A DNA stretch of 64,000 bases from assembly GCF_037040815.1 (NCBI RefSeq), contig NZ_CP146232.1, positions 1,116,001 through 1,180,000 of the forward strand, in the 5' to 3' direction. Made by a program: the position numbers and the translations under genes. The stretch is from Pararoseomonas sp. SCSIO 73927 (lineage in GTDB: Bacteria; Pseudomonadota; Alphaproteobacteria; Acetobacterales; Acetobacteraceae). Of this stretch, positions 1 to 64,000 are shown piece by piece (within the stretch, counting starts at the first letter, position 1; each line of letters opens with the position of its first letter). Under the pieces are notes generated by a model, which saw only the letters and a program-made list of their open reading frames with translations, did no database searches and was not told the DNA's origin.

Positions 1-156
1 GGCCTCCGCCAGCTGGCGTGCCACCACGTCCGTCGGGCCGCCGGCCGCGAAGGGCACGATGATGGTGATGCTCCTGTCGGGGAACCGGGCCTGCTGCGCG
101 AGGGCGGGGAAGGCCGCCATCAGGGCGCCCGCCAGCAGGATGAACGCTCTTATCAT
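1..156 (-). CDS. Bug-family tripartite tricarboxylate transporter receptor, N-terminal part (runs off window)
   Basis: Only the first 52 codons are in the window; the rest lies beyond base 1. They encode a Sec-type signal peptide (MIRAFILLAGALMAAFPALA, cleavage after ALA) followed by the mature start QQARFPDRSITIIVPFAAGG. The run I-V-P-F-x-A-G-G-P-T-D-x-x-A-R is the N-terminal signature of Bug periplasmic solute receptors, which bind carboxylates. The ATG at 156 has a strong GGGAGG ribosome site just upstream. It is the last visible gene of the minus-strand operon starting at 4073, 33 bp after the cupin gene, so its ligand is probably an aromatic or dicarboxylic acid handled by that operon (inference). 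Confidence 0.85.
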   Translation of the reverse strand, partial: MIRAFILLAGALMAAFPALAQQARFPDRSITIIVPFAAGGPTDVVARQLAEA

Positions 157-189
157 TCTTTTTTCCTCCCTTGTGCGCGCGGCCGGGTG

Positions 190-552
190 TCAGCCCGGCG
201 CGGCAGGCTTCAACGGCATGGCGAGCAGGACGGCGGCGGGGCGGTTCGTGCGGTTCTCCAGCTTCCGCCCCTCGCCCGGGGCGATGCGGCAGGAATCCAG
301 ACGGCCCAGGGTCACCTCCTCCTGCCGGCCATCGGCCTCCGCGATGATCGTCAGCTCGCCCTCGACCACGACGTAGTGCTTCTCGATGGGCGAGGCGTCG
401 AGCGCCGTGTGGCTGCCCGGCAGGAGCCAGGAGAGGCCCATCCAGAGCGTGTCCGAAGGCCCGGCCTCCCGGCCCTGCAGGCGGAACATGCGCATGTCGA
501 AGTGGCCGGGCGCCTCGTAGGGCCGCGCCTCGTCGAGGCGGGTGACATTCAC
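190..552 (-). CDS. Small cupin-domain protein
   Basis: A 120-residue single-domain protein. The middle shows a cupin-like barrel core: a GSHTALDASPIEKHYVVVEG stretch (metal-site-like H, E and H), then a second half with ELTIIAEADG and a DSCRIAPGEGR turn. The start is the GTG at 552, whose bases overlap the TGA of the upstream dehydrogenase gene (GTGA), implying translational coupling. Small cupins in catabolic operons can be ring-cleavage or isomerase-type enzymes or sensors; the sequence does not decide between these. Confidence 0.75.
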   Translation of the reverse strand: MNVTRLDEARPYEAPGHFDMRMFRLQGREAGPSDTLWMGLSWLLPGSHTALDASPIEKHYVVVEGELTIIAEADGRQEEVTLGRLDSCRIAPGEGRKLENRTNRPAAVLLAMPLKPAAPG

Positions 553-1559
553 GGCGCCATCTCCAGCAGCACGCGCTGCGGGGCGCCACCGAGCACGATG
601 CGGTAGGCCTCCTCGGCCCGGGCGAGCGGAAAGACGTAGTTCTCCTCGATCTCGTAGGGCGTGATCGCGCCGGATTCGAAGCCGGGGCGGAGGGAGTTCA
701 GGACCGCGCCCGTCTCCGCCGCGCTCAATGCCAGCGTATCCACACCGACATAGCGGTGGCGGGCGCGGTAGAAGGCGAGGATGTCGAAGGGCACAGCGCG
801 GTCCAGCGTGGCGATGAAGATCTGCGTCCCGCCGTGGCCAAGGGCCGCGTTGCCGGCGGCGAACCAGGGCGAGCCGACGCAATTGAAGACGAGGTCCGCG
901 CCGTGCCCGCCCGTGGCCGCGAGCACGGCCTCCGCCACCTCGCCCAAGCTGCTGTCGAAGACCGCATCGGCGCCACGGACGGCGGCGGCCGCCTCGGGGC
1001 GGCGGATTCCGGCCAGCACGCGGGCTCCGGCGGCCTTCGCGATGACGCAGGCCGCCTGCCCGACGCGGCCGTTGGCGCCGAGCACAAGCACGGTCTGCCC
1101 CGCCCGGACCCCGCCCGCCTCGCGCCAGCCCACCTCCGCGGTGACGAAGGGCACACCGACCGCGGCAGCCTCCCGCATCGAGAGGTTGGCGGGCTTGCGG
1201 AACACGGCCTCCGGCGGCAGGGCGAGGTAGCGGGCGTGGCTGCCGTCGCGCGTGATGCCGACATCGCCGCCGGAGCCCCAGACCTGGGCGCCGAGGAGTT
1301 CGGCCGGGCCTTCCACCACGGTGCCGGCGAAGTCGCGGCCGGGGGTGCGGGGGTAGACGGCCTTGGGCATGGCGCCGAGCACCGCCTTCACGTCCGATGG
1401 GTTCACGCCGGCGGCGGCCACCTCCACGAGGCACCAGCCCTGCGGCCGTTCCGGCCGGCACTCCTCCAGTCGCAGACCCAGGGAGTGCGGGCCGGCGCCC
1501 TTGGCGGCGACGCGCAGCGCCGGGTTCTTGCCCGTCTCCGGCTGGAAGGCGGCGGACAT
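549..1559 (-). CDS. Zinc-independent MDR-family alcohol dehydrogenase / quinone oxidoreductase
   Basis: 336 residues, the usual length for medium-chain dehydrogenases. It has the GroES-like N-terminus (AAAGVNPSDVKAVLGAMP, then PRTPGRDFAGTVVEG) and a Rossmann fold with VLGANGRVGQAACVIAKAAG. The catalytic zinc cysteine is replaced in the N-PSD motif, and no structural zinc cysteine cluster is visible, so it resembles zinc-less NADPH quinone or enoyl reductases. It starts 11 bp after the BKACE gene and is coupled to the cupin gene. Within this operon it could reduce an unsaturated ring-cleavage product such as maleylacetate, but the substrate is inferred only. Confidence 0.85.
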   Translation of the reverse strand: MSAAFQPETGKNPALRVAAKGAGPHSLGLRLEECRPERPQGWCLVEVAAAGVNPSDVKAVLGAMPKAVYPRTPGRDFAGTVVEGPAELLGAQVWGSGGDVGITRDGSHARYLALPPEAVFRKPANLSMREAAAVGVPFVTAEVGWREAGGVRAGQTVLVLGANGRVGQAACVIAKAAGARVLAGIRRPEAAAAVRGADAVFDSSLGEVAEAVLAATGGHGADLVFNCVGSPWFAAGNAALGHGGTQIFIATLDRAVPFDILAFYRARHRYVGVDTLALSAAETGAVLNSLRPGFESGAITPYEIEENYVFPLARAEEAYRIVLGGAPQRVLLEMAP

Positions 1560-1570
1560 GGCGGGACCTT

Positions 1571-2446
1571 TCAGGACAGGCCGATGATCGCGCGCGCCCG
1601 GGCGGGGCTGGCGATCCTCGGGCCGAGGTGCTCGACGATGCGGCGGGCCTTGGCGACCATCGCCGCGTTGGAAGGGGCGAGGACGCCGCGCTCGATCATC
1701 ACCGCGTCCTCCAGCCCCACGCGCGCGTGGCCGCCGGCGAGGACGGACTGGGCGACCATGGGGAAGGAGGAGCGGCCGGTGCCGATGACCGTGAACTCCG
1801 CATCGGCCGGGATCAGGCCGCGGGCGTAGAGCACCGTCTCCGGCGAGGGCGGGAAGCCGTACTTCACGCCCAGCACGAAGGAGCAGAGCACGGGCGTGCC
1901 GAGCGAGCCGTCGGCCAGCATGTCGCGCATCAAGCCGCAGTCGCCGGAATCAAAGAGCTCGATCTCCGGCACCGCGCCGGCCTCGCGGATGGCCTTGGCC
2001 ATCAGCCGCGCGTTCCTCGGCGTGTTGATCACCACCTGGGCGCCCGAGTTCATGGTGTTCAGGTCCAGCGTGGCGATGTCCGGGCGCAGCGCGGTGATGT
2101 GCGCGGTGCGGATGGCAGGCGTCGTCAGGGTGGTGCCGGGACCCGCGACCTTGGGATCCTCCTCCCCCACCACGAAGCGGCCGCCGGGGCCGGTGGTGAG
2201 GTTAATGATGAGGTCGGGGTTCTTCGCGCGGATGCGCTCCACCACGTCGCGGTAGTACTCCAGCTCCATGCTTGGCTTGCCCGTCGCGGGGTCGCGCACG
2301 TGCAGGTGGGCGATGGCCGCACCCTCCTCGGCCGCGGCCAGGGCGGCGTCCGCGATCTCCTCCGGCGTCACCGGCAGCTTCGGGTGCTGCTCCAGCGTCG
2401 TCAGGTTGCCCGTCACGGCGCAGGTGAGGATCACCTCGTCACGCAT
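1571..2446 (-). CDS. Beta-keto acid cleavage enzyme (BKACE, DUF849)
   Basis: 291 residues, typical for the BKACE family. These zinc enzymes transfer acetyl-CoA onto a beta-keto acid and release acetoacetate plus a new acyl-CoA. Visible signatures are ILTCAVTGN at the N-terminus, the zinc-binding AHLHVRDPATG, the LTTGPGGRF loop and EIELFDSGD. The ATG at 2446 gives the canonical start MRDEVILTCAVTG; a GTG at 2455 that overlaps the SDR stop (GTGA) is a possible alternative. The gene sits directly after the dioxygenase and SDR genes, suggesting the keto acid it cleaves comes from an aromatic ring (inference). Confidence 0.92.
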   Translation of the reverse strand: MRDEVILTCAVTGNLTTLEQHPKLPVTPEEIADAALAAAEEGAAIAHLHVRDPATGKPSMELEYYRDVVERIRAKNPDLIINLTTGPGGRFVVGEEDPKVAGPGTTLTTPAIRTAHITALRPDIATLDLNTMNSGAQVVINTPRNARLMAKAIREAGAVPEIELFDSGDCGLMRDMLADGSLGTPVLCSFVLGVKYGFPPSPETVLYARGLIPADAEFTVIGTGRSSFPMVAQSVLAGGHARVGLEDAVMIERGVLAPSNAAMVAKARRIVEHLGPRIASPARARAIIGLS

Positions 2447-2451
2447 GGCCC

Positions 2452-3192
2452 TCACAGCGCACGCCCTCCATCCACGAGAAGTACCGATCCGGTCGAGTAG
2501 GTGAGCAGCGTGGCGCAGGCGAGGACGGCTTCCGCCACGTCCTCCGGCAGGGCGACGCGCTTCAGGGGGATGCTGGGCGCGATCTTCGCGTTCTGCTCCG
2601 GCCCGCGGCCGGGCACGAAGCCCGTTTCCACCACGCCGGGGGAGACGGACATCACGCGCACCTTCGGCGCCAGCGCGCGGGCGAGCGACTTCGTCATGCT
2701 GTCCGTCGCTGCCTTGAGCGCGGCGTAGGCGAGGTTGGAGCCGGAGCCGTTCAGCCCGCCGATGGAGGAGATATTCACCACCAGCCCCTCGGACGCCTCC
2801 AGCAGCGGCCGGAAGGCGCGCACGGCGGCGAAGGGACCACGCCAGTTCACGGCCCACATCCGGTCGAGGAACGCGTCGTCCAGCGCGTCCAGGTCGCCGT
2901 GCGGCACGGCCCTGGTGAAGCCGGCGCTGTTGACGAGGATGTCGCAGCGGCCTTGCGCCTCCGTCACCTTCGCCGCCAGGGCGTTGAGGGAGGCGCTGTC
3001 CTCCACGCTCGCGGGCAGGGCCGCGTGGCCCTCGCCGGGCAGGTCCGCAACCAGTGCGCGCGCCGCCGCCTCGCCCCCGCGATAGGTGACGACCACCGCC
3101 GCCCCGGCCCCGGCCAGGCAGCGCGCGGTCGCCGCGCCGATGCCGCCCGATCCTCCGATGATGACGGCGGTGCTTCCACGCAGCTTCTTCAT
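2452..3192 (-). CDS. SDR-family NAD(P)-dependent oxidoreductase
   Basis: 246 residues, a classical short-chain dehydrogenase. It has the cofactor loop GGSGGIGAATA near residue 13, the NSAG motif, a catalytic serine in VVNISSIGG, and the YAALK catalytic Tyr-Lys pair. The C-terminus ends in VLLVDGGRAL as in FabG-like enzymes. Its ATG overlaps the dioxygenase stop by four bases (ATGA), so the two are probably translationally coupled. A ketone, alcohol or dihydrodiol substrate within the same aromatic pathway is likely, but the sequence does not identify it. Confidence 0.9.
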   Translation of the reverse strand: MKKLRGSTAVIIGGSGGIGAATARCLAGAGAAVVVTYRGGEAAARALVADLPGEGHAALPASVEDSASLNALAAKVTEAQGRCDILVNSAGFTRAVPHGDLDALDDAFLDRMWAVNWRGPFAAVRAFRPLLEASEGLVVNISSIGGLNGSGSNLAYAALKAATDSMTKSLARALAPKVRVMSVSPGVVETGFVPGRGPEQNAKIAPSIPLKRVALPEDVAEAVLACATLLTYSTGSVLLVDGGRAL

Positions 3193-4073
3193 GCGATTGG
3201 CGGCACCGGTAGGCGCGCCTCCCCGGGTTCCATGTGGAAGGTGTAGTCCAGGCCCCACCACTCGTCCGCGCCGCCGTCCGGGGCCGGTCCTTCGCCGCGC
3301 TTGTAGCCGCCAACCAGCGCGCGGGTGACGCCGAAGACCACGTCGCTCTCCAGGTGCTCGTCGTCGTCCACGAAAACCTGGGTGATGAGCGTCTTGAAGC
3401 CGGGCTTGTGGATCAGGAAGTGCAGGTGCGCCGGGCGGAAGGGATGGCGGTTCTGGGCGCGCAGCAGGTCGCCCGTGGGACCGTGAGTGGGCACGGGATA
3501 GCCGGCAGGCTTCACCGAGGCGAAGCGGAAGCGGCCCTCGGCATCCGTGGTGAACTGGCCCCGCAGGTTCATGGGGGCCATGTTCGGGTCCTGGTTCTCG
3601 TACATGCCCTCCGGCGAGGAGTGCCAGACATCCACCCGCGCGCCCGCCACGGGCTTCCCTCCCGCCAGGACCTGGCAGGAGGCAAAGAGGCGGGGACCGG
3701 GGGTGGGCCCGCGGACGATGCTCCCGCCATCCTCCATCCTGGGGGAATTGTCCCGCCAGAACGGTCCGAGGAGCGCGGCCGCCGTCTCCGTCGCGCCGTC
3801 ATTGCCGTTGTTCAGCAGGCAGACCAGGGTGGAGGCGCCGATGGCGTCGGAGAACAGCACGCCCTCGTTGTGGGTGGGGCTGTTCGCCTGCCCGATACGG
3901 CAGAGGTAGTCCACGCCGTACTCCCACTCGCCCTCGGTCGGCCTGACCTCCCGGATGAAGGCGTGAAGGTGGCGGACAAGGGCGGAGGTCACCGTCCTGA
4001 GCCGCTCGTCCGACGTCCTCGCCATCGCTTCCAGCACAGCAGGCGTCACCATCGCCTCGCCGTCGATGATCAC
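3189..4073 (-). CDS. Intradiol ring-cleavage dioxygenase (hydroxyquinol/catechol 1,2-dioxygenase type)
   Basis: 294 residues from the GTG at 4073, which has GGAG six bases upstream; an in-frame ATG at 4052 is the alternative. Residues about 15-80 form the helical Dioxygenase_N linker domain seen in catechol and hydroxyquinol dioxygenases but not in protocatechuate 3,4-dioxygenase. The four Fe(III) ligands of the catalytic domain are all visible: Tyr158 (GMYENQD), Tyr192 (AGYPVPTHGPTG), and His216 and His218 (RPAHLHF). The TG-DLL-A--RHP-RPAH context resembles hydroxyquinol 1,2-dioxygenases, which would yield maleylacetate. It is the first gene of the operon facing the LacI gene. Confidence 0.88.
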   Translation of the reverse strand: MIIDGEAMVTPAVLEAMARTSDERLRTVTSALVRHLHAFIREVRPTEGEWEYGVDYLCRIGQANSPTHNEGVLFSDAIGASTLVCLLNNGNDGATETAAALLGPFWRDNSPRMEDGGSIVRGPTPGPRLFASCQVLAGGKPVAGARVDVWHSSPEGMYENQDPNMAPMNLRGQFTTDAEGRFRFASVKPAGYPVPTHGPTGDLLRAQNRHPFRPAHLHFLIHKPGFKTLITQVFVDDDEHLESDVVFGVTRALVGGYKRGEGPAPDGGADEWWGLDYTFHMEPGEARLPVPPIA

Positions 4074-4097
4074 GGCACGTCTCCTCAAAACACCTCT

Positions 4098-4111
4098 TGC
4101 AATCGATTGTA
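4098..4111. promoter_or_regulatory. LacI-type palindromic operator
   Basis: TGCAATCGATTGTA is a near-perfect 14-bp palindrome with a central CG step, the hallmark of LacI-family sites. It lies 25 bp upstream of the dioxygenase GTG and 40 bp upstream of the LacI-gene ATG, so it can control both divergent transcripts. Confidence 0.7.
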
Positions 4112-4130
4112 GGGAGTGTTCTTCGCCCGT

Positions 4131-4144
4131 TGCAATCGTTATTT
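4131..4144. promoter_or_regulatory. Second, degenerate LacI half-operator
   Basis: TGCAATCG repeats the left half of the operator at 4098-4111 exactly, followed by a poorly matching right half (TTATTT). The centre-to-centre distance is 33 bp, about three helical turns, which would place two repressor dimers on the same face. It lies immediately upstream of the LacI-gene start, suggesting autoregulation. Confidence 0.45.
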
Positions 4145-4150
4145 TGGGCC

Positions 4151-5245
4151 ATGCTCCCGACACCCCCCCGGCCAGTGGCCCTGCGCGACGTGGCGGCCGA
4201 GGCGGGGGTGCATCCCTCCACGGCCTCCCGCGCGCTCAACCCGGCGATGCGATACCTCGTGGCGGATCCTGTCGCCGAACGCGTTCAGGAGGTCGCGGCC
4301 CGGCTCGGCTATCGGCCGAACGCAGTGGCCATGTCGCTGCGCACCGGCCGGTCACGCCTGATCGGTGCGCTGGTGCCCGGCATCGCCAACCCCGTCTTCG
4401 CGCCTATCCTCGCCGGCGCGGCGGAGGCCCTGTCGGCTGCCGGCTACGCGCTGATGGTCGCCGATCCCGGCGACGACCACGGCCGCGCCGTGGAGTTCGT
4501 GGAGCAGCTCGCGGCGCGCGGCGCGGACGGGCTGCTCCTCGCCACGGCCTCCCTGCACGAGGATCCGGCCCTGGCGGCGTGCCGCGCGCGCGACATCCCC
4601 GCCGTGCTAGTCAACCGGGGCAGCGAGGGAACGTCATCCGTCGTTTCGGATGATCGGTGCGGGATGGCACTGGCCGTCGCCCATCTTCTCGGCCTGGGGC
4701 ACCGCCGCATCGCCCACATCGCCGGGCCGGCGCAGCTCTCCACCGGCCTCCTGCGCAGCGAGGGCTTTGAGCGGGCACTCCGGGCGCAAGGCATGACACC
4801 GGATCCCGCGCTCCAGGAGACCACCGCCGCCTATACCCGCGAGGAGGGGGATCGGGCGGCAGCCCGGCTGATCGCGCGGCGCCCGGATCTGACGGCGCTG
4901 ACCTGCGCCAACGACCTGCTCGCGCTCGGCGCCTACGATGCATGCCGCCGCGCCGGGCTGCGCATCCCCAGGGACATCTCGGTCACAGGCCACAATGACA
5001 TGCCGATGGTGGACCTCATCGAACCCCCGCTGACGACCGTGCGCATTCTGCACGGGGAGATGGGCCGGCAGGCCGCGGGCCTGCTGCTGAACCGCATCGG
5101 TCGCGGTGGAGAGGCCAGCACACTGGTCCTCCCGTCGGAGCTGGTCGTGCGCGCCTCCACCGCCGCCCCCCGGGATCCCGATCCGGCGCCGGCGCGTGCG
5201 ACGAGCGGCACTGGCCGCGGCCGCACGGCATCGCGCGCCCCGTGA
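4151..5245 (+). CDS. LacI-family transcriptional regulator
   Basis: 364 residues. The start is placed at the ATG at 4151, so that the helix-turn-helix VALRDVAAEAGVHPSTASRAL sits near residue 9; an upstream in-frame start at 4097 would translate through the operators and is rejected. The hinge helix (YRPNAVAMSLRTGRSRLIGALVP) and periplasmic-binding-protein-like effector domain follow, with the conserved GLGHRRIAHIAGP and SVTGHNDMP segments. The last roughly 30 residues are a low-complexity Ala/Pro/Arg tail. It diverges from the intradiol dioxygenase operon, which it very probably regulates in response to a ring-derived acid (inference). Confidence 0.92.
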   Translation: MLPTPPRPVALRDVAAEAGVHPSTASRALNPAMRYLVADPVAERVQEVAARLGYRPNAVAMSLRTGRSRLIGALVPGIANPVFAPILAGAAEALSAAGYALMVADPGDDHGRAVEFVEQLAARGADGLLLATASLHEDPALAACRARDIPAVLVNRGSEGTSSVVSDDRCGMALAVAHLLGLGHRRIAHIAGPAQLSTGLLRSEGFERALRAQGMTPDPALQETTAAYTREEGDRAAARLIARRPDLTALTCANDLLALGAYDACRRAGLRIPRDISVTGHNDMPMVDLIEPPLTTVRILHGEMGRQAAGLLLNRIGRGGEASTLVLPSELVVRASTAAPRDPDPAPARATSGTGRGRTASRAP

Positions 5246-5516
5246 GGCGGGCCTCCGCGCCCTAGCCCAGGCAGGGCGGGCGCCTCAGCCCTTCCTCGGG
5301 GACCTGCGGCCGGACCTCCAGTCCTCGTCCGCCCGATCCCGGCCATGGGCTCGAGGAGACGGATGCCTGTCCTTTCCGGGCCCTGCCTCCCCGGCCATAG
5401 AAGGCGCGGGCAGAGAAGGGGACAGGGACCTGCTCACCCGCACCGCTGTCCGGCGATGGAGGACGAACGCCGGTCGCGCGGCGTGTGGCTGAAACCGCAA
5501 AGGCCTCCCCGCCGCC

Positions 5517-6713
5517 TCAGGGCGTCTTGGAGAGAGCCTCGCCGTTCCTGGCCACGACCAGGCCCCGCTTGACGACCAGGCAGCGCGGCGGATGCGCCGC
5601 GACCGCCTCGGCCGGCGTTTCTGCCCCGAGCAGTACGATGTCGGCGTTGCAGCCCGGCTCCAGCCCGTAGTCTCCGAGCCTCAGCACGGAGGCACCCCCA
5701 TGAGTGCAGACCTGGAGCGCGAGTTCCAGCTCGTCGTCACGACGGAAGTTGTTGCGGAGGCCCACCAGCATGGCCCGCTCCAGCATGTCCGCCGTGCCGT
5801 AGGGGTTCCAGCTGTCGCGCACCCCGTCCGACCCGGCACAGACCCGGATGCCCAGGGCTCGCAACCGGGCCACCGCAGGGACGGGGCGGCTGGCCGGGGC
5901 CGTGGTGGCCACCGCGACGTCGAGCGCGGCCATCGCCTCCAGCAGCGGGTTCACCAGAGCGGCGTCGGGATCGCCGAGGCAGAAGGCATGGCTCACCGTG
6001 ACCTGCCCCTGCAGGCCGAGCGCGCGGGTGCGCTCCAGGATCAGTTCCATGCTGAAGGCGCCCATGGAGCCGCCCTCGTGCAGGTGGATGTCCACGGGCC
6101 GGCCGAAGCGCTCGGCCAGGCCGAAGACCACGTCGAGATGGCCTTTCGGGTCCCGGTCGATCGCGCAGGGGTCGAGCCCGCCCACGACCTCCGCGCCCAT
6201 CCGCAGCGCGTCCTCCATCAGCGCTGCGACGCCTGGCCGGGTCAGGATGCCGGATTGCGGGAAGGCGACGATCTCGACATCCATTACGTCGGCATGGTCG
6301 GCACGGGTGGCGAGCACGCCCTCAAGCCCGGCGAGCCGCCCCACATCGTCGACATCGACATGGGTCCGGATGTGCGTGGTGCCCATGCGCAGCGCTTGCA
6401 TCAGGAGCCGCGCGGACTGCCGGGCCGGGTCGATCTGCCCCGTCGCCCGGAGCTGCCGCTCGGCCTCGATCTTGTCGAGAACGGTCGGGCCCGCCCGATG
6501 CGGCCGCCAACCCATGCCCCAGAAGGACTTGTCGAGGTGGGTGTGCGCTTCCACGAGGCCCGGGATCATGAGGGCGCCGCCCCCATCCTCCACGGCGATC
6601 CCGGGCGCCTCCAGCCCGGAGCCGAGGCCGGCGATACGGCCGGCGCGGATCAGCACGTCCGTCGTCGGGCCGCCCATCGGGCGGACGTTCCGCAGCAGGA
6701 GATCGTGAGACAT
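5517..6713 (-). CDS. Amidohydrolase-superfamily enzyme, cytosine deaminase (CodA)-like
   Basis: 398 residues from the ATG at 6713, preceded by GGAGG. Metal ligands of the amidohydrolase barrel are in place: HTH (His57, His59) followed by LDKSFWG, DIHLHEGG, the VSHAFCLGD histidine and the metal aspartate in CAGSDGVRDSWNPYG. The HTHLDK and SDGVRD-W-P-G motifs are those of the cytosine deaminase/isoguanine deaminase subgroup, so hydrolytic deamination of an N-heterocycle is expected. The gene stands alone between the LacI gene and the MarR gene, so context does not indicate the substrate. Confidence 0.85.
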   Translation of the reverse strand: MSHDLLLRNVRPMGGPTTDVLIRAGRIAGLGSGLEAPGIAVEDGGGALMIPGLVEAHTHLDKSFWGMGWRPHRAGPTVLDKIEAERQLRATGQIDPARQSARLLMQALRMGTTHIRTHVDVDDVGRLAGLEGVLATRADHADVMDVEIVAFPQSGILTRPGVAALMEDALRMGAEVVGGLDPCAIDRDPKGHLDVVFGLAERFGRPVDIHLHEGGSMGAFSMELILERTRALGLQGQVTVSHAFCLGDPDAALVNPLLEAMAALDVAVATTAPASRPVPAVARLRALGIRVCAGSDGVRDSWNPYGTADMLERAMLVGLRNNFRRDDELELALQVCTHGGASVLRLGDYGLEPGCNADIVLLGAETPAEAVAAHPPRCLVVKRGLVVARNGEALSKTP

Positions 6714-6760
6714 GGGGCCCTCCGTGCAGCTCTGCCGGCCCATGCCGGATCGCGGCCCCG

Positions 6761-6796
6761 GCCGATGCCGATGGCCGATGCCGATGCCGATGATGG
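6761..6796. repeat. Short CCGATG hexamer tandem array
   Basis: Five CCGATG units, with one extra G between the second and third, lie in the gap between the amidohydrolase start and the MarR stop. It is a simple-sequence array with slippage potential; no coding or regulatory role is visible. Confidence 0.6.
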
Positions 6797-6885
6797 CCCT
6801 GACCTATCACGAATTGGCCTGTCAGACCCGGCCTTCGAGGGTTCCGGCCGTGCAGGGCGGAAACGGGGCCATTCCCGCTGCCCGG

Positions 6886-7347
6886 TCAATCTGCTGACGG
6901 GAAGCTCGCCCGCGCCCGGTTCAGCAGCGCCCGGAACATCGCCACCTCCGCTTCCGACATCGCCCGCGTCGCGATCTCGTTCACCGCGTGCGCCTCGGGC
7001 AGCAGCGTCTGCCGCAGCGCGCGCCCCTCCTCCGTCAGGAAGATATGCACCTTGCGCCGGTCGGTCCCGGACCGCTGGCGGTGGATCCAGCCCTGCGCCT
7101 CGATCCCGCGCAGCGCGATCACGGCGGTCGGCTCCATCATCCCCACGCGCCGCGCCAGGTCGCTCTGGGTGATCCCGTCCTCCTCCCACAGCACACGGAG
7201 GAAGTACCAGGCTCCCGGCGCCACGCCGTAGGCCTGCAGCCGCGCCTGCAGGTGCCGCTGGATCGCCCGGTTCAGGTCCCGGACGAGGAAGCCGATGCTC
7301 TGCTCGAAGGGAAGGGGGTCGGCGCGGAGCTCGGCACTCGTCGTCAT
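6886..7347 (-). CDS. MarR-family transcriptional regulator
   Basis: 153 residues, the normal MarR size. The N-terminal dimerisation helix is followed by a winged helix-turn-helix (ITQSDLARRVGMMEPTAVIA) and the wing QRSGTDRRKVHIFLTEEG, whose D-R-R signature is diagnostic. It sits beside the phthalate-type oxygenase gene and is probably that cluster's repressor. An AACTTAG half-site matching the two sites in the oxygenase/reductase promoter region lies at 7354-7360, immediately upstream of its own ATG, consistent with autoregulation. Confidence 0.92.
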   Translation of the reverse strand: MTTSAELRADPLPFEQSIGFLVRDLNRAIQRHLQARLQAYGVAPGAWYFLRVLWEEDGITQSDLARRVGMMEPTAVIALRGIEAQGWIHRQRSGTDRRKVHIFLTEEGRALRQTLLPEAHAVNEIATRAMSEAEVAMFRALLNRARASFPSAD

Positions 7348-7353
7348 GCGCCG

Positions 7354-7360
7354 AACTTAG
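7354..7360. promoter_or_regulatory. Candidate MarR half-site in front of the marR gene
   Basis: AACTTAG matches the left arm of both full sites at 8833-8844 and 8963-8974. It sits seven bases upstream of the regulator's start codon, where binding would block translation initiation or promoter clearance. Only a half-site is preserved. Confidence 0.35.
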
Positions 7361-7441
7361 GGCGAGATCGCCCCCGGCGGAATCGCCGGGGGCGTGCATC
7401 GCGTGCCACGGGCGGAAATCTCCCGGGCAAGGACCCCTCCG

Positions 7442-8782
7442 TCAGGCCACCGCTGCCCGGGACATGGCCCGCTCGTCCTCCTCCTCCTCGATCCCGCCGA
7501 GGACGGCCGCCTCCTCCTCGGAGGCCCCGAGCACGCGCCAGTTCTCCGTCTTCGGCACCACGCCCTGGTAGGAGCGCAGCTTCGCCATTGGCAGGTGCGG
7601 CTCGGCCAGCCCGATCGGCTCCGCCCCTGCCTCGTGGCGCGCCACCGCGTCCAGCATGATGCGGCGGAACTGGATCACCGCGATGTCGCTCGCCCCCAGC
7701 CGCTCGCTCGTCCGGTCGGCGATCGGCCCCATGCTCTCCCACATGGCGATGTCCTGGTTGGGGATGCCGGGGATGCCGGTGAAGCTGTCGCCGGACTTCA
7801 TCCAGTCCCGATCCTGCAGGTAGTCGTTCCAGGCGTGGCGCTTCATCGGGCGGAACTCCGAATCCACGTCCACGCCCACCTCCGCCACGCAGAACCTGCG
7901 CCAGGCCTCGGTGCTGATCGCCTCGCGCTCCGGGTGCCAGGCGATGAAGTGGAAGTAGCTGCTGGTGTCGTCCCGCGGCGTGATCACGCTCGCCACGTTG
8001 TAGGTGGCGTTGGGCGGGATCAGCGCGATGAAGGGCGCGACGAGGGTGGTGATCCGCACGTAGTCCTGCGTCGCCGCATTCATGATGGGGCGGCGGATTG
8101 CGGCGTAGCGCATGCCGTAATTCGTCACCTGCACCTGGATGCGCGGGTTCTTGTCGGTGGAGGGGCGCACCCAGTGCGTGTCCTTCGCCGCCGCCTCGCC
8201 GCGCGCCGGCCGCATGTCGGAGGAGTGGAGCGAGGAGGAGTGGGCACTGTCGATCTGCCCCTCCATGATCTGCGCCCAGTTGCAGGGCAGCTCGATCCGC
8301 ACGATCGCCGCATGGGCTTCCGGCGTCGGCGCCCAGGGCGGCGGCTCGAAGGCGGGCATCAGCGCCGGCTCGCCCATATAGATCCACACGAAGCCGCCAG
8401 CCTCCCGCGCCGGATAGGCCTTGTGCTTCACCCGCTCCGCGAAGCCGCTCTCCTTCGGCTCGGAGGGCATGTCGATCACGTTACCCTCCACGTCCATCTT
8501 CCAGCCGTGATAGAGGCAGCGCAGCCCGCAATTCTCGTTGCGGCCGAAGGCGAGCGAGGCCTTGCGGTGCGGGCACATCTCCCCCAGCACGCCCACGCGC
8601 CCCTCCGTGTCCCGATAGGCCACCAGCTTCTCGCCGAGAATGGTGACGCGCACCGGCTTCCCGTCCGGCTCCGCCACCTGCTCGGAGAGCAGGGCGGGGA
8701 TCCAGTGGCGGCGCATCAGGCGGCCCATCGGGGCCTCGCCCTCAACGCGGCAGAGGGTCTCGTTCTCCTGGGCGGTGAGCAT
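7442..8782 (-). CDS. Rieske aromatic-ring-hydroxylating oxygenase, phthalate 4,5-dioxygenase type
   Basis: 446 residues from the ATG at 8782 with GGAGG upstream. The Rieske [2Fe-2S] ligands are Cys70 and His72 (CPH) with Cys89 and His92 (CLYHGW). The mononuclear iron site follows as Glu174, Asp178, His181 and His186 in EGQIDSAHSSSLH, with Asp178 the expected inter-subunit electron bridge. Length and motif spacing fit the phthalate 4,5-dioxygenase alpha-subunit group, which works without a beta subunit; none is present here. The divergent reductase, dihydrodiol dehydrogenase and decarboxylase genes support phthalate or a substituted phthalate as substrate. Confidence 0.88.
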   Translation of the reverse strand: MLTAQENETLCRVEGEAPMGRLMRRHWIPALLSEQVAEPDGKPVRVTILGEKLVAYRDTEGRVGVLGEMCPHRKASLAFGRNENCGLRCLYHGWKMDVEGNVIDMPSEPKESGFAERVKHKAYPAREAGGFVWIYMGEPALMPAFEPPPWAPTPEAHAAIVRIELPCNWAQIMEGQIDSAHSSSLHSSDMRPARGEAAAKDTHWVRPSTDKNPRIQVQVTNYGMRYAAIRRPIMNAATQDYVRITTLVAPFIALIPPNATYNVASVITPRDDTSSYFHFIAWHPEREAISTEAWRRFCVAEVGVDVDSEFRPMKRHAWNDYLQDRDWMKSGDSFTGIPGIPNQDIAMWESMGPIADRTSERLGASDIAVIQFRRIMLDAVARHEAGAEPIGLAEPHLPMAKLRSYQGVVPKTENWRVLGASEEEAAVLGGIEEEEDERAMSRAAVA

Positions 8783-8832
8783 GAGTAATTCCTCCCGGCG
8801 CCCGGCAGGCCATGATCCCGGGCGAAAACTGC

Positions 8833-8844
8833 TTAGGCTTCTAA
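8833..8844. promoter_or_regulatory. Candidate MarR operator, oxygenase-proximal
   Basis: TTAGGCTTCTAA has inverted TTAG/CTAA arms and sits in a longer 18-base context (CTTAGGCTTCTAAGTTTG) that recurs inverted at 8957-8974. It lies 51 bp upstream of the oxygenase ATG, a position suited to repression. Confidence 0.55.
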
Positions 8845-8962
8845 GTTTGTTCCGGCCGCTCATGCCGTCAAGCGAAATCCTGTGCATCCCCACTCAGTTG
8901 CGAATCCTCGCATCTTCCCCGATTGATGTGCCTCCATCATCGCGAGCCTTGCCAAGGCAAAC

Positions 8963-8974
8963 TTAGAACCCTAA
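8963..8974. promoter_or_regulatory. Candidate MarR operator, reductase-proximal
   Basis: TTAGAACCCTAA is the inverted counterpart of the site at 8833-8844; with flanks, 16 of 18 bases agree. It lies 55 bp upstream of the reductase ATG. The near-identical distance of each site to its gene suggests one regulator controlling both divergent promoters. Confidence 0.55.
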
Positions 8975-9029
8975 CCATATTCCCGACGGTGGAACCCGCA
9001 CAGGGCAGCACCGGGAGGACAGGCCAAGG

Positions 9030-9992
9030 ATGCTGGACACGCCCGCCCCCGATGCGGAGCTGATGACGCTGCGCGTCGCCCGTGCCGAACCCGCGGCCGA
9101 CGGCATCCAGCTCTTCGAGCTGCGCCACCCCGATGGCGCCCCTCTCCCGCCCTTCACCCCCGGCTCGCACCTCGCCGTGCGCGTCCCCTCCGGCGCGATG
9201 CGGAACTACTCCCTCTGCAACAGCCCGGAGGAACGCGACCGCTACGTCATCGCCGTGAAGCGGGAGGAGAAGGGCCGCGGCGGCAGCGTCGGCCTCATCG
9301 ACGCGACGCAGCCCGGCGCCACGCTGCAGGTCTCCGCCCCCCGTAACCTTTTCGAGCTGGACACGCGCGCCCCGGACTACATCTTCGTCGCCGGCGGCAT
9401 CGGCATCACGCCGATCCTGGCGATGATCCACGCCGTGCAGGCCGCGGGAAAGCCCTTTCGCCTCTTCTATCTCACCCGCAGCGCCACCGGCACCGCCTTC
9501 CGGGACCAGATCGCGGCGCTGGGCGACCACGTCACCATCCACCACGACGAGGGCGTGCCCGACGACGCCTACGATCTCTGGCCCGTCTTCGAGGAGCCGG
9601 CCAAGGCGGGGATCTACTGCTGCGGCCCCCGCCCGCTGATGGACGCCGTGCGCGACATGACCGGGCACTGGCCGGAGAACGCGGTCCACTTCGAGGATTT
9701 CGGCTCCGACCTCGTCCGCCCGCGGGAAGACGACCAGCCTTTCACCGTGCAGATCGGCGCAAGCGGCACTCCGCTCGAAGTTCCCGTCGGCACCACGGTC
9801 CTGGAGGTGCTGCGCGCCCACGGCCACCCGCAGCCCTCCTCCTGCGAGAGCGGCACCTGCGGCACCTGCCGCACCCGCTACCTCTCCGGCGAGGTGGACC
9901 ACCGCGACATGGTCCTCACCGACGCGGAGCGCCGCGGTGCCGTGATGATCTGCGTCTCCCGCGCCAAGGGCACCCTGGTGCTGGACCTCTAG
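9030..9992 (+). CDS. Phthalate dioxygenase-type reductase (FMN, NAD and plant-type [2Fe-2S])
   Basis: 320 residues in the order typical of class IA oxygenase reductases such as phthalate dioxygenase reductase and VanB. The FMN-binding RNYSLC is at 58-63, the NAD-binding GGIGITPIL at 122-130 and CCGP at 198-201. A C-terminal ferredoxin domain has cluster cysteines 272, 277, 280 and 308 (CESGTCGTC and ICVS). It passes electrons from NADH to the Rieske oxygenase encoded divergently. It is the first gene of the plus-strand operon and ends 2 bp before the next start. Confidence 0.93.
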   Translation: MLDTPAPDAELMTLRVARAEPAADGIQLFELRHPDGAPLPPFTPGSHLAVRVPSGAMRNYSLCNSPEERDRYVIAVKREEKGRGGSVGLIDATQPGATLQVSAPRNLFELDTRAPDYIFVAGGIGITPILAMIHAVQAAGKPFRLFYLTRSATGTAFRDQIAALGDHVTIHHDEGVPDDAYDLWPVFEEPAKAGIYCCGPRPLMDAVRDMTGHWPENAVHFEDFGSDLVRPREDDQPFTVQIGASGTPLEVPVGTTVLEVLRAHGHPQPSSCESGTCGTCRTRYLSGEVDHRDMVLTDAERRGAVMICVSRAKGTLVLDL

Positions 9993-9994
9993 CG

Positions 9995-11203
9995 GTGGCG
10001 GGCGACCCCATCCGCCTCGGCCCCATTCGGCTCGGTGTCGCGGGTCTCGGCCGCGCCTTCATGCTGATGCTGCCGACGCTCGCGCGGGACCCGCGCCTCG
10101 CCGTCCTCGCCTGCGCCGACCCGCGCGCCGAGGCCCGCGCCCGCTTCACGGAAGATTTCCCCGGCGCCCGCGCGCACGGGACGGTGGAGGCCCTCTGCGC
10201 CGACCCGTCGATCGAGGCGATCTACGTCGCCACGCCGCACCAATTCCACGTCGCCGATGTCCGCGCCGCCTCCGCCGCCGGGAAACACGTGCTGGTGGAG
10301 AAGCCCATGGCCCTGGCGCTGGCGGATTGCCAGGCCATGGTCGATGCGGCGCGGGGGGCGGGCATCCACCTCATCGTCGGCCACAGCCACTCCTTCGATG
10401 CCCCCTACCTCCGCGCGCGGGAGATGATCCGGTCCGGCGAGCACGGCGCGATCCGCATGATCACCGCCGTGAACTTCACCGACTACCTCTACCGCCCCCG
10501 CCGCCCGGAAGAACTGGACACCGCGCAAGGCGGCGGCGCGGTCTTCTCCCAGGCCCCGCACCAGATCGAGGTGGTCCGCCTCCTCGCCGGCCGCCCCGCC
10601 CGCAGCATCCGCGCCGCCGCCACCGTCTGGGACCGCGCCCGCGGCACGGAGGGCGCCTACAACGCCATCATCGACTTCGGCGACGGCCTTTCCGCCACCC
10701 TCACCTACAACGGCCACGGCCACTTCGACACGGACGAGTTCCAGGACTGGACCGGCGAGATGGGCCTGCCGCGCGACCCCGCCGCCTACGGCACCGCCCG
10801 CGCCGCCCTCCGTCACGTCACCAGTCCTGAGGAAGAAGCCGCGCTGAAGGAGAGGCGCGCCTACGGCCGCGGCCCCGGCGCCACCGAGGCGCGCGCTGCA
10901 CCACCCCCGCCCGCCTACAACCATTTCGGCCTCGTCCTCGCCTCCTGCGAGCGGGCCGATCTCCGCCCCACCCCGCGCGGCGTCGCCGTCTACGCCGACG
11001 AGACCCGCCGCTTCGACGCCCTGCCCGCCCCCGGCGTCCCCCGCGCCGAGGTGATCGACGAGCTGGAAGCCGCCCTGCGCGGCAACACGCCGCCGCTGCA
11101 CTCCGGCGAGTGGGGCATGGCGACGGCCGAGATCGTCCTCGCCCTGCTCCAATCCGCCCGCAGCGGCCGCGAAGTTCGGTTGCACCACCAAGGCGCCGCA
11201 TGA
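9995..11203 (+). CDS. Gfo/Idh/MocA oxidoreductase, probable phthalate cis-dihydrodiol dehydrogenase
   Basis: 402 residues from a GTG start two bases after the reductase stop. The N-terminal Rossmann motif is GVAGLGRAF, followed by the ATPHQFHV and EKPMALALADCQAMV (Glu-Lys-Pro) signatures of the Gfo/Idh/MocA superfamily and GHSHSFDAPYLRAREMI in the substrate domain. Phthalate cis-4,5-dihydrodiol dehydrogenase (Pht4/OphB) belongs to this superfamily, and the gene lies between the oxygenase reductase and the decarboxylase. The assignment therefore rests on family plus context. Confidence 0.82.
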   Translation: MAGDPIRLGPIRLGVAGLGRAFMLMLPTLARDPRLAVLACADPRAEARARFTEDFPGARAHGTVEALCADPSIEAIYVATPHQFHVADVRAASAAGKHVLVEKPMALALADCQAMVDAARGAGIHLIVGHSHSFDAPYLRAREMIRSGEHGAIRMITAVNFTDYLYRPRRPEELDTAQGGGAVFSQAPHQIEVVRLLAGRPARSIRAAATVWDRARGTEGAYNAIIDFGDGLSATLTYNGHGHFDTDEFQDWTGEMGLPRDPAAYGTARAALRHVTSPEEEAALKERRAYGRGPGATEARAAPPPPAYNHFGLVLASCERADLRPTPRGVAVYADETRRFDALPAPGVPRAEVIDELEAALRGNTPPLHSGEWGMATAEIVLALLQSARSGREVRLHHQGAA

Positions 11204-11223
11204 CGCGCCACCGGAGAGAAGCG

Positions 11224-12204
11224 ATGACCACCCCAATCCCGACGCGCCGGGACGCGCTCCGCCTCGCCCTCCTCGGCGCCACAATTCCCGCCCTGGCGCG
11301 CGCCCAGCCCGGCCGCGGTCCCGTCCGCCTTGTCGTTCCCTACGCCCCCGGCGGCACCAACGACGTCACCGCCCGCCTCCTCGCCGCCCGCCTGGGCGAA
11401 GGCCTCGGTGTCGCCTGCGTCATCGAGAACCGCTCCGGCGCCAGCGGCGCCATCGGCGCGGGGGAGGTTGCCCGCTCCGCCCCCGACGGCCTCACCCTCC
11501 TCTACTCCAACGAGGTTCATCCCATCCTGAAGCTCGTCCAGCGCGGCGTCCCCTTCGACGCCCTGACGGACTTCGCCCCGGTGATCCGCACCGTCAGCAT
11601 CCCCTACGTCCTCGTCGGCGGCACGCGCACGGACCAGACCACCGATCCCCGCGCCCTGCTGGATGCCGTGCGCCGCACCCCGGCGCGCTTCACCTTCGCC
11701 TGCTCCTCCCTCGGCTCCGTCGGCCACCTCGGCGCGGCCGCGCTCGGCCAGAAGCTCGGCGTGGAGGTGACCACCATCATCTATCGCGGCTCCGGCCCGG
11801 CGGTGAACGATCTCATCTCCGGCGCCGTGCCGCTGATGTTCGCCCCTGTCGGCGCCGTGCTGCCGATGATCCAGGGCGGCCAGCTCCGCGCCTTCGCCGT
11901 CACCGCGCCGCAGCGCATCGCCTCCATGCCCGACACCCCCGCCATGCCGGAGGTCGGCCAGCCCGAGATGCTGTTCGAGGGCTGGTGCGGCATCTGGGGC
12001 CCGCGCGGCCTGCCCGAGGAGCGCGTCAGGGCCGTCCATGCCGCCGCCCTGAACGCCCTGAAGGACAATGAGGTGGTGAACCGCCTCGCCGCCATCGGCT
12101 GCACCCCCATCGCCGAGAGCACCGAGGGTTTCACGAGGCTCCTGGCCGCCGAGCAGGCCCGCGGCGCGGCCATCGTCAGGGCCGCCGGCATCACCCCGGA
12201 GTAG
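11224..12204 (+). CDS. Bug-family tricarboxylate/aromatic-acid receptor with Tat-like signal
   Basis: 326 residues. The ATG at 11224 is preferred for its GGAGAG ribosome site; an in-frame ATG at 11200 overlaps the preceding stop (ATGA) and could also serve. The signal has a twin arginine, TRRDALRLALLGA, ending in ALARA. The mature protein begins PVRLVVPYAPGGTNDVTARL and has the IENRSGASGAIGAGEVARS and FAPVG motifs of Bug receptors. It presumably binds the operon's aromatic acid in the periplasm; the membrane TctA/TctB partners are not encoded here. Confidence 0.9.
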   Translation: MTTPIPTRRDALRLALLGATIPALARAQPGRGPVRLVVPYAPGGTNDVTARLLAARLGEGLGVACVIENRSGASGAIGAGEVARSAPDGLTLLYSNEVHPILKLVQRGVPFDALTDFAPVIRTVSIPYVLVGGTRTDQTTDPRALLDAVRRTPARFTFACSSLGSVGHLGAAALGQKLGVEVTTIIYRGSGPAVNDLISGAVPLMFAPVGAVLPMIQGGQLRAFAVTAPQRIASMPDTPAMPEVGQPEMLFEGWCGIWGPRGLPEERVRAVHAAALNALKDNEVVNRLAAIGCTPIAESTEGFTRLLAAEQARGAAIVRAAGITPE

Positions 12205-12215
12205 AGGAGGCCCCC

Positions 12216-12398
12216 ATGGCCCTGATCCGCATCGAGCCCGTGCAGGACGAGCGCACCGGCCGCTACTTCCTGGAGATCTACAACCCGCACGACGCGCCCG
12301 CGCCCTTCGTCACCACGCAGCCGCGCTACGCCTCCGCCACCGCGGCGGAGACGGACCTGGTGGCCATCCTCGCCGCCGCCGCCAGCAGCGCACGCTAG
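12216..12398 (+). CDS. Uncharacterised 60-residue protein of the phthalate operon
   Basis: A short, acidic-to-neutral protein (MALIRIEPVQDERTGRYFLE at the start) with no signal peptide, no membrane segment and no cysteine pair. GAGG lies upstream of the ATG, 11 bp separate it from the receptor gene and 9 bp from the decarboxylase gene, so it is clearly part of the operon. Composition and codon use match its neighbours. I do not recognise the family; a small accessory or stress-type protein is possible. Confidence 0.7.
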   Translation: MALIRIEPVQDERTGRYFLEIYNPHDAPAPFVTTQPRYASATAAETDLVAILAAAASSAR

Positions 12399-12407
12399 GA
12401 GAACCTT

Positions 12408-13397
12408 TTGAATCCCCTCCGCCTCTCCCTCGCCATCGGCGACTACGACCGGATCCGCCCCATCGCCGACGGCACGGTCAGGATCGACGGCGTCGATCCC
12501 GTCATGTCGGTCCTCGACCCCGAGGAGATCTTCTTCCGCGCCTTCAAGTACGCCGATTTCGATATCTGCGAGTTGTCGCTGTCCTCCTACACGGTGAAGA
12601 CCGCGAGGGGCGACAGCCCCTACATCGCCGTCCCCGTCTTCCCCTCCCGTGCCTTCCGCCACACCTCCGTCTACATCCGCACGGATCGCGGCATCACGAA
12701 GCCGGAGGACCTGCGAGGCCGCCGTGTCGGCGTGCCGGAGTACCAGCTCACCGCCAACGTCTGGGTCCGCGTTATTCTGGAGGAGTACGGCGTCCGCCCC
12801 TCCGACATCACCTGGGTGCGCGGCGGCTACGAGCATCCCGGCCGCGAGGAGAAGATCGCCGTCCAGCTCCCGCCCGATGTGCGCCTGGAAAGCCTCCCCC
12901 CCGGCGCCACCATCTCTTCCGCCCTGGCGGACGGCACCATCGATGCCGTGATCGGCCCCCGCGCGCCCTCCTGCTTCGAGCGGGGCGCCCCGGATGTCGG
13001 CCGCCTCTGGTCCGACCCCGTCGCCGCCGCCTGCGAGTGGTACGGGAAGCACCGGATCTTTCCCATCATGCACGTCCTCGGCATTCGCAAGGACGTGGCG
13101 GAGAGGCACCGCTACCTCCCCGGCGCCCTGGTGAAGGCCTTCGAGGAGGCCAAGTCCGTCGCCCTCGCGAAGCTCACCAACACCGCCGCAACAAAGGTCA
13201 CCCTGCCCTTCGTGGAGGAGCGCCTGCAGCACGCCCGCACCCTGATGGGCGACGACTTCTGGTCCTACGGGTTGGAAGCGAACCGCCATGGGCTGGACGT
13301 GTTCCTGGAGGCCCACCATGCCCAGGGCCTCTCCTCGCGCCGCCTGGAGCCGGAGGAGCTGTTCCACCCCGCCTCTCTTGAAGCCTTCCGCCTGTGA
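12408..13397 (+). CDS. 4,5-dihydroxyphthalate decarboxylase family protein
   Basis: 329 residues from a TTG start with AGGAG eight bases upstream. It resembles Pht5-type decarboxylases across the N-terminal half: LSLAIGDYDRIRP, then DPEEIFFRAF, the IAVPVFPSRAFRHTSVYIR stretch and DLRGRRVGVPEY. Pht5 converts 4,5-dihydroxyphthalate to protocatechuate and has a periplasmic-binding-protein-like fold without an obvious cofactor motif. No signal peptide is present, so it is cytoplasmic. It closes the phthalate operon; protocatechuate ring cleavage must be encoded elsewhere, since the intradiol enzyme at 3189-4073 is of a different type. Confidence 0.85.
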   Translation: MNPLRLSLAIGDYDRIRPIADGTVRIDGVDPVMSVLDPEEIFFRAFKYADFDICELSLSSYTVKTARGDSPYIAVPVFPSRAFRHTSVYIRTDRGITKPEDLRGRRVGVPEYQLTANVWVRVILEEYGVRPSDITWVRGGYEHPGREEKIAVQLPPDVRLESLPPGATISSALADGTIDAVIGPRAPSCFERGAPDVGRLWSDPVAAACEWYGKHRIFPIMHVLGIRKDVAERHRYLPGALVKAFEEAKSVALAKLTNTAATKVTLPFVEERLQHARTLMGDDFWSYGLEANRHGLDVFLEAHHAQGLSSRRLEPEELFHPASLEAFRL

Positions 13398-13913
13398 CAG
13401 CAGAGGGGGGGGGCCATGGCTGCGCCCATAAGCGGGTGGATGGGGCGGAAGGTGGCCTCCGCTCCCAACCTCGTCGGGAGATGGAGCTGGTGCCGCCTCT
13501 TGGGCGGCGCCCCTCGGCCAGGATAGCGTCCGGGAGGTGCTTCACGGCGCCGTCGCAGAGCGTATCCGGCGACTCCAAGGGGACAGGGCCGCTTGGCGCA
13601 GCGCCGGCGCCCTCGATTTGCTGACCTAGGGCAGGGCGGGCCTGGCGCCGCGGCGGAGCCGCTCGTCGCTGCCCATCGTGTCTCTGCACGGTCGCCTCGT
13701 CCGCCCGGCCAGCGCCGCCAGCACCACCTCTACAGTCCTGCTTTCAGGGCTTTATGGACCGGGGGACGTGCCCTCTCGGCTCCGAAGAGCAGGGGGCTGA
13801 TTCCATCGCTGGGGCCGCACTCACCGATCCGTGCATTCGGCACGGGTGGATTCCGATGGCAGGATTCCCACCAACGGCGCCACGCTCGCCGGCGAAGAAG
13901 GCGGAAACAGCCC
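13398..13913. other. 516-bp intergenic region with no supported gene
   Basis: GC-rich spacer between the decarboxylase and the flavin amine oxidoreductase. Open frames crossing it have biased, low-complexity translations and no recognisable motif. It probably holds the promoter of the downstream operon, but no clear box or operator stands out. Confidence 0.5.
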
Positions 13914-15509
13914 ATGAGCGACACCCCTGCCCCGGTTTCGAGCCGTCGCGACCTCCTCACCCGCATCGGCCTCGCCGCGGGCGGCGGCGCGATGTACCAG
14001 GCCATGACCGCCCTCGGCGTCTCGGCCGCCTCCACCTATGCCGGACCCATCCGGCTGGAGGGCGACCCGAAGGGTGCGTCCGTCCTCATCCTCGGGGCCG
14101 GCGTCGCGGGCATGGTCGCCGCGATGGAGCTTCGCAAGGCCGGCTACCGCGTCCAGGTGCTCGAGTACCGGGAGAAGCCCGGCGGCCGCGTCTGGACCCT
14201 TCGCGGCGGCGATCGCTACACCGAGCTCGGCGGCGCGACGCAGGAGGTCCGCTTCGACGAGGGCGGGTATTTCAACCCCGGGCCATGGCGCATCCCCTAC
14301 AACCACCGGGGCATCCTGGACTACGCGCACCGGCTGAACGTGCCGCTGGAGCCGTTCATCCAGGTCAACCACAACGCCATGGTGCACGGCACCCGCGCCT
14401 TCGGCGGCCGGCCGAAGCGCTACCGCGAGATCATGGCCGACTATCACGGCGGCATCGCGGAGCTCCTCGCCAAGTCCACCCGCCAGGGCAAGCTGGACGG
14501 GATGGTCACGAAGGAGGACGGCGAGATCCTCATCGAATCCCTACGCTCCTTCGGAGCCCTCGACCGGGACCTGAGCTACGCGAAGAACGTGGTGACCGCC
14601 GACCGCCGGGGCTTCGACAAGGACCCGGGCGGCGGGCTCAACGCCCGCCCGGTGCCGTCCGAGCCCATGTCGCTGAAGGATGTCCTCGCCTCGCGCGGCT
14701 GGGCCTATCTCGCCTCGGGCGCGCTCTACGAGTTCCAGATGACGATGTTCCAGCCCGTTGGCGGCATGGACGTGATCGCGCAGGCCATGGCCCGGGAATG
14801 CGGCGAGGCCATCCAATACAATCGCAAGGTCGTCGGCATCCAGCAGGACGGGCGCGGTGTGACCGTCGCCTTCGAGGAGACGGGGCGCCCGGGCCAGGTG
14901 CAACAGGCCCGCGCCGACTACTGCCTGGCCACCATTCCCCTCTCTATCCTCAGCCAGATCGAGATGAACGTCAGTGCCCCCATGGCCGCCGCCATCGGGG
15001 CCGTGCCCTACGCGGCCTCGGTGAAGGTCGGCCTGCAGATGAAGCGACGCTTCTGGGAGCAGGACGAGCACATCTACGCCGGCATCTCCTACACCGACCT
15101 GCCGATCCGGATGATCCAGTACCCGGCCCATGGCTACGGCTCACGCGGCAAGGGCATCCTTCTCGGCGCCTACGCCTTCGGCCCTTATGCCTACGAGTTC
15201 ACCGCCCTGTCGCCGGAGGAACGAGTCCGCCGCGCCGTGGAATGGGGCGCCCAGATCCACCCGCAGTACCGGGCGGAGTTCGACACCGGCGTCTCGGTCG
15301 GCTGGCACCGCGTCCCCTGGGCGCTCGGCTGCAACGGGATGTGGACGGACGCGACGCGCGCGGAGCACTACGACAACCTCTGCGCCCTCGATAACCGCAT
15401 CCTGCTGGCCGGCGAGCACGCCTCCTACATCCCCGCCTGGCAGGAGGGGGCGGTCCTCTCCGCCCTCGACGCCGTCTCCCGCCTCCATCGCCGCGTGGTG
15501 TCCGCATGA
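13914..15509 (+). CDS. Tat-exported flavin monoamine oxidase/dehydrogenase
   Basis: 531 residues; the ATG at 13914 places a twin-arginine signal (SSRRDLLTRIGLAAGGGAMY) at the N-terminus. The FAD-binding Rossmann fold follows at residue 57 (VLILGAGVAGMVAA), with acceptor Glu84 and the GGR motif at 90-92. The C-terminal FAD signature is ILLAGEHASYIPAWQEGAVL. This is the amine oxidase (monoamine oxidase/L-amino acid oxidase/NicA2) superfamily. Because it is exported folded and its gene overlaps one for a cytochrome c, it is more likely a dehydrogenase delivering electrons to that cytochrome than an oxygen-using oxidase (inference). Confidence 0.88.
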   Translation: MSDTPAPVSSRRDLLTRIGLAAGGGAMYQAMTALGVSAASTYAGPIRLEGDPKGASVLILGAGVAGMVAAMELRKAGYRVQVLEYREKPGGRVWTLRGGDRYTELGGATQEVRFDEGGYFNPGPWRIPYNHRGILDYAHRLNVPLEPFIQVNHNAMVHGTRAFGGRPKRYREIMADYHGGIAELLAKSTRQGKLDGMVTKEDGEILIESLRSFGALDRDLSYAKNVVTADRRGFDKDPGGGLNARPVPSEPMSLKDVLASRGWAYLASGALYEFQMTMFQPVGGMDVIAQAMARECGEAIQYNRKVVGIQQDGRGVTVAFEETGRPGQVQQARADYCLATIPLSILSQIEMNVSAPMAAAIGAVPYAASVKVGLQMKRRFWEQDEHIYAGISYTDLPIRMIQYPAHGYGSRGKGILLGAYAFGPYAYEFTALSPEERVRRAVEWGAQIHPQYRAEFDTGVSVGWHRVPWALGCNGMWTDATRAEHYDNLCALDNRILLAGEHASYIPAWQEGAVLSALDAVSRLHRRVVSA

Positions 15510-15976
15510 ACCGCGTCACGTCCACGGCCCTTGCCGCCGCCCTCCTCGCGCTGCCGGCCATCGCGCAGCAGCCGCAGTCCCGGCAGGCCCCGGCCGCTGC
15601 GGGGGCGCCGGCCAGCGCGCAGCAGCGGAGCGAGGGCGCGGCGGCCGACAGCCACGGCTTCGTCTCGGCCACCCGCTTCGGCCAGCGCGACGGCGCCGCC
15701 CTCTACGCCGCCACCTGCGCCGGCTGCCACATGCCGGACGGCCGCGGCGCGGCCGGTGCCGGCCAGTACCCCGCGCTGGCGGGGAACGAGAAGCTGGAAT
15801 ACGCGGCCTACCCCGCGAGCATCGTCCTCAACGGCCTGCGCGGCATGCCGGGCTTCGCGACCCAGATGGATGACGCGCAGGTCGCCGCCGTGGTGAACTA
15901 TGTACGGACCAACCTCGGCAACCGCTACGCCGCGGATCCCGCGACCCCCGACGACGTGAAGGCCCTTCGCCAATGA
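15506..15976 (+). CDS. Secreted monohaem class I cytochrome c
   Basis: 156 residues: a signal peptide ending near ALPAIA, an Ala/Gln-rich linker (residues 21-50), then a single haem motif CAGCH at 71-75. GMPGF supplies a likely distal methionine, and the C-terminal helix is VAAVVNYVRTNLGN. Its start overlaps the amine oxidoreductase stop by four bases and its own stop overlaps the next start, so all three are coupled. It is the likely periplasmic electron acceptor for the flavoenzyme, as CycN is for NicA2 in Pseudomonas. Confidence 0.9.
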   Translation: MNRVTSTALAAALLALPAIAQQPQSRQAPAAAGAPASAQQRSEGAAADSHGFVSATRFGQRDGAALYAATCAGCHMPDGRGAAGAGQYPALAGNEKLEYAAYPASIVLNGLRGMPGFATQMDDAQVAAVVNYVRTNLGNRYAADPATPDDVKALRQ

Positions 15977-16464
15977 TCCGTGCGCTCGCTCTCGCCGCCC
16001 TTCTCTCGGCCGCGGCCCTGCCCGCGGGGGCGCAGGAGGTCACGCGCCACCGCACGCCAGGCTCCAACTTCCCCATCGCCATGGCGGTGGAGGTGCCGGC
16101 AGGCCGCACCCAGGTCCTCGTCAGCGGCATGGTGCCGGCGGTGACGAACCAGGAGGCGCCGCGCAACTCCCTCGCCTCCTTCGGCGACACCCGCGCGCAG
16201 ACGAAATCCGTCCTCGACCGCATCGAGGCCGCACTGCGCTCCATCGGGCTCGGCCTCGGCGACGTCGTGCGGATGCAGGTCTTCCTTGTCGGCGATCCCG
16301 ACAAGGGCGGCCGCATGGACTTCGATGGCTTCATGGCCGCCTACACCGAGCGCTACGGCACCGCGGCGCAGCCCAACCTCCCCGCCCGCTCCGTCATGCA
16401 GGTGGCGGGGCTGGTCAACCCTGGCTGGCTTGTCGAGATCGAGGTCACGGCCGTCCGGCCGTGA
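15973..16464 (+). CDS. Secreted RidA/YjgF-family imine deaminase
   Basis: 163 residues with a signal peptide (MIRALALAALLSAAALPAGA) ahead of a full RidA domain, which is unusual because RidA is normally cytosolic. The conserved C-terminal segment LPARSVMQVAGL keeps the arginine that binds the imine carboxylate in RidA, and VEIEVTAV is the final strand. RidA proteins hydrolyse reactive enamine/imine products of flavin amine oxidation, which fits its place after an exported amine oxidoreductase and cytochrome c. Overlap with the cytochrome gene is ATGA. Confidence 0.88.
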   Translation: MIRALALAALLSAAALPAGAQEVTRHRTPGSNFPIAMAVEVPAGRTQVLVSGMVPAVTNQEAPRNSLASFGDTRAQTKSVLDRIEAALRSIGLGLGDVVRMQVFLVGDPDKGGRMDFDGFMAAYTERYGTAAQPNLPARSVMQVAGLVNPGWLVEIEVTAVRP

Positions 16465-16567
16465 AACCCGGCCGCCCCCTCCCGACATTACGTCCACGCA
16501 CCCGCCGCCGTGAGCCGCCTGCCCATGTCCGGGGTCGGCATGGCCAGGAGCCGAAGCATGCAGCGCG

Positions 16568-17362
16568 TCATGCAGCCCTTGCCTGCAAGGCCCGGCCGAG
16601 CAACGACGCCGCGATGGCCGCCAGAAGCAAGGCCAGTCCGGGGAACACCGCCAGCCAGGGCGCGGCTGTAAGATAGTTCCGGCTCTCCTGCAGGCTCGCC
16701 CCCCAATCCGGTGTCGGGGGCGGCACCCCGAGGCCGAGGAACCCGAGGGCCGCCTGGATCTGCAGCGCCAGCGGGAACAGGATCACGCACTGCAGTGCGA
16801 TCGCCGGCGCGACGTTGCGCAGCACGTGCCGCAGCAGGATGGTGGCCTCCCCGTGGCCGAGCGCGCGCGCCGCCTCGACATAGGCGCGGCCACTCTCCAC
16901 CAGCGCCGCCGCCCGGGCGACGCGGTAGAAGACCGGCAGGTAGATGATGGCCAGGGCGAGCACGAGGTTCCCGGGACCGCTGCCCAGCGTGCTCGCGAGA
17001 ATGACGCCGAGGATGATCGGCGGAAAGGCCAGCAGCGCGTCCGCCATGCGGGAGAGCGCCAGGTCGGTGAACCGCCCCGCGAAGCCCGCCAGCACGCCCA
17101 TTCCGCCGCCGAGCAGCCCCGCCAGACCCATCGCGACGCCGACGATGCCGAGCGTCGTGCCCGCGCCGTGGACGACGCGCGCGTAGACGTCGCGCCCGGT
17201 CTCGTCCGTGCCGAACCAGAACTCTGCCGAGGGCGCTTCTAGGCGCCGTGTGACCGCGACGGCATCGGACGGCCCCGCGAAGAGCCCTGGTGCGACCCCG
17301 ATCGCGAGGAAGAGGGTGCAGAGGGCGAGGCCGATGGCCAGCCCGAGCGGGGCGCGCCGCAT
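16568..17362 (-). CDS. Dpp/Opp-type ABC transporter permease (DppC-like)
   Basis: 264 residues with an N-terminal transmembrane helix, the FGTDETGRDVYARVVHGAG motif characteristic of DppC/OppC, and five further hydrophobic segments. The cytoplasmic EAA loop reads YVEAARALGHGEATILLRHVLRN. Its ATG overlaps the stop of the partner permease by one base (TGATG). With the partner permease, two ATPases and the binding protein it forms a complete importer. It is the last gene of the GntR-headed operon and converges on the secreted RidA gene. Confidence 0.93.
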   Translation of the reverse strand: MRRAPLGLAIGLALCTLFLAIGVAPGLFAGPSDAVAVTRRLEAPSAEFWFGTDETGRDVYARVVHGAGTTLGIVGVAMGLAGLLGGGMGVLAGFAGRFTDLALSRMADALLAFPPIILGVILASTLGSGPGNLVLALAIIYLPVFYRVARAAALVESGRAYVEAARALGHGEATILLRHVLRNVAPAIALQCVILFPLALQIQAALGFLGLGVPPPTPDWGASLQESRNYLTAAPWLAVFPGLALLLAAIAASLLGRALQARAA

Positions 17363-18309
17363 CAGGCCCCCCTCACCCGCGGGTCGATGAGCGCGTAGGT
17401 CAGGTCGATCACCAGGTTGACGAGGAGCGCCACGACGACCGTGAGCAGGAGCGCGCCCTGCAGCACCGGGTAATCGCGCCCCTGGATGGCGGCGAGCAGG
17501 GTGCGCCCCAGTCCGGGGATGCCGAACAGGGTCTCCACCACCACCACGCCTCCGAGGATCTGCACCAGGATCAGCCCGGCATAGGTGACGAGCGGGATCG
17601 CGATGTTGCGCAGGAGGTGGCGGCCGTACACCACCCGCGCCGGCAGGCCGCGTGCCCGCGCGGCCCGGACGAAGTCCTGCCGCATCAGCGCCGCGCTCTG
17701 CTGCCGGGTGAACTGCGCGTAGGCCGCCGCCTGCAGCAGCCCGAGCGCCAGCACCGGCAGCGCGATGCCCTCGAGGTTGTCGGACAGCGAGATGTCCGGC
17801 GGCGTGTAGACGAGCGGCGGGGACCAGCCCAGCCAGCCATCGGCGAGGATCAGGAGCACCATGCCCGTCCAGAAAACGGGCGCGGAGAGGCCGACGAGGG
17901 TGAACCCCTCCACCACCATGTCCGCTACCCCGCCCGGCCGTGCCCCGGCAACCATGCCGAGCGGCACGCCGACGAGGATCGCGAGGAGCAGCGTCGCCAC
18001 CCCGATCTCCAGCGTCACCAGGAAGGCGTCCACCACGATGCCGAGGACGGGCAGGCCCTGGCGCATGGAGGTGCCGAGGTCCCCCTGCAGCACGTCCCCC
18101 GCCCAGGCCAGGTACTGCGCCGTCAGCGGCCGGTCCAGGCCGAAGAAGGCGCGCAGCGCCGCCTCGCTCGCCGGGTCGCCGGCGCTCTGCCCGAGCATCT
18201 CGCCGATGATGTCGCCCGGCACGGCGCGGATCAGCAGGAAGACCACCCCCGTGGCGAGCACGAGGGTGACCAGGGCGGCCCCGATCCGGCGCAGCAGGGC
18301 CTCGATCAT
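17362..18309 (-). CDS. Dpp/Opp-type ABC transporter permease (DppB-like)
   Basis: 315 residues, typical for DppB: an N-terminal helix (IGAALVTLVLATGVVFLLIR), the P-GD-I motif with the FFGLDRPLTAQYLAW periplasmic loop, then a five-helix core. The EAA loop (FVRAARARGLPARVVYGRHL) contacts the ATPase. The C-terminal ALIDPRVRGA is conserved in DppB proteins. It lies 13 bp after the binding-protein gene. Dpp-type systems carry peptides but also opines, glycosides and sugar acids, so the cargo is open. Confidence 0.93.
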   Translation of the reverse strand: MIEALLRRIGAALVTLVLATGVVFLLIRAVPGDIIGEMLGQSAGDPASEAALRAFFGLDRPLTAQYLAWAGDVLQGDLGTSMRQGLPVLGIVVDAFLVTLEIGVATLLLAILVGVPLGMVAGARPGGVADMVVEGFTLVGLSAPVFWTGMVLLILADGWLGWSPPLVYTPPDISLSDNLEGIALPVLALGLLQAAAYAQFTRQQSAALMRQDFVRAARARGLPARVVYGRHLLRNIAIPLVTYAGLILVQILGGVVVVETLFGIPGLGRTLLAAIQGRDYPVLQGALLLTVVVALLVNLVIDLTYALIDPRVRGA

Positions 18310-18322
18310 CGGCGGGCCACCC

Positions 18323-19933
18323 TCACGCCGCGATCCACGCCTTGGCGAGGCCGAACCACCAGCCCGTCGGGTGCTGCACGTAGTTCCGCACCCGCTGCTG
18401 CGCGACGGTCACCAGATCGGGCGAGAAAAGCATCACCGTCGGCGCGCTCGCGTCCAGCACCTTCTGGAAATCCACGTAGGCGGCCTTCCGCCGTGCCGGA
18501 TCGGCGGTCGCCATGCCCGCGTCCAGGAGACGGTCACCCTCCGCGTTGTTCCAGTTGCGGAAGTCCGCGCCCCGCGGCGGGCTGTGGAAGTGCCGGTAGT
18601 AGAGAATGTGCGGGTCGGGCTGGGTGCCCCAGTCGTTGAAGGTGAAGCGCATGTTCCGCGAGCGATAGGCGTTCAGCCAGACGCCGAGCTCCACGCGCTG
18701 GATGTTGAGGCGGATGCCCAGAGGCGCGAGCTGCTGCGCGAGGGTGACCCCGGCCGGGTCCATCCACTCGAAGCCGATGATGCTGATCAGGTCGATGCCG
18801 AAGCCGTCCGGCAGCCCGGCCTCGGCGAGGAGGGCCTTGGCGCGCGCCGGGTCCGTCCGCTGGTTCGGCAGGGCGTCGAGGGGGGCGCCCCAGCTCTCCT
18901 GCATGGCGGCGGGGATGGTGCCGAGCACCTTGCCCTTGCCACCGATGGAGGCCTGCATCACCGCGTTCTTGTCCACGGCGAGGGCGATGGCCTGCCGCAC
19001 GCGCGGGTCCTTCAGCTGCGCGTGGTTGCCATCCAGGTCCAGCGAGCACTGGCGCAGGGAGGAGGTGGCGGTGATGGTGAGGCCGGCCTGTCCCTGCAGC
19101 TGCTCCGCATCCTGCGGGCGGGCGAGCAGGGCCAGGTCAACGCGGCGGCTGCGCAGCGCCACCAGCACGCTCGCGGCGTTGGGCTGCACGCTGAACAGGA
19201 CACCGTCGAGATAGGGCTGGCCCTGGACCCAGTAGTTCGGGAACCGCGCCATCCGGATGTGGCTCTGCGGCCGGAACTCCTGCAGCATGAAGGGGCCGGT
19301 GCCCACCGATTGCTGGGACAGCCGCGCCCGAGCCTGGGGGTTGGCGAAGGTGTCGGCCGGCACCACGCCGCCGAAGCGGTTGGTCAGCGTCATCGGCAGG
19401 GAGGCGTTCGGCTCGGAGAGGCGGACCACCACCGTGTTCTCGTCGGGCGCCGCGATCTCCGCGATCGTGCCGAAATCGAGGGCGCCCGGGCTGCCGTTCG
19501 CGGGGTTTCGCACGTAGTCGTAGCTGTACTTCACGTCGGCCGAGGTCATCGTCCGGCCGGTGTGGAAGCGCACGCCGCGGCGCAGCGCGAAGGTGTAGGT
19601 CAGGCCGTCATCGGAGACCGCCATGGACTCCGCGAGGAGAGGCTTCGCAACCCCCGAGGCGTCCTCGTACATCAGCCCCTGGTACATCAGCAGGGTGACC
19701 GCGGTCCGCGCATCGCCGGCCTGGTGGAAGGGGTCCAGGTTCGGCGGCTCGTTGGCGATGGCCACGGTGAGGGTGCCGCCCCGCCGGGCCTGCGGGTCAT
19801 CCGGCCCGTAAAGCGCCCCGGCGCCCGCGCCCTGCGCGCGGGCCGGCGGCACGGGGCCGCCGCCGAGCAGCCCCGCCCCGGCCAGGAGCGCGGTGCGGCG
19901 GTCGATCATCAGGCGGGGCAGCGAGAGCGGCAT
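18323..19933 (-). CDS. ABC transporter substrate-binding protein (SBP_bac_5/DppA family), Tat-like signal
   Basis: 536 residues from the ATG at 19933, preceded by GGAGGATC. A twin-arginine signal (IDRRTALLAGAGLLGGG) starts at residue 10. The mature protein shows the family markers GGTLTVAIANEPPNLDPF, the FALRRGVRFHTG and TSADVKYSYD stretch, GTGPFMLQEF and DPRVRQAIALAVDK. It delivers a peptide-, glycoside- or sugar-acid-like solute to the permeases encoded just downstream. It follows the RidA gene with a 54-bp gap. Confidence 0.92.
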   Translation of the reverse strand: MPLSLPRLMIDRRTALLAGAGLLGGGPVPPARAQGAGAGALYGPDDPQARRGGTLTVAIANEPPNLDPFHQAGDARTAVTLLMYQGLMYEDASGVAKPLLAESMAVSDDGLTYTFALRRGVRFHTGRTMTSADVKYSYDYVRNPANGSPGALDFGTIAEIAAPDENTVVVRLSEPNASLPMTLTNRFGGVVPADTFANPQARARLSQQSVGTGPFMLQEFRPQSHIRMARFPNYWVQGQPYLDGVLFSVQPNAASVLVALRSRRVDLALLARPQDAEQLQGQAGLTITATSSLRQCSLDLDGNHAQLKDPRVRQAIALAVDKNAVMQASIGGKGKVLGTIPAAMQESWGAPLDALPNQRTDPARAKALLAEAGLPDGFGIDLISIIGFEWMDPAGVTLAQQLAPLGIRLNIQRVELGVWLNAYRSRNMRFTFNDWGTQPDPHILYYRHFHSPPRGADFRNWNNAEGDRLLDAGMATADPARRKAAYVDFQKVLDASAPTVMLFSPDLVTVAQQRVRNYVQHPTGWWFGLAKAWIAA

Positions 19934-19987
19934 GGGGCAGATCCTCCGGTCGGCAGCGTGCGTGAGGGACGGCGTTCTCCGTGGTTC

Positions 19988-20449
19988 CTAGTCGTGCAGG
20001 GCGAAGACGAACTCGATCTCCACCGGCACGTTTCGCGGCAGCATGGCCACGCCCACGGCGCTGCGGGCATGGCGCCCTGCCTCGCCGAAGACCTGCCCCA
20101 TGATGTTGGAGGCGGCATCGACGACCCGCGGCTGGTCCACGAAGCCCGGGGCGGAAGCGACGAAGCCCGTCAGCTTCACCACGCGCGCCACCGCGTCCAG
20201 CGACCCCGTCACGGAGCGCAGGGCGGCCAGGCCCTGCAGCGCGCAGAGCGCGGCCGCCTGCCGCCCGGCCTCCAGCTCCACCTCCTCGCCCAGCCGGCCG
20301 AGCACGGGCAGGTTGCCTTCCGCGTCGCGCGGCAACTGCCCGCTGACCCAGACCAGCCCGCGGTCGATCACGGCCGGGACGTAGTCGAAGGCCGGCTTCG
20401 GCAGGGGCGGCAGCGTCAGGCCCAATTCGGCCAGTCTCGCCTCGTGCAT
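19988..20449 (-). CDS. Cytosolic RidA-family protein
   Basis: 153 residues with no signal peptide. It belongs to the larger RidA-like subgroup (LAELGLTLPPLPKPAFDYVP at the start, then VWVSGQLPRDAEGN). The C-terminal ARSAVGVAMLPRNVPVEIEFV keeps the family arginine. The ATG at 20449 overlaps the epimerase stop by one base (TGATG); a GTG three bases upstream is an alternative. Sitting between the NAD-epimerase and the ABC importer, it may quench an enamine or imine formed during catabolism of the imported solute (inference). Confidence 0.85.
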   Translation of the reverse strand: MHEARLAELGLTLPPLPKPAFDYVPAVIDRGLVWVSGQLPRDAEGNLPVLGRLGEEVELEAGRQAAALCALQGLAALRSVTGSLDAVARVVKLTGFVASAPGFVDQPRVVDAASNIMGQVFGEAGRHARSAVGVAMLPRNVPVEIEFVFALHD

Positions 20450-21374
20450 CACGCGGCCTCCATGAGTTCCGTGAGGGATTCGGACAGGATGGCGTCCAGG
20501 TCCCGCGCCGCGCGCCAGCCCAGGGCGCGCAGGGCGGCATCGTCCACCAGCGGCAGCTCGGGTTCACCAGGCTCCGCGCGCGCCGTGATCAGGCCAGGCC
20601 CGGCCAGCCCGTCCAGCACGGCCGCGATCCCGGCATGGGTGACGGTGAGCCCCGCCATGTTCAGCCGGCGCGGCGGCGCCTCGTGGCGCGCCAGCAGCAG
20701 CAGCGCGGCGGCCGCGTCGTCGCCGTGCACCGCGTCGAAGGGGGTGTCGGGCACCGTGAGGTCCAGCGGCTCGCGCGACGCCGCCGCCCGCAGCATGCGC
20801 GCGTAGAGGGTGGCCGCGCCGGCGTACCAGCGCCCCGGGCCGAGCACGAGCGGCAGGCGCAGCGTGACGACGGAGAGGCCCAGCGCGTCCGCGCCCCAGT
20901 CCGCCGCCATCTCGGCCATCTGCTTCGACAGGCCGTAGGCGCTCCGCGGCGCTGTCCGCGCCGCCTCGTCCACCCGGCCGGGCGCGTAGACGGAGGGCGG
21001 ACCGTAGACGACGGTGGAGCCGCACCCCACCACCCGCGGCACGCCGGCCCTCCCGCAGGCCGCCAGGGCCGCGGCGAAGCCGCCGGCATTCACCGAGATG
21101 CCGCCGGCCGGATCCTCGATTGCCGCACGGGCCAGCCCATCGCCGGCCGGGTTGTGCCCGGCGGCCCAGACCAGCGCCTCCGGCCGGAAGGCCCGCAGGG
21201 CCGCCTCCAGCGCGCCCGGCGCCTCGGCGCGCCCGTCGAAGCGCGCCACGCCGTCACCGCGATCCGCCTCTCCCGGCCCGAAGGATGCGACCTGCAGCCC
21301 GGCGGCCATGGCCTGCCGCAGCAGCCTGCCGCCGACGAAGCCGCTTCCGCCCACGACGAGAAGGCGCTCCACGC

Positions 21375-21378
<4 letters not shown>
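20449..21378 (-). CDS. NAD-dependent epimerase/dehydratase (extended SDR)
   Basis: 309 residues. The N-terminus is LLVVGGSGFVGGRLLRQA, the GxxGxxG nucleotide site, with the catalytic motif SAYGLSKQMAE (Tyr-x-x-x-Lys) and a preceding GCGSTVVYG serine. Relatives include nucleotide-sugar epimerases and uronate or aldonate dehydrogenases. In an operon with an MR/MLE dehydratase and an ABC importer, a sugar-acid dehydrogenase or epimerase role is more plausible than cell-wall synthesis (inference). Its ATG overlaps the upstream ATPase stop (ATGA). Confidence 0.87.
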
Positions 21379-22354
<976 letters not shown>

Positions 22355-22358
<4 letters not shown>

Positions 22359-23356
22359 GCCAGCGCCTCCCAGCGGATGCAGCGGCTGCGCCGCCCGGGC
22401 GCGACGTCGATGAGCGGGATCGGGGCCTCGCGGCACGCCTGCACCGCCAGGGCGCAGCGGTCCGCGAAGCGGCAGTGCGGGGGCGGCGCGAGCGGGTTCG
22501 GCATCAGCCCGGGGATGCCGCGCGGCGGCGGGCCCTCCTGCGCGGGGATGCAGTCCAGCAGCGCGCGGGTGTAGGGATGCAGCGGTGCGGACAGAACCTC
22601 GGCTGCGGGCCCCTCCTCCACCACCTGCCCCGCGTAGAGCACGAGGAGGCGCTGCGCGACCTCCGCCACCAGGCCGAGATCGTGGCTGACGAAGATCATC
22701 GCCATGCCTCGCTCCCGCTGCAGGTCGCGCAGCAGTTCCACGATCTGCGCCTGGATGGTGACGTCCAGCGCCGTGGTCGGCTCGTCCGCGATCAGCAGGC
22801 GGGGCTCGCCGGCGAGCGCGAGGGCGATGACGGCCCGCTGGCGCATGCCGCCGGAGAGCTGGTGGGGGTACTCGCCGGCCCGGCGCGCCGGATCGGGGAT
22901 GCCGACGAGGCGCAGCAGTTCCACCGCGCGCGCCGCCGCCTCCCGCCGCCCGAGGCGGAGCAGGTGGCGCAGCGTCTCCGCGATCTGGTCGCCGACCGTG
23001 AAGAGCGGGTCGAGCGCGCTGCCGGGGTCCTGGAAGACCACGGCGATCTCCCGCCCGCGCACGCGGCGCAGCCCCTCCCCCCGCAGCGCGAGGAGATCGA
23101 CCGGCTCGCCGCCCCGGCCGCGCCAGCGGAGGTCGCCCTCCGCGCGCGTGCCCGGCTCCCCGGCCTTCATCCGCGCCACCGCCATGGCGGTCACCGACTT
23201 GCCGCTGCCGCTCTCCCCCACCAGGGCGAGCGTCTCGCCCGCCTTCACCGCGAAGGAGACGTGGGCGACCGCCGTCACCCAGCCGCGCGCGCCGAGGAAG
23301 CTGATGGAGAGACCGTCCGCTGCCAGCAGCGGAGAGGGGGCGGGCTGCGCGCTCAC
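22355..23356 (-). CDS. Dpp/Opp-type ABC transporter ATPase (DppD-like)
   Basis: 333 residues. Walker A is GESGSGKS, the signature LSGGMRQRAVIALALAGEP, and Walker B is followed by DEPTTALDVT. The C-terminal region has LHPYTRALLDCIP and CRFADRCALAVQAC, as in DppD/OppD. Its start overlaps the enolase-family gene's stop by four bases, so the dehydratase, both ATPases and the epimerase are produced from a coupled message. Confidence 0.94.
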
Positions 23357-24504
23357 CGGGGACGGAAGCGCTCGAGCGCGGCGCGGTCCGGCTCGACGCC
23401 GAGGCCGGGAGTGGAAGGCACGGCGATCGCCCCTCCGGAGGGCAGGAGCGGCTCGCGGAACAGCTCGTCACGCAGCGGGTTCTCGGCCACGTCGTACTCG
23501 ATCCAGGGCGGGTCCACCTCGCTCTCGGCCACGCCGGGATAGGCGGGCTGGGCGGCCACGAGCTGCACGGCCGCGGCCAGCCCCAACCCCGTGCCCCAGA
23601 CATGCGGGGAGAGGCGCGCGTGGCGCAGGGTGCAGAGCTGCCCGATCAGCCGCCCCTGGGAGAGGCCACCGCAGAGGGCGAGGTCGGGCTGCGCGATGTC
23701 GATGGCGCGCGGGGCGAGCAGCCGATCGAAGGCGAAGGCGGTGTAGAGCGCCTCCCCCGTGGCGACGGGGATCTCCCGCCGCGCGTAGAGGGCCCGGAAG
23801 CCCTCCTCGTCCAGGGGACCCAGCGGTTCCTCGTACCACTCGATCCCGAAGGGCGAGATGGCGCGCATGCTGGCCTGCACCTGGTCCAACCCGTAGTTGC
23901 CGTTCGCGTCCACCGCGATCCGCATGGCATCGCCCAGCGTCTCCCGCGCCAGTCGCACGCGCGCCACGTCGTCCGCCACGCCGCGCCCGATCTTGATCTT
24001 GCAGCAGGCGAAGTCCCGGAACCGGGGAAGCTGCGCGGCCAGGCCCTGCGCCGGATCGGCGGTGAAGTAGCCGCCCGAGCCATAGACCGTGACCGTGTCC
24101 CGCGCGCGCCCGCCGATCAGCGCGTGGGCGGGCAGCCCGTGCTCCTTCCCCAGCGCGTCGTGCACGGCCATGTCGAGGCCAGAGAGCAGCGCCATCAGCC
24201 CGTTCTGGAGGCCGAAGTGGTAGTTCCGCGCGAGGACGCGGTGGAACAGCGCGCCGTGGTCGGACAGGCGGGCGCCGCGCCAGTCCGCCTCCACGAAGCC
24301 AAGATAGGGTGCGCAGAAGCCGGGGGGACCCCAGGCCTCGCCGAAGCCGCTGGTTCCGGTGTTCGTCTCGATCTCCACGATGGTGGCGCCGCGGGCGGAG
24401 ACGAGGCCGCGCGCCATGCCGTAGGCATTCTCCTCCCCCATGACGTGCAGCACGGGGTGCAGCGCGATGCGGGCGATGCGGGCCATCGTATCGGGCAGGG
24501 TCAT
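23353..24504 (-). CDS. Mandelate racemase/muconate lactonizing enzyme family protein (enolase superfamily)
   Basis: 383 residues with a full enolase-superfamily active site: the K-x-K base (CKIKIGRG), metal ligands in VDANGNYG, EWYEEP and ATGEA, and the histidine base of the MR subgroup in LSPHVWGTGLG. Acid-sugar dehydratases of this subgroup use exactly this Lys/His pair. Coupling to a GntR regulator and a Dpp-type importer suggests dehydration of an imported sugar acid or related hydroxy acid; the exact substrate is not readable. Confidence 0.9.
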   Translation of the reverse strand: MTLPDTMARIARIALHPVLHVMGEENAYGMARGLVSARGATIVEIETNTGTSGFGEAWGPPGFCAPYLGFVEADWRGARLSDHGALFHRVLARNYHFGLQNGLMALLSGLDMAVHDALGKEHGLPAHALIGGRARDTVTVYGSGGYFTADPAQGLAAQLPRFRDFACCKIKIGRGVADDVARVRLARETLGDAMRIAVDANGNYGLDQVQASMRAISPFGIEWYEEPLGPLDEEGFRALYARREIPVATGEALYTAFAFDRLLAPRAIDIAQPDLALCGGLSQGRLIGQLCTLRHARLSPHVWGTGLGLAAAVQLVAAQPAYPGVAESEVDPPWIEYDVAENPLRDELFREPLLPSGGAIAVPSTPGLGVEPDRAALERFRPR

Positions 24505-25157
24505 GGTGCGAGCCGCTCCCTTGAGCCTTCGAGGTGCTGGACCATCGCTGCCTCGGCCGCTTCGGCATCGCGCCGGAGGAGCGCCTCCAGGATGGCGTTG
24601 TGCTCACGGGCAGTGATCTCGGCCCCCTGCTGGTCGGCCATGTAGAGGCGGGAGGCGTGGACCTGGGCGTTGAGCGCCGACAGGGCCTGCCGTGCGGGCA
24701 GGTTGCCGGAGGCCCGGACGATGATGTCGTGGAACGCCTCATCCGCCGCTGCGTGGGTGCGGTGGGTCTGCCAGGGACCGCGCCGGACATGCGCACCCAT
24801 ATCCGCGAGGCAGGCACGGAGCCGCGCAGAATCTTCCGCCGTGAGGTGCAGCGCCGCCCGGGCGGCGAGCCACGGCTCGAGCCGTAGCCGCGTCTCGTAG
24901 AGGTCTCGGAGAAAGGCGGCATCCGGGAGTGGCGCGACGCTGAAGCCGATGAACGGCTCCACGGTCACCAGCCCCCGTGCCGTAAGGGCGGCCAGCGCCT
25001 CCCGCAGCGGCGTGGTGGAGACGGACATCTCCCGCGCCAGGGCATCGACGTTCAGCCGCGCCCCCGGTTGCAGGTCGCGATCCATGATCCGGGCCTGGAG
25101 CCTGGCCCGGACCTGTTCCCCGAGCCCGATCCGCTGGACTGTGCTTGCATCTTGCAT
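24501..25157 (-). CDS. GntR-family regulator, FadR/FCD subfamily
   Basis: 218 residues from the ATG at 25157. The winged helix spans about residues 8-65, with LNVDALAREMSVSTTPLREALAAL as recognition region. The all-helical FCD effector domain follows, with its metal-site residues in RAALHLTAEDSARLRACL, DEAFHDIIVRASGN and AREHNAILEALLRRD. It heads the operon it presumably controls: its stop overlaps the enolase-family start. A perfect palindrome at 25156-25167 overlaps its first codon, consistent with autorepression. Confidence 0.93.
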   Translation of the reverse strand: MQDASTVQRIGLGEQVRARLQARIMDRDLQPGARLNVDALAREMSVSTTPLREALAALTARGLVTVEPFIGFSVAPLPDAAFLRDLYETRLRLEPWLAARAALHLTAEDSARLRACLADMGAHVRRGPWQTHRTHAAADEAFHDIIVRASGNLPARQALSALNAQVHASRLYMADQQGAEITAREHNAILEALLRRDAEAAEAAMVQHLEGSRERLAP

Positions 25158-25167
25158 CCTATAGGAT
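25156..25167. promoter_or_regulatory. Perfect 12-bp palindrome at the gntR start (candidate operator)
   Basis: ATCCTATAGGAT is a perfect inverted repeat that begins within the gntR start codon and extends upstream, 54 bp before the divergent hydrolase ATG. FCD-type GntR regulators bind short palindromes of this size, so it may repress both directions. Confidence 0.55.
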
Positions 25168-25220
25168 ATGGGATGGGAACGGCGCCGCCCTGTCAAGCGC
25201 CTTCCGAGGAGGTTCCGACG

Positions 25221-26078
25221 ATGACGACGAACGCGCCCTGGACTTCGCTCACCTCTGAGGAGCACGAGTTCCACTACAACCCGCAGCGCGCCTTCCCCGA
25301 CTTCGCGACGCACAGGGTGCGCCGGGCACCCCTGAACGATCCTGCCCTCGCCGGTCCGGGCCGCATCGCGGACCTGTCCTACGGCGAGCACCCGCGCCGC
25401 CGGCTGGACATCTACCCGGCGGCGCGGCCGCGGGCGCCGATGCACGTGTTCTTCCACGGCGGGTACTGGCGGGCGAACGACAAGAACGGCTTCGCCTTCG
25501 TGGCCAAGGCCCTGGTCCGGCGCGGCTTCACGGCCGTGATCCCGAGCTACGAGCTCTGCCCGGGCTCCACGCTCGATGGCACGGTGGACTCAGCGCTCGC
25601 CGCCATCGAGTGGATCGCTCGCAACGGGGGGGACTACGGCGGGGATCCGGCCTCCGTCAGCCTGTCCGGCCATTCCGCCGGGGCGCATCTCTGCGCGGCG
25701 GCGCTGGCGACCGACTGGTCTGCGCGCGGGCTCGCCCCCTCCTTCCTGACATCGGCCACGATGATCAGCGGCGTGTACGACCCGGCTCCGGCCATGCTGA
25801 CGACCGTCAACGAGGACCTGCGGCTGACGCCGGAGATCGCCGCGCGTCAGGACTACGAGCGGGCGGCGCCGCGGTCACCCGCCCGGGTCAGCCTCTTCGT
25901 CGGCGGTAGGGAACCGTGGCACTGGATCGATCAGACCTTCCGCTACTCGCACCACCTGCGCCGCCATGGTCGTGACCCCGCGGTGCAGGTGATCCCTGGC
26001 CACGATCATTTCGGCATCCTGGACGAGTACGTCGCCGAGGACAGCCCCGTCCTCAAGGCGATCTCAAGCCCGGACTAG
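25221..26078 (+). CDS. Alpha/beta hydrolase, kynurenine formamidase-like
   Basis: 285 residues from the ATG at 25221, with GAGGAGG upstream. The oxyanion motif HGGYWRANDK, nucleophile motif LSGHSAGAHL and C-terminal GHDHFGIL histidine complete the serine-hydrolase triad. HGGYW is the signature of arylformamidase/BD-FAE-like enzymes. It diverges from the GntR operon and shares its operator region, so it may hydrolyse an amide or ester related to the imported solute. Substrate is unknown. Confidence 0.85.
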   Translation: MTTNAPWTSLTSEEHEFHYNPQRAFPDFATHRVRRAPLNDPALAGPGRIADLSYGEHPRRRLDIYPAARPRAPMHVFFHGGYWRANDKNGFAFVAKALVRRGFTAVIPSYELCPGSTLDGTVDSALAAIEWIARNGGDYGGDPASVSLSGHSAGAHLCAAALATDWSARGLAPSFLTSATMISGVYDPAPAMLTTVNEDLRLTPEIAARQDYERAAPRSPARVSLFVGGREPWHWIDQTFRYSHHLRRHGRDPAVQVIPGHDHFGILDEYVAEDSPVLKAISSPD

Positions 26079-26137
26079 GCTCGAGCCTCGGCTCTTCAGA
26101 AGAGGGCGGTGCTGGCGAGGAGGATGGCGGAGAAGAC

Positions 26138-27280
26138 ATGGCCTTCCTCGCCGTGGTGACGGCCCTTACGTCCGCTCGGGCGAGCTGTGCGCTCGGCATC
26201 GGCAGCTGGAACCGCCTGGACCTGCTGGTGATGGGCAACGCGCTGGTGGCGTGGCTACTCTACAGCCTGAGGCGCCAGGGCGTGCCGATCCGCTTCGATA
26301 CGGCAGTCGCCGGGCTGCTGCTGGACGGCGGGCGGGTGACCGGGGCGGTGCTGCGCGGCCCCGAGGGCAAGAGGCCCATCCTTGCCCTGCGCGGGGTGAT
26401 GCTGGCGACCGTTGGGGTGGCCTGGAAGCCAGCGCTGCGCGAGCGCCTGTTCCCCGAGGCTGCGCGCCCTCTCTACCTGGCGCCGGAGGGCAGTACCGGG
26501 GACGGCATCGCGGCGGGGATGGGCATCGGCGCGGCCCTGGACGATGCCGGGGACAGCGTCGGACTGTGGATGCCGTGCTCCGTGCTGGAGCGGCCCGATG
26601 GAACCCGCTCCGTCTGGCCGCATGTCGTGCTCGACCGGGCCAAGCCCGGGCTGATCGCCGTGAACGGCGGCGGCCGGCGCTTCGTCAACGAGTCGGACTC
26701 CTACCATGACTTCTGCATGGGGCTGCTGCGCGCCGGAACGGCGCCGGGACGACCGGCGCACCTGGTCTGCGATCGCGGCTTCATCCGCGACTACGGCATC
26801 GGGCTCGTGCACCAAGGCAAGCGGCGGCTGACGCCCTTCCTCGACGCCGGCTACCTCATCGAGAGCGCGACGCTGAAGGAGCTGGCCGGCCAGATCGGCG
26901 TGCCCCCGGCTGCGCTGGAGCGGAGCGTGGCCGAGCACAACCGCTTCGCCGCGACAGGCGTGGACGAGGCGTTCGGCAAGGGCAGCACGCCGATGAACCG
27001 CTTCAACGGCGACCCGGAGAACCGGCCAAATCCCTGCCTGCGGCCGATCGGGCCGGGCCCGTTCTACGCCGTGGCCGTCCGGCCCGCGGACCTAGCCGGC
27101 AGCGCGGGGCTTTGCGCGGATGCGAGTGGCCGCGCCCTGGACACCGAGGGGCGGCCGATCGAGGGCCTGTACGTCGGCGGGAACGACATGGCCTCAATTT
27201 TCCGGGGCACCTATCCCGGACCGGGCACGACAATCGGGCCCGCCATGGTGCTCGCCTGGCGCGCCGCGCGGCGGGGGTGA
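26138..27280 (+). pseudogene. N-terminally truncated FAD-dependent fumarate reductase/KSTD-type flavoprotein
   Basis: The 380-residue open frame matches only the middle and C-terminal parts of FAD_binding_2 flavoproteins such as tricarballylate dehydrogenase and 3-ketosteroid dehydrogenase. Visible parts are VAWLLYSLRRQGVPIRFDTAV, RGVMLATVG, GSTGDGIAAGMGIGAAL, GRRFVNESDSYHDF and a C-terminal GLYVGGNDMASIFRGTYPGPG-TIGPAM. The N-terminal dinucleotide-binding GxGxxG domain (roughly 150-200 residues) is absent, and there is no room for it after the hydrolase gene. It probably cannot hold FAD and is treated as a remnant; a product would be non-canonical. Confidence 0.75.
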
Positions 27281-27332
27281 TGGACAGATAGCGGCCCCTT
27301 GCCCGCCCTTCTCGGCCCGCTCGCGCGGGTAG

Positions 27333-27485
27333 CTGGATGAAAGCTCCCTGCGCGGCGTGCTCGCTTTCTTCGGCATCACGGGCATCAGCCTCGTCCGCAC
27401 GAAGGGCGTGGCGCTGGGCGCCGATACGCGGAAGCAGGCCATGGGGGCCGCCCAAGGCGAGATCACCAGGCTCGCAGCCTGGTAG
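27333..27485 (+). pseudogene. azoR: FMN-dependent NADH-azoreductase C-terminal fragment
   Basis: Fifty codons ending in TAG read LDESSLRGVLAFFGITGISL, then VRTKGVALGADTRKQAMGAA, which is the C-terminal end of AzoR-type azoreductases. An in-frame TAG lies immediately upstream and the flavodoxin-like N-terminus is missing. It is a remnant inside a decaying stretch. Confidence 0.65.
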
Positions 27486-27745
27486 GGTAGGAGCGACGTT
27501 CCCGACATCGGTTCGCTGCCCGGCGCTCGCGCCCATAGAGCTCCCGTTGGACGGCGAGTGAGCCGTTTCCGGCAAGCATGTCGAGGCAGCTCGGCGCCCG
27601 TTCCGGTTCTTTCCATGCCTTCCCCGGCTGCCTGGAGGCGGACAGACCACCCTGGCATCGGCGCGGTCTCGCCGGGCGGAAGGCCGCCGGTCTTCGAGCG
27701 ACCGATGGCCGCGTGAGCGCTTGTCCTCCGCTGTCTCGCAACGGG

Positions 27746-28160
27746 TCAGACCTGCCGCATCCCGCCATCAACACAGAGTTCAGCGCCCGTGATGAAGCTC
27801 GCTTCCTCGCTGAGGAGGAGCAGCGCTGCGCCGCGACTTCTTCCGGCCGCGCCATGCGGCCGAGCGGAATTCGGCCAACCAGCGCCGCCCGCACCTCATC
27901 CGTCGTGGCCGCCATCATCGCCGTGTCGGTAAGGCCTGGGCTGACGACGTTCACGTGGATGCCGCGCGGCGCCGGTTCCGCGGTCCAGGTGCGCGCTTAG
28001 GAACGCAGGGCCGCCTTGGTCGCGGCGTAGGTCCCGCAATAAGGTCCGCGATCAACCCGATGAGCACGACCGAGCCGCCCTTGTCCATGGCGCCGACCGC
28101 CGCATCGAAGGCAAGAACGTTCCGGATAGCCGTATTGACCTTGCAGCCGCCCGATGGCCC
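27746..28160 (-). pseudogene. Degenerate SDR oxidoreductase
   Basis: Reading the minus strand through at least one frameshift and one stop recovers an SDR C-terminal half: VNTAIRNVLAFDAAVGAMDK, GGSVVLIGLIADL, TYAATKAALRS with the active-site Tyr-Lys and an immediate stop, then HVNVVSPGLTDTAMM and IPLGRMARPEEVA. After a shift, LLLSEEASFITGAELCVDGG-MRQV ends the gene. The cofactor-binding N-terminus is missing. Together with the two neighbouring remnants it marks a zone of gene loss. Confidence 0.7.
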
Positions 28161-28299
28161 AATCAGGTGTTGAGTGGATTAGCGGGCGCCGCCTCACAAG
28201 GCGGCCCGCGAGTATGCTTTCGTGCCTGAGCGGATGACCTTACACCCTGTCGTCCTGTCTCCCGCCATTCCCGAGCAGAGTGCAATCACGGAGAGTGAT

Positions 28300-29067
28300 A
28301 TGACACTTCACCGTAGGACTCTCGCCACCTCGCTGCTGGTGGGAGCGGCCATTCTGGCCGAATCCCCGGCCATGGCTCAGAACGCGCCGGCACGAGCGAA
28401 CAACGTGGTCCTTGTCCACGGACTCTTCGCCGACGGATCGAGCTGGTCGGAGGTCATTCCGCTGCTTCAGGCCCGCGGGCTGAACGTGACCTCCGTCCAG
28501 AACCCGCTGACGACGCTGGAGGAGGCCGTCGCATCCTGCCGCAAGGTCCTCGACCGGCAGGACGGGCCCACGGTGCTGGCGGGCCATTCCTTTTCCGGCA
28601 TGATCGTGACCGAGGCGGGCGTCCATCCGAAAGTCTCCGCCCTGGTTTACGTGGCGGCGCGGGCACCGGATGCCGGGGAGGACTACACGGCCCTGGCGGC
28701 CCGCTACCCTGCCCCGCCCGCGTCGGCGGGCATTGTCTTCGACGGCGACGAGGGGCGGCTGAGCGAAGAAGCTTTCTTGCGAGACTTCGCGGGCGACCTG
28801 CCCGAGGCCAGGGCACGCGCCCTCTTCGCCGTGCAGCAGCCCTTCCGGAGGGCACTTCTGGCCGGGCGCACGGGCCAGGCGGCCTGGCGTTCCAGGCCCA
28901 GCTTCTACGCCGTCTCCACCGAGGACCGGACGATCAACCCCGACCTGCAGCGCTTCATGGCGTCCCGCATGGGCGCTCGGACCGTGGAACTCCGGGCCAG
29001 CCACGTCTCGTTGATCTCCCAGCCCCGGCCGGTCGCGGACCTGATCCTGGAAGCGAGTGGTCACTGA
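28300..29067 (+). CDS. Secreted alpha/beta hydrolase
   Basis: 255 residues from the ATG at 28300, with GGAGAG upstream. A signal peptide (MTLHRRTLATSLLVGAAILA, cleavage near AMA) precedes the hydrolase core VVLVHGLFADGSSW and the nucleophile motif VLAGHSFSGMIVTEA; the catalytic histidine is in LRASHVSLISQP. It resembles the salicylate esterase/hydroxynitrile lyase-like hydrolases often annotated simply as alpha/beta hydrolase. It stands alone between the decay zone and the glycan locus. Confidence 0.85.
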   Translation: MTLHRRTLATSLLVGAAILAESPAMAQNAPARANNVVLVHGLFADGSSWSEVIPLLQARGLNVTSVQNPLTTLEEAVASCRKVLDRQDGPTVLAGHSFSGMIVTEAGVHPKVSALVYVAARAPDAGEDYTALAARYPAPPASAGIVFDGDEGRLSEEAFLRDFAGDLPEARARALFAVQQPFRRALLAGRTGQAAWRSRPSFYAVSTEDRTINPDLQRFMASRMGARTVELRASHVSLISQPRPVADLILEASGH

Positions 29068-29355
29068 CGGGCCGAGCATCGGCCGTGTGCCAGGCGACGT
29101 CAGGCGAGATCCAAATCGTCAGATCATCTTACCTGATCAAGCCGCGATCATAACATTTCTGTTGCAAGTACAAGATCGCTTCCGCGGCTGGCCATATGCT
29201 GTCGCGTCCTGAACCGTGGTACCTCACCACTGCGGAGCGATCCAGCGGTGTCATCCTATTGCAGCATGATCCGTGTTTGGCGACGGCGAGCATCGGTCAC
29301 CAGCGGCTTGACAACCACTCCAACGCTGCGGCCCCGCAAGATGCGCGAGAGGGAA

Positions 29356-30345
29356 TCAGGGAAGAACCTTGTCGAGATAGGCCAGCAGGACCGCGCGTTC
29401 TTCCGCCAGACGTGCCGTGATTGCCGGCAGGTCGAGCGAACTCGAGAGGCCACGCAAGGACTGTCGGGTCGTCTTCTCTGCCAAGTTGGAGATGCCTCCG
29501 GCAAAACCGAGCCGGCGGTACATCTCGGTGATCTTGGACGTGACGGTCGGGCTCCGGAGGGCAAGCCCCACACAGGGGATGCCCTTGTTGAGGGCGAGGA
29601 TGCAACCGTGATAACGTTCGCTAACGACAAAACGCTTTGTCGACGCAAGCTCCTGGAAACGCTCGGCCGTGTCGAGGTACTCGACGTCATCTCCGAAGAC
29701 GTCCTCGAACCCGCTCCGCCGATCTGTCTCCGGGTTGAACGAGACGATCAGGTCGTTCGACGCATCGTAGAGGCGCGACATGAGGCTGGTGTAGGCCGCC
29801 GTCGTCCCGGGAACGATCTTCCCCGGCACCCACAGAATGCCGCGGCCATCGCTGGAGGGCTGCAAGGGATCGACCGGGTCCAGCAGGATGGGATCCATCA
29901 CGATGTCGACGTCCGGACGCAAATCGCCGATCATCGAGCGGGAATATTCGTCCCGAACCGAGAAGAACTGGCACTTGCGGACAAAAGCGGCCGACTGGGC
30001 CGGCGTGTCGCCAGCAGCACCGAGGGCGAGGGCAACGACCGGAAGCTTCAGGCCGGCAACCCAGGCCTCGTCGTTGAGAGGAGCGTGCGGAGCCGAGAGG
30101 AGGCCGCCGCCTCCGACGAGCAGCATGTCGAAGCCGTTGATGAAATTGAGGTCCATTGCGCCGCTTGCGGGGGCAGCAGTGTGGTTCCGGGCAGGGTAGG
30201 TGGACTGCCGCTTCGAGGGGGAGACCGAGACGATGTCGGCATCCGGCCGAACCGCCTGGATGGCCCTCGCGATAGCCTCGGCCTGGTACATGTCGCCAAC
30301 GTTGCCGTTCGCGTAGGCGCCCAGGCAGAGAATTCGGAGAGGCAT
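29356..30345 (-). CDS. Polysaccharide pyruvyltransferase family protein
   Basis: 329 residues. The N-terminal GAYANGNVGDMYQAEAI has the GN-GD motif (residues 14-18) of the PS_pyruv_trans family, and the C-terminal VSERYHGCILALNKGIPCVG is its second signature. These cytoplasmic enzymes add pyruvate ketals to sugar residues of exopolysaccharide or cell-wall glycans using phosphoenolpyruvate. It is the first gene of the glycan locus and is transcribed away from the small unknown gene at 30525. Confidence 0.85.
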   Translation of the reverse strand: MPLRILCLGAYANGNVGDMYQAEAIARAIQAVRPDADIVSVSPSKRQSTYPARNHTAAPASGAMDLNFINGFDMLLVGGGGLLSAPHAPLNDEAWVAGLKLPVVALALGAAGDTPAQSAAFVRKCQFFSVRDEYSRSMIGDLRPDVDIVMDPILLDPVDPLQPSSDGRGILWVPGKIVPGTTAAYTSLMSRLYDASNDLIVSFNPETDRRSGFEDVFGDDVEYLDTAERFQELASTKRFVVSERYHGCILALNKGIPCVGLALRSPTVTSKITEMYRRLGFAGGISNLAEKTTRQSLRGLSSSLDLPAITARLAEERAVLLAYLDKVLP

Positions 30346-30524
30346 TCGAAACCTGACCCTACTTGTGCCCAGACGGGACTTGTGCCCGGACGGGCGAGGC
30401 GCTGCAACGGCCACTCTATGCTGGAGCAAGTGGATAGAGGCAAGGCTGGATGAGACTGCCTTGACTTTCCCGGAGGCGTCGGTCCCTCATTCTACGAGCT
30501 TTTATGCTAAAATTCGAGGGCGAC

Positions 30525-30887
30525 ATGCAATTCAGGGTCCGGGCTACGTCGATCCAGCTCCTTCGATCCGCCCCCCCCAGCGATCAGGGCAAGTCCGGCA
30601 GCCTAACGGTGGTGGGCGTTCTTCGCCGCCAGAACCCGAAGATCGCGGAAGACCTCAAGGGCAAGCTCTCGGCGGACGAGTTGAGGGAGGTCGAGGCCTT
30701 CATCAAATCCCGGGATGAAGCGAGCAGCCTTGAGGCACGTGTCATGGCGCTGAGGCTGCCCGAAGTCGTGGCGAACTTCGTCTCCATGCTCGACGGTGCC
30801 GCCGAGGAGGAGAAGGAGCTCCTCATGAGTTACGCGAAGATCGCAGTCACGGATCTGCGGCGCGCCATCAATCGCCACTCGGCCTGA
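30525..30887 (+). CDS. Uncharacterised 120-residue protein
   Basis: The ATG at 30525 has GAGGG five bases upstream and is preferred over the ATG at 30504. The protein begins with a beta-rich stretch (MQFRVRATSIQLL, then SLTVVGVLRR) and continues as a charged helical region (LSADELREVEAFIKSRDEAS, EEEKELLMSYAKIAV). No signal peptide or membrane helix is visible. I do not recognise the family. Low-bias composition and a good ribosome site support it being real. Confidence 0.6.
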   Translation: MQFRVRATSIQLLRSAPPSDQGKSGSLTVVGVLRRQNPKIAEDLKGKLSADELREVEAFIKSRDEASSLEARVMALRLPEVVANFVSMLDGAAEEEKELLMSYAKIAVTDLRRAINRHSA

Positions 30888-30902
30888 ACCAAGGCGACAA
30901 GA

Positions 30903-32345
30903 TCAGGGCTCGCGGCTCGGGCAGGCGTTGTCCGGCGCACCGGGCAGGGCCCGGACGGCGCGCCGCTGTCCGGGCAACACGGCGCTGTCGACCCGCTCCG
31001 GCGCGCCAGAGAGGCTTTTGCGCGGATCCCAGCCATCGACGCGCGCGGGATCGACGGACAGGTGGACCCTGGCCTCCGGCCCACAATGCACTAGGCGCGC
31101 AGAGCGGGCGCTGGCGGGGGCCTCAATAGTGGCGGTGGCCTGGTCGACCACCACGAACATCGGCCGGTCGGCGCCGCTGCGCTCACGCCGGCAACCGACG
31201 AAACGGGCCTCGCTCGTGTCGCCCACGCGGAATGGCGAGAAAGGCTTTCCCTGCTCGATCCGGTCCTGGACCACGAATCCCTCGACGTCCACGCCCTCCG
31301 ACCCGTTGTAGACGACGACGCCGCTCCCGCGGTAATCCGCCCTGCCTCCCTCGATCCGAACCCGCGCGCTCTGGCTGATGCGCACCGCAGCCGGGCCCGC
31401 GCGATCCATTCCGTCCTGGCTGCGCCATTCTCCCCCGCGGATAGCAACCCCGTCGCACGTCGAAACCGTGAGGCCGCCGACCGTGCCCTTCGCCTGGGCC
31501 TCCTCGATCGTCAGGTCGCGGATGTCCGAGAAGCGGAAGGCCTCGCTGTGCGGATTGTCCTGCGCGTCGAGCCGACGGGCGCGGACGCGCAGGCTGAAGC
31601 CGCAGAAGGCACGGGTCGAGCCGGGGTTCTGCATGTAGATCGCGTGCGGCGGGACCGACAGCGCCGTCGTGCCGCGGGCCATCACGCCATCGATGAGTAG
31701 ATCCTCCTGCTGGTTCCCCGTGAGCACGAAATCCGTCATGCGCCCCGCGATGTCCCGGACCTGGTTCCCGCGAGAGCGCGCCGTGTAGTCGTAGGGCTCG
31801 GCGCGGTCCGGGGCTGGCTGGCCGGCGCGGAGCGGCAGAACAGGCCCACGCAGGCAGACCACCCCGAAGCTGTTCTGTCCCGATACGGCCTCGATCCGGT
31901 TGTTGCTCCCCTCCGCCCAGACGGCACAGACCCGCTGGAACGCCGCATAGCCCCGCCAGCGGCCAGCCAGGCGTTGTCGCTCGTACTCGCAGCTGAAGGC
32001 GATCCCGCGGATCACATGCCTATCCCCGCTCAGCCGAAGGAAGCCGCGGCCCGGCGTGGACTGCACGAAACGCGTTGCCTCGCCCTCTCCTTCAAGGTGA
32101 AGGCCCGACCAATCCACCGAAATGTCATCGTCCAGGAGATAGGTTCCCGCCCGCGCGATGACCTTTACGCGCCGCGCCCTGGCCTCTCCCAGCGCGTCCA
32201 GAAGGATCGAGGTATGCGGGCCCGGCCGCCCGCCGATCCGTCCGAGAAGGTCGATGTCATCGCTCTGCCCGGAAACCGCAGGGGACTTCAGGGCGGGAAC
32301 GAGGGCGAGCCCCGAGAGGGCGCGGCGGCCGAAACCGGATTTCAT
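30903..32345 (-). CDS. Predicted right-handed beta-helix protein with N-terminal signal
   Basis: 480 residues. The N-terminus GRRALSGLALVPALKSPAVS may be a signal peptide. The body is a string of short beta-strand turns typical of pectate-lyase-like helices: VIARAGTYLLDDDISVDWSG, RFVQSTPGRGFLRLSGDRHV, IRGIAF, then repeats such as LTIEEAQAKGTVGGLTVSTC and VRIEGGRADYRGSGVVVYNG. Members act as polysaccharide lyases, epimerases or passive surface proteins; no catalytic residues can be assigned. It lies back to back with the UDP-xylose synthase gene. Confidence 0.7.
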   Translation of the reverse strand: MKSGFGRRALSGLALVPALKSPAVSGQSDDIDLLGRIGGRPGPHTSILLDALGEARARRVKVIARAGTYLLDDDISVDWSGLHLEGEGEATRFVQSTPGRGFLRLSGDRHVIRGIAFSCEYERQRLAGRWRGYAAFQRVCAVWAEGSNNRIEAVSGQNSFGVVCLRGPVLPLRAGQPAPDRAEPYDYTARSRGNQVRDIAGRMTDFVLTGNQQEDLLIDGVMARGTTALSVPPHAIYMQNPGSTRAFCGFSLRVRARRLDAQDNPHSEAFRFSDIRDLTIEEAQAKGTVGGLTVSTCDGVAIRGGEWRSQDGMDRAGPAAVRISQSARVRIEGGRADYRGSGVVVYNGSEGVDVEGFVVQDRIEQGKPFSPFRVGDTSEARFVGCRRERSGADRPMFVVVDQATATIEAPASARSARLVHCGPEARVHLSVDPARVDGWDPRKSLSGAPERVDSAVLPGQRRAVRALPGAPDNACPSREP

Positions 32346-32448
32346 CGACCGATCCTTAGATGGCGTGTCCACGACGGGCACTTGCCTACGACCTCCGGGG
32401 CAGTCATGCTAAGCGCAACTTAAGGTTGAATGGAGATCGCGGGAACCG

Positions 32449-33434
<986 letters not shown>

Positions 33435-33435
<1 letters not shown>

Positions 33436-34541
33436 TGGGGACCACTGTCGATCCCGATCTCGCGGCCTCATTCTGGAAGTATCGCGAGTTCCTGGATGCC
33501 GGAGGCGAGGCAACCAGCTATCGAAGCGTCCCTGTTCGGCGTCCCGAGCTGTGGGCCGACGGTGAGCCTGTGTCCATCGAGGCAGGACTTGGCAGGGCCG
33601 TACCGGCGCATGTCTACTATGGCCAGGCGCTGCAGCCGATCGTGCGGGTGAGTACCCTGCACGACGTGCTGGTCGATCCGGTGTCGTTCAACATCTACAA
33701 GGCAGAGGCCGTAGAGGACGTGGTTCGGCCGGGGCGCCTCAAGCCGCCGGCCGACTTCCTCGCCGCGGTCTTCCGGAAGGATGCCTGGTTCGAGCGGGCG
33801 CTCATCGGCACCACCCGTTCGGCGGACAACTACTATCACTGGCTTGTGGAGTGCATGCCGCGCTTGGCCCGCTTGGCCCGCTTGGCCCAGGAGCACCCCG
33901 GGGAGACGATCAGCGTCAACCGGCTCAAGATGCCCTTCCACGACGTGCATCACCACTTCCCGCAACTCCCTGCCAGAACGCTGCCCTTGCTCCGGCCCTC
34001 CTTCGTGCGGGAGGCGCTGGTGCCGTCCGTGTCGACGCGGTTCGAGCCGGACCCCAAGCTGTCCCGGCACGTGCTGCCTGCCCAGGACGTTCTGCTCTTC
34101 CCACAGTCTGTGGTCTCTCCGGGCGGCCGTACCCGCCGTCTTTTTCTCTCGCGCCGGGACGCCAACACCAGGGTCCTCCACGATGAGGAACGCCTGTGCG
34201 CCGAGCTGACACGGCGGGGCTTCGACTGCATCGTCATGGGAGAGCTCACCGTCGCGGAGCAGGCACGACTGTGCAGCGAGGCGGAAATGATCGTCTCCAC
34301 GCACGGGGCCGGGCTCTCGAACATGCTGTTCCGCAGTGGCCAGCCTTGCACGGTGGTCGAGGTCATACCGCTCCGCCATTGGCCGCACCGCAATCTGGCC
34401 TGCATGTACAATCTGTCGATGCTCGCCGGGTTCCGGCACGTTCTCTACGACTGCACCTACGAGAGTGAGACGACGCGCCTGCTCAGCCAGAATTGGTCGG
34501 TCGATATCGACCGCTTCCTGCGCTGCATCGATTCCCTGTAA
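33435..34541 (+). CDS. Glycosyltransferase family 61 protein (DUF563)
   Basis: 368 residues. The GT61 hallmarks are NYYHWLVECMPRL, the RRLFLSRRDANTRVLHDEER stretch and the C-terminal VSTHGAGLSNMLFRSGQPCT-VVEV. GT61 includes xylosyl- and other transferases, and the gene is translationally coupled to the UDP-xylose synthase gene, so a xylosyltransferase is a reasonable guess (inference). No membrane segment is visible, so it acts in the cytoplasm. Confidence 0.88.
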
Positions 34542-34575
34542 TCGTCCTCCGGATCCTGGCGCCGTCACTCCGGTC

Positions 34576-35640
34576 CTAGGAGGCGCTCGCGGAGCCGCGC
34601 TCCCCATTGTCTCGGACAAGGCGTTGCAGGAGCCCGGAATACTCCTCACGGGGATTGAGCAGAATGGCTTGCCGCACGGCTTCGAGGGCTGGCTCAGGCT
34701 TCCCGGCCGCTCGTAGCGCACGGGCAAGGTTGTAATAGTATTGAGCTGTCGTCGGGGACCCCGCAACAGCCGCCTCAAAGCTCCCCACGGCCATGGTGTA
34801 GTCCCGCAGCTTCATTGCCAGCTGCCCCTGCGCGTACCGATAGTCCAGATGTCCTGGCGCCAGCGTTACCGCCTGCGTCAGGGCGCGCATTGCGGCCGGA
34901 AGGTTCTGCCGTCCTGCAAGAACCCGGGCCAGTTGCCGCCAGTAGGCTGCACTCCGCCGGCGCCTGCACCGGACGGCCGGTCGGAAGCGGGCGGGCTCAG
35001 CATCATTCCGAAGGAGCGTCAGCACCATCTTCGAGAGCAGACGGGTCTGCTTCAGGAAGTCCCCAGAGGGGTGCCCGGAAAAGGGCAGCCGGAACTCCGT
35101 CACGGGCCGCAATGCCCTGATCAGGTCGACGTGCCGCGCATCGGCGGAGAACGGGTCGTAGAGAAGGTTCCACGTTGCTCGCTCACCCGGTCCCGCTGTC
35201 ATTGGGTAGCGCCAGCGCAAGGCTTCCAGATCTTCAGCCCAGCGCGTCTCGAAGCTGACAAGCGCCCGATCCACCGAGTACTGCGGGGAGAGAGCAATCA
35301 CCGAGTCCAGGCCGAGCGCGGCCGAGAAGGTCAGGGCCGCGAAGCCTCCCATGCTCGACCCGTACCCGACGCGACGCCGCGATTGACCCTCCAGAGCGGC
35401 AGTTATGGTCGGGATCACGGCCGCCATCGCCTCGGCCTGATACCAGTCGTTCCGCGCGCATGTCACGTGGATCGCGTCGATGCCGCTCGATGCCAGGAAC
35501 GTCTCGCCGAAGCCTTCGGCAGCAACGTTCTGCTGCCGTTGCCAGGGCGCGAAGGTAACGACGACAACGTCGCTGCCATGACCATCCACGGCTCTCACCC
35601 GGACTCCCCCATCGTCGAAGAGGGTCCTGGCCTCGCTCAT
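34576..35640 (-). CDS. Alpha/beta hydrolase-like domain fused to TPR repeats
   Basis: 354 residues. Residues 1 to about 215 form a hydrolase-like domain: VVVVTFAPW, then RRRVGYGSSMGGFAALTFSA, where GYGSSMGG is a nucleophile elbow, and ALSPQYSVD. Residues about 235-345 are tetratricopeptide repeats (YWRQLARVLAGRQNLPAAMR, YYYNLARALRAAGKPEPALE). Hydrolase domains of this type occur in Asp2-like acyltransferases that modify glycoproteins. Its start overlaps the stop of the upstream glycosyltransferase gene (ATGA), linking it to sugar transfer. Confidence 0.8.
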   Translation of the reverse strand: MSEARTLFDDGGVRVRAVDGHGSDVVVVTFAPWQRQQNVAAEGFGETFLASSGIDAIHVTCARNDWYQAEAMAAVIPTITAALEGQSRRRVGYGSSMGGFAALTFSAALGLDSVIALSPQYSVDRALVSFETRWAEDLEALRWRYPMTAGPGERATWNLLYDPFSADARHVDLIRALRPVTEFRLPFSGHPSGDFLKQTRLLSKMVLTLLRNDAEPARFRPAVRCRRRRSAAYWRQLARVLAGRQNLPAAMRALTQAVTLAPGHLDYRYAQGQLAMKLRDYTMAVGSFEAAVAGSPTTAQYYYNLARALRAAGKPEPALEAVRQAILLNPREEYSGLLQRLVRDNGERGSASAS

Positions 35641-38015
35641 GACAGGCTGTCGGCGTCCTCGGCCTGTCGGATCTCTCCCGCAACGAGGCCCTTCCCCGTA
35701 TCCAGCATGCGCCGGACCGCCGCCTCGACGGTGTCGACCGCGATCTCGCCGATGCAATGACAGCGACGCTGGACGAAAGGACCTGACGGTCCGGCCAGCT
35801 CACAAGGGGAACAGGCTTTCGACAGGGCGAGGCTGACGCTTCGCGTTCCCAGCGGGCCGCGCGTCCTCGCCTCGGTTGGTGCGAAGAGAGTCACCAGCGG
35901 TATGCGAAGGGCGTTCGCGATGTTCATGACACCGCTGTCGTTCGACACGAAGGCACCGCAATCCAGCATCGCCATTGCCATCGCCTCGACGCTGCCGCCA
36001 GTACGGTCGATGGTTCCCTCCACATACTCCTCGGCGCTGCCGAAGGAGGCCACGCGCAGGCCCGAGGCCTGAAGCCGCGCCGCCAGTTCAGCGTAATGCG
36101 GCCACCGCTTCGCGCCCCAGGTTCCGCCCTTGGAGCCGGCATGCAAGCCCACCAGGTCCGATAGGCCACGCCGCGGGCTCAGCCCCGCGACGAAGGCGTG
36201 ACGCACATCCTCCGCCTCGTAGTCCAGCCCGAGAAGCTGCCGCGCGGCCTCAAGGTTGAACTCCGCCTCATGGAGGCGGTGCCCCGCGTGGAAGCGATCC
36301 CATTCCCGGGATCTCACGACACGGCGCGCGCGGAAGGCCGGACGCAGCTCCCCAAAGCTGTTCGTCAGGAAGACGGTGTCGTACTGCCGGCGGACGGGAA
36401 CGTCGTTCAACAGGAAGGCGTGGTTGACGTAATCCGGGTTGGCAACGACGGCGAGCGCGCCCGGCGAATCCCCGGCGACCACCACGTCGATCCGTCGGCC
36501 GAGATGGCGGGACAACTGCCGTATCAGCGGCGTCGTATGCACGACATTGCCGACACCTGATCCCACCCCGACAAGCATCGGCGCCGTGAGCCCGGAGACG
36601 AGGCGGGAGAGCCGATCCCCCTGGAGGTGGACATCCAGCGAGGCGGCGTTCCGCAGCGCGGCCTCGGAACGGGCGCGCCAATGATCCGGGTCGTCGAACA
36701 GGCGCTGGACCTCCTCGGCCCAGAGATCGGCGCTTTCCGGCAGGACCGTGCCGCTCTCCCTCAGCAGGAAGGGGATGTTTCCGCGGTCGGCTCCGATGAC
36801 GGGAACGCCCCGGGCCTGTGCTTCCACCACCACCCGGCTGAATGTTTCCACGAACTGGAAGCTCGGGGTGAGGACGACGCGGGCCTGCCCGTAGAGATCG
36901 TCCAACGTATCCTGCCTGTCCAGAACTGTGACGTTCCGCAGGCCGGCGGTGCTGCATAGCCTTTCGGCAACCTGCCGAGGCGACTGGGAGGCGATAGTAA
37001 TGAAGGAGATGTGCGGCAGCCTCGCGGCAATGCCAAGCAGCAGGCCAAATCCCTTGTCCCACCGGCTGTTCGGAAGAAGCACGATCGGACGCTCGTCCGG
37101 CACTGGAACCGGGGCGGGAGAGGCCTTGCCCGTGTCGGCGGCAGCGGGAAGGGACGGAATGACGTTCAGCCGGGCGCCGAACGTGCTCTCGACCACGCCC
37201 TGGACGAAGAGCGAGTTCACGTAGACGGCGTCGGCATCCATGAGCAGGAGCTGCATGTTGCGGCGGGGAACGTATCCATCCGGGCAATCCGGGTAGTAGC
37301 CCAGATTCGCGGTCGGCGGCTCGAACATCTCCCGCCAGAAATGGACGCCGAAGACAAGCCGTATATTCTGGAAGCGAAGCGCCGCCATTGCCTCGTGCCC
37401 GAAACCCGACACCACGTGCGCGAGACAAGCCTGCTCCTGCCATGCGAAACGGAAGAGAGCCTCGGGCGTGGCGGTGATGAAGACGTACCGGACGCCATTC
37501 CGGTCCCCGGTCTCGCCGCGCCGTTCGGCACGCAAGCCGACGACGACCGGGGTATACCCCATGCCCTGGTACAGCCCGGCCATCTGCTCGAGGAAGTGCT
37601 CGGCCCCACCGAACTTCTCGACGCCAAAGAGGGAGACCAGCAGGACCGTTCCGCGCGTGGGCTCCTCTTCCGAGCGGACGAGCACGGGAGGAGATGAGCC
37701 TGCCGCTTCGTAGGCGTGAACACGCGCCCTCTCCCCAGCGAGGGCCAGCAGCGCCGAAGCATCCACTGCGCCGTCGGCCAGGCCGTACTCCACGATCTGC
37801 CGCAGGTAGTCCCGCCGCCAGAGCCGCTGCCGCACGATGCCGTCCCGGCGGATCTCGATGACGGCCGCCCGGTCCGGTGCGGTCGCTGTCGCAGCGGATG
37901 TCCCGACGGGCGGCACCTCGCCCGGCGCGGCGAGCCATTCTGGCAAGGTCGCGAGATGAGAGAGCCAGGCCGACCGGCCGGCCTCCTCCGGAACGGGCGA
38001 GGGTGTTGGGGTCAT
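35637..38015 (-). CDS. Bifunctional GT4-GT9 glycosyltransferase fusion
   Basis: 792 residues. After about 110 unassigned N-terminal residues, a GT-B glycosyltransferase (GT4 type) spans about 110-500: LFGVEKFGGAEHFLEQMAGL, a VFGVHFWREMF acceptor region and FVETFSRVVVEAQARGVPVI. A heptosyltransferase-like GT9 domain follows at about 510-780: VGVGSGVGNVVHTTPLIRQL, GLHAGSKGGTWGAKRWPHYA and SNDSGVMNIANALRIPLVTL. The tail has cysteine pairs CSPC and CHC. It is a close paralogue of the protein at 51154-55002, and its start overlaps the TPR gene's stop. Confidence 0.87.
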   Translation of the reverse strand: MTPTPSPVPEEAGRSAWLSHLATLPEWLAAPGEVPPVGTSAATATAPDRAAVIEIRRDGIVRQRLWRRDYLRQIVEYGLADGAVDASALLALAGERARVHAYEAAGSSPPVLVRSEEEPTRGTVLLVSLFGVEKFGGAEHFLEQMAGLYQGMGYTPVVVGLRAERRGETGDRNGVRYVFITATPEALFRFAWQEQACLAHVVSGFGHEAMAALRFQNIRLVFGVHFWREMFEPPTANLGYYPDCPDGYVPRRNMQLLLMDADAVYVNSLFVQGVVESTFGARLNVIPSLPAAADTGKASPAPVPVPDERPIVLLPNSRWDKGFGLLLGIAARLPHISFITIASQSPRQVAERLCSTAGLRNVTVLDRQDTLDDLYGQARVVLTPSFQFVETFSRVVVEAQARGVPVIGADRGNIPFLLRESGTVLPESADLWAEEVQRLFDDPDHWRARSEAALRNAASLDVHLQGDRLSRLVSGLTAPMLVGVGSGVGNVVHTTPLIRQLSRHLGRRIDVVVAGDSPGALAVVANPDYVNHAFLLNDVPVRRQYDTVFLTNSFGELRPAFRARRVVRSREWDRFHAGHRLHEAEFNLEAARQLLGLDYEAEDVRHAFVAGLSPRRGLSDLVGLHAGSKGGTWGAKRWPHYAELAARLQASGLRVASFGSAEEYVEGTIDRTGGSVEAMAMAMLDCGAFVSNDSGVMNIANALRIPLVTLFAPTEARTRGPLGTRSVSLALSKACSPCELAGPSGPFVQRRCHCIGEIAVDTVEAAVRRMLDTGKGLVAGEIRQAEDADSLS

Positions 38016-39256
38016 GCCGAAACCTTGGTGCCCCGTCCATCCCGCCCGGACGGGGCCGTCAGCGTTCCCGTGGAGAACGGCCCGGACCGCCGCGCGTCCA
38101 ACCATCGCTCGAGGATACGGATGGTCGAAGCCGCCGCATCGTTGTTCTCATCCGCCGCCGCGGCCAGCCTGGCCTGCTGGAGCGCGTCCTCAATCCGGTC
38201 CAGTCGGACGAGGAGCCGGGACTGCTCGAGATGCAGCGCCGTCATGGCCGGCGATCGCCGTTGCGCCTCGACCAGCGCGGCCAGCGCTTCCTCCAGCAGC
38301 CCCTTGCCTTGAAGCATGGCTGCCATCTCGCGATGCGGGCGGCCGTCCCGGGTCATGAGGCCTGCGGCCCGCGTCAGCAGGTCGATGGCCTCGTCGATGA
38401 GCTCTGGCTGCGGCTCGGCACTCCCGAACCCGCCGCTCACGCACTGGGCTGTCGCGCGGCCGGCCTGAAAGACGAAGCGCGCCTCGTCCGGGTGCCCCGC
38501 TAGGCATTGCAGGAAGAGCCGTCGCGCCTCGTCGTGGCGGTGCTGCTTCTGCAGGGCGAGGCCGAGATGGTAGGCGACATCGTCCTTCCGCGGCCCATCC
38601 ATGCCCAAGCGGCGCAGGATGGCCTCGGCCTCCTGGCCTCGCCCGAGTTGGATCAGGGCGCGCGCGAGGTCCATTGTGGCCCGGCGATCGCCCCGGAGTG
38701 CTTCAGGCCGGTCCGCCGCCAGTTCCGCGACGCGTGCCCAGTCCTTCTCGCCTGCCGCGGTTCGGACGAGGTCCGCCAGCATCACAGGATCCACCACGCC
38801 GTTCGCTGCCGGGGGCCGGGTGACCGGCACGGTCCCGAGCTCCGGCGGGACGGGGGAGACGATCCTCTCGATCCGTGGGGTGACCAGCGGCAAGGGGGGT
38901 GAGTCGGGGTCCACCACCGTGTCGATCGTCGTGGGGATGCTGATGGCGGTCGCGCGGTGGAGATCTCCGCACCGCGAGAACACGACGCTCTGCTCACCAC
39001 CCAGGAAGATCGTCACGCCGTTCCCGGTGTGGAGGAGATCCACTTCGAGCTGATCCGGCCGCTCAGGGCTGGTCCGCTCGATGCGCACCTCCTCGTCCCA
39101 ATGGTCGGAGGCCCTGCTGTTGACCGCCAGGGCTTTTCCCGCTTCCCGCGGCTTGAGGTGAAGGAGGATCCCGCCTCCCTCCAGGAAGTCCACGCTGTGG
39201 CCTGCATCCACGGCCGCTTGGCTGAAGCGAAACCGCAGTCTCCGCCAGGATTCCAT
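38012..39256 (-). CDS. TPR-repeat protein of the glycan locus
   Basis: 414 residues. Residues 1 to about 110 form an unrecognised beta-rich domain (LRFRFSQAAVDAGHSVDFLE, then ILLHLKPREAGKALAV). Residues about 165-390 are tetratricopeptide-like helices: DLARALIQLGRGQEAEAILR, AYHLGLALQKQHRHDEARRL, EMAAMLQGKGLLEEALAALV. No catalytic motif is visible. The overlap (ATGA) with the GT4-GT9 gene and the shared TPR theme suggest a scaffold or acceptor-recognition role in the same glycosylation process (inference). Confidence 0.75.
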   Translation of the reverse strand: MESWRRLRFRFSQAAVDAGHSVDFLEGGGILLHLKPREAGKALAVNSRASDHWDEEVRIERTSPERPDQLEVDLLHTGNGVTIFLGGEQSVVFSRCGDLHRATAISIPTTIDTVVDPDSPPLPLVTPRIERIVSPVPPELGTVPVTRPPAANGVVDPVMLADLVRTAAGEKDWARVAELAADRPEALRGDRRATMDLARALIQLGRGQEAEAILRRLGMDGPRKDDVAYHLGLALQKQHRHDEARRLFLQCLAGHPDEARFVFQAGRATAQCVSGGFGSAEPQPELIDEAIDLLTRAAGLMTRDGRPHREMAAMLQGKGLLEEALAALVEAQRRSPAMTALHLEQSRLLVRLDRIEDALQQARLAAAADENNDAAASTIRILERWLDARRSGPFSTGTLTAPSGRDGRGTKVSA

Positions 39257-39457
39257 GCGCCCTCCCCTTAACCGTCCAGCCTTCTCGAGCGACGTTCCGG
39301 GCAGACGGCCATTCCCCCGATCTGATAGCCAGTGATGCCCCGTGCCACAAGGATCACACAGGCCTATGCACCTCCGGCCTTGCCGCACTGACCAGCGCAG
39401 CGCTGGTGCCCTGACTGTCCTTCGCGGCTTTGCAGCCAATCCATTATCTTGTCGCCG

Positions 39458-40537
39458 TCATCCAGGACGCGACGTGCTGTCCGTGTCCGACCGTACGGCC
39501 TGCTCCAGAATCGCCTGGAGTTGCCGGCGGGTCCGACTCGGCACCCTCACCGCACTGTCTATGATCTGCTCCAGCGTCGGCATGTCGTTCCGGTTCCTGC
39601 CGAGATTGCGCAAGCAGAGACCTGCCAGCCAAGCGGCGTTCAGACTGTGCTCGAGTTCCCGGAACAGAACCGCGCGGTAGGGGTCCGCATCGCGAACGGC
39701 GAGTTTGAACATTGCAACCGTCTGGTCCCAGAAGAGCTTGGCGGTCGCTTCGTCGCCCCGGCGCCACTCGAGCCATCCGCCCAGGAGGAGCGACTTGGAG
39801 GCGGAGTAGGCGAGCGTCGCGTAATTTGCCTGCGGCCTGGACGTGAGCGCGAGCATGTGGTGACACGTCGCCTGCAAGCCCGAGATGTTGGCCGCAGCAA
39901 GCTGAAGATGCCACTTGGCCGTCAGCAAGGAGACTTCCAGGTGCTCGCGGTTACGCCGGGGATGCCAGTCGAGCGACAGGCCCTCCAACCAGCCGAACGC
40001 CGCCTGGTTGATGTCGAGCGCCGCCGCGATTAGGCCGGCATCCCCGAGTTCGACGGCCTTGTAGGCCTGGATCAACGACGCGCCGATGCGGTGCTCGGGA
40101 TGGTCCACGAAGAAGCGCGTGACCTGCTCCGCCAGGAAATGACGCGTGCTCGCGCTGCCCCACCTTCGGGTGTGGCTTGCCAGCAGGTCGACGTAGTCGG
40201 GCCCGTCGAGCGGGTAGAGGCGGGCGAGACGATCGTCGAGGCCTTTCTCGAAGACGATCCTGTCCTCAGGGTGGACCGTCGTGATGCGGACGGCCTGCAG
40301 CGGACCATCGGCTCGAGGGGTGGGCAGGACCGTACGGAACGCCGCGCCGGCTACCGGGACCAGGAGCTTGGCACTCAGATCAGCGTCGACGTTCGTGGCT
40401 TCAGCAAACTGGAACGAAACTCTTGCCAGGACCGTATTCTGAGGAGGCTGTTCCGCGGCCAGCGACGGATCGACCTCCATCGTGAGTGCGATGGACCCCT
40501 GACGCAACTCGGCATCCAGAAGGGTTAGCTCGGTCAT
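39458..40537 (-). CDS. Uncharacterised 359-residue protein
   Basis: The start is taken at the ATG at 40537; another ATG at 40552 abuts an AGGAGG and has no proper spacing. The N-terminal third is beta-rich (LLDAELRQGSIALTMEVDPS, VLARVSFQFAEATNVDADLS) and the remainder is helical, including LAAANISGLQATCHHMLALT and LAYSASKSLLLGGWLEWRRG, reminiscent of helical-hairpin repeats. No signal peptide or enzyme motif is seen. It lies 201 bp from the TPR gene in the same direction, so a function in the glycan locus is likely but unidentified. Confidence 0.65.
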   Translation of the reverse strand: MTELTLLDAELRQGSIALTMEVDPSLAAEQPPQNTVLARVSFQFAEATNVDADLSAKLLVPVAGAAFRTVLPTPRADGPLQAVRITTVHPEDRIVFEKGLDDRLARLYPLDGPDYVDLLASHTRRWGSASTRHFLAEQVTRFFVDHPEHRIGASLIQAYKAVELGDAGLIAAALDINQAAFGWLEGLSLDWHPRRNREHLEVSLLTAKWHLQLAAANISGLQATCHHMLALTSRPQANYATLAYSASKSLLLGGWLEWRRGDEATAKLFWDQTVAMFKLAVRDADPYRAVLFRELEHSLNAAWLAGLCLRNLGRNRNDMPTLEQIIDSAVRVPSRTRRQLQAILEQAVRSDTDSTSRPG

Positions 40538-41057
40538 CCGAAAGTCTTCCATCCTCCTGCGCCAGCACGGCGCCACATCTCCAGTCCCGCCACGTACATT
40601 GAGCTTAAGAGAACTGGTAAGGCTTCGCGGGATAGCACATCCCGCACGGTGGAGTGGATGGAGAGACAGCTGGGCCGGCAAAGTCTGAGAAGTGTGGGTG
40701 GCAAACCGGCACCCGGTACATTGCAACAGTCTCCCGCCAAAGCTGTGCCACGAATAATCGGCCGGAGAAGGGCTGGGCACCGCCATTGCCTCTCTGGCCG
40801 GCTCTCCCAGGGGCTCGTCTTGCATGCCGCCGTCCCGTCTGACCGACATCGAAAAGACGAGCATGAGGGCCTGGAGTTCAAACGGGCTCCCCTCCCAAAC
40901 CCCGGGTCTGCTCACGGGCACCTTCTCTCAGGCTGATCTGTGTCGATGAATTTGGAGCGACTCAACAGGTGGACAGCGGACGTTTCGGTATTCGCTAGAC
41001 GCTTGCATTCAGTACAACTTGTTCCGATCCTCACAGCACGGCCAGGAGCTTGGACCC
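40538..41057. other. 520-bp divergent intergenic region without a supported gene
   Basis: Between the minus-strand unknown gene and the plus-strand GSCFA gene. Open frames here give no recognisable protein. It should carry promoters for both directions; no clear inverted repeat was found. Confidence 0.5.
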
Positions 41058-42110
41058 ATGCGCTCGCCCTATCAGAACTTGCCTCGCCGAGCATTCTGGC
41101 GGACCGGCGTACGGAACCAGGACTGGCTGGGCGGGCCTACGGACCTGTGGCAGCCGAAGTTTGAAATCACCCCTGACATGAAGGTGATGACGGCGGGATC
41201 CTGCTTCGCTCAGCACATCGCACGCCACCTCCGCGCCCGAGGGCAGAACGTGATCGACACTGAGCCACCTCCGCGGCGCATGAGGCCGGAGACGGCAAGG
41301 GAGTTTGGCTACCTCCTCTACTCTGCTCGCTACGGCAACATCTATACGGCGCGCCAGCTCCTCCAAGTCATGCAGGAGGCGACGGGCGCGTCGCCGCCAC
41401 CGCCGGTCGCCTGGGAACGCGATGGCCGATGGTTCGACGCGATGCGCCCCTCTGTCGAGCCGGAAGGGCTCGACAGCCCTGAGGAGGTGGCCGTACACCG
41501 CCGCCACCACCTGAAGTCCGTTCGTCGCGCGCTTCGTCAGGCGGACGTCTTCGTTTTTACCCTCGGACTGACCGAGGCTTGGGAGGACGTGGAGACGGGC
41601 CGGATTTTCCCGACGGCGCCAGGCACGATCGCGGGAACCTATGATCCCGCTCGTTGTGCTTTCCGCAATTTCACCCACGCCGAGGTATTGGCCGATTTTC
41701 TGGCGTTCAGGAAAATCGCGCTTCGAAACAGGCTAGGCCTGAAGTTTCTCCTCACCGTGTCGCCAGTGCCTCTGACGGCCACTGGAAGCGGCAGCCACGT
41801 TCTGTCGGCCACGATCTACTCCAAATCGGTTCTGCGGGCGGTAGCTGGACAGCTAGCTCAGGAGTTCGAAGACGTAGACTACTTCCCTTCTTACGAGATC
41901 ATCAGCACGCCCTTCCTCGGCCAGACCTTCTACGACGAGACGCTTCGGGCCGTGGCGCCGGAGGGTGTCGAGGCGGTGATGCGGATCTTCTTCGAGGGCA
42001 GGACTGGGAGTGCTTCACCCGAGGTTGAGGCGGCCCCCGTAGCTCCGCGCCGGGCTCGAAGCGACGATATTGTCTGTGAGGAAGTTCTTCTGGAGGCGTT
42101 CGCCCGCTGA
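41058..42110 (+). CDS. GSCFA-domain protein (SGNH/GDSL-like)
   Basis: 350 residues from the ATG at 41058 with AGGAG upstream. The namesake motif lies in KVMTAGSCFAQHIARHLRAR (GSCFA at residues 47-51). HHLKSVRRALRQADVFVFTL and TLGLTEAWED follow, as does LLTVSPVPLTAT, as in the GSCFA Pfam family, which is related to SGNH hydrolases. Such proteins are often found beside polysaccharide genes and are suspected acyl esterases or transferases. Its stop overlaps the next gene's start by one base. Confidence 0.88.
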   Translation: MRSPYQNLPRRAFWRTGVRNQDWLGGPTDLWQPKFEITPDMKVMTAGSCFAQHIARHLRARGQNVIDTEPPPRRMRPETAREFGYLLYSARYGNIYTARQLLQVMQEATGASPPPPVAWERDGRWFDAMRPSVEPEGLDSPEEVAVHRRHHLKSVRRALRQADVFVFTLGLTEAWEDVETGRIFPTAPGTIAGTYDPARCAFRNFTHAEVLADFLAFRKIALRNRLGLKFLLTVSPVPLTATGSGSHVLSATIYSKSVLRAVAGQLAQEFEDVDYFPSYEIISTPFLGQTFYDETLRAVAPEGVEAVMRIFFEGRTGSASPEVEAAPVAPRRARSDDIVCEEVLLEAFAR

Positions 42111-42853
42111 TGCGTATTGCACTGATCGGCAACTCGCATCTCGGGGCGATGAAGGGCGGCTGGGAATTGCCGGACTTCAACCGGGGCGGGGTTGAGGCGG
42201 TGTTCTTCGGGGCGCCTGGAAATGGCCTGGTCGGGATGCACTTGCGGGATGGAGCGTTGCTCCCCGTCTCAGACGCCTCCCGGCGCTACATGAAGGTGAC
42301 ATCTGGCGGCCTGGACCGTGTGGGATCGGCGTACGATGCCTACGCAATTGTCGGCTATTTCGGGATTGGATTCGTGGCTGATGTCCTGGTTGGCCATCGT
42401 ACGCTAGAATACTTGGAAGGCCGGAGTGCCCCGATCTCTCGTGCGGCTCTGAGGGCCGCAGCCCGCGATGCTCTCAGCAACACGCCGGCGCTCCAGCTAT
42501 TGCAAAAGCTGCGGCACCTCACTGCGGCGCCTGTCCTACTCGTCGCCGACCCGCTGCCCAATCCGAGGATCAGCGAGGTCGATGTGTCCGGCCGATGGGA
42601 GTTGGGGCACATGCCACTTGTCGTGACGGCCTATCAGGAGGCCCTGGAAGATCTGGGACGGAGTACCGGCGCGGCGATTGTCACCCAGCCCCCCGAAACC
42701 ATTCTGGCTCCTTGTTTTACCCAGCCGCGCTTTGCGTTGGACCATCCTGAGCACGGCCTGCGCCACATGACTGCAGAGTACGGTTCTCTCGTGATGAGGG
42801 ATGTGCTGCTTTCACTCAGTGCGATTCCGAAGGAGAAGGAGCGCGCAGTCTAA
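42110..42853 (+). CDS. SGNH-hydrolase-like protein (GNSHL motif)
   Basis: 247 residues beginning MRIALIGNSHLGAMKGGW; the GNSH block takes the place of the GDSL nucleophile block with a Ser. A possible Block V appears as HPEHGLRHMTAEYG near the C-terminus. The family is not named with confidence, but the arrangement directly after a GSCFA gene (one-base overlap) suggests a paired function in decorating or trimming acyl groups on a surface glycan. Confidence 0.7.
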   Translation: MRIALIGNSHLGAMKGGWELPDFNRGGVEAVFFGAPGNGLVGMHLRDGALLPVSDASRRYMKVTSGGLDRVGSAYDAYAIVGYFGIGFVADVLVGHRTLEYLEGRSAPISRAALRAAARDALSNTPALQLLQKLRHLTAAPVLLVADPLPNPRISEVDVSGRWELGHMPLVVTAYQEALEDLGRSTGAAIVTQPPETILAPCFTQPRFALDHPEHGLRHMTAEYGSLVMRDVLLSLSAIPKEKERAV

Positions 42854-43169
42854 TCGGTTACTTGTTCCAGTGCTGGCGCCGGGGCGTCGGCGTCTTTGCC
42901 AAAGTGTCCAACCCACGGGTGCAGAAAACGTCCGCAGTTCGTATTGGCTGATGGCTGGTTGTTCCGGACTTCTCCCGGCGTAATCTCAAATCTTCATCGG
43001 CATCGCTGCAGCCCTGAATTCCTTGCGGCCGGCTACCCCTGTTGGCCGCGCGAAAGGCGCCAGAACATGAGAACTACCCGCCAGGGGCAGCGCCCCGGCG
43101 GGTAGTCCTGGCACTGATGGAATCGACCGGTGGGCCAATCGGCCAACCGGTCGGTCCCGTCGGATTGAC
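42854..43169. other. 316-bp intergenic region between convergent genes
   Basis: Contains a strong hairpin at 43073-43106 described separately and no supported gene. Codon bias and motif content of its short open frames are poor. Confidence 0.5.
43073..43106. terminator. Long hairpin between convergent genes, likely bidirectional terminator
   Basis: ACTACCCGCC (43073-43082) pairs fully with GGCGGGTAGT (43097-43106). The intervening bases fold as GGGGC/GCCCC around a three-base AGC loop, leaving one bulged A. The 15-bp stem lies between the SGNH-like gene and the RTX gene, which converge. No long T-tract follows on either strand, so it may be a stabilising stem rather than a classic intrinsic terminator. 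Confidence 0.65.
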
Positions 43170-44672
43170 CTACAGGATGAAGTCGCTCGCAGTCAGCGGC
43201 CCGCCACCATTCGTGTACACGGCAATGTTCAGGTCTACACCGCGATCTGCATCCTCATAGATGAAGACCCGGGCAAGATCCCGCCCCTCATCGAAGGTGA
43301 CAGTGAACTGCGCGGCACCAGTTTGGTCATCCACCTGTGTCAAGTTCAACGCCGAGAGGTCGATCTTGTCCCCGTCCGCACGGAGAAAGTCATAGATCGC
43401 GTCCCGACCGCCCAGAGCGTCGGCACGCCACACGAAGGTGTCGGCCCCGATCCCGCCGCGAAGCGCGTCGTTGCCGGCACCACCTTCGATCCTGTCGTCG
43501 CCGGCGGCGCCCCGCAGATCGTCCGACCCATCCAGGCCCAGAATGGTGTCGTCACCGTCGCTGCCACTGACGAAATTAGCCTGGGAATTGCCGGTCAGCG
43601 TCACGGCGTCCTTCAGGTAGACGCGCTCCACATTGTTGGCCACCGTCCAGTCCGCGCTGACAGAGGCCAGATCATTGCCCTCGTTGGCCAACTCCAGGAT
43701 GACATCGTCGCTGGAATCGACATAGTAATTGTCGGTTCCAGTTCCGCCGATCATCGTGTCCACGCCGGCACCACCGTCCAGCCGGTCGTCCCCTGCCCCG
43801 CCATCCAGCCGGTCGTCACCGGCGGCGCCGCGCAGATCGTCCGACCCGCCCATCCCGAAAACGATATCGTCGCCCGCGCTGCCGCTGACGAAGTTCGCCT
43901 GGAAGTTGCCGGTCACCGTTACGGCCGCCTTCAGATAGGCGCGCTCCACATTGCTGGAAATGGTCCAATCGGCGCTGACATTCGCCACATCGTTGCCCTG
44001 GTCAGTCGCCTCGGACGCGACGTCACCGCTCTCGCCGATGATGAAGGTGTCGTCGCCAGTCCCACCCAGCATCGTGTCGTTGCCGTTGCCGCCTCGCAAC
44101 GTGTCATTGCCGTCGTTGCCGACGAGGCGATCATTGCCCTCATCGCCGAACAGCGAGTTGGCGGCGGCGTTGCCCGTCAGCGTGTCGCCACCCGAGCCGC
44201 CCGCGACGTTCTCAAAGCCGGAGATGGTATCGCCCGCGGCGTCGCCACCTGCGGCCGTCGAGGTGGAAAGGTTCACCGTGACCGCCCCGACCGACCCGGC
44301 ATAGCTCAGCGTGTCTGCGCCGGCGCCGCCGCTCAGGACATCCGCGCCGATCCCGCCGACGAGGGTGTCGTTGTCCGCCCCGCCGTTCAGCGTGTCCTCG
44401 CCTTCCCCGCCGATCAGGAAGTCGTTGCCGCCATTGCCGTTCAGGATGTCATCGCCCGCAAGGCCGTCGGCGTAGTTGTCCGTTCCGCCACCCAGCGCAA
44501 GCGTGACGACGGGAACACCGAGCGCGCCGACGACGAGCGTCGCATCGCCGTCGAAGCGATCATCCCCGTCGGTCGGATTGCCGGTGATGCCCACGCCGAG
44601 CGCAGGGACGCTGACCCCGAGCCCTAAGCCTCGAGCGGTCCAGATCCCATTCCCGCTGCTGCTCTCGCTCAT
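43170..44672 (-). CDS. RTX-repeat calcium-binding protein, probable type I secretion substrate
   Basis: 500 residues from the ATG at 44672, with GGAGG seven bases upstream. From about residue 30 it is built of GGxGxDxL-type nonapeptides (NDFLIGGEGEDTLNGGADND, DVLSGGAGADTLSYAG), which bind Ca2+ in a beta-roll after export. Two long units of 106 residues repeat: DVANVSADWTISSNVERAYL and DLASVSADWTVANNVERVYL, each followed by RTX repeats. The C-terminus (FIYEDADRGVDLNIAVYTNG, then GGPLTASDFIL) fits a type I secretion signal. No catalytic domain is present, so it is a structural or adhesive surface protein. Confidence 0.88.
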   Translation of the reverse strand: MSESSSGNGIWTARGLGLGVSVPALGVGITGNPTDGDDRFDGDATLVVGALGVPVVTLALGGGTDNYADGLAGDDILNGNGGNDFLIGGEGEDTLNGGADNDTLVGGIGADVLSGGAGADTLSYAGSVGAVTVNLSTSTAAGGDAAGDTISGFENVAGGSGGDTLTGNAAANSLFGDEGNDRLVGNDGNDTLRGGNGNDTMLGGTGDDTFIIGESGDVASEATDQGNDVANVSADWTISSNVERAYLKAAVTVTGNFQANFVSGSAGDDIVFGMGGSDDLRGAAGDDRLDGGAGDDRLDGGAGVDTMIGGTGTDNYYVDSSDDVILELANEGNDLASVSADWTVANNVERVYLKDAVTLTGNSQANFVSGSDGDDTILGLDGSDDLRGAAGDDRIEGGAGNDALRGGIGADTFVWRADALGGRDAIYDFLRADGDKIDLSALNLTQVDDQTGAAQFTVTFDEGRDLARVFIYEDADRGVDLNIAVYTNGGGPLTASDFIL

Positions 44673-45371
44673 TTTTGAGCCTCCCGTTCGTTGAAGACAC
44701 AAAGCTCGACAGATTGTGAAGTAAGCGTTAGCACTACTTTAACGAGCATTCTTTGGCGTGTTTCAGCGACGAACACAACCATTGCGAGAAGCTTCGAGAC
44801 CAGTTCTCGAAAATGTGTCTTCCACGGTGAGATGTTGCACTTCGGTGGAATCTTGTCCCACCAAGTTTGGCATTCTGTCTCTTGGGAGGATCGAAGTCGG
44901 AACAATGGCTCGCTGGACTTAAGTGTCCCGGGCGATGGGACATGGCCAGACCCGGCTCAACCAAGGCGAGAGCACCAATAAGGAGGGTGTTTCCAGGATC
45001 GACCGGCCTGCCGAGGTGGATGGAGATCACGCTTGTGCGACAGCTTTGCGGCGTTCCGGGCGGTTCTACAGGCTCCCCGCGCCGTGGTGGCCCGGTCTGC
45101 CGCGGGACTGCCGGTCACGGCACTCCGATCGTCCAGCGATTCGCTGCCATCTCAGCGGCTTGTGCCGTTCCGGATCGGGACGGAAACCTGATTGTTGGTC
45201 CCCGTCAGGATATTGCGGAGCAGGACCTAGTTCCCGGCGATCACGCGCTTGCCGAGCGCCTGGATGCCGCGTCAAGGCAGCAGCGGGATGGCAGTCGCGC
45301 CGCGCCAACGCTGCAAGGGCAGGCCGGCCTGCGGCCATTCCAGCCCGGACTGCCGGGATGGACAGCGGCCC
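44673..45371. other. About 700-bp intergenic region, partly AT-richer, no supported gene
   Basis: The first 230 bp upstream of the RTX gene are clearly AT-richer than the neighbours and likely carry its promoter. The remaining part up to the giant glycosyltransferase stop is GC-rich. Open frames here lack motifs. Confidence 0.5.
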
Positions 45372-48300
45372 TCACCGGGTGATCAGCGGATCCGGGCTGC
45401 TGTTCCCAGCGCCTCGAAAGGCCTGGGCTAGCCGGCGGTCCAGCGCCGCGATATCGGACCTGTGCAGGATCGCGGCACGTGCCTTCGCCGCACCAGCCCG
45501 GGCCGCATCGGCCTGGCGCGCGGCGTTGACCGCAAACTCGGCCACCTGCCGTAGCAACCAATCGTGCAGAAACTCCGCATCGCCGGTGCGGAAATCGGGA
45601 AGTTGCAGGACCGGAAGGCCGGCCGCCTCCATGGCCAGCAAGGTCGGTCCAGGTGGCGCAAGGCCGATGTCATGGGCCGCGGCCACGCGGCGCAGGACCG
45701 CGACAGGATCCTTCCCCTCCGTCAGAATGGCCTTGTACCATTGGGCGTTCCCAGGCCTGCCCCCCAGGATGCCGAGGGTGGCGACATCCAGGGCTGAGAG
45801 ATCCTCGAAAGCGGGTCGAAGGGCTGCGACCATGGTCTCGTCGCCTGTGGAAACGAAAAGGACCCGGCAGGCTGCCCCCTCGTCGGAGGCCACCTTCTCC
45901 GGCGCAGGGGGCATGTCTGACAGCCAGCGGGCTGCTTCCAGCCCGCTCCCGACCTCCAGCCCATCGCCGGCTTCCCGGCCGCAGGCCACCTCCAGCACGG
46001 GGAGCCCTGCTGCCGCGCAGCGCCGCCGCAGTGCCTCGAGATCGCCGGGCGGCAGCGCGTCCGGCGAGACCAGGACGGCGTCCGCCATCCCGGCCAGTGC
46101 ATTGCCGAAGGGAAAGGACGGAAGGATCGGGCGGAAGATGGAGGTACGCGAAACGGCGTTGCGCGTTGCCACGGCGAGCGGGGTGGGCAGGGTCGCCGTT
46201 GCCCGGTCCAGGGTGAGGACGATGCGCGGCGCCTCGGCAGCTACCGCAAAGCTCCGGCGCCTGTCGAGCACCTCGCGGTAGAGCCGATCGTACTCCGCCG
46301 CCATCGCCGCGGTGGTGCGGTGGCGGCCAATGGTGGCCTGCCAGTCCAGCACGGCGTCCCGTTGTCCGCGCACCTCGGTCGGCTCGCGCCGCAGGCGGAG
46401 CAGTTCGGACAGCATGGCCTCAGGCGCCATCCAGCGATCCAGGAGCCAGCCGCCGCCGCTCGCGCCGATGCGCTCGGCCAGCGCTCCTTCCAACGTCGCC
46501 ACCACGGGCAGGCCCACAGCCCAGCACTCGGTGAGGGTGTGGCAGTAGGTCTCGGGCCAGAGGGAGAGAATGGCCGCGAGATGTGGGCGTATCCCGCCGA
46601 CGCGGGCCGCGAACTCCTCCCGGTCGTAGCGCCCGTGCAGGACGATCCCCGGCGCTTCGGCCAGGTGCCGGTCCACCGCGCCGAGCACGTGGAACTCCAC
46701 CTCCCGCCCCCCGTCCAGGGCGGCCATCGCCGCGATCAGCTCGCTGCCCTTGGCGGCCGAGATGTTGCCGGGGACCAGCACGCGCAGCCGTTCATCCAGG
46801 TTCGGCTCGGCCGCCAGCATCTCCTGCCGGTGGAAGCTGCGCCCATGCGGGATCACCCGGAAGTCCCGCTGCGCCAGATCAGGGAAGTTGCGGAGCACCG
46901 TTTCCCGCGCGGAAGGCGACGTGGTGACGAAGCCGTCGCAGGCCAGGATCGTTTCCGACATCATCGCCTGCCACCGATGAACGAAGCGATGCCGCAGGGG
47001 AGGAACGGATCCGACCGACCAGAGCTCGGCGGTGCAGTCCGTCTCCCCGTCGGTGCAAGGCCCGCCGCAGAAGCGCCCTTCCGCGTCCAGCAGCTTCGTG
47101 ACCGGACAGGCCATGTAGAAATCATGGAAGGACAGAACGACAGGCACGCCCAGCCGCTGGCAGACCTGTGGCAAGCCGAGCCCGTGCCACGCGATGTGGC
47201 GGATGTGCACCAGTTCGAAGCCATGCCGCAGGACGAGGTTTGCGGCGTGTCTGTCATACTCGGCAGAGCGGTGCGTGGCCGGCTCGATCGCGCGCTCCAG
47301 GGTGATCGATTCGATGACAGTGTCCGCTTCACCGGACCGCGCGCCCGCGTAGCGGGACAGGGTCAGGGTTCGCGAATCACAGCGAAGCAGCCAGGGTTCG
47401 TAGCGGTCCGACAAGGCGTCCATCAGGTCGCGATTCGTCTGCGGCGTCCCTCCGCTCTCGGTCGAGATCACGAAGAGCACGCGGGGGCGGGGAACCACGC
47501 CTTCCGCGAGGGCCTGCTGCACGGCACGCCGCACCCGCCAGCGCAGGGCCAGCATGGCCGGGTCCGCCTGGAACATCCGCGTAAGAAACCCGTACTCCGG
47601 GTAGCGATCCTCCAGCACCGCGCGACCCTGCGCGTTCAGCGCCACCTTCTCCGAACCGAAGGAAGCAGAGCGCAGGTGCCAGACGAAGGTCCGGTCATCC
47701 AGCACGTTGTCGAAGCCCGCCCGCGCGGCGCGCATGCAGAAGTCGTTCTCCTCCCCGTAGCCGCGCGGGAAGGCCGTCTCGTCGAAAGCACCCACGGCGT
47801 CGAGGCACTCGCGGCGGATGTAGAGGCAGAAGCCGTGGCCGGTGGGAACCACGGGCAGAAGCGGCAGGGCGGCGCCGCGGACCAGCCTTGCCATGTCGTC
47901 CACGCCGAACCAGGCCGGCATGGGGTTGTCGAGGTTGAACTCGGGCACCGAGAACGCGCCGGCATTGTTCGAGACCGCCGTGGCGGTGCCGGTCCGCGGG
48001 CCCGAGCGGGCCGCCGCGCGCAATCCTTCAAGCCAACCCGGCCCAACCGCCGTATCCGAGTTCAGCAGAACGACGTCATCGCGTCCGGCAAGCGCGATCC
48101 CGCGATTGGCGGTCCGGGTGAAACCGAGATTGCTGGCGTTCCGGTGAATCTCAATCCCCGGCGTGCCGCTCCAGCGCTCCAGGACCTCGGCCACCTCGGG
48201 CTGCGGGCTCGCATCGTCGATCAGGATCAGGCGGGCCGCGCCAGTGGTGTGGCGCACGACGCTGTCTATGCAGCGGGCCAGTTCGGCCGCTGCGTTATAG

Positions 48301-50051
48301 ATGGGGATAACGACCGAGACGGGCACGCGGCCGTCATCGGGCACCCGGAAGGCGACCTCGCCGAAGTCCCTCCGCCAGGCGGGCAGCGCCTCCAGCACGG
48401 TCCCCCCCGGCAGCGCCTCGGTGCCGTGGAGAGGAACGGCCTCGACCCGAAGCGGTCCGCCCTCGCCGGGATGGGCCGGCGGCAGGGCCGCGCGGAAGCC
48501 GCCGCCGCGGCGAACGACGCCAGGCCGTATCAGGTCCGGGCGCTCGATATCGGCCTGGACCGTCGTCCACCGCGTGCCGCCCAGCAGCAGGTCGACCGCG
48601 TGCTCGTCCTGCGGCCGGCCCCGCTCGGCAACCCAGCCGACGGCCTGGCCTGCATCGGTCCGCTCGAGCTTGCCGATCATGTCGCGCCGGACGGCGACGG
48701 GCTGTCGGGCGAGTTCGACACCCGAGGCGACGAGGGCGATCTCGCGTGACCAGCCGTCAAAGAGGGTGGTGGCGGGATCGTCCTGCCGGAGGTGCTCGGC
48801 CAGGGCCTCGAGGGAGATGTGAAAGCCAAAGCGCGGCACCTCCGTGCCGTCCTCGAAGGGCAGGTCGGGCCGGTGGACGTCCAGGGGCACCGGAAGGGGG
48901 CGGCTGCCCTCGAGAACGAGCAGGGGCTGCTCGCCGGGCACGTCGACGGTCCAGCCGCTCACGCCATCCCGGCCCGGCACGTCCAGCCCGCCCCGCGGGC
49001 GGAACGGGGTGGGCCGGAGCAGCGCGGGAGCGAGGGGGAAGGCCTCGCCACGGAGCTCGAGCGTGGCCGAGGCCGGATCGTCCGTCTCCGGACCGTCCAG
49101 CAGCACCTGAAAGCCCCGCCCGGCCGGCAGGCCGTCCCTGCCCGCCACATCCTGCCGCTCGCGGAGGCGGCGGAGGGCGATCGCGCGCCTCTCCTCTCCC
49201 CAGCGCAGCACGAGCCGCGGCACCTCCTCCGAAAGATCGTCCTCAGCGGCCTGGAACCATCCCGCCACATAGAGAAACCGGCCATGCCGCGTGAACACCT
49301 CGACACGGCCCCGGGCACGCTCCACGGCCTGGCCTGCATCGGTCCGCTCGAGCTTGCCGATCACGTCGCGCCGGACGGCGACGGGCTGTCGGGCGAGTTC
49401 GACACCCGAGGCGACGAGGGCGATCTCGCGTGACCGGCCGTCAAAGAGGGTGGTGGCGGGATCGTCCTGCCGGAGGTGCTCGGCCAGGGCCTCGAGGGAG
49501 ATGTGAAAGCCGAAGCGCGGCACCTCCGTGCCGTCCTCGAAGGGCAGGTCGGGCCGGTGGACGTCCAGGGGCACCGGAAGGGGGCGGCTGCCCTCGAGAA
49601 CGAGCAGGGGCTGCTCGCCGGGCACGTCGACGGTCCAGCCGCTCACGCCATCCCGGCCCGGCACGTCCAGCCCGCCCCGCGGGCGGAACGGGGTGGGCCG
49701 GAGCAGCGCGGGAGCGAGGGGGAAGGCCTCGCCACGGAGCTCGAGCGTGGCCGAGGCCGGATCGTCCGTCTCCGGACCGTCCAGCAGCACCTGAAAGCCC
49801 CGCCCGGCCGGCAGGCCGTCCCTGCCCGCCACATCCTGCCGCTCGCGGAGGCGGCGGAGGGCGATCGCGCGCCTCTCCTCTCCCCAGCGCAGCACGAGCC
49901 GCGGCACCTCCTCCGAGAGATCGTCCTCAGCGGCCTGGAACCATCCCGCCACATAGAGAAACCGGCCATGCCGCGTGAACACCTCGACACGGCCCGCCGA
50001 ACGGGTCGTGCCCTGGCCTTCGGTGACCTCGCTCACGCGATCATTCTCCAT
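45372..50051 (-). CDS. Giant multi-domain glycosyltransferase with duplicated N-terminal module
   Basis: 1559 residues from the ATG at 50051 (a GTG at 50063 is possible). Residues about 20-480 consist of two nearly identical 228-residue modules (GRVEVFTRHGRFLYVAGWFQ at the start of each), then a third diverged partial copy. A GT2 domain follows near residue 585 (PVSVVIPIYNAAAELARCID, then LIDDAS and LNSDTAVGPGWL). A GT4-type GT-B domain begins near 860 (VLFVISTESGGTPQTNRDLM, VLSFHDFYMACPVTKLLDAE). The C-terminal 300 residues form another Rossmann-like part. The two transferase types in one chain suggest stepwise extension of one glycan. Confidence 0.87.
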   Translation of the reverse strand: MENDRVSEVTEGQGTTRSAGRVEVFTRHGRFLYVAGWFQAAEDDLSEEVPRLVLRWGEERRAIALRRLRERQDVAGRDGLPAGRGFQVLLDGPETDDPASATLELRGEAFPLAPALLRPTPFRPRGGLDVPGRDGVSGWTVDVPGEQPLLVLEGSRPLPVPLDVHRPDLPFEDGTEVPRFGFHISLEALAEHLRQDDPATTLFDGRSREIALVASGVELARQPVAVRRDVIGKLERTDAGQAVERARGRVEVFTRHGRFLYVAGWFQAAEDDLSEEVPRLVLRWGEERRAIALRRLRERQDVAGRDGLPAGRGFQVLLDGPETDDPASATLELRGEAFPLAPALLRPTPFRPRGGLDVPGRDGVSGWTVDVPGEQPLLVLEGSRPLPVPLDVHRPDLPFEDGTEVPRFGFHISLEALAEHLRQDDPATTLFDGWSREIALVASGVELARQPVAVRRDMIGKLERTDAGQAVGWVAERGRPQDEHAVDLLLGGTRWTTVQADIERPDLIRPGVVRRGGGFRAALPPAHPGEGGPLRVEAVPLHGTEALPGGTVLEALPAWRRDFGEVAFRVPDDGRVPVSVVIPIYNAAAELARCIDSVVRHTTGAARLILIDDASPQPEVAEVLERWSGTPGIEIHRNASNLGFTRTANRGIALAGRDDVVLLNSDTAVGPGWLEGLRAAARSGPRTGTATAVSNNAGAFSVPEFNLDNPMPAWFGVDDMARLVRGAALPLLPVVPTGHGFCLYIRRECLDAVGAFDETAFPRGYGEENDFCMRAARAGFDNVLDDRTFVWHLRSASFGSEKVALNAQGRAVLEDRYPEYGFLTRMFQADPAMLALRWRVRRAVQQALAEGVVPRPRVLFVISTESGGTPQTNRDLMDALSDRYEPWLLRCDSRTLTLSRYAGARSGEADTVIESITLERAIEPATHRSAEYDRHAANLVLRHGFELVHIRHIAWHGLGLPQVCQRLGVPVVLSFHDFYMACPVTKLLDAEGRFCGGPCTDGETDCTAELWSVGSVPPLRHRFVHRWQAMMSETILACDGFVTTSPSARETVLRNFPDLAQRDFRVIPHGRSFHRQEMLAAEPNLDERLRVLVPGNISAAKGSELIAAMAALDGGREVEFHVLGAVDRHLAEAPGIVLHGRYDREEFAARVGGIRPHLAAILSLWPETYCHTLTECWAVGLPVVATLEGALAERIGASGGGWLLDRWMAPEAMLSELLRLRREPTEVRGQRDAVLDWQATIGRHRTTAAMAAEYDRLYREVLDRRRSFAVAAEAPRIVLTLDRATATLPTPLAVATRNAVSRTSIFRPILPSFPFGNALAGMADAVLVSPDALPPGDLEALRRRCAAAGLPVLEVACGREAGDGLEVGSGLEAARWLSDMPPAPEKVASDEGAACRVLFVSTGDETMVAALRPAFEDLSALDVATLGILGGRPGNAQWYKAILTEGKDPVAVLRRVAAAHDIGLAPPGPTLLAMEAAGLPVLQLPDFRTGDAEFLHDWLLRQVAEFAVNAARQADAARAGAAKARAAILHRSDIAALDRRLAQAFRGAGNSSPDPLITR
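48640..49311. repeat. 672-bp direct repeat, copy A (inside giant glycosyltransferase gene)
   Basis: This segment recurs at 49324-49995 with a 684-bp period (228 codons, in frame). I counted four mismatches over 672 bp by eye, two of them changing an amino acid (Met/Val and Trp/Arg). It encodes one N-terminal module of the protein at 45372-50051. Confidence 0.9.
49324..49995. repeat. 672-bp direct repeat, copy B (inside giant glycosyltransferase gene)
   Basis: Near-identical partner of 48640-49311, separated by 12 bp. The duplication keeps the reading frame, so module number could vary by recombination between copies. Confidence 0.9.
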
Positions 50052-50150
50052 GCTCGAAGCCACTCAAGGATCCTTGCCGGGACCGGCTCGCCCCGCACGG
50101 AGCGCGGAGCAGGACCGGGGATCACCTCGCCACACTCCGGCGGAAAGGGC

Positions 50151-51014
50151 CTAGCCGAGATGCCAGGCATGCCGAAGATCACGAAGATAGCGCCGCATCC
50201 TCTCGTCCGGATCGGCGCCCCGGTCCAGGAGCCGCCGCAGCGTCGAGTGCATTGCAACAACCTCCGCGAAGTGAGAGGCAGCCGGGATCGACCCCGTGAC
50301 GCTCGACGCGTGACGACGGTGCAGGTTAAAGGGGCGGGCCTCATAGTGCATCCGTGCCTGCGGCCGGGCAGCCTCCGCGTAGATGCGCCAGTCACCGGCA
50401 CAGCGCCAGCGGCCGACGGAGTCGCCCAGGCTCCCCAACGCAGCGCGCAACGCCTCGGTACGCCATAGCACGGCACTGGCGCTGACGACGAGGTTGCGCG
50501 GGCAGAGGCACCGGCCGACGAATTCCCTCCCGGTCAGGGTCGCGTCCCGGTTCAGGACATCATCGCCCAACATGGCAGCGTACGGCTTGCTGCTCTCCTG
50601 CGTCACGGCACCGTCCGCGTCGATCGCGGCCGAGTCCGAGAAGGCGAAGGCTGCGGTCGGATCGCCCGAGAGACGCCGGGCGAGGGCGTCCAGCATCTCC
50701 GGCCGCGCGCTGTCATCCGCCTCCGCGATCCAGAGGAACGGCGCCTCCGCCGCTTCGGCGCCCCGGGCCCACTGGCGGAAGACCGATCCGGAGTTCACGG
50801 CGTTGCGCTGCACCGTGACCGGGATGGAAAGACCGGCAAGAAGGGGTTCGGCCATCTCCATGCTGTTGTCGCTCGACGCATCGTCGAGGAAGGTCAGGTG
50901 CCGGACGATCCGACCTTGCGCAACAATCGAGGCGAAGCGTTCCGGCAGGTAGCGGGCATAGTTGTAGTTGGGCACCACGACGCTCACCGAGCCCACGAGC
51001 GAGTTGGCAGCCAT
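50151..51014 (-). CDS. Glycosyltransferase family 2 protein
   Basis: 287 residues from the ATG at 51014. The GT-A nucleotide-sugar site is VSVVVPNYNYARYLPERFAS, with LDDASSDNS and the FLWIAEADDSARPEMLDALA metal motif region (the DXD equivalent is ADD). GRWRCAGDWRIYAEAAR near the C-terminus is the usual acceptor/base region of GT2. No membrane segment is seen, so it is cytoplasmic. It lies 99 bp upstream of the giant glycosyltransferase gene in the same direction and probably acts in the same glycan pathway. Confidence 0.9.
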   Translation of the reverse strand: MAANSLVGSVSVVVPNYNYARYLPERFASIVAQGRIVRHLTFLDDASSDNSMEMAEPLLAGLSIPVTVQRNAVNSGSVFRQWARGAEAAEAPFLWIAEADDSARPEMLDALARRLSGDPTAAFAFSDSAAIDADGAVTQESSKPYAAMLGDDVLNRDATLTGREFVGRCLCPRNLVVSASAVLWRTEALRAALGSLGDSVGRWRCAGDWRIYAEAARPQARMHYEARPFNLHRRHASSVTGSIPAASHFAEVVAMHSTLRRLLDRGADPDERMRRYLRDLRHAWHLG

Positions 51015-51153
51015 CACGGTGGAACCGGGCGGCAAGGACTTATCTGCACCACCATGAGGGTGGGGCCGGCCGGAGGAAGCCGATTCGTGGAAGGCGTGGA
51101 TCTCGGCATCCCGCCGCGGCACCGCCGCTCCTGGTCTCTCGTCAAGCACAGGC

Positions 51154-54100
51154 CTAAGGAGCTGCCAGTCGACGCGACGATGCACCGGACGCCTCATCCC
51201 TTGCAGCAGCGCCCTGTCTCTCCGAACCGTGGAAGCTCATGGCAGGCGTTGCGGCCCCCTCACCTGCCGCACCCAGGAGCAGGTCGTGGCGCTGCAGTTC
51301 CTCGAACACGTGGTCGCGGACGGTTCGGTAATCCAACTCCTGGATGCAGTTGCATTCGCCGGAAAGAAACGTCTTCACATGAGAAGGCCTGATCTCGCAC
51401 GGCGCGCAATCCTTCGTAAGGCCGAGCCAGGAACTCGTCGGGCGAAGCGGGCCGCGCGTCCCGGGGTTGGTGGGTCCGAACAACGCCGTGAGGGGAATGC
51501 CGAGTGCATTCGCGATGTTCATCAGGCCACTGTCATTGGAGATGAAGTACGAGCAGGTCATCATCCCCTCGATCATCTCGGAGATGGTGCCGCCGGTCAG
51601 GTCGAGTGTCTCCGGGACGTACTCCGCTTCCACCCCGAAGGAGGCCACCTCGTAGCCGTGCTGCCGCAGTTCCCGCGCCAGCTCCACGTAGCCGGGCCAC
51701 CGCTTGCTCCTCCAGAACCCGTCCTTCGATCCGCCGTGAAGGCCGATCCGGCGGCCGTTCAGGGGTCTCCGATAAGCGTAGTTCGCGACAAAGTATTCCG
51801 TCACGTCCGCATCCTCGTAGGGAACCCCGAGCAGCGCCTTGGCAGCCTCCAGGTTGAACACGGTCTCGTGGAACGGCCCGCCCGGCTCGAACATCATCCA
51901 GTCCCGGGAGTACAGCGTCCGGCCCGCCAGGAAAGGCACGCGCGCACTGCCGAAGGAGTGGGTGATGAACACCCGGTCGTAGCGCCTGCGCAGCACCGTC
52001 TGCCGCAGGGAGAAGGCGGCGTTCACGTACTCCGAGTTCTGCAGGAGAAAGAGGCTGTTCTTGTGATCCTCGGCCACGACGAGGTCGACCTTGCGGCCGA
52101 GCCGGCGGGCGATGTTCCGCACCATGGGCGCGACATGCAGCATGTTGCCGATGCCGGAGCCGATGCCGATCAGGATCTGATCGCCCAGGCTTGAGACGAT
52201 TCCGTGGAGGGCCCGGCGCTGCCTGTCGTAGCCGTAGCGGGAGGAGTTCTGCTCTGCCCGGGCAGCCAAGCCGCGGTAGTAGGGGGGATCGTCGTAGATC
52301 CGGCGCAACTCGGCCGCCCAGCGATCCGCATCCTCCGGCAGGACCACGCCCGATTCATGGAGAAGATAGGGGACGTTGCCGCGATCCGAGCCGAGCACCG
52401 GCTTCCCGAAGCGCTGGGCCTCGATGCAGACGCGGCTGAAGGTTTCCACGAAGTGGTAGCTCGGTACCGCGACCACCTTGCTCCTGCCGTAGAGAAGGTC
52501 GATGCGATCGGTCCGCGGAAGGATCGCGACGTTCCCGGCGCCCGCCTCGGCGACGGCAGCCTCCGCCTCGCTCTGGTCCGACTGGCTGGAGATGGCGACG
52601 AAGGGGATGTCCGGGCAGAGGCGCGCCACCGCGAGGAGCAGGTCGAAGCCCTTCTCCGCCTTCGCGTTGACGAGCAGGACGAAGTCTTTCCTGTCTCCCA
52701 GCAGCGCCTGGGCTTCCCGCTCGCGGTCTGCCTGCGCCGTCGGGTCGATGTCACGCGGCAGGGAGTAGATGATGGGCGTCCGGGCATGGAAGGCCTCCTC
52801 CAGCACCGCCTGGGTATAGCTGGAGTTGGAGTAGACCGCCGCGGCGCGTTGCAGGATGCGGCGGAAGGCCGGGCGCGGGATCGGATCACGGTCGAAGTTC
52901 AGAAAGAACCGGTCGTCGCCCTCGATCAGGCCGAGACAGTCGCGCCAGAAGTGAACACCGTAGATGAACGGAACGTCGAGGTATTCCAGCGCGTCGGCCA
53001 CCTGGTAGCCGAGCCCGGACAGCACGTGCACGACCGCGGGCTTGGTTTCCAGGAGGAACCGCCGCATGGCGGCCGCACTCTCCTCGATGAAGTGGAAGGC
53101 GCGCCCGTTCTCCAGGCCGGACTGCCCCACCATTTCCGGACGGGTGCCGACGATGATCGGGTCGAAGCCCATCTCCGCGTAGTGCTCGGCCATGCTGTCC
53201 AGGAACTGTTCGCCGCCCCCGAATTTGACGACGCCGTGCTTCGACATCAGCACGACGGTCCTGCGATCCTGCCGCCCTGCGGCCTGCGACAGCTCCGGGA
53301 CCGGGCGGGAACCGGACAGATCGACGGTCGCGACGAGGGCGGCCTGCTTGGCGAGAACGCTCGGAAGATCCGCCACCTCGGGGACCAACCCGGATTCAGC
53401 AAGGAGAGTGATCAGGTCGCGACGCCAAATCTCCTGCGGTGAGCCCGCTTCGTCTTCCATCAGCAGGCACCCGCTCCACCGCAGGCCGTTCTCGTGCAGC
53501 CTGACCATCCAGGCCGCGGAGATCGCGGGGGCCGCCGTACCGGCGGGATGGAGGATAACCCATTCCGCCGGGATGCTGCTGAGCATCGGCAGCGGGCTAC
53601 CGTCAGGCGGCGCCTCGGGAAGCGCCACCTCCTGCAACTGGCCTTCCACCACGCTGAAGATCGAGCCGGCGATCGCTTTGGCCTCCGGCAAGATCGTCAC
53701 CAGGGCTACGGAATGGCTCTCGGAACGGTCCTCATCGTCGTCGATGAGGGTCCGAAGGGAGCGGAGCTGGTACTGGGCGCCCTGATTACCGGGCTCGATC
53801 TCCACGACCCGCTTGGCGATGGCAAGCGCGTCACTGGCCCGGTTCAGCGCGAGGAGGATGTCACTGCGCAGCATCAGCGACGACACGTTGTCCGGCTTCA
53901 ACTTCAGCAGCTTCTCCGTTGCTGCCAGCGCTTCGGGAAAGCGGCGCAGGTCGAAGAAGTTCCGGGCGATCCGGAATCCCAGGTTCTCGGCACGATCCGG
54001 ATTGATCTGGATGGCAGTCCGGCACGCGTCAATGCTCTCCTCCAGCAGGGCCACGCGGCCGGCCTGCTCCGTGGTCTTTTGACGGGCAAGTTGACGCAGG

Positions 54101-55002
54101 ACAGCACTCTGGTCGGAGAGATACTGGTCGTTTTTCGGCCGCAACGCGATCGCGCGGCGGCCAAAGCTCACGGATCTCTCGAGATCGTTGTTCCGTGCGA
54201 GCGCGACTGAGGAATAGAACTGGATCGTCGCGTCGTTCTCGAATTCCGTGGCGAGACTGCTCAGCAGCCGTGCTGCGGTACTGTATTCTCCGGCGTAGAT
54301 GTAACTGCGGCCAATCATGGTCTGAATTTCGGCACGCTTCTTTCGCGCGCCTTCGCCAGCCCTGTGCAGGGCGTTCAGATCGGCCCACCGCTTCTCCCGG
54401 AAGAGCTGCCGGACACGTTTGCCGAAGATGTCCTCTTCCAACTTGGTCCAGAACTCGCCGAATTCCGCTGCTGGGAGCATCCGGAGCAGTTGCTCCAGAG
54501 CTTCGGCCGTCGTCGTCGGCGTCTCAGACCCAGGATCCCGCGAGGGGGTAGCAGCCGGCCCGCCCTCCCCGTCTATCCGGCGCGTACCCGGAACAGCCTC
54601 CAGGGCCTGCAGAACCTCGAGGCGACGCGCCGGAGAGAGGATCGTCTGCCCTGCCGCCGGATCTCGCAGCAGGAGAAGGAGAAGGTCGCGCCATGTGCCC
54701 GCCGCCCTTACGGCTGCGGCGGCCTCCGGCTTCGTGACGCCGATAGTCCAATCCACAAGCGAAGAGGGCGGAGACGCATGACGGCGCTCGTGCGGCAGCA
54801 TCTCGCCGTTCACCAGGCGAAGGATGACATTCGTGCGGAATTCGTTGGACGAGGTCAGGCGCTGGAGGAGCGCGGCCGGTGACATCCGGGCCATCTCCGC
54901 AACCGTCGAGGCGGGGCTTGCCGATCGACCCAGGAGAAGGGCGAATGCCGCATGCACCATATCGGTGCCGGCATGCTCCCGTTCGTTCCCCACTTTCATC
55001 AT
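51154..55002 (-). CDS. TPR-GT4-GT9 multi-domain glycosyltransferase
   Basis: 1282 residues from the ATG at 55002. Residues about 10-65 form a small helical domain (AAFALLLGRSASPASTVAEM), then TPR-like repeats span about 210-430 (MIGRSYIYAGEYSTAARLLS, ALAATEKLLKLKPDNVSSLM). A GT4-type GT-B domain follows at about 600-980 (HGVVKFGGGEQFLDSMAEHY, FVETFSRVCIEAQRFGKPVL), then a GT9 domain (IGIGSGIGNMLHVAPMVRNI, SNDSGLMNIANALGIPLTAL). The C-terminal cysteine pattern CAPC and CNC matches the 35637 paralogue. TPR plus glycosyltransferase recalls protein O-glycosyltransferases, hinting at a protein acceptor (inference). Confidence 0.87.
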   Translation of the reverse strand: MMKVGNEREHAGTDMVHAAFALLLGRSASPASTVAEMARMSPAALLQRLTSSNEFRTNVILRLVNGEMLPHERRHASPPSSLVDWTIGVTKPEAAAAVRAAGTWRDLLLLLLRDPAAGQTILSPARRLEVLQALEAVPGTRRIDGEGGPAATPSRDPGSETPTTTAEALEQLLRMLPAAEFGEFWTKLEEDIFGKRVRQLFREKRWADLNALHRAGEGARKKRAEIQTMIGRSYIYAGEYSTAARLLSSLATEFENDATIQFYSSVALARNNDLERSVSFGRRAIALRPKNDQYLSDQSAVLRQLARQKTTEQAGRVALLEESIDACRTAIQINPDRAENLGFRIARNFFDLRRFPEALAATEKLLKLKPDNVSSLMLRSDILLALNRASDALAIAKRVVEIEPGNQGAQYQLRSLRTLIDDDEDRSESHSVALVTILPEAKAIAGSIFSVVEGQLQEVALPEAPPDGSPLPMLSSIPAEWVILHPAGTAAPAISAAWMVRLHENGLRWSGCLLMEDEAGSPQEIWRRDLITLLAESGLVPEVADLPSVLAKQAALVATVDLSGSRPVPELSQAAGRQDRRTVVLMSKHGVVKFGGGEQFLDSMAEHYAEMGFDPIIVGTRPEMVGQSGLENGRAFHFIEESAAAMRRFLLETKPAVVHVLSGLGYQVADALEYLDVPFIYGVHFWRDCLGLIEGDDRFFLNFDRDPIPRPAFRRILQRAAAVYSNSSYTQAVLEEAFHARTPIIYSLPRDIDPTAQADREREAQALLGDRKDFVLLVNAKAEKGFDLLLAVARLCPDIPFVAISSQSDQSEAEAAVAEAGAGNVAILPRTDRIDLLYGRSKVVAVPSYHFVETFSRVCIEAQRFGKPVLGSDRGNVPYLLHESGVVLPEDADRWAAELRRIYDDPPYYRGLAARAEQNSSRYGYDRQRRALHGIVSSLGDQILIGIGSGIGNMLHVAPMVRNIARRLGRKVDLVVAEDHKNSLFLLQNSEYVNAAFSLRQTVLRRRYDRVFITHSFGSARVPFLAGRTLYSRDWMMFEPGGPFHETVFNLEAAKALLGVPYEDADVTEYFVANYAYRRPLNGRRIGLHGGSKDGFWRSKRWPGYVELARELRQHGYEVASFGVEAEYVPETLDLTGGTISEMIEGMMTCSYFISNDSGLMNIANALGIPLTALFGPTNPGTRGPLRPTSSWLGLTKDCAPCEIRPSHVKTFLSGECNCIQELDYRTVRDHVFEELQRHDLLLGAAGEGAATPAMSFHGSERQGAAARDEASGASSRRLAAP

Positions 55003-55252
55003 GCCCACTCGCCCTGTGCAAAGACCCAAAGATTTTCGGCAGGTCGCTTAGGTGTCCGCCACCGCGGACCGCAGAAGCCCCCTGCCGCCGGAACGTGCGC
55101 CTTGCCGTGATACCCAGCGCAGAGCCCCTCTTGTTCCGAGCCGGCACAGGCGGGATGGCACAAGCGCCAGACCAGGCCGGCCAGACGGAGAAGAGAGGAG
55201 GGCGAAAACATCGGAGCTTCCCGGCGACGAACGGGCATAGGCACAACTGTTG

Positions 55253-55648
55253 CTAGAAATCTTTGTAAGATTTCTCTTCCACGAACTTTGAGCCGAGCAT
55301 AATATTCAGCTTCTTCTTCAGAGTAGCCCGCTCGTCATTAGTGAAGTAGACAGCACGGGCAAGTCGGATGAACTCGTCTCCGAAGTCCTTCAGCCTCTCG
55401 CGATCACGTATATCGTCCTCGACCACCCAGAGCGTCTCATTGACCCGCCGGAGCTGGTCAATCAACTCGGTAGTTCCTTCCGGCGCTGCCGCTTGGATAG
55501 GGCAAAAAATCGCTGACAAAGCGTTCAGTTCAAGCCGCACATTACTCAATTTTAAGGGGTCAGAAACAAACCGTGCTTTGAGTTCAAGTATAGTTATCTT
55601 ATCGATGAGTTCGCCGATTGATGTTGGCACTAAAACCTCTTGTGACAA
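55253..55648 (-). CDS. DUF6165 family protein
   Basis: 131 residues. The start (VLVPTSIGELIDKITILELK) followed by a helical, charged body with DDIRDRERLKDFGDEFIRLA matches the DUF6165 family, whose genes are commonly found near glycosyltransferase and TPR genes. Function is unknown; no signal peptide or enzyme motif is present. The gene is strikingly AT-rich compared with the window, with different codon choices, suggesting separate ancestry. It is the promoter-distal end of the glycan locus as seen here. Confidence 0.8.
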   Translation of the reverse strand: MSQEVLVPTSIGELIDKITILELKARFVSDPLKLSNVRLELNALSAIFCPIQAAAPEGTTELIDQLRRVNETLWVVEDDIRDRERLKDFGDEFIRLARAVYFTNDERATLKKKLNIMLGSKFVEEKSYKDF

Positions 55649-56553
55649 GGCTGTCTCCGCACTTTTACATTTAACCCTCCGTTTACGATAAGATGCTGGT
55701 TCTCCGCACGCAAGTACAACCCACCTGCAAACAAGTACCAGAGGATTTCTCGAATATCGAGATCAGTACAGAAATTTGTACAATTCTCTTCCCCGTTCCT
55801 CGCTGCCGTGGGCTTTGCAACCGGGGTCACAAGCAAATGCAAAGAGTAACCAGTCCTCGTTAGGAGACCCGGCCAGAATTTTTGGCATATTCTCACGGAA
55901 GCTGTGACTGACCAGAAGGCGCACGGTGATATCCGGGATGGCGAGCAAGGCTTCCGTGGCAGTTCTGGTGCGGGTGGTCGGTAGCGGGGCGAGGGGGGGG
56001 GGTTGGCCGGACGGTACTGGCAGGGATAGCGCACCATATTCCCCCGAGACTGTTGACAAGCAACCATAGCTTGGCCCACCCGGATCTGCAGGTGGTTGTC
56101 GTCTCACGGCGCCAGCGTTCAGGACCGCCTGATCATCCCAGCGGTCGCCGAATCGCTACACGCGTCGATCCTGTCCGGTGCCACAACCGTGGAGGGCCGC
56201 AAGATTGGTGTGCCCTGGAGCGGAAGCTTCGCGCGCGCCGAAAATTTCGTTCCCACGAGTACTCCGGAGTTCTACGAACTTCGCTGGCAGGCTATGGCCT
56301 CCGCCTCTTCAACGTCACGCCTATATACTTCGGGCCCGCCATCCTCGAACGGGGCGCCGCCGAGGTGCTCAGCGGCCGAAGCATCGCCCTGCGCCGATGA
56401 GAACGGATTCCGCTCTGCGTTATCCTGTTCGACACGGAACACCGCCTCCGCAGCGGCATGGCCGCCTTCGTGATTGCCGACGGGCGCGCTCACCTCTCCC
56501 GCCAGTCCGGCCTGAGCCTGCAGAACAGGCCCGCGACGGATGGCTTGCCCCGG
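55649..56553. other. About 900-bp gene-poor region, AT-rich at one end
   Basis: The first 250 bp continue the AT-rich character of the DUF6165 gene and read as spacer or promoter. The second half, from about 56090, holds what looks like a decayed gene, listed separately. No intact gene could be supported. Confidence 0.5.
56096..56400 (+). pseudogene. Possible decayed gene of unknown family
   Basis: Two adjacent frames hold coherent protein-like text: LIIPAVAESLHASILSGATT with VEGRKIGVPWSGSFARAEN in one frame, then after a shift YSGVLRTSLAGYGLRLFNVT with PIYFGPAILERGAAEVLSG up to a TGA at 56400. Codon bias agrees with genuine coding. I do not recognise the family, and the N-terminus is missing. 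Confidence 0.35.
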
Positions 56554-57267
56554 TCAGGTTGCTTCCACCGTCCGGGCCTGAACCAGCACTGCCGCACGAT
56601 CGGGCTCGGCATAGCCCCGTCCATAGTGGCGCTCCAGCCGGACCTGAACGAGATTCCAAAGAGTGGTGAGCACGAGGTAGTAGACGGCGGCGACGGAATA
56701 GAGCTCGAGCACCTCGAACTTCTCCTGCATCAGCACCTGGCTGCGGCGCATCACCTCCTCCAGCGAGATGACGGAGGCGAGCGAGGTGGCCTTCAGGAGG
56801 CCGTTGAGCGAATTGCCTAGCGGCGGAATGATGAGGCGTGCCACCTGCGGCATGAGGACGAGGCGCAGCGTGCTCCAGCGGGAGAGGCCGAGGGCCTTGG
56901 CGGCCTCGGTCTGGCCCTTGGGAATACCGTTGAAACCCCCGCGGATCGTCTCCGAGAGGTAGGCGGCCTCGTTGAGGCTGAGGGCGAGAAGGGCAGAGGG
57001 CAGGACGCCGAGCTTGATGCCGAGCTGTGGCAGGCCGGTGTAGATGAGGACGAGCTGCACCAGCAGCGGCGTGCCGCGAAAAACCCAGACATAGAAGCCC
57101 GCCACGCCAGAGAGCGCGACAGTCTTCGACATGCGCATCAGCGCCAGCATGGTGCCGAGAATCAGGCCGATGATCATCGTGGCGATCGTCAGCCCGATCG
57201 TCACGCCGACGCCTTCCAGGAGGTAGGCGTTAGTCAGGTAGGTCAGGAAGGCCTGTACGTCGAACAT
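56554..57267 (-). CDS. Polar amino acid-type ABC transporter permease
   Basis: 237 residues of the HisM/GlnP family. The segment VWVFRGTPLLVQLVLIYTGL is the family's conserved RGTPL motif, EAAYLSETIRGGFNGIPKGQ with TEAAKALGL is the EAA loop, and about five transmembrane helices are visible (LEGVGVTIGLTIATMIIGLI). It pairs with the binding protein encoded 48 bp upstream. No ATPase gene is adjacent in the window, so the ATPase must come from elsewhere. Confidence 0.93.
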   Translation of the reverse strand: MFDVQAFLTYLTNAYLLEGVGVTIGLTIATMIIGLILGTMLALMRMSKTVALSGVAGFYVWVFRGTPLLVQLVLIYTGLPQLGIKLGVLPSALLALSLNEAAYLSETIRGGFNGIPKGQTEAAKALGLSRWSTLRLVLMPQVARLIIPPLGNSLNGLLKATSLASVISLEEVMRRSQVLMQEKFEVLELYSVAAVYYLVLTTLWNLVQVRLERHYGRGYAEPDRAAVLVQARTVEAT

Positions 57268-57315
57268 CGGCCTGATCCTTCTCGGCTAGGTGCGGACTCG
57301 GCTAGGGGCGTGCGC

Positions 57316-58149
57316 TCAGTTCGGGCCGCTGCCGCGGATGGCGAAGCTGGTGTTCGCCAACCGGGTCATGCCGAACTTGTCGAAGAGGCGGTCATAGGTG
57401 CCGTCGGCCTTCAGCTCGTTCAGCGCGGCGGCGAAGGCCTGGGCCAGGGCCCGGTCGCGGAAGGCGTAGGTGATGTCGGTGCCGAAAAGGCTGCGAACGT
57501 GGATCTTGGCGATGCCGCGGCTCACCATCTCGTTCGCGGTCTCGTCGATGTTGATGGCCGCCTCGAGCTGGCCGGCGCGCAGGGCGGCCACCGTCTCGCT
57601 GGCGGTAGAGAAGGTGCGGAAGTTCACGGGTCGCAGACCGCGCGCCACCATCTCCGCGTTCGCCTCGCGCGCCTTGCGCTCATTGTAGGTACCGGTTTCC
57701 ACGCCAACGGTGCGGCCGGACAGGTCGTCGAACTTCGTCAGGTTCAGCGCGCTGTTGGGCAGGGTATAGATGCTGATCGCCTGCTGCGCGTAGGGCACGA
57801 CGTAGAACATGCTGGACCGCTCCTCGGTCCAGAACATGCCGGTGTTGATCGTGTCGAACCGGCCGGCGCGCAGGCCGGGGATCATCGGCGGGAAGTCCAT
57901 GCGCAGGAAGACCGGCTCCACGCACATCTTCGCCGCGGCGGCGCGCGCCAGCTCCACGTTCAGGCCCTGCAGCTCGCCGCGGCTGTCCACGAACTGCTGC
58001 GGCGGCAGGGTGGGATTGATGGACATGGTCCACTTGCCGCCTTCCACGAAGCTGCCGGCGGGCACGCGGGGCGTGCAGGTCTGGGCGCCTGCCGCTCCGC
58101 CGAGAAGGGCGGCGCCGGCGAGGCCGAGAAGGAGACGTCGCATGGTCAT
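57316..58149 (-). CDS. Polar amino acid-type ABC transporter substrate-binding protein
   Basis: 277 residues. MTMRRLLLGLAGAALLGGAAGAQ is a Sec signal; the ATG at 58149 is used, with another two codons on. The fold is SBP_bac_3: LPPQQFVDSRGELQGLNVEL, then PGLRAGRFDTINTGMFWTEE, LSGRTVGVETGTYNE and the C-terminal AFAAALNELKADGTYDRLFD. Although of the amino acid receptor family, the neighbouring acyl-CoA genes suggest the ligand may be an organic acid (inference). It lies 98 bp downstream of the MaoC gene. Confidence 0.92.
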   Translation of the reverse strand: MTMRRLLLGLAGAALLGGAAGAQTCTPRVPAGSFVEGGKWTMSINPTLPPQQFVDSRGELQGLNVELARAAAAKMCVEPVFLRMDFPPMIPGLRAGRFDTINTGMFWTEERSSMFYVVPYAQQAISIYTLPNSALNLTKFDDLSGRTVGVETGTYNERKAREANAEMVARGLRPVNFRTFSTASETVAALRAGQLEAAINIDETANEMVSRGIAKIHVRSLFGTDITYAFRDRALAQAFAAALNELKADGTYDRLFDKFGMTRLANTSFAIRGSGPN

Positions 58150-58247
58150 CGTACATATCCCGTTGCTGGATGTGCCCGACCGGCAGGCAGAGGAGGCGGT
58201 CACCTCAGATCAAGAAGGATGCGTCGCAATAAGCGTGCCTCGCCCCG

Positions 58248-58721
58248 TCAGGCGGCGGCGCGGGCGAGGATGAGTGAGGCGTGCTCGGCGTCGATCACCA
58301 CCTCGCCGCGCGCGTTCACGAGTTCCAGGAACTCGGTGACCACGCCGCGGTCGGGGTTGCGGGAAGGGCGCTTGGCGGTGAAGCGCGTGCGAAGGTGCAG
58401 CTCGTCGCCGGCGAGGATCGGCGCGCGGAAGCGCACCTTGTCCCAGCCGAGGGAGGCGATGGATGTGCTCTCGTAGAGCCGCAGCTCGGTCTTCAGGCCT
58501 TCCATCAGGGAGAGGCCGAACAGCCCGTGCGCAATGACGGTAGGGAAGCCGCGGCTCCTGCAGTAGGCCTCGTCCGTGTGCAGCGGGTGGTGGTCCCGCG
58601 TCAACTCGGCGAAGGCGGCGATCTGCGCGGCGGTTACGGTGTGCGTACCGGTGCGCCACTCCTCCCCGAGGGTGATGTCCTCCAGGAACAGGCTGTCGGG
58701 GGCGGGAGCGGAAGCGCTCAT
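58248..58721 (-). CDS. MaoC-family enoyl-CoA hydratase
   Basis: 157 residues with a hot-dog fold. The hydratase motif is AELTRDHHPLHTDEAYCRSR, with the catalytic Asp and His, followed by FPTVIAHGLFGLSLMEGL. KVRFRAPILAGDELHLRTRF is the conserved strand region. Such enzymes hydrate enoyl-CoA thioesters. Its start overlaps the CoA-transferase stop by four bases (ATGA), so it acts on a product of the CoA-transferase/acyl-CoA dehydrogenase pair. Confidence 0.9.
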   Translation of the reverse strand: MSASAPAPDSLFLEDITLGEEWRTGTHTVTAAQIAAFAELTRDHHPLHTDEAYCRSRGFPTVIAHGLFGLSLMEGLKTELRLYESTSIASLGWDKVRFRAPILAGDELHLRTRFTAKRPSRNPDRGVVTEFLELVNARGEVVIDAEHASLILARAAA

Positions 58722-60325
58722 GCGGCAACCCTCGGGCGCGCGGCCTTCATCAGGAACTCGTCCCGCAGTGCCATCGGGCCGGGGCGGAACAGGCGGGCAT
58801 CCATGGGCTTCACGGCAGGGCTGACGAGGGGCTGGAACCCCATCTGGTCCAGCACGTCCTCCTGCATGCGGGCGCCGGGGGCGACCTCGGTCAGCACCAC
58901 GCCTTCGCGCTCCAGCTGGAACACGGCCCGCTCAGTCACGAAGGTGACCTCCTGGCCCTTCTCCCGCGCCAGATGGCCGCTGAAGCTAATCTGCTCCACG
59001 GCGGGCACGAACTTCCGCATCTGGCCTTCCTGGCGGATGGCGATGCCGCCTTCGGCCAGGCCGATCCTCAGCCCGCCGCCCGTCATCGTGCCGCTGAAGA
59101 CGAGGCGCCGCGTGTTCTGGGTGATATCGATGAAGCCACCCGCACCGGCGAAGCGGTTGCCGAACTTCGTGACGTTCACGTTGCCCTGCGGGTCCACCTC
59201 CGCGAAGGAGAGGAAGGCGCAGGAGAGGCCGCCGCCGTCGTAGAAGTCGAACTGATAGCCCTGGTCGATGATGGCGCGCGGGTTCACCGCCGTGCCGAAC
59301 TCCCGCGCATGGCCGGGCACGCCGCCGATCACGCCGGCCTCGACCGTGAGGGTGATCAGGTCCTCGATCCCCTCCTCCGCCGCCACGTTCGGGATCATGG
59401 CGGAGACGCCAACGCCGAGGTTCACCACGTCGCCCGGGCGCAGTTCGAGCGCGGCGCGGCGGGCCATCACGCGCCGCTCGCTCATCGGGTCCGGCAGGAT
59501 GGAGGAGGTGGGGACGCGCGTCTCGCCGCTGCGGCTGGGGTCGTAGGCCGTGCCGAAGGTCTGCATCTGCTCCGGCTCGACCACGATGTAGTCGATGAGG
59601 AAACCGGGGATCTTCACCATGTGCGGGTTGAGGCTGCCGCGGCGCGCGAGGCGCTTCACCTGGCAGATCACCGTGCCGCCCGCGTTGTGCACGGCCTGCG
59701 CGATGGAGAGGTCCTCCCGCGTCGTCGCCTCGTGCTCCATGGTGACGTAGCCGTCCTCGTCCGCCGTGGTGCCGCGGATGAGGGCGATGCGCGGGGCGCC
59801 GGGGACACGGTAGAAGAGCCAGTCGCGATCCAGCAGGCGCACATGGTCCACCAGCTGTTCGGTGGTGCGCGCGTTCATGCGGCCGCCGCTCTCGGCCGTG
59901 CCCTGGCGGGGGTCCATGTAGGTCTCGAGCCCGACATGGGTGAGGATGCCGGGCTGGCCGGAAGCCATGGCGCGGCACAGCCCGGTCATCACGCCCTGCG
60001 GGAAGTTGTAGGCCTCGATGTGGTTGCCGTCGATCAGCGCCATGAAGGGCACCTGCAGCCCGTAGTGGCCGCCGATGACACGCCTGACGAGGCCCTGGTG
60101 GCCGAAGTGGCACATCCCGTGCTCGTGGATCGCGCCGATGCCCGTCACGTGGAACAGGGTCAGGTCGTGCGGGCCCTGCCCGGCCAGGAAGCGGCGCTCC
60201 ACCGCCTCGATCAGCGCCTCCGGCGTGCCGGTGCCGCCATTGCCGCCGACAATGACGAAGTCGCCGTCCTTCACCAGGGCGGCGGCCTCCTCGGCCAGGA
60301 TCTGGCGCGGGGCGGTGGCACCCAT
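58718..60325 (-). CDS. Family I CoA-transferase (fused alpha-beta, propionate/acetate CoA-transferase type)
   Basis: 535 residues with both family I halves in one chain. The first half has VIVGGNGGTGTPEALIEAVE and the TGIGAIHEHGMCHFGHQGLV region; the second has LGVGVSAMIPNVAAEEGIED and the catalytic glutamate in TLTVEAGVIGGVPGHAREFG, with GGGLSCAFLSFAEVDPQGNV and FAGAGGFIDITQN. It moves CoA from a donor thioester to a carboxylate, activating an organic acid for the next enzymes. It overlaps genes on both sides by ATGA. Confidence 0.92.
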   Translation of the reverse strand: MGATAPRQILAEEAAALVKDGDFVIVGGNGGTGTPEALIEAVERRFLAGQGPHDLTLFHVTGIGAIHEHGMCHFGHQGLVRRVIGGHYGLQVPFMALIDGNHIEAYNFPQGVMTGLCRAMASGQPGILTHVGLETYMDPRQGTAESGGRMNARTTEQLVDHVRLLDRDWLFYRVPGAPRIALIRGTTADEDGYVTMEHEATTREDLSIAQAVHNAGGTVICQVKRLARRGSLNPHMVKIPGFLIDYIVVEPEQMQTFGTAYDPSRSGETRVPTSSILPDPMSERRVMARRAALELRPGDVVNLGVGVSAMIPNVAAEEGIEDLITLTVEAGVIGGVPGHAREFGTAVNPRAIIDQGYQFDFYDGGGLSCAFLSFAEVDPQGNVNVTKFGNRFAGAGGFIDITQNTRRLVFSGTMTGGGLRIGLAEGGIAIRQEGQMRKFVPAVEQISFSGHLAREKGQEVTFVTERAVFQLEREGVVLTEVAPGARMQEDVLDQMGFQPLVSPAVKPMDARLFRPGPMALRDEFLMKAARPRVAA

Positions 60326-61479
60326 CAGGCCGTCTCCTTCTCGACCTGGCGGGCGATGATCATGCGCTGGATCTGGTTCGTGCCCTCGTAGATCTGGGCG
60401 AGGCGTACGTCGCGGAACAGGCGCTCCACCCGGTACTCGCGGGAGTAGCCGTTGCCGCCGTGGATCTGCAGCGCGTTGGAGACATGCTTCACCGCCATGT
60501 CCGTGGTGAAGAGCTTGGCCTGCGCCGCCTCCTTCGCGATCGGCATCCCCGCGTCGTAGAGCCGGGCGGCGTGCTGGATCAGCATGCGGGCCGCCGCGAT
60601 GTCCGTGGACATGTCGGCGATCATGAACTGAATGGCTTGGTGATTGATGATGGCCGTGCCGAACTGCTTGCGCGTCTTCGCGTAGGCCACTGCGTCCTCG
60701 AACGCCGCCTGGGCCATGCCGAGGGCCATGGAGGACATCATCAGCCGGCTGAAGTTGAAGTTGCCCATGGCCATCTTGAAGGCGCCGTTCTCCGGCCCGA
60801 CCACAGCGTCGGCGGGGGCACGCACGCCGTCCAGCGTGATCATGCAGTCCTCCAGCCCGTGCATCCCCAGCAGCTCCTCGTTCTTGCCGCGGTGGATGCC
60901 GGGGGCGTGGCCGTCCAGCAGGAAGCAGGAGATAGCCTTGTGCCCGCCCCCCGGACCGGTCTCCGCGCCGCTGCGGGCGAAGACCATGAGCGCGTCCACG
61001 ACGTTGCCGAAGGTGACCCAGGCCTTGGTGCCGTTCAGCACCCAGCCCTCATCGTCGCGCTTCGCCGTGGTACGGAGGCCCGCCACGTCCGACCCGTGGT
61101 CGGGTTCTGTCACGGCGGTGGCGGGGATGATGTCGCCCGCGAGGATGCCGGGGATCATCGCTTTGTGGCGGTCATTCCCGTGATGGTCGAGGAAGAGCGC
61201 AGCCTCCACGGGGATGGCGAAGGCGTTGCCGACCGAGCCGGAGCATCGGGCGATCTCCTCCATCACGATGCAGGCGCCGGTCGCGCCCATGCCGGCGCCG
61301 CCCGCCTCCTCGCGCAGCGCCACGCCGAAGAGGCCGAGATCGGCCATGCCCTTGTAGAGCGCGCGGTCGAAGCGGTCCTCGCGGTCGATCGCGGCGGCGC
61401 GGGGCAGGACCTCGCGCTCGGCGAAGCGGCGGGCCGTCTCGCGCAGGGCGGCCTGGTCCTCGGTGAGGAAGCGGTGCAT
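60325..61479 (-). CDS. Acyl-CoA dehydrogenase
   Basis: 384 residues, standard ACAD length. The FAD/substrate loop is ATAVTEPDHGSDVAG, then WVLNGTKAWVTFGNVVDALM. The C-terminal domain has YAKTRKQFGTAIINHQAIQF, ALQIHGGNGYSREYRVERLF and the catalytic glutamate in IYEGTNQIQRMIIARQ. It introduces an alpha-beta double bond in a CoA thioester that the MaoC enzyme could hydrate. One base (TGATG) is shared with the CoA-transferase start, and it begins 8 bp after the tautomerase stop. Confidence 0.94.
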   Translation of the reverse strand: MHRFLTEDQAALRETARRFAEREVLPRAAAIDREDRFDRALYKGMADLGLFGVALREEAGGAGMGATGACIVMEEIARCSGSVGNAFAIPVEAALFLDHHGNDRHKAMIPGILAGDIIPATAVTEPDHGSDVAGLRTTAKRDDEGWVLNGTKAWVTFGNVVDALMVFARSGAETGPGGGHKAISCFLLDGHAPGIHRGKNEELLGMHGLEDCMITLDGVRAPADAVVGPENGAFKMAMGNFNFSRLMMSSMALGMAQAAFEDAVAYAKTRKQFGTAIINHQAIQFMIADMSTDIAAARMLIQHAARLYDAGMPIAKEAAQAKLFTTDMAVKHVSNALQIHGGNGYSREYRVERLFRDVRLAQIYEGTNQIQRMIIARQVEKETA

Positions 61480-61487
61480 CGGCGGTC

Positions 61488-61868
61488 TCAGGCAGGTTCG
61501 GCGTCGGAGGAGAGGAGGCCGGCATGGGCCACCTCGTCCTTCGCGCGATCGAAGAAGTAGACGGCTAGCGTCCTCTCGGGCGTGCCGTAGATCCCGGCCA
61601 GCGGGGCGGTGAGGGCCGTGGCCGCCTTGCGGCGCTCCGGGATGCCGCGGCGATAGGCGTGCACCTTGACGAAGATGCGCTGCTCCTCCGGCAGCGCGCC
61701 CATCGCCCCGGCATGGGCGTAGGCGCCGGGCGCGATGTCCAGGAAGTAGATCGTCACCGTCTCCGGGCCGACGGAAAAGGCGTGGCAGAGGCCTTCGGTG
61801 ACGGCGGTGACCACCTTCTGTCGGCGCTCGGCCGGGATGGGTGGGGCGAGAATCTCGACATAGGGCAT
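61488..61868 (-). CDS. Tautomerase-superfamily protein with two 4-OT-like halves
   Basis: 126 residues beginning Met-Pro-Tyr, so Pro is N-terminal after Met removal, the catalytic base of the 4-oxalocrotonate tautomerase superfamily. The chain looks like two fused beta-alpha-beta halves: PYVEILAPPIPAERRQKVVT at the start, and RIFVKVHAYRRGIPERRKAA from about residue 66, both ending in a DxAxxxxAHAG-like stretch. This is the MIF/cis-CaaD-like arrangement. It follows the LacI gene with a one-base overlap and may isomerise an unsaturated keto or enol acid for the CoA enzymes. Confidence 0.85.
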   Translation of the reverse strand: MPYVEILAPPIPAERRQKVVTAVTEGLCHAFSVGPETVTIYFLDIAPGAYAHAGAMGALPEEQRIFVKVHAYRRGIPERRKAATALTAPLAGIYGTPERTLAVYFFDRAKDEVAHAGLLSSDAEPA

Positions 61869-62887
61869 CAGGGGGCCACCGAACGGACGGATTGGCGTTG
61901 GATCAGCCGCGCGCCGATGCGGAACTCGCCGACGGTGGCTGGAGGGGCCTGGGGACGGAGACGCTGCAGCAGGCGGTCCGCGGCCAGCTCGGCCATGGCG
62001 TTGGCGCCGCTGTCCACCACGCTGATGGCGGGGCGCTGCCAGGCGAAACCCGGCACGTCCTCGTAGCAGAGGAGGGAGACGTCGTCGGGCACGGCGATAT
62101 TGCGCTCGGCCAGACCGCGCAGCACGCCGAGCGCGGATTCGTGGTTGGCGGCGAAGAGGGCGCTGGGCCGGTCCTCCCGATCCAGCAGCTGGCGGCAGCC
62201 CGCCAGCCCCGTCTCCGGCTCGTAGCGGCCCGCGTGGACGAGGGAGGGGTCAAAGGCGATCCCCGCCTCCTCGAGCGCGCGGCGGTAGCCGGAGAGGCGC
62301 TCCCGGCCCGAGGTCGTCTCCTGCCGGCCGACGATGAGGCCGATGCGGCGATGGCCTTGCTCCAGCAGGTGGCGCGTGCCGGCGTAGGCACCCTCCGGGT
62401 CCGCGGCCAGCACGGTCTCCAGCTCCACCGTCTCGTCGCGACGGACGACGCAGGTGACGGGCGTGCCGCCTGCCTCCAGCGAGGCGAGCAGCGCGCCGTT
62501 GCGGCCAGTGGGGCAGATGATCAGCCCGTCCACGCGCTGGTCGGCGAGCGTCCGGATCGTCACCGCCTCCTGCTCGGGATCGTCGGCGGTGATGCAGAGG
62601 ATGGCCTGGTACCCCTCGGCCCGGAGGCGCCGCTGCGCCACCTCCGCCAGCACGCGGAAGGAGGCGTTGGTAAGGTTGTGGACGACAAGGCCGACGAGGC
62701 GCGTGGTCCGCGTCTTCAGCCCGCGGGCCAGGGTATTCGGGCGGTAGCCGAGCTCCGTCGCGATGCGCTGGAGGCGCGCCTCCGTTCCCTTGCTCGTCAA
62801 CCCGCCGCCGGCCAGGGCGCGCGAGGCCGTGCTGACCGACACCTTGGCGGCCCGCGCAACGTCCCGAAGCGTCACCTGCGTCTGCAT
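61868..62887 (-). CDS. LacI-family transcriptional regulator heading the acyl-CoA operon
   Basis: 339 residues from the ATG at 62887. The helix-turn-helix is VTLRDVARAAKVSVSTASRA, followed by the hinge YRPNTLARGLKTRTTRLVGL and a periplasmic-binding-like effector domain with LLEQGHRRIGLIVGRQET and SLLCYEDVPGFAWQRPAISV. Its stop shares one base with the tautomerase start, so it heads its own target operon. Two identical palindromes (62901-62918 and 62993-63008) lie between it and the divergent aldolase gene. Confidence 0.93.
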   Translation of the reverse strand: MQTQVTLRDVARAAKVSVSTASRALAGGGLTSKGTEARLQRIATELGYRPNTLARGLKTRTTRLVGLVVHNLTNASFRVLAEVAQRRLRAEGYQAILCITADDPEQEAVTIRTLADQRVDGLIICPTGRNGALLASLEAGGTPVTCVVRRDETVELETVLAADPEGAYAGTRHLLEQGHRRIGLIVGRQETTSGRERLSGYRRALEEAGIAFDPSLVHAGRYEPETGLAGCRQLLDREDRPSALFAANHESALGVLRGLAERNIAVPDDVSLLCYEDVPGFAWQRPAISVVDSGANAMAELAADRLLQRLRPQAPPATVGEFRIGARLIQRQSVRSVAP

Positions 62888-62900
62888 GCCCCGACAGTGC

Positions 62901-62918
62901 TCCGCAAACGTTTGCGGA
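62901..62918. promoter_or_regulatory. Perfect LacI palindrome, operator 1
   Basis: TCCGCAAACGTTTGCGGA is a perfect 18-bp palindrome with a central CG. It sits 14 bp upstream of the LacI gene ATG, where bound repressor would block its own transcription. Confidence 0.85.
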
Positions 62919-62992
62919 TGCAAGCCCTCTTTCCGGGCAGGAAGGTGCAAAACATTCTTTGACTGCACCCATGCTGATCCGTTTTAGTGCAT

Positions 62993-63008
62993 CCGCAAAC
63001 GTTTGCGG
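62993..63008. promoter_or_regulatory. Perfect LacI palindrome, operator 2
   Basis: CCGCAAACGTTTGCGG repeats the 16-bp core of operator 1 exactly. Centres are 91 bp apart. It lies just upstream of the aldolase ribosome site, so one repressor tetramer could bridge both operators and shut both divergent promoters. Confidence 0.85.
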
Positions 63009-63028
63009 CACTTGCGAAGGGACCCCCC

Positions 63029-63976
63029 TTGGACTTGACCGGCATCGGCGGCATCTGGCCCGCCTCCCTCACCCCCTTCGACCGGGACGGGGCCATCGAT
63101 GAGGCGGCGCTGCGCGCCCATCTGCGGCACCTGGCCGGCACCCCGGGCGTGCGCGCGCTGGTGGTGAACGGCCATGCCGGCGAGACGAGCTCGCTCGATC
63201 GCGCGGAGCGCAAGCGCGTGGTGGAGGTCGCGCGCGAGGTGGCGGGGGATGCGACGGGCGTGGTCGCCGGCATCGTGGCCGAGGACCCGCGCGCCGCCTG
63301 CGACTTGGCGCGCGACGCGCGCGAGGCCGGGGCGGACGCCATCCTTCTCTTCCCGCCCCTGTTCTTCGCCGGCGGGGCGGAGGTGCGGCCGGAGATGGTG
63401 CTGCGCTTCTTCCACGCCGTGGCCGAGGCGGCGGCGCTGCCCATCGTGCTGTTCCAGCTCTCCCGCCCCTCCGGCCTCGGCTACGCGCCGGAGCTGCTGG
63501 CGCGGCTGCTGCGCGAGGTGCCCTCCATCATCGCGGTGAAGGAGGGCAGCGACCTCGTTGCCTCGTACGAGGACAACCTGGAGGTGCTGAAGGCCTGCGG
63601 CCGCAAGGTCAGCATGCTCACCAGCAACAACACTTGGCTCCTCGCCTCCCTCTCGCTCGGCGGCGACGGCATCCTCTCCGGCATCGGCAGCGTGGCCTCC
63701 GGCATCCTGGCCGAGATGCACGAAGCGATAGCGCGCGGCGACCTCGCGGCCGCGCGGCGCGCGAACGACCGCCTGCGCCCCCTGGTGCGCGTGTTCTACC
63801 GCCGCCCGTCGCTCGACATGCACAACCGCATGAAGACCGCCCTGAACCTGATGGGGCTGATGCCGAACCCGGCGCCCCGCGCGCCGCTGCTGCCGATCGA
63901 GGTCGGGGAGCGGGAGGAGATCCGCCGCGCGCTGGTCGCCGCCGGCCTGCTCCCCGCCACCGAGATGGCCGCCTGA
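63029..63976 (+). CDS. DapA-family (dihydrodipicolinate synthase-like) aldolase/lyase
   Basis: 315 residues from a TTG start at 63029, with AAGGGA six bases upstream; a GTG at 62987 would translate the operator and is rejected. The N-terminus is GIGGIWPASLTPFDRDGAID, followed by ALVVNGHAGETSSLDRAERK (the GExxxL substrate-loop region) and the Schiff-base lysine in SIIAVKEGSD. DapA-fold lyases cleave or condense keto acids. The shared operators place it in the same regulon as the tautomerase/acyl-CoA operon; it is more likely catabolic than involved in lysine synthesis. Confidence 0.9.
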   Translation: MDLTGIGGIWPASLTPFDRDGAIDEAALRAHLRHLAGTPGVRALVVNGHAGETSSLDRAERKRVVEVAREVAGDATGVVAGIVAEDPRAACDLARDAREAGADAILLFPPLFFAGGAEVRPEMVLRFFHAVAEAAALPIVLFQLSRPSGLGYAPELLARLLREVPSIIAVKEGSDLVASYEDNLEVLKACGRKVSMLTSNNTWLLASLSLGGDGILSGIGSVASGILAEMHEAIARGDLAAARRANDRLRPLVRVFYRRPSLDMHNRMKTALNLMGLMPNPAPRAPLLPIEVGEREEIRRALVAAGLLPATEMAA

Positions 63977-63987
63977 GGATCAAGACC

Positions 63988-64000
63988 ATGAAGACCTTCC
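63988..64000 (+). CDS. Start of a following gene (runs off window)
   Basis: An ATG 11 bp after the DapA-family stop, with TGAGGA upstream, opens a frame reading Met-Lys-Thr-Phe before the window ends. Only four codons are visible, so the product cannot be judged. It probably continues the plus-strand operon. Confidence 0.45.

Follow-up and report, generated by a model that had tools for sequence, protein, structure and literature searches.

A lao-cccA-ridA family operon probably encoding a periplasmic, cytochrome c-linked L-amino acid dehydrogenase with its own exported Rid3 protein

Genes GDI2456-GDI2455-GDI2454 of Gluconacetobacter diazotrophicus PAL5 form the cluster lao-cccA-ridA (Rodrigues et al. 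2016, PMC5053998), and PAL5 belongs to the same bacterial family as Pararoseomonas sp. SCSIO 73927, the source of the 64,000-nucleotide stretch of DNA analysed here (the window). Two Tn5 insertions in lao left no detectable IAA from tryptophan, which ties the cluster by mutation to this auxin; in the one lao mutant in which they were measured, cccA and ridA transcripts were lowered too, so the PAL5 genetics does not separate the part played by each gene. Cytochrome c maturation mutants retain ~5% of IAA (Lee et al. 2004, cited in PMC5053998). In the sections of their paper available to us, Rodrigues et al. noted the Tat signal on the L-amino acid oxidase (LAAO), described the cluster as conserved in Caulobacter and Xanthomonas and hypothesised that the three proteins act jointly; export of RidA is unstated in those sections, and the electron acceptor is left to further work.

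Other published systems share parts of this arrangement. The NicA2/CycN/Pnao pairs combine a Tat flavoenzyme with an adjacent Sec-type monohaem cytochrome c, as does the window, and in these pairs the adjacent cytochrome is the electron acceptor (Akram et al. 2025, PMC12224317). Among the sequences of that study, which were drawn from a NicA2 BLAST search, a Tat flavoenzyme encoded next to a cytochrome usually preferred that cytochrome to O2, and most of those lacking such a neighbour were fast with O2; pairs of clade 1 reacted only modestly with their own cytochromes, and the B. anthina pair could use either O2 or its cytochrome. The text of that paper, as far as available, has no occurrence of Rid, whereas the window carries a Rid gene. 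The periplasmic LAO1/LAO2(RIDA) set of Chlamydomonas resembles the window in joining an exported LAAO to an exported Rid partner, but it belongs to a eukaryote, and the available parts of the sources name no cytochrome in it (PMC10805672, PMC5053998). Niehaus et al. 2015 (PMC4433059) found genes for Rid3 proteins to be neighbours of FAD amine oxidase genes; the words "cytochrome", "signal" and "periplasm" are absent from the main text of that paper. Among open-licence PMC papers, a search for an exported Rid, for NicA2-type pairs or for all three genes together led to PMC5053998 and, for Chlamydomonas, to PMC10805672.

The locus in the window consists of three ORFs on the plus strand with an ATGA overlap at each joint (Table 1). 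Their Pfam matches are Amino_oxidase (PF01593, 5.5e-54), Cytochrome_CBB3 (PF13442, 2.5e-15) and Ribonuc_L-PSP (PF01042, 3e-16). Signal peptides were called by reading and with a simple hydrophobicity script: the flavoenzyme reads SRRDLL at residues 10-15, the Rid begins MIRALALAALLSAAALPAGAQ, and by motif and hydrophobicity the locus shows the combination of a Tat flavoenzyme with an adjacent exported cytochrome c. The genes, their coupling and their export-type N-termini are thus observed directly, and coordinates, Pfam matches and N-termini agree with the first-pass annotation, which had described three overlapping genes for a Tat flavoenzyme, a Sec monohaem cytochrome c and a Sec Rid. Scans of positions 13380-16620 returned 0 promoters and 0 terminators. 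The same genome encodes TatC and a member of the CcmF/NrfE haem-lyase family.

Table 1. Features of the three-gene locus, in window coordinates
Feature	Position	Strand	Basis
lao-like FAD L-amino acid oxidoreductase (predicted), 531 aa, ATG at 13914	13914..15509	+	PF01593; best solved relative 2jae
Twin-arginine codons R11 R12, Tat signal	13944..13949	+	alignment rows and relatives
Arg126 codon, in NPGPWRIP	14289..14291	+	aligns with Arg in NVGATRIP of 2jae
ATGA: flavoenzyme stop / cytochrome start	15506..15509	+	sequence
cccA-like monohaem cytochrome c, 156 aa, Sec-type N-terminus	15506..15976	+	PF13442/PF00034
CAGCH haem-binding motif, residues 71-75, single copy	15716..15730	+	sequence reading
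ATGA: cytochrome stop / Rid start	15973..15976	+	sequence
Rid3-type imine deaminase (predicted), 163 aa, Sec-type signal peptide ~residues 1-20 by reading	15973..16464	+	PF01042; nearest solved PFL_1385 (9bkc), PSPTO_3006 (9bka)
Conserved Arg codon of Rid, R139 in PARS	16387..16389	+	R in 54/54 aligned rows

We consider it likely that this operon specifies a periplasmic, cytochrome c-linked L-amino acid dehydrogenase of the lao-cccA-ridA family together with its own exported Rid3 imine hydrolase. In the proposed mechanism, the Tat-exported FAD enzyme would act in the periplasm, oxidising L-amino acids to 2-imino acids and yielding FADH2; the reduced flavin would pass its electrons in two one-electron transfers to the co-encoded cytochrome c, from which they would enter the respiratory chain, and hardly any H2O2, if any, would form; and the exported Rid3 protein would hydrolyse the imino acid to a 2-oxo acid and ammonium.

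Kinship with the PAL5 cluster was assessed by screening 397 genomes from the window's family with one published primer, which was found in two of them, G296 and G265. G296 contains exact matches to the full set of six primers, in the right order and spaced so as to give the published amplicons of 152, 220 and 214 bases (obtained by subtraction), and we therefore take it to be PAL5 or a near strain; G265 matches five of the six. Homology to each PAL5 gene is evident: compared with G296, which has the same gene order, the window's products are identical at 53% over 521 residues (flavoenzyme), 55% over 95 (cytochrome) and 49% over 148 (Rid). Gene types, their order and their placement on a single strand agree as well, the PAL5-type flavoenzyme is likewise of Tat type, and the PAL5-type Rid, like that of the window, has an N-terminus that reads as signal-like. 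Many rhizobial flavoenzymes, at up to 65%, are nearer to the window's than is that of PAL5 (53%), and on a tree the window and the PAL5-type rows fall within one 88-row part (99), yet in different sub-clades. By homology, then, the operon most likely belongs to the lao-cccA-ridA family of gene clusters. The suggestion that the system was undescribed does not stand, as the cluster was published in 2016 (PMC5053998) and its primers recovered the locus in G296.

Judged by its nearest solved relatives, the flavoenzyme is of the L-amino acid oxidase type rather than the NicA2 type. The best match in the PDB is 2jae (1.9e-85 for the single sequence, 5.6e-141 when a profile of 17 sequences is used), which is 38% identical across 462 aligned residues and which we take to be the LAAO from Rhodococcus opacus (RoLAAO); an ancestral tetrapod enzyme and further LAAOs come next. 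Arg126 of the window enzyme aligns with the Arg of NVGATRIP in 2jae, presumably Arg84 of RoLAAO, which would bind the substrate carboxylate; the Tyr and Trp kept from 2jae are, we assume, active-site residues too. Conservation of these residues is directly observed: Arg126, Tyr420 and Trp509, as well as R11 and R12, are the same in every one of the 17 aligned rows, which represent 17 of the 20 flavoenzyme places in genomes around the window (L003, L014 and L019 were left out). The window enzyme thus carries the presumed carboxylate-binding Arg that marks L-amino acid oxidases and dehydrogenases, and we infer that its substrate is an L-amino acid. Rhodococcus opacus is named for that LAAO in the comparison of PMC5053998, as far as that source was available; the enzyme bears the name oxidase, which differs from the dehydrogenase role proposed here and speaks against it.

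With the 17-sequence profile, 57 PDB sequences reach E 1e-20 or better, each represented by one chain, its names and at most seven further codes, and NicA2 was not seen among them. On these matches the window enzyme groups with LAAOs instead of the NicA2/CycN/Pnao enzymes and appears to fall outside the NicA2-like clades 1-3 of Akram et al., so a NicA2-type assignment, and with it the comparison drawn in the first-pass annotation, was dropped. Membership of a defence system was also rejected: the flavoenzyme matches one PADLOC desaturase-type model (1.8e-43), which we read as generic FAD-enzyme similarity, the Rid reaches only 0.00087 against PD-T4-2_B, and the cytochrome has no match.

Neighbourhoods were compared in two samples. 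Among 100 genomes around the window, its own included, the flavoenzyme (matches at E 1e-30 or better) occurs in 19, at 20 places, absences in this sample being soft because scoring was limited in most genomes to the top 14 candidates; within the genus, 4 of 15 genomes carry the gene, again counting the window's own. Where identity is 49% or higher, the cytochrome accompanies the flavoenzyme at all 11 places and the Rid at 10; a further place, at 43%, carries both genes, the Rid lying upstream. The wide sample comprised 80 named loci (58-94% identity), the best 80 of at least 590 confirmed matches. In 79 of these best 80, a cytochrome match immediately follows the flavoenzyme, an adjacency beyond chance; the sole exception (L062) has another small ORF there, with no CXXCH by reading. 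Each of the 79 cytochromes has a single CXXCH, 78 of them pass the signal script at the N-terminus (L056 fails), and at the twin-arginine position the flavoenzymes have RR in 74 of the 80 and KR in 6. This wide co-occurrence of flavoenzyme and cytochrome is directly observed.

The acceptor itself we place by analogy with related enzymes and by the published genetics, and cytochrome c would fit the retention of only ~5% of IAA in PAL5 cytochrome c maturation mutants (PMC5053998). The main competing explanation is a periplasmic oxidase that makes H2O2 from L-amino acids, with the cytochrome as a peroxide-handling or incidental partner. In its favour, the nearest relatives of solved structure bear the name oxidase, most Tat flavoenzymes that lack a neighbouring cytochrome are fast with O2, and the B. 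anthina pair uses both acceptors (PMC12224317). An oxidase nevertheless seems unlikely to us given the cytochrome adjoining the flavoenzyme in 79 of the best 80 of at least 590 relatives, the loss of most IAA in the PAL5 maturation mutants (PMC5053998), and eight distant flavoenzymes of the near sample (35-41% identity, L013-L020) that have neither a cytochrome nor a Rid match within 1.5 kb flanks, that of L014 being short upstream. Reading the window enzyme as a cytochrome-linked dehydrogenase carries a rule over to another group of enzymes, since the sample of Akram et al. came from NicA2 hits. The use of both acceptors by the B. anthina pair and the modest reaction of the clade 1 pairs (PMC12224317) weigh against it, and we found no assay of a clade member with its own cytochrome versus O2 in the open-licence PMC literature.

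The third gene behaves differently. Among the same best 80 of at least 590 relatives, a Rid match is present in 44 loci (directly behind the cytochrome in 42 and elsewhere in the locus in 2) and missing in 35, and one locus is incomplete; an adjacent Rid is thus missing in 37 of the 79 assessable loci and is therefore not essential to the reaction. On a 91-row tree built with a quick method, Rid presence requires at least 17 changes, compared with a mean of 28.6 for shuffled labels, so the gene is clustered but labile. Twenty of the 37 genomes without an adjacent Rid were searched whole, and 14 carry a similar Rid elsewhere: behind another flavoenzyme-cytochrome pair in 4 and beside a flavoenzyme without a cytochrome match in 3, and exported-looking by eye in 13 (L131 being the exception). 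A scan of PLSDB, whose gene tables are incomplete, gave 36 plasmid records; two of the four examined have flavoenzyme, cytochrome and Rid, and two have just flavoenzyme and cytochrome. The neighbourhood search suggested at the outset therefore bears out the pairing of flavoenzyme and cytochrome (79/80), but not an adjacent Rid (42/80), and the idea of a fixed three-gene set was abandoned.

By its residues the window's Rid is of the Rid3 type and a putative imine deaminase. Its nearest solved relatives are PFL_1385 (9bkc, 2.3e-33) and PSPTO_3006 (9bka, 7.2e-32), both Rid3 proteins that reduce the trapping of LAAO-made imines and of DauA-made iminoarginine (PMC5619798); the Rid3 residues are common to these two and the window's protein, and the activities are known for those two. 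The Rid3 mark is retention of an Arg together with replacement of a Tyr by Ile; that Arg is common to RidA and Rid1-3 and is needed for imine hydrolysis in RidA (PMC4433059). The mark holds in our alignment, with Arg139 in 54 of 54 rows and Ile35, paired with the Tyr by reading of the PY/PI motif, in 53 of 54; the rows include two reference pieces and near-duplicates (a locus entered twice, for example as L004/L022 or L005/L023), and L001, L066, L076 and L097 were left out. The Rid probably acts on the product of the flavoenzyme.

Export of the Rid appears general in such clusters. In the adjacent Rids, whose loci come from the best 80 of at least 590 relatives, a charged and hydrophobic, signal-like N-terminus was found in 42 of 42 by the simple script, in line with the signal peptides that the first-pass annotation proposed to look for. 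Scores, given as the mean hydropathy of the best 10 residues, range from 1.82 to 2.87 (2.34 for the window's Rid; L076 was scored from one of its two frames). The script considers the start codons that lie 12-50 residues before an anchor, takes the one giving the most hydrophobic N-terminus and is for that reason biased to finding signals. Among other Rids of the same genome, run with slightly different start limits, 12 of 13 score 1.78 or less, a narrow gap to the adjacent Rids; the remaining one (L107) scores 2.22, lacks an N-terminal extension and has four acidic residues. An A-x-A test was positive in every control row too and thus does not discriminate. The plainest separator, by reading, is an N-terminal extension of 20-30 residues in the adjacent Rids. 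Signal-bearing RidA had been described as uncommon; the exported Rid is upheld in the window, but export of a Rid was already known from Chlamydomonas, where LAAO and RidA form a periplasmic complex (cited in PMC5053998; drawn in PMC10805672).

Homology to lao-cccA-ridA also raises the question of whether the operon serves an auxin (IAA) pathway in the window's host, as in PAL5. We regard this as quite improbable: general amino acid use is simpler, and no gene of the genome exceeds the cut-off of TIGR03394 (indolepyruvate/phenylpyruvate decarboxylase), the one model tried, the best reaching 113.5 against 554.5 bits, although none of 14 control genomes has a gene over the cut-off either. The auxin role thus does not carry over by itself and was dropped as a default. 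An enzyme that dehydrogenates one particular amine other than an amino acid, like NicA2 or Pnao, would match in gene architecture and export signals (NicA2/CycN; PMC12224317) but is very improbable, as Arg126, the counterpart of the presumed substrate-binding Arg of LAAO, does not vary in the aligned rows, NicA2 is unseen among the 57 PDB matches at E 1e-20 or better, and the PAL5 homologue is genetically tied to tryptophan (PMC5053998).

In conclusion, the operon is real and functionally coherent, ordinary in kind, and adds a further member to a known gene set, the idea of which has already been published. From the extracytoplasmic amine dehydrogenation module first proposed, the exported set, a likely cytochrome acceptor and a putative imine hydrolase remain, whereas its novelty, its likeness to NicA2 and its fixedness do not. 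The remaining interest lies in the enzymology of the wide clade. With less assurance than for the operon itself, we favour the view that a broad, mainly proteobacterial clade consists of periplasmic L-amino acid dehydrogenases apart from the NicA2 clades, in which a dedicated cytochrome c replaces O2 and an exported Rid3 protein has been repeatedly gained or lost. If so, Xanthomonas, Dyella, rhizobia and Acetobacteraceae would possess respiratory dehydrogenases where annotation would give L-amino acid or monoamine oxidases. Should the clade prove cytochrome-linked, many "oxidase" genes would encode respiratory enzymes making little peroxide, the periplasm would have its own imine clearance, and the need for cytochrome c maturation in G. 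diazotrophicus auxin synthesis would be explained.

Other genes lie around the lao-cccA-ridA-like operon (see table). About 500 bases 5′ of it lie two genes for substrate-binding proteins, and an operon convergent to it includes a second Rid-family gene, whose product, by reading, lacks a signal peptide and whose neighbours are genes for a peptide-type ABC transporter and for epimerase-like and enolase-superfamily-like proteins (names likewise assigned by reading). In all, the genome of the window contains 14 Rid-family matches.

Features in the window and at related loci
Feature	Sequence	Position	Strand
Two substrate-binding protein genes (NMT1/phosphonate-type, TctC-type)	window	12408-13397 and ~11230-12204	+
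Convergent operon	window	~16568-24504	
Second Rid-family gene	window	19988-20452	-
Reordered genes (Rid, flavoenzyme, cytochrome)	L012	924-3443	
Rid gene apparently broken across two frames	L076 (metagenome-derived contig)	7579-8561	

Several variations were seen among the relatives: the flavoenzyme of L012 (43% identity), the locus with reordered genes, has a long branch in the flavoenzyme tree (91 rows, quick method); and in six of the 80 named relatives, the best 80 of 590 confirmed matches (L071, L079, L093, L094, L097 and L101; mostly from sphingomonads), KR replaces RR in the Tat motif of the flavoenzyme.

The flavoenzyme-cytochrome pair is also carried by pRtrCIAT899b (L138), a plasmid classed as conjugative from the nodule bacterium Rhizobium tropici CIAT 899, where a gene for a group II intron reverse transcriptase lies 3′ of the pair; intron, transposase or recombinase genes are likewise found near the other three of the four plasmid copies opened.

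At three Rid loci from the whole-genome search (L128, L129 and L132), a Rid that by eye looks exported, and in L129 lipoprotein-like, adjoins a flavoenzyme, with no cytochrome match within the 1.5 kb flanks; this arrangement is perhaps an oxidase-Rid variant.
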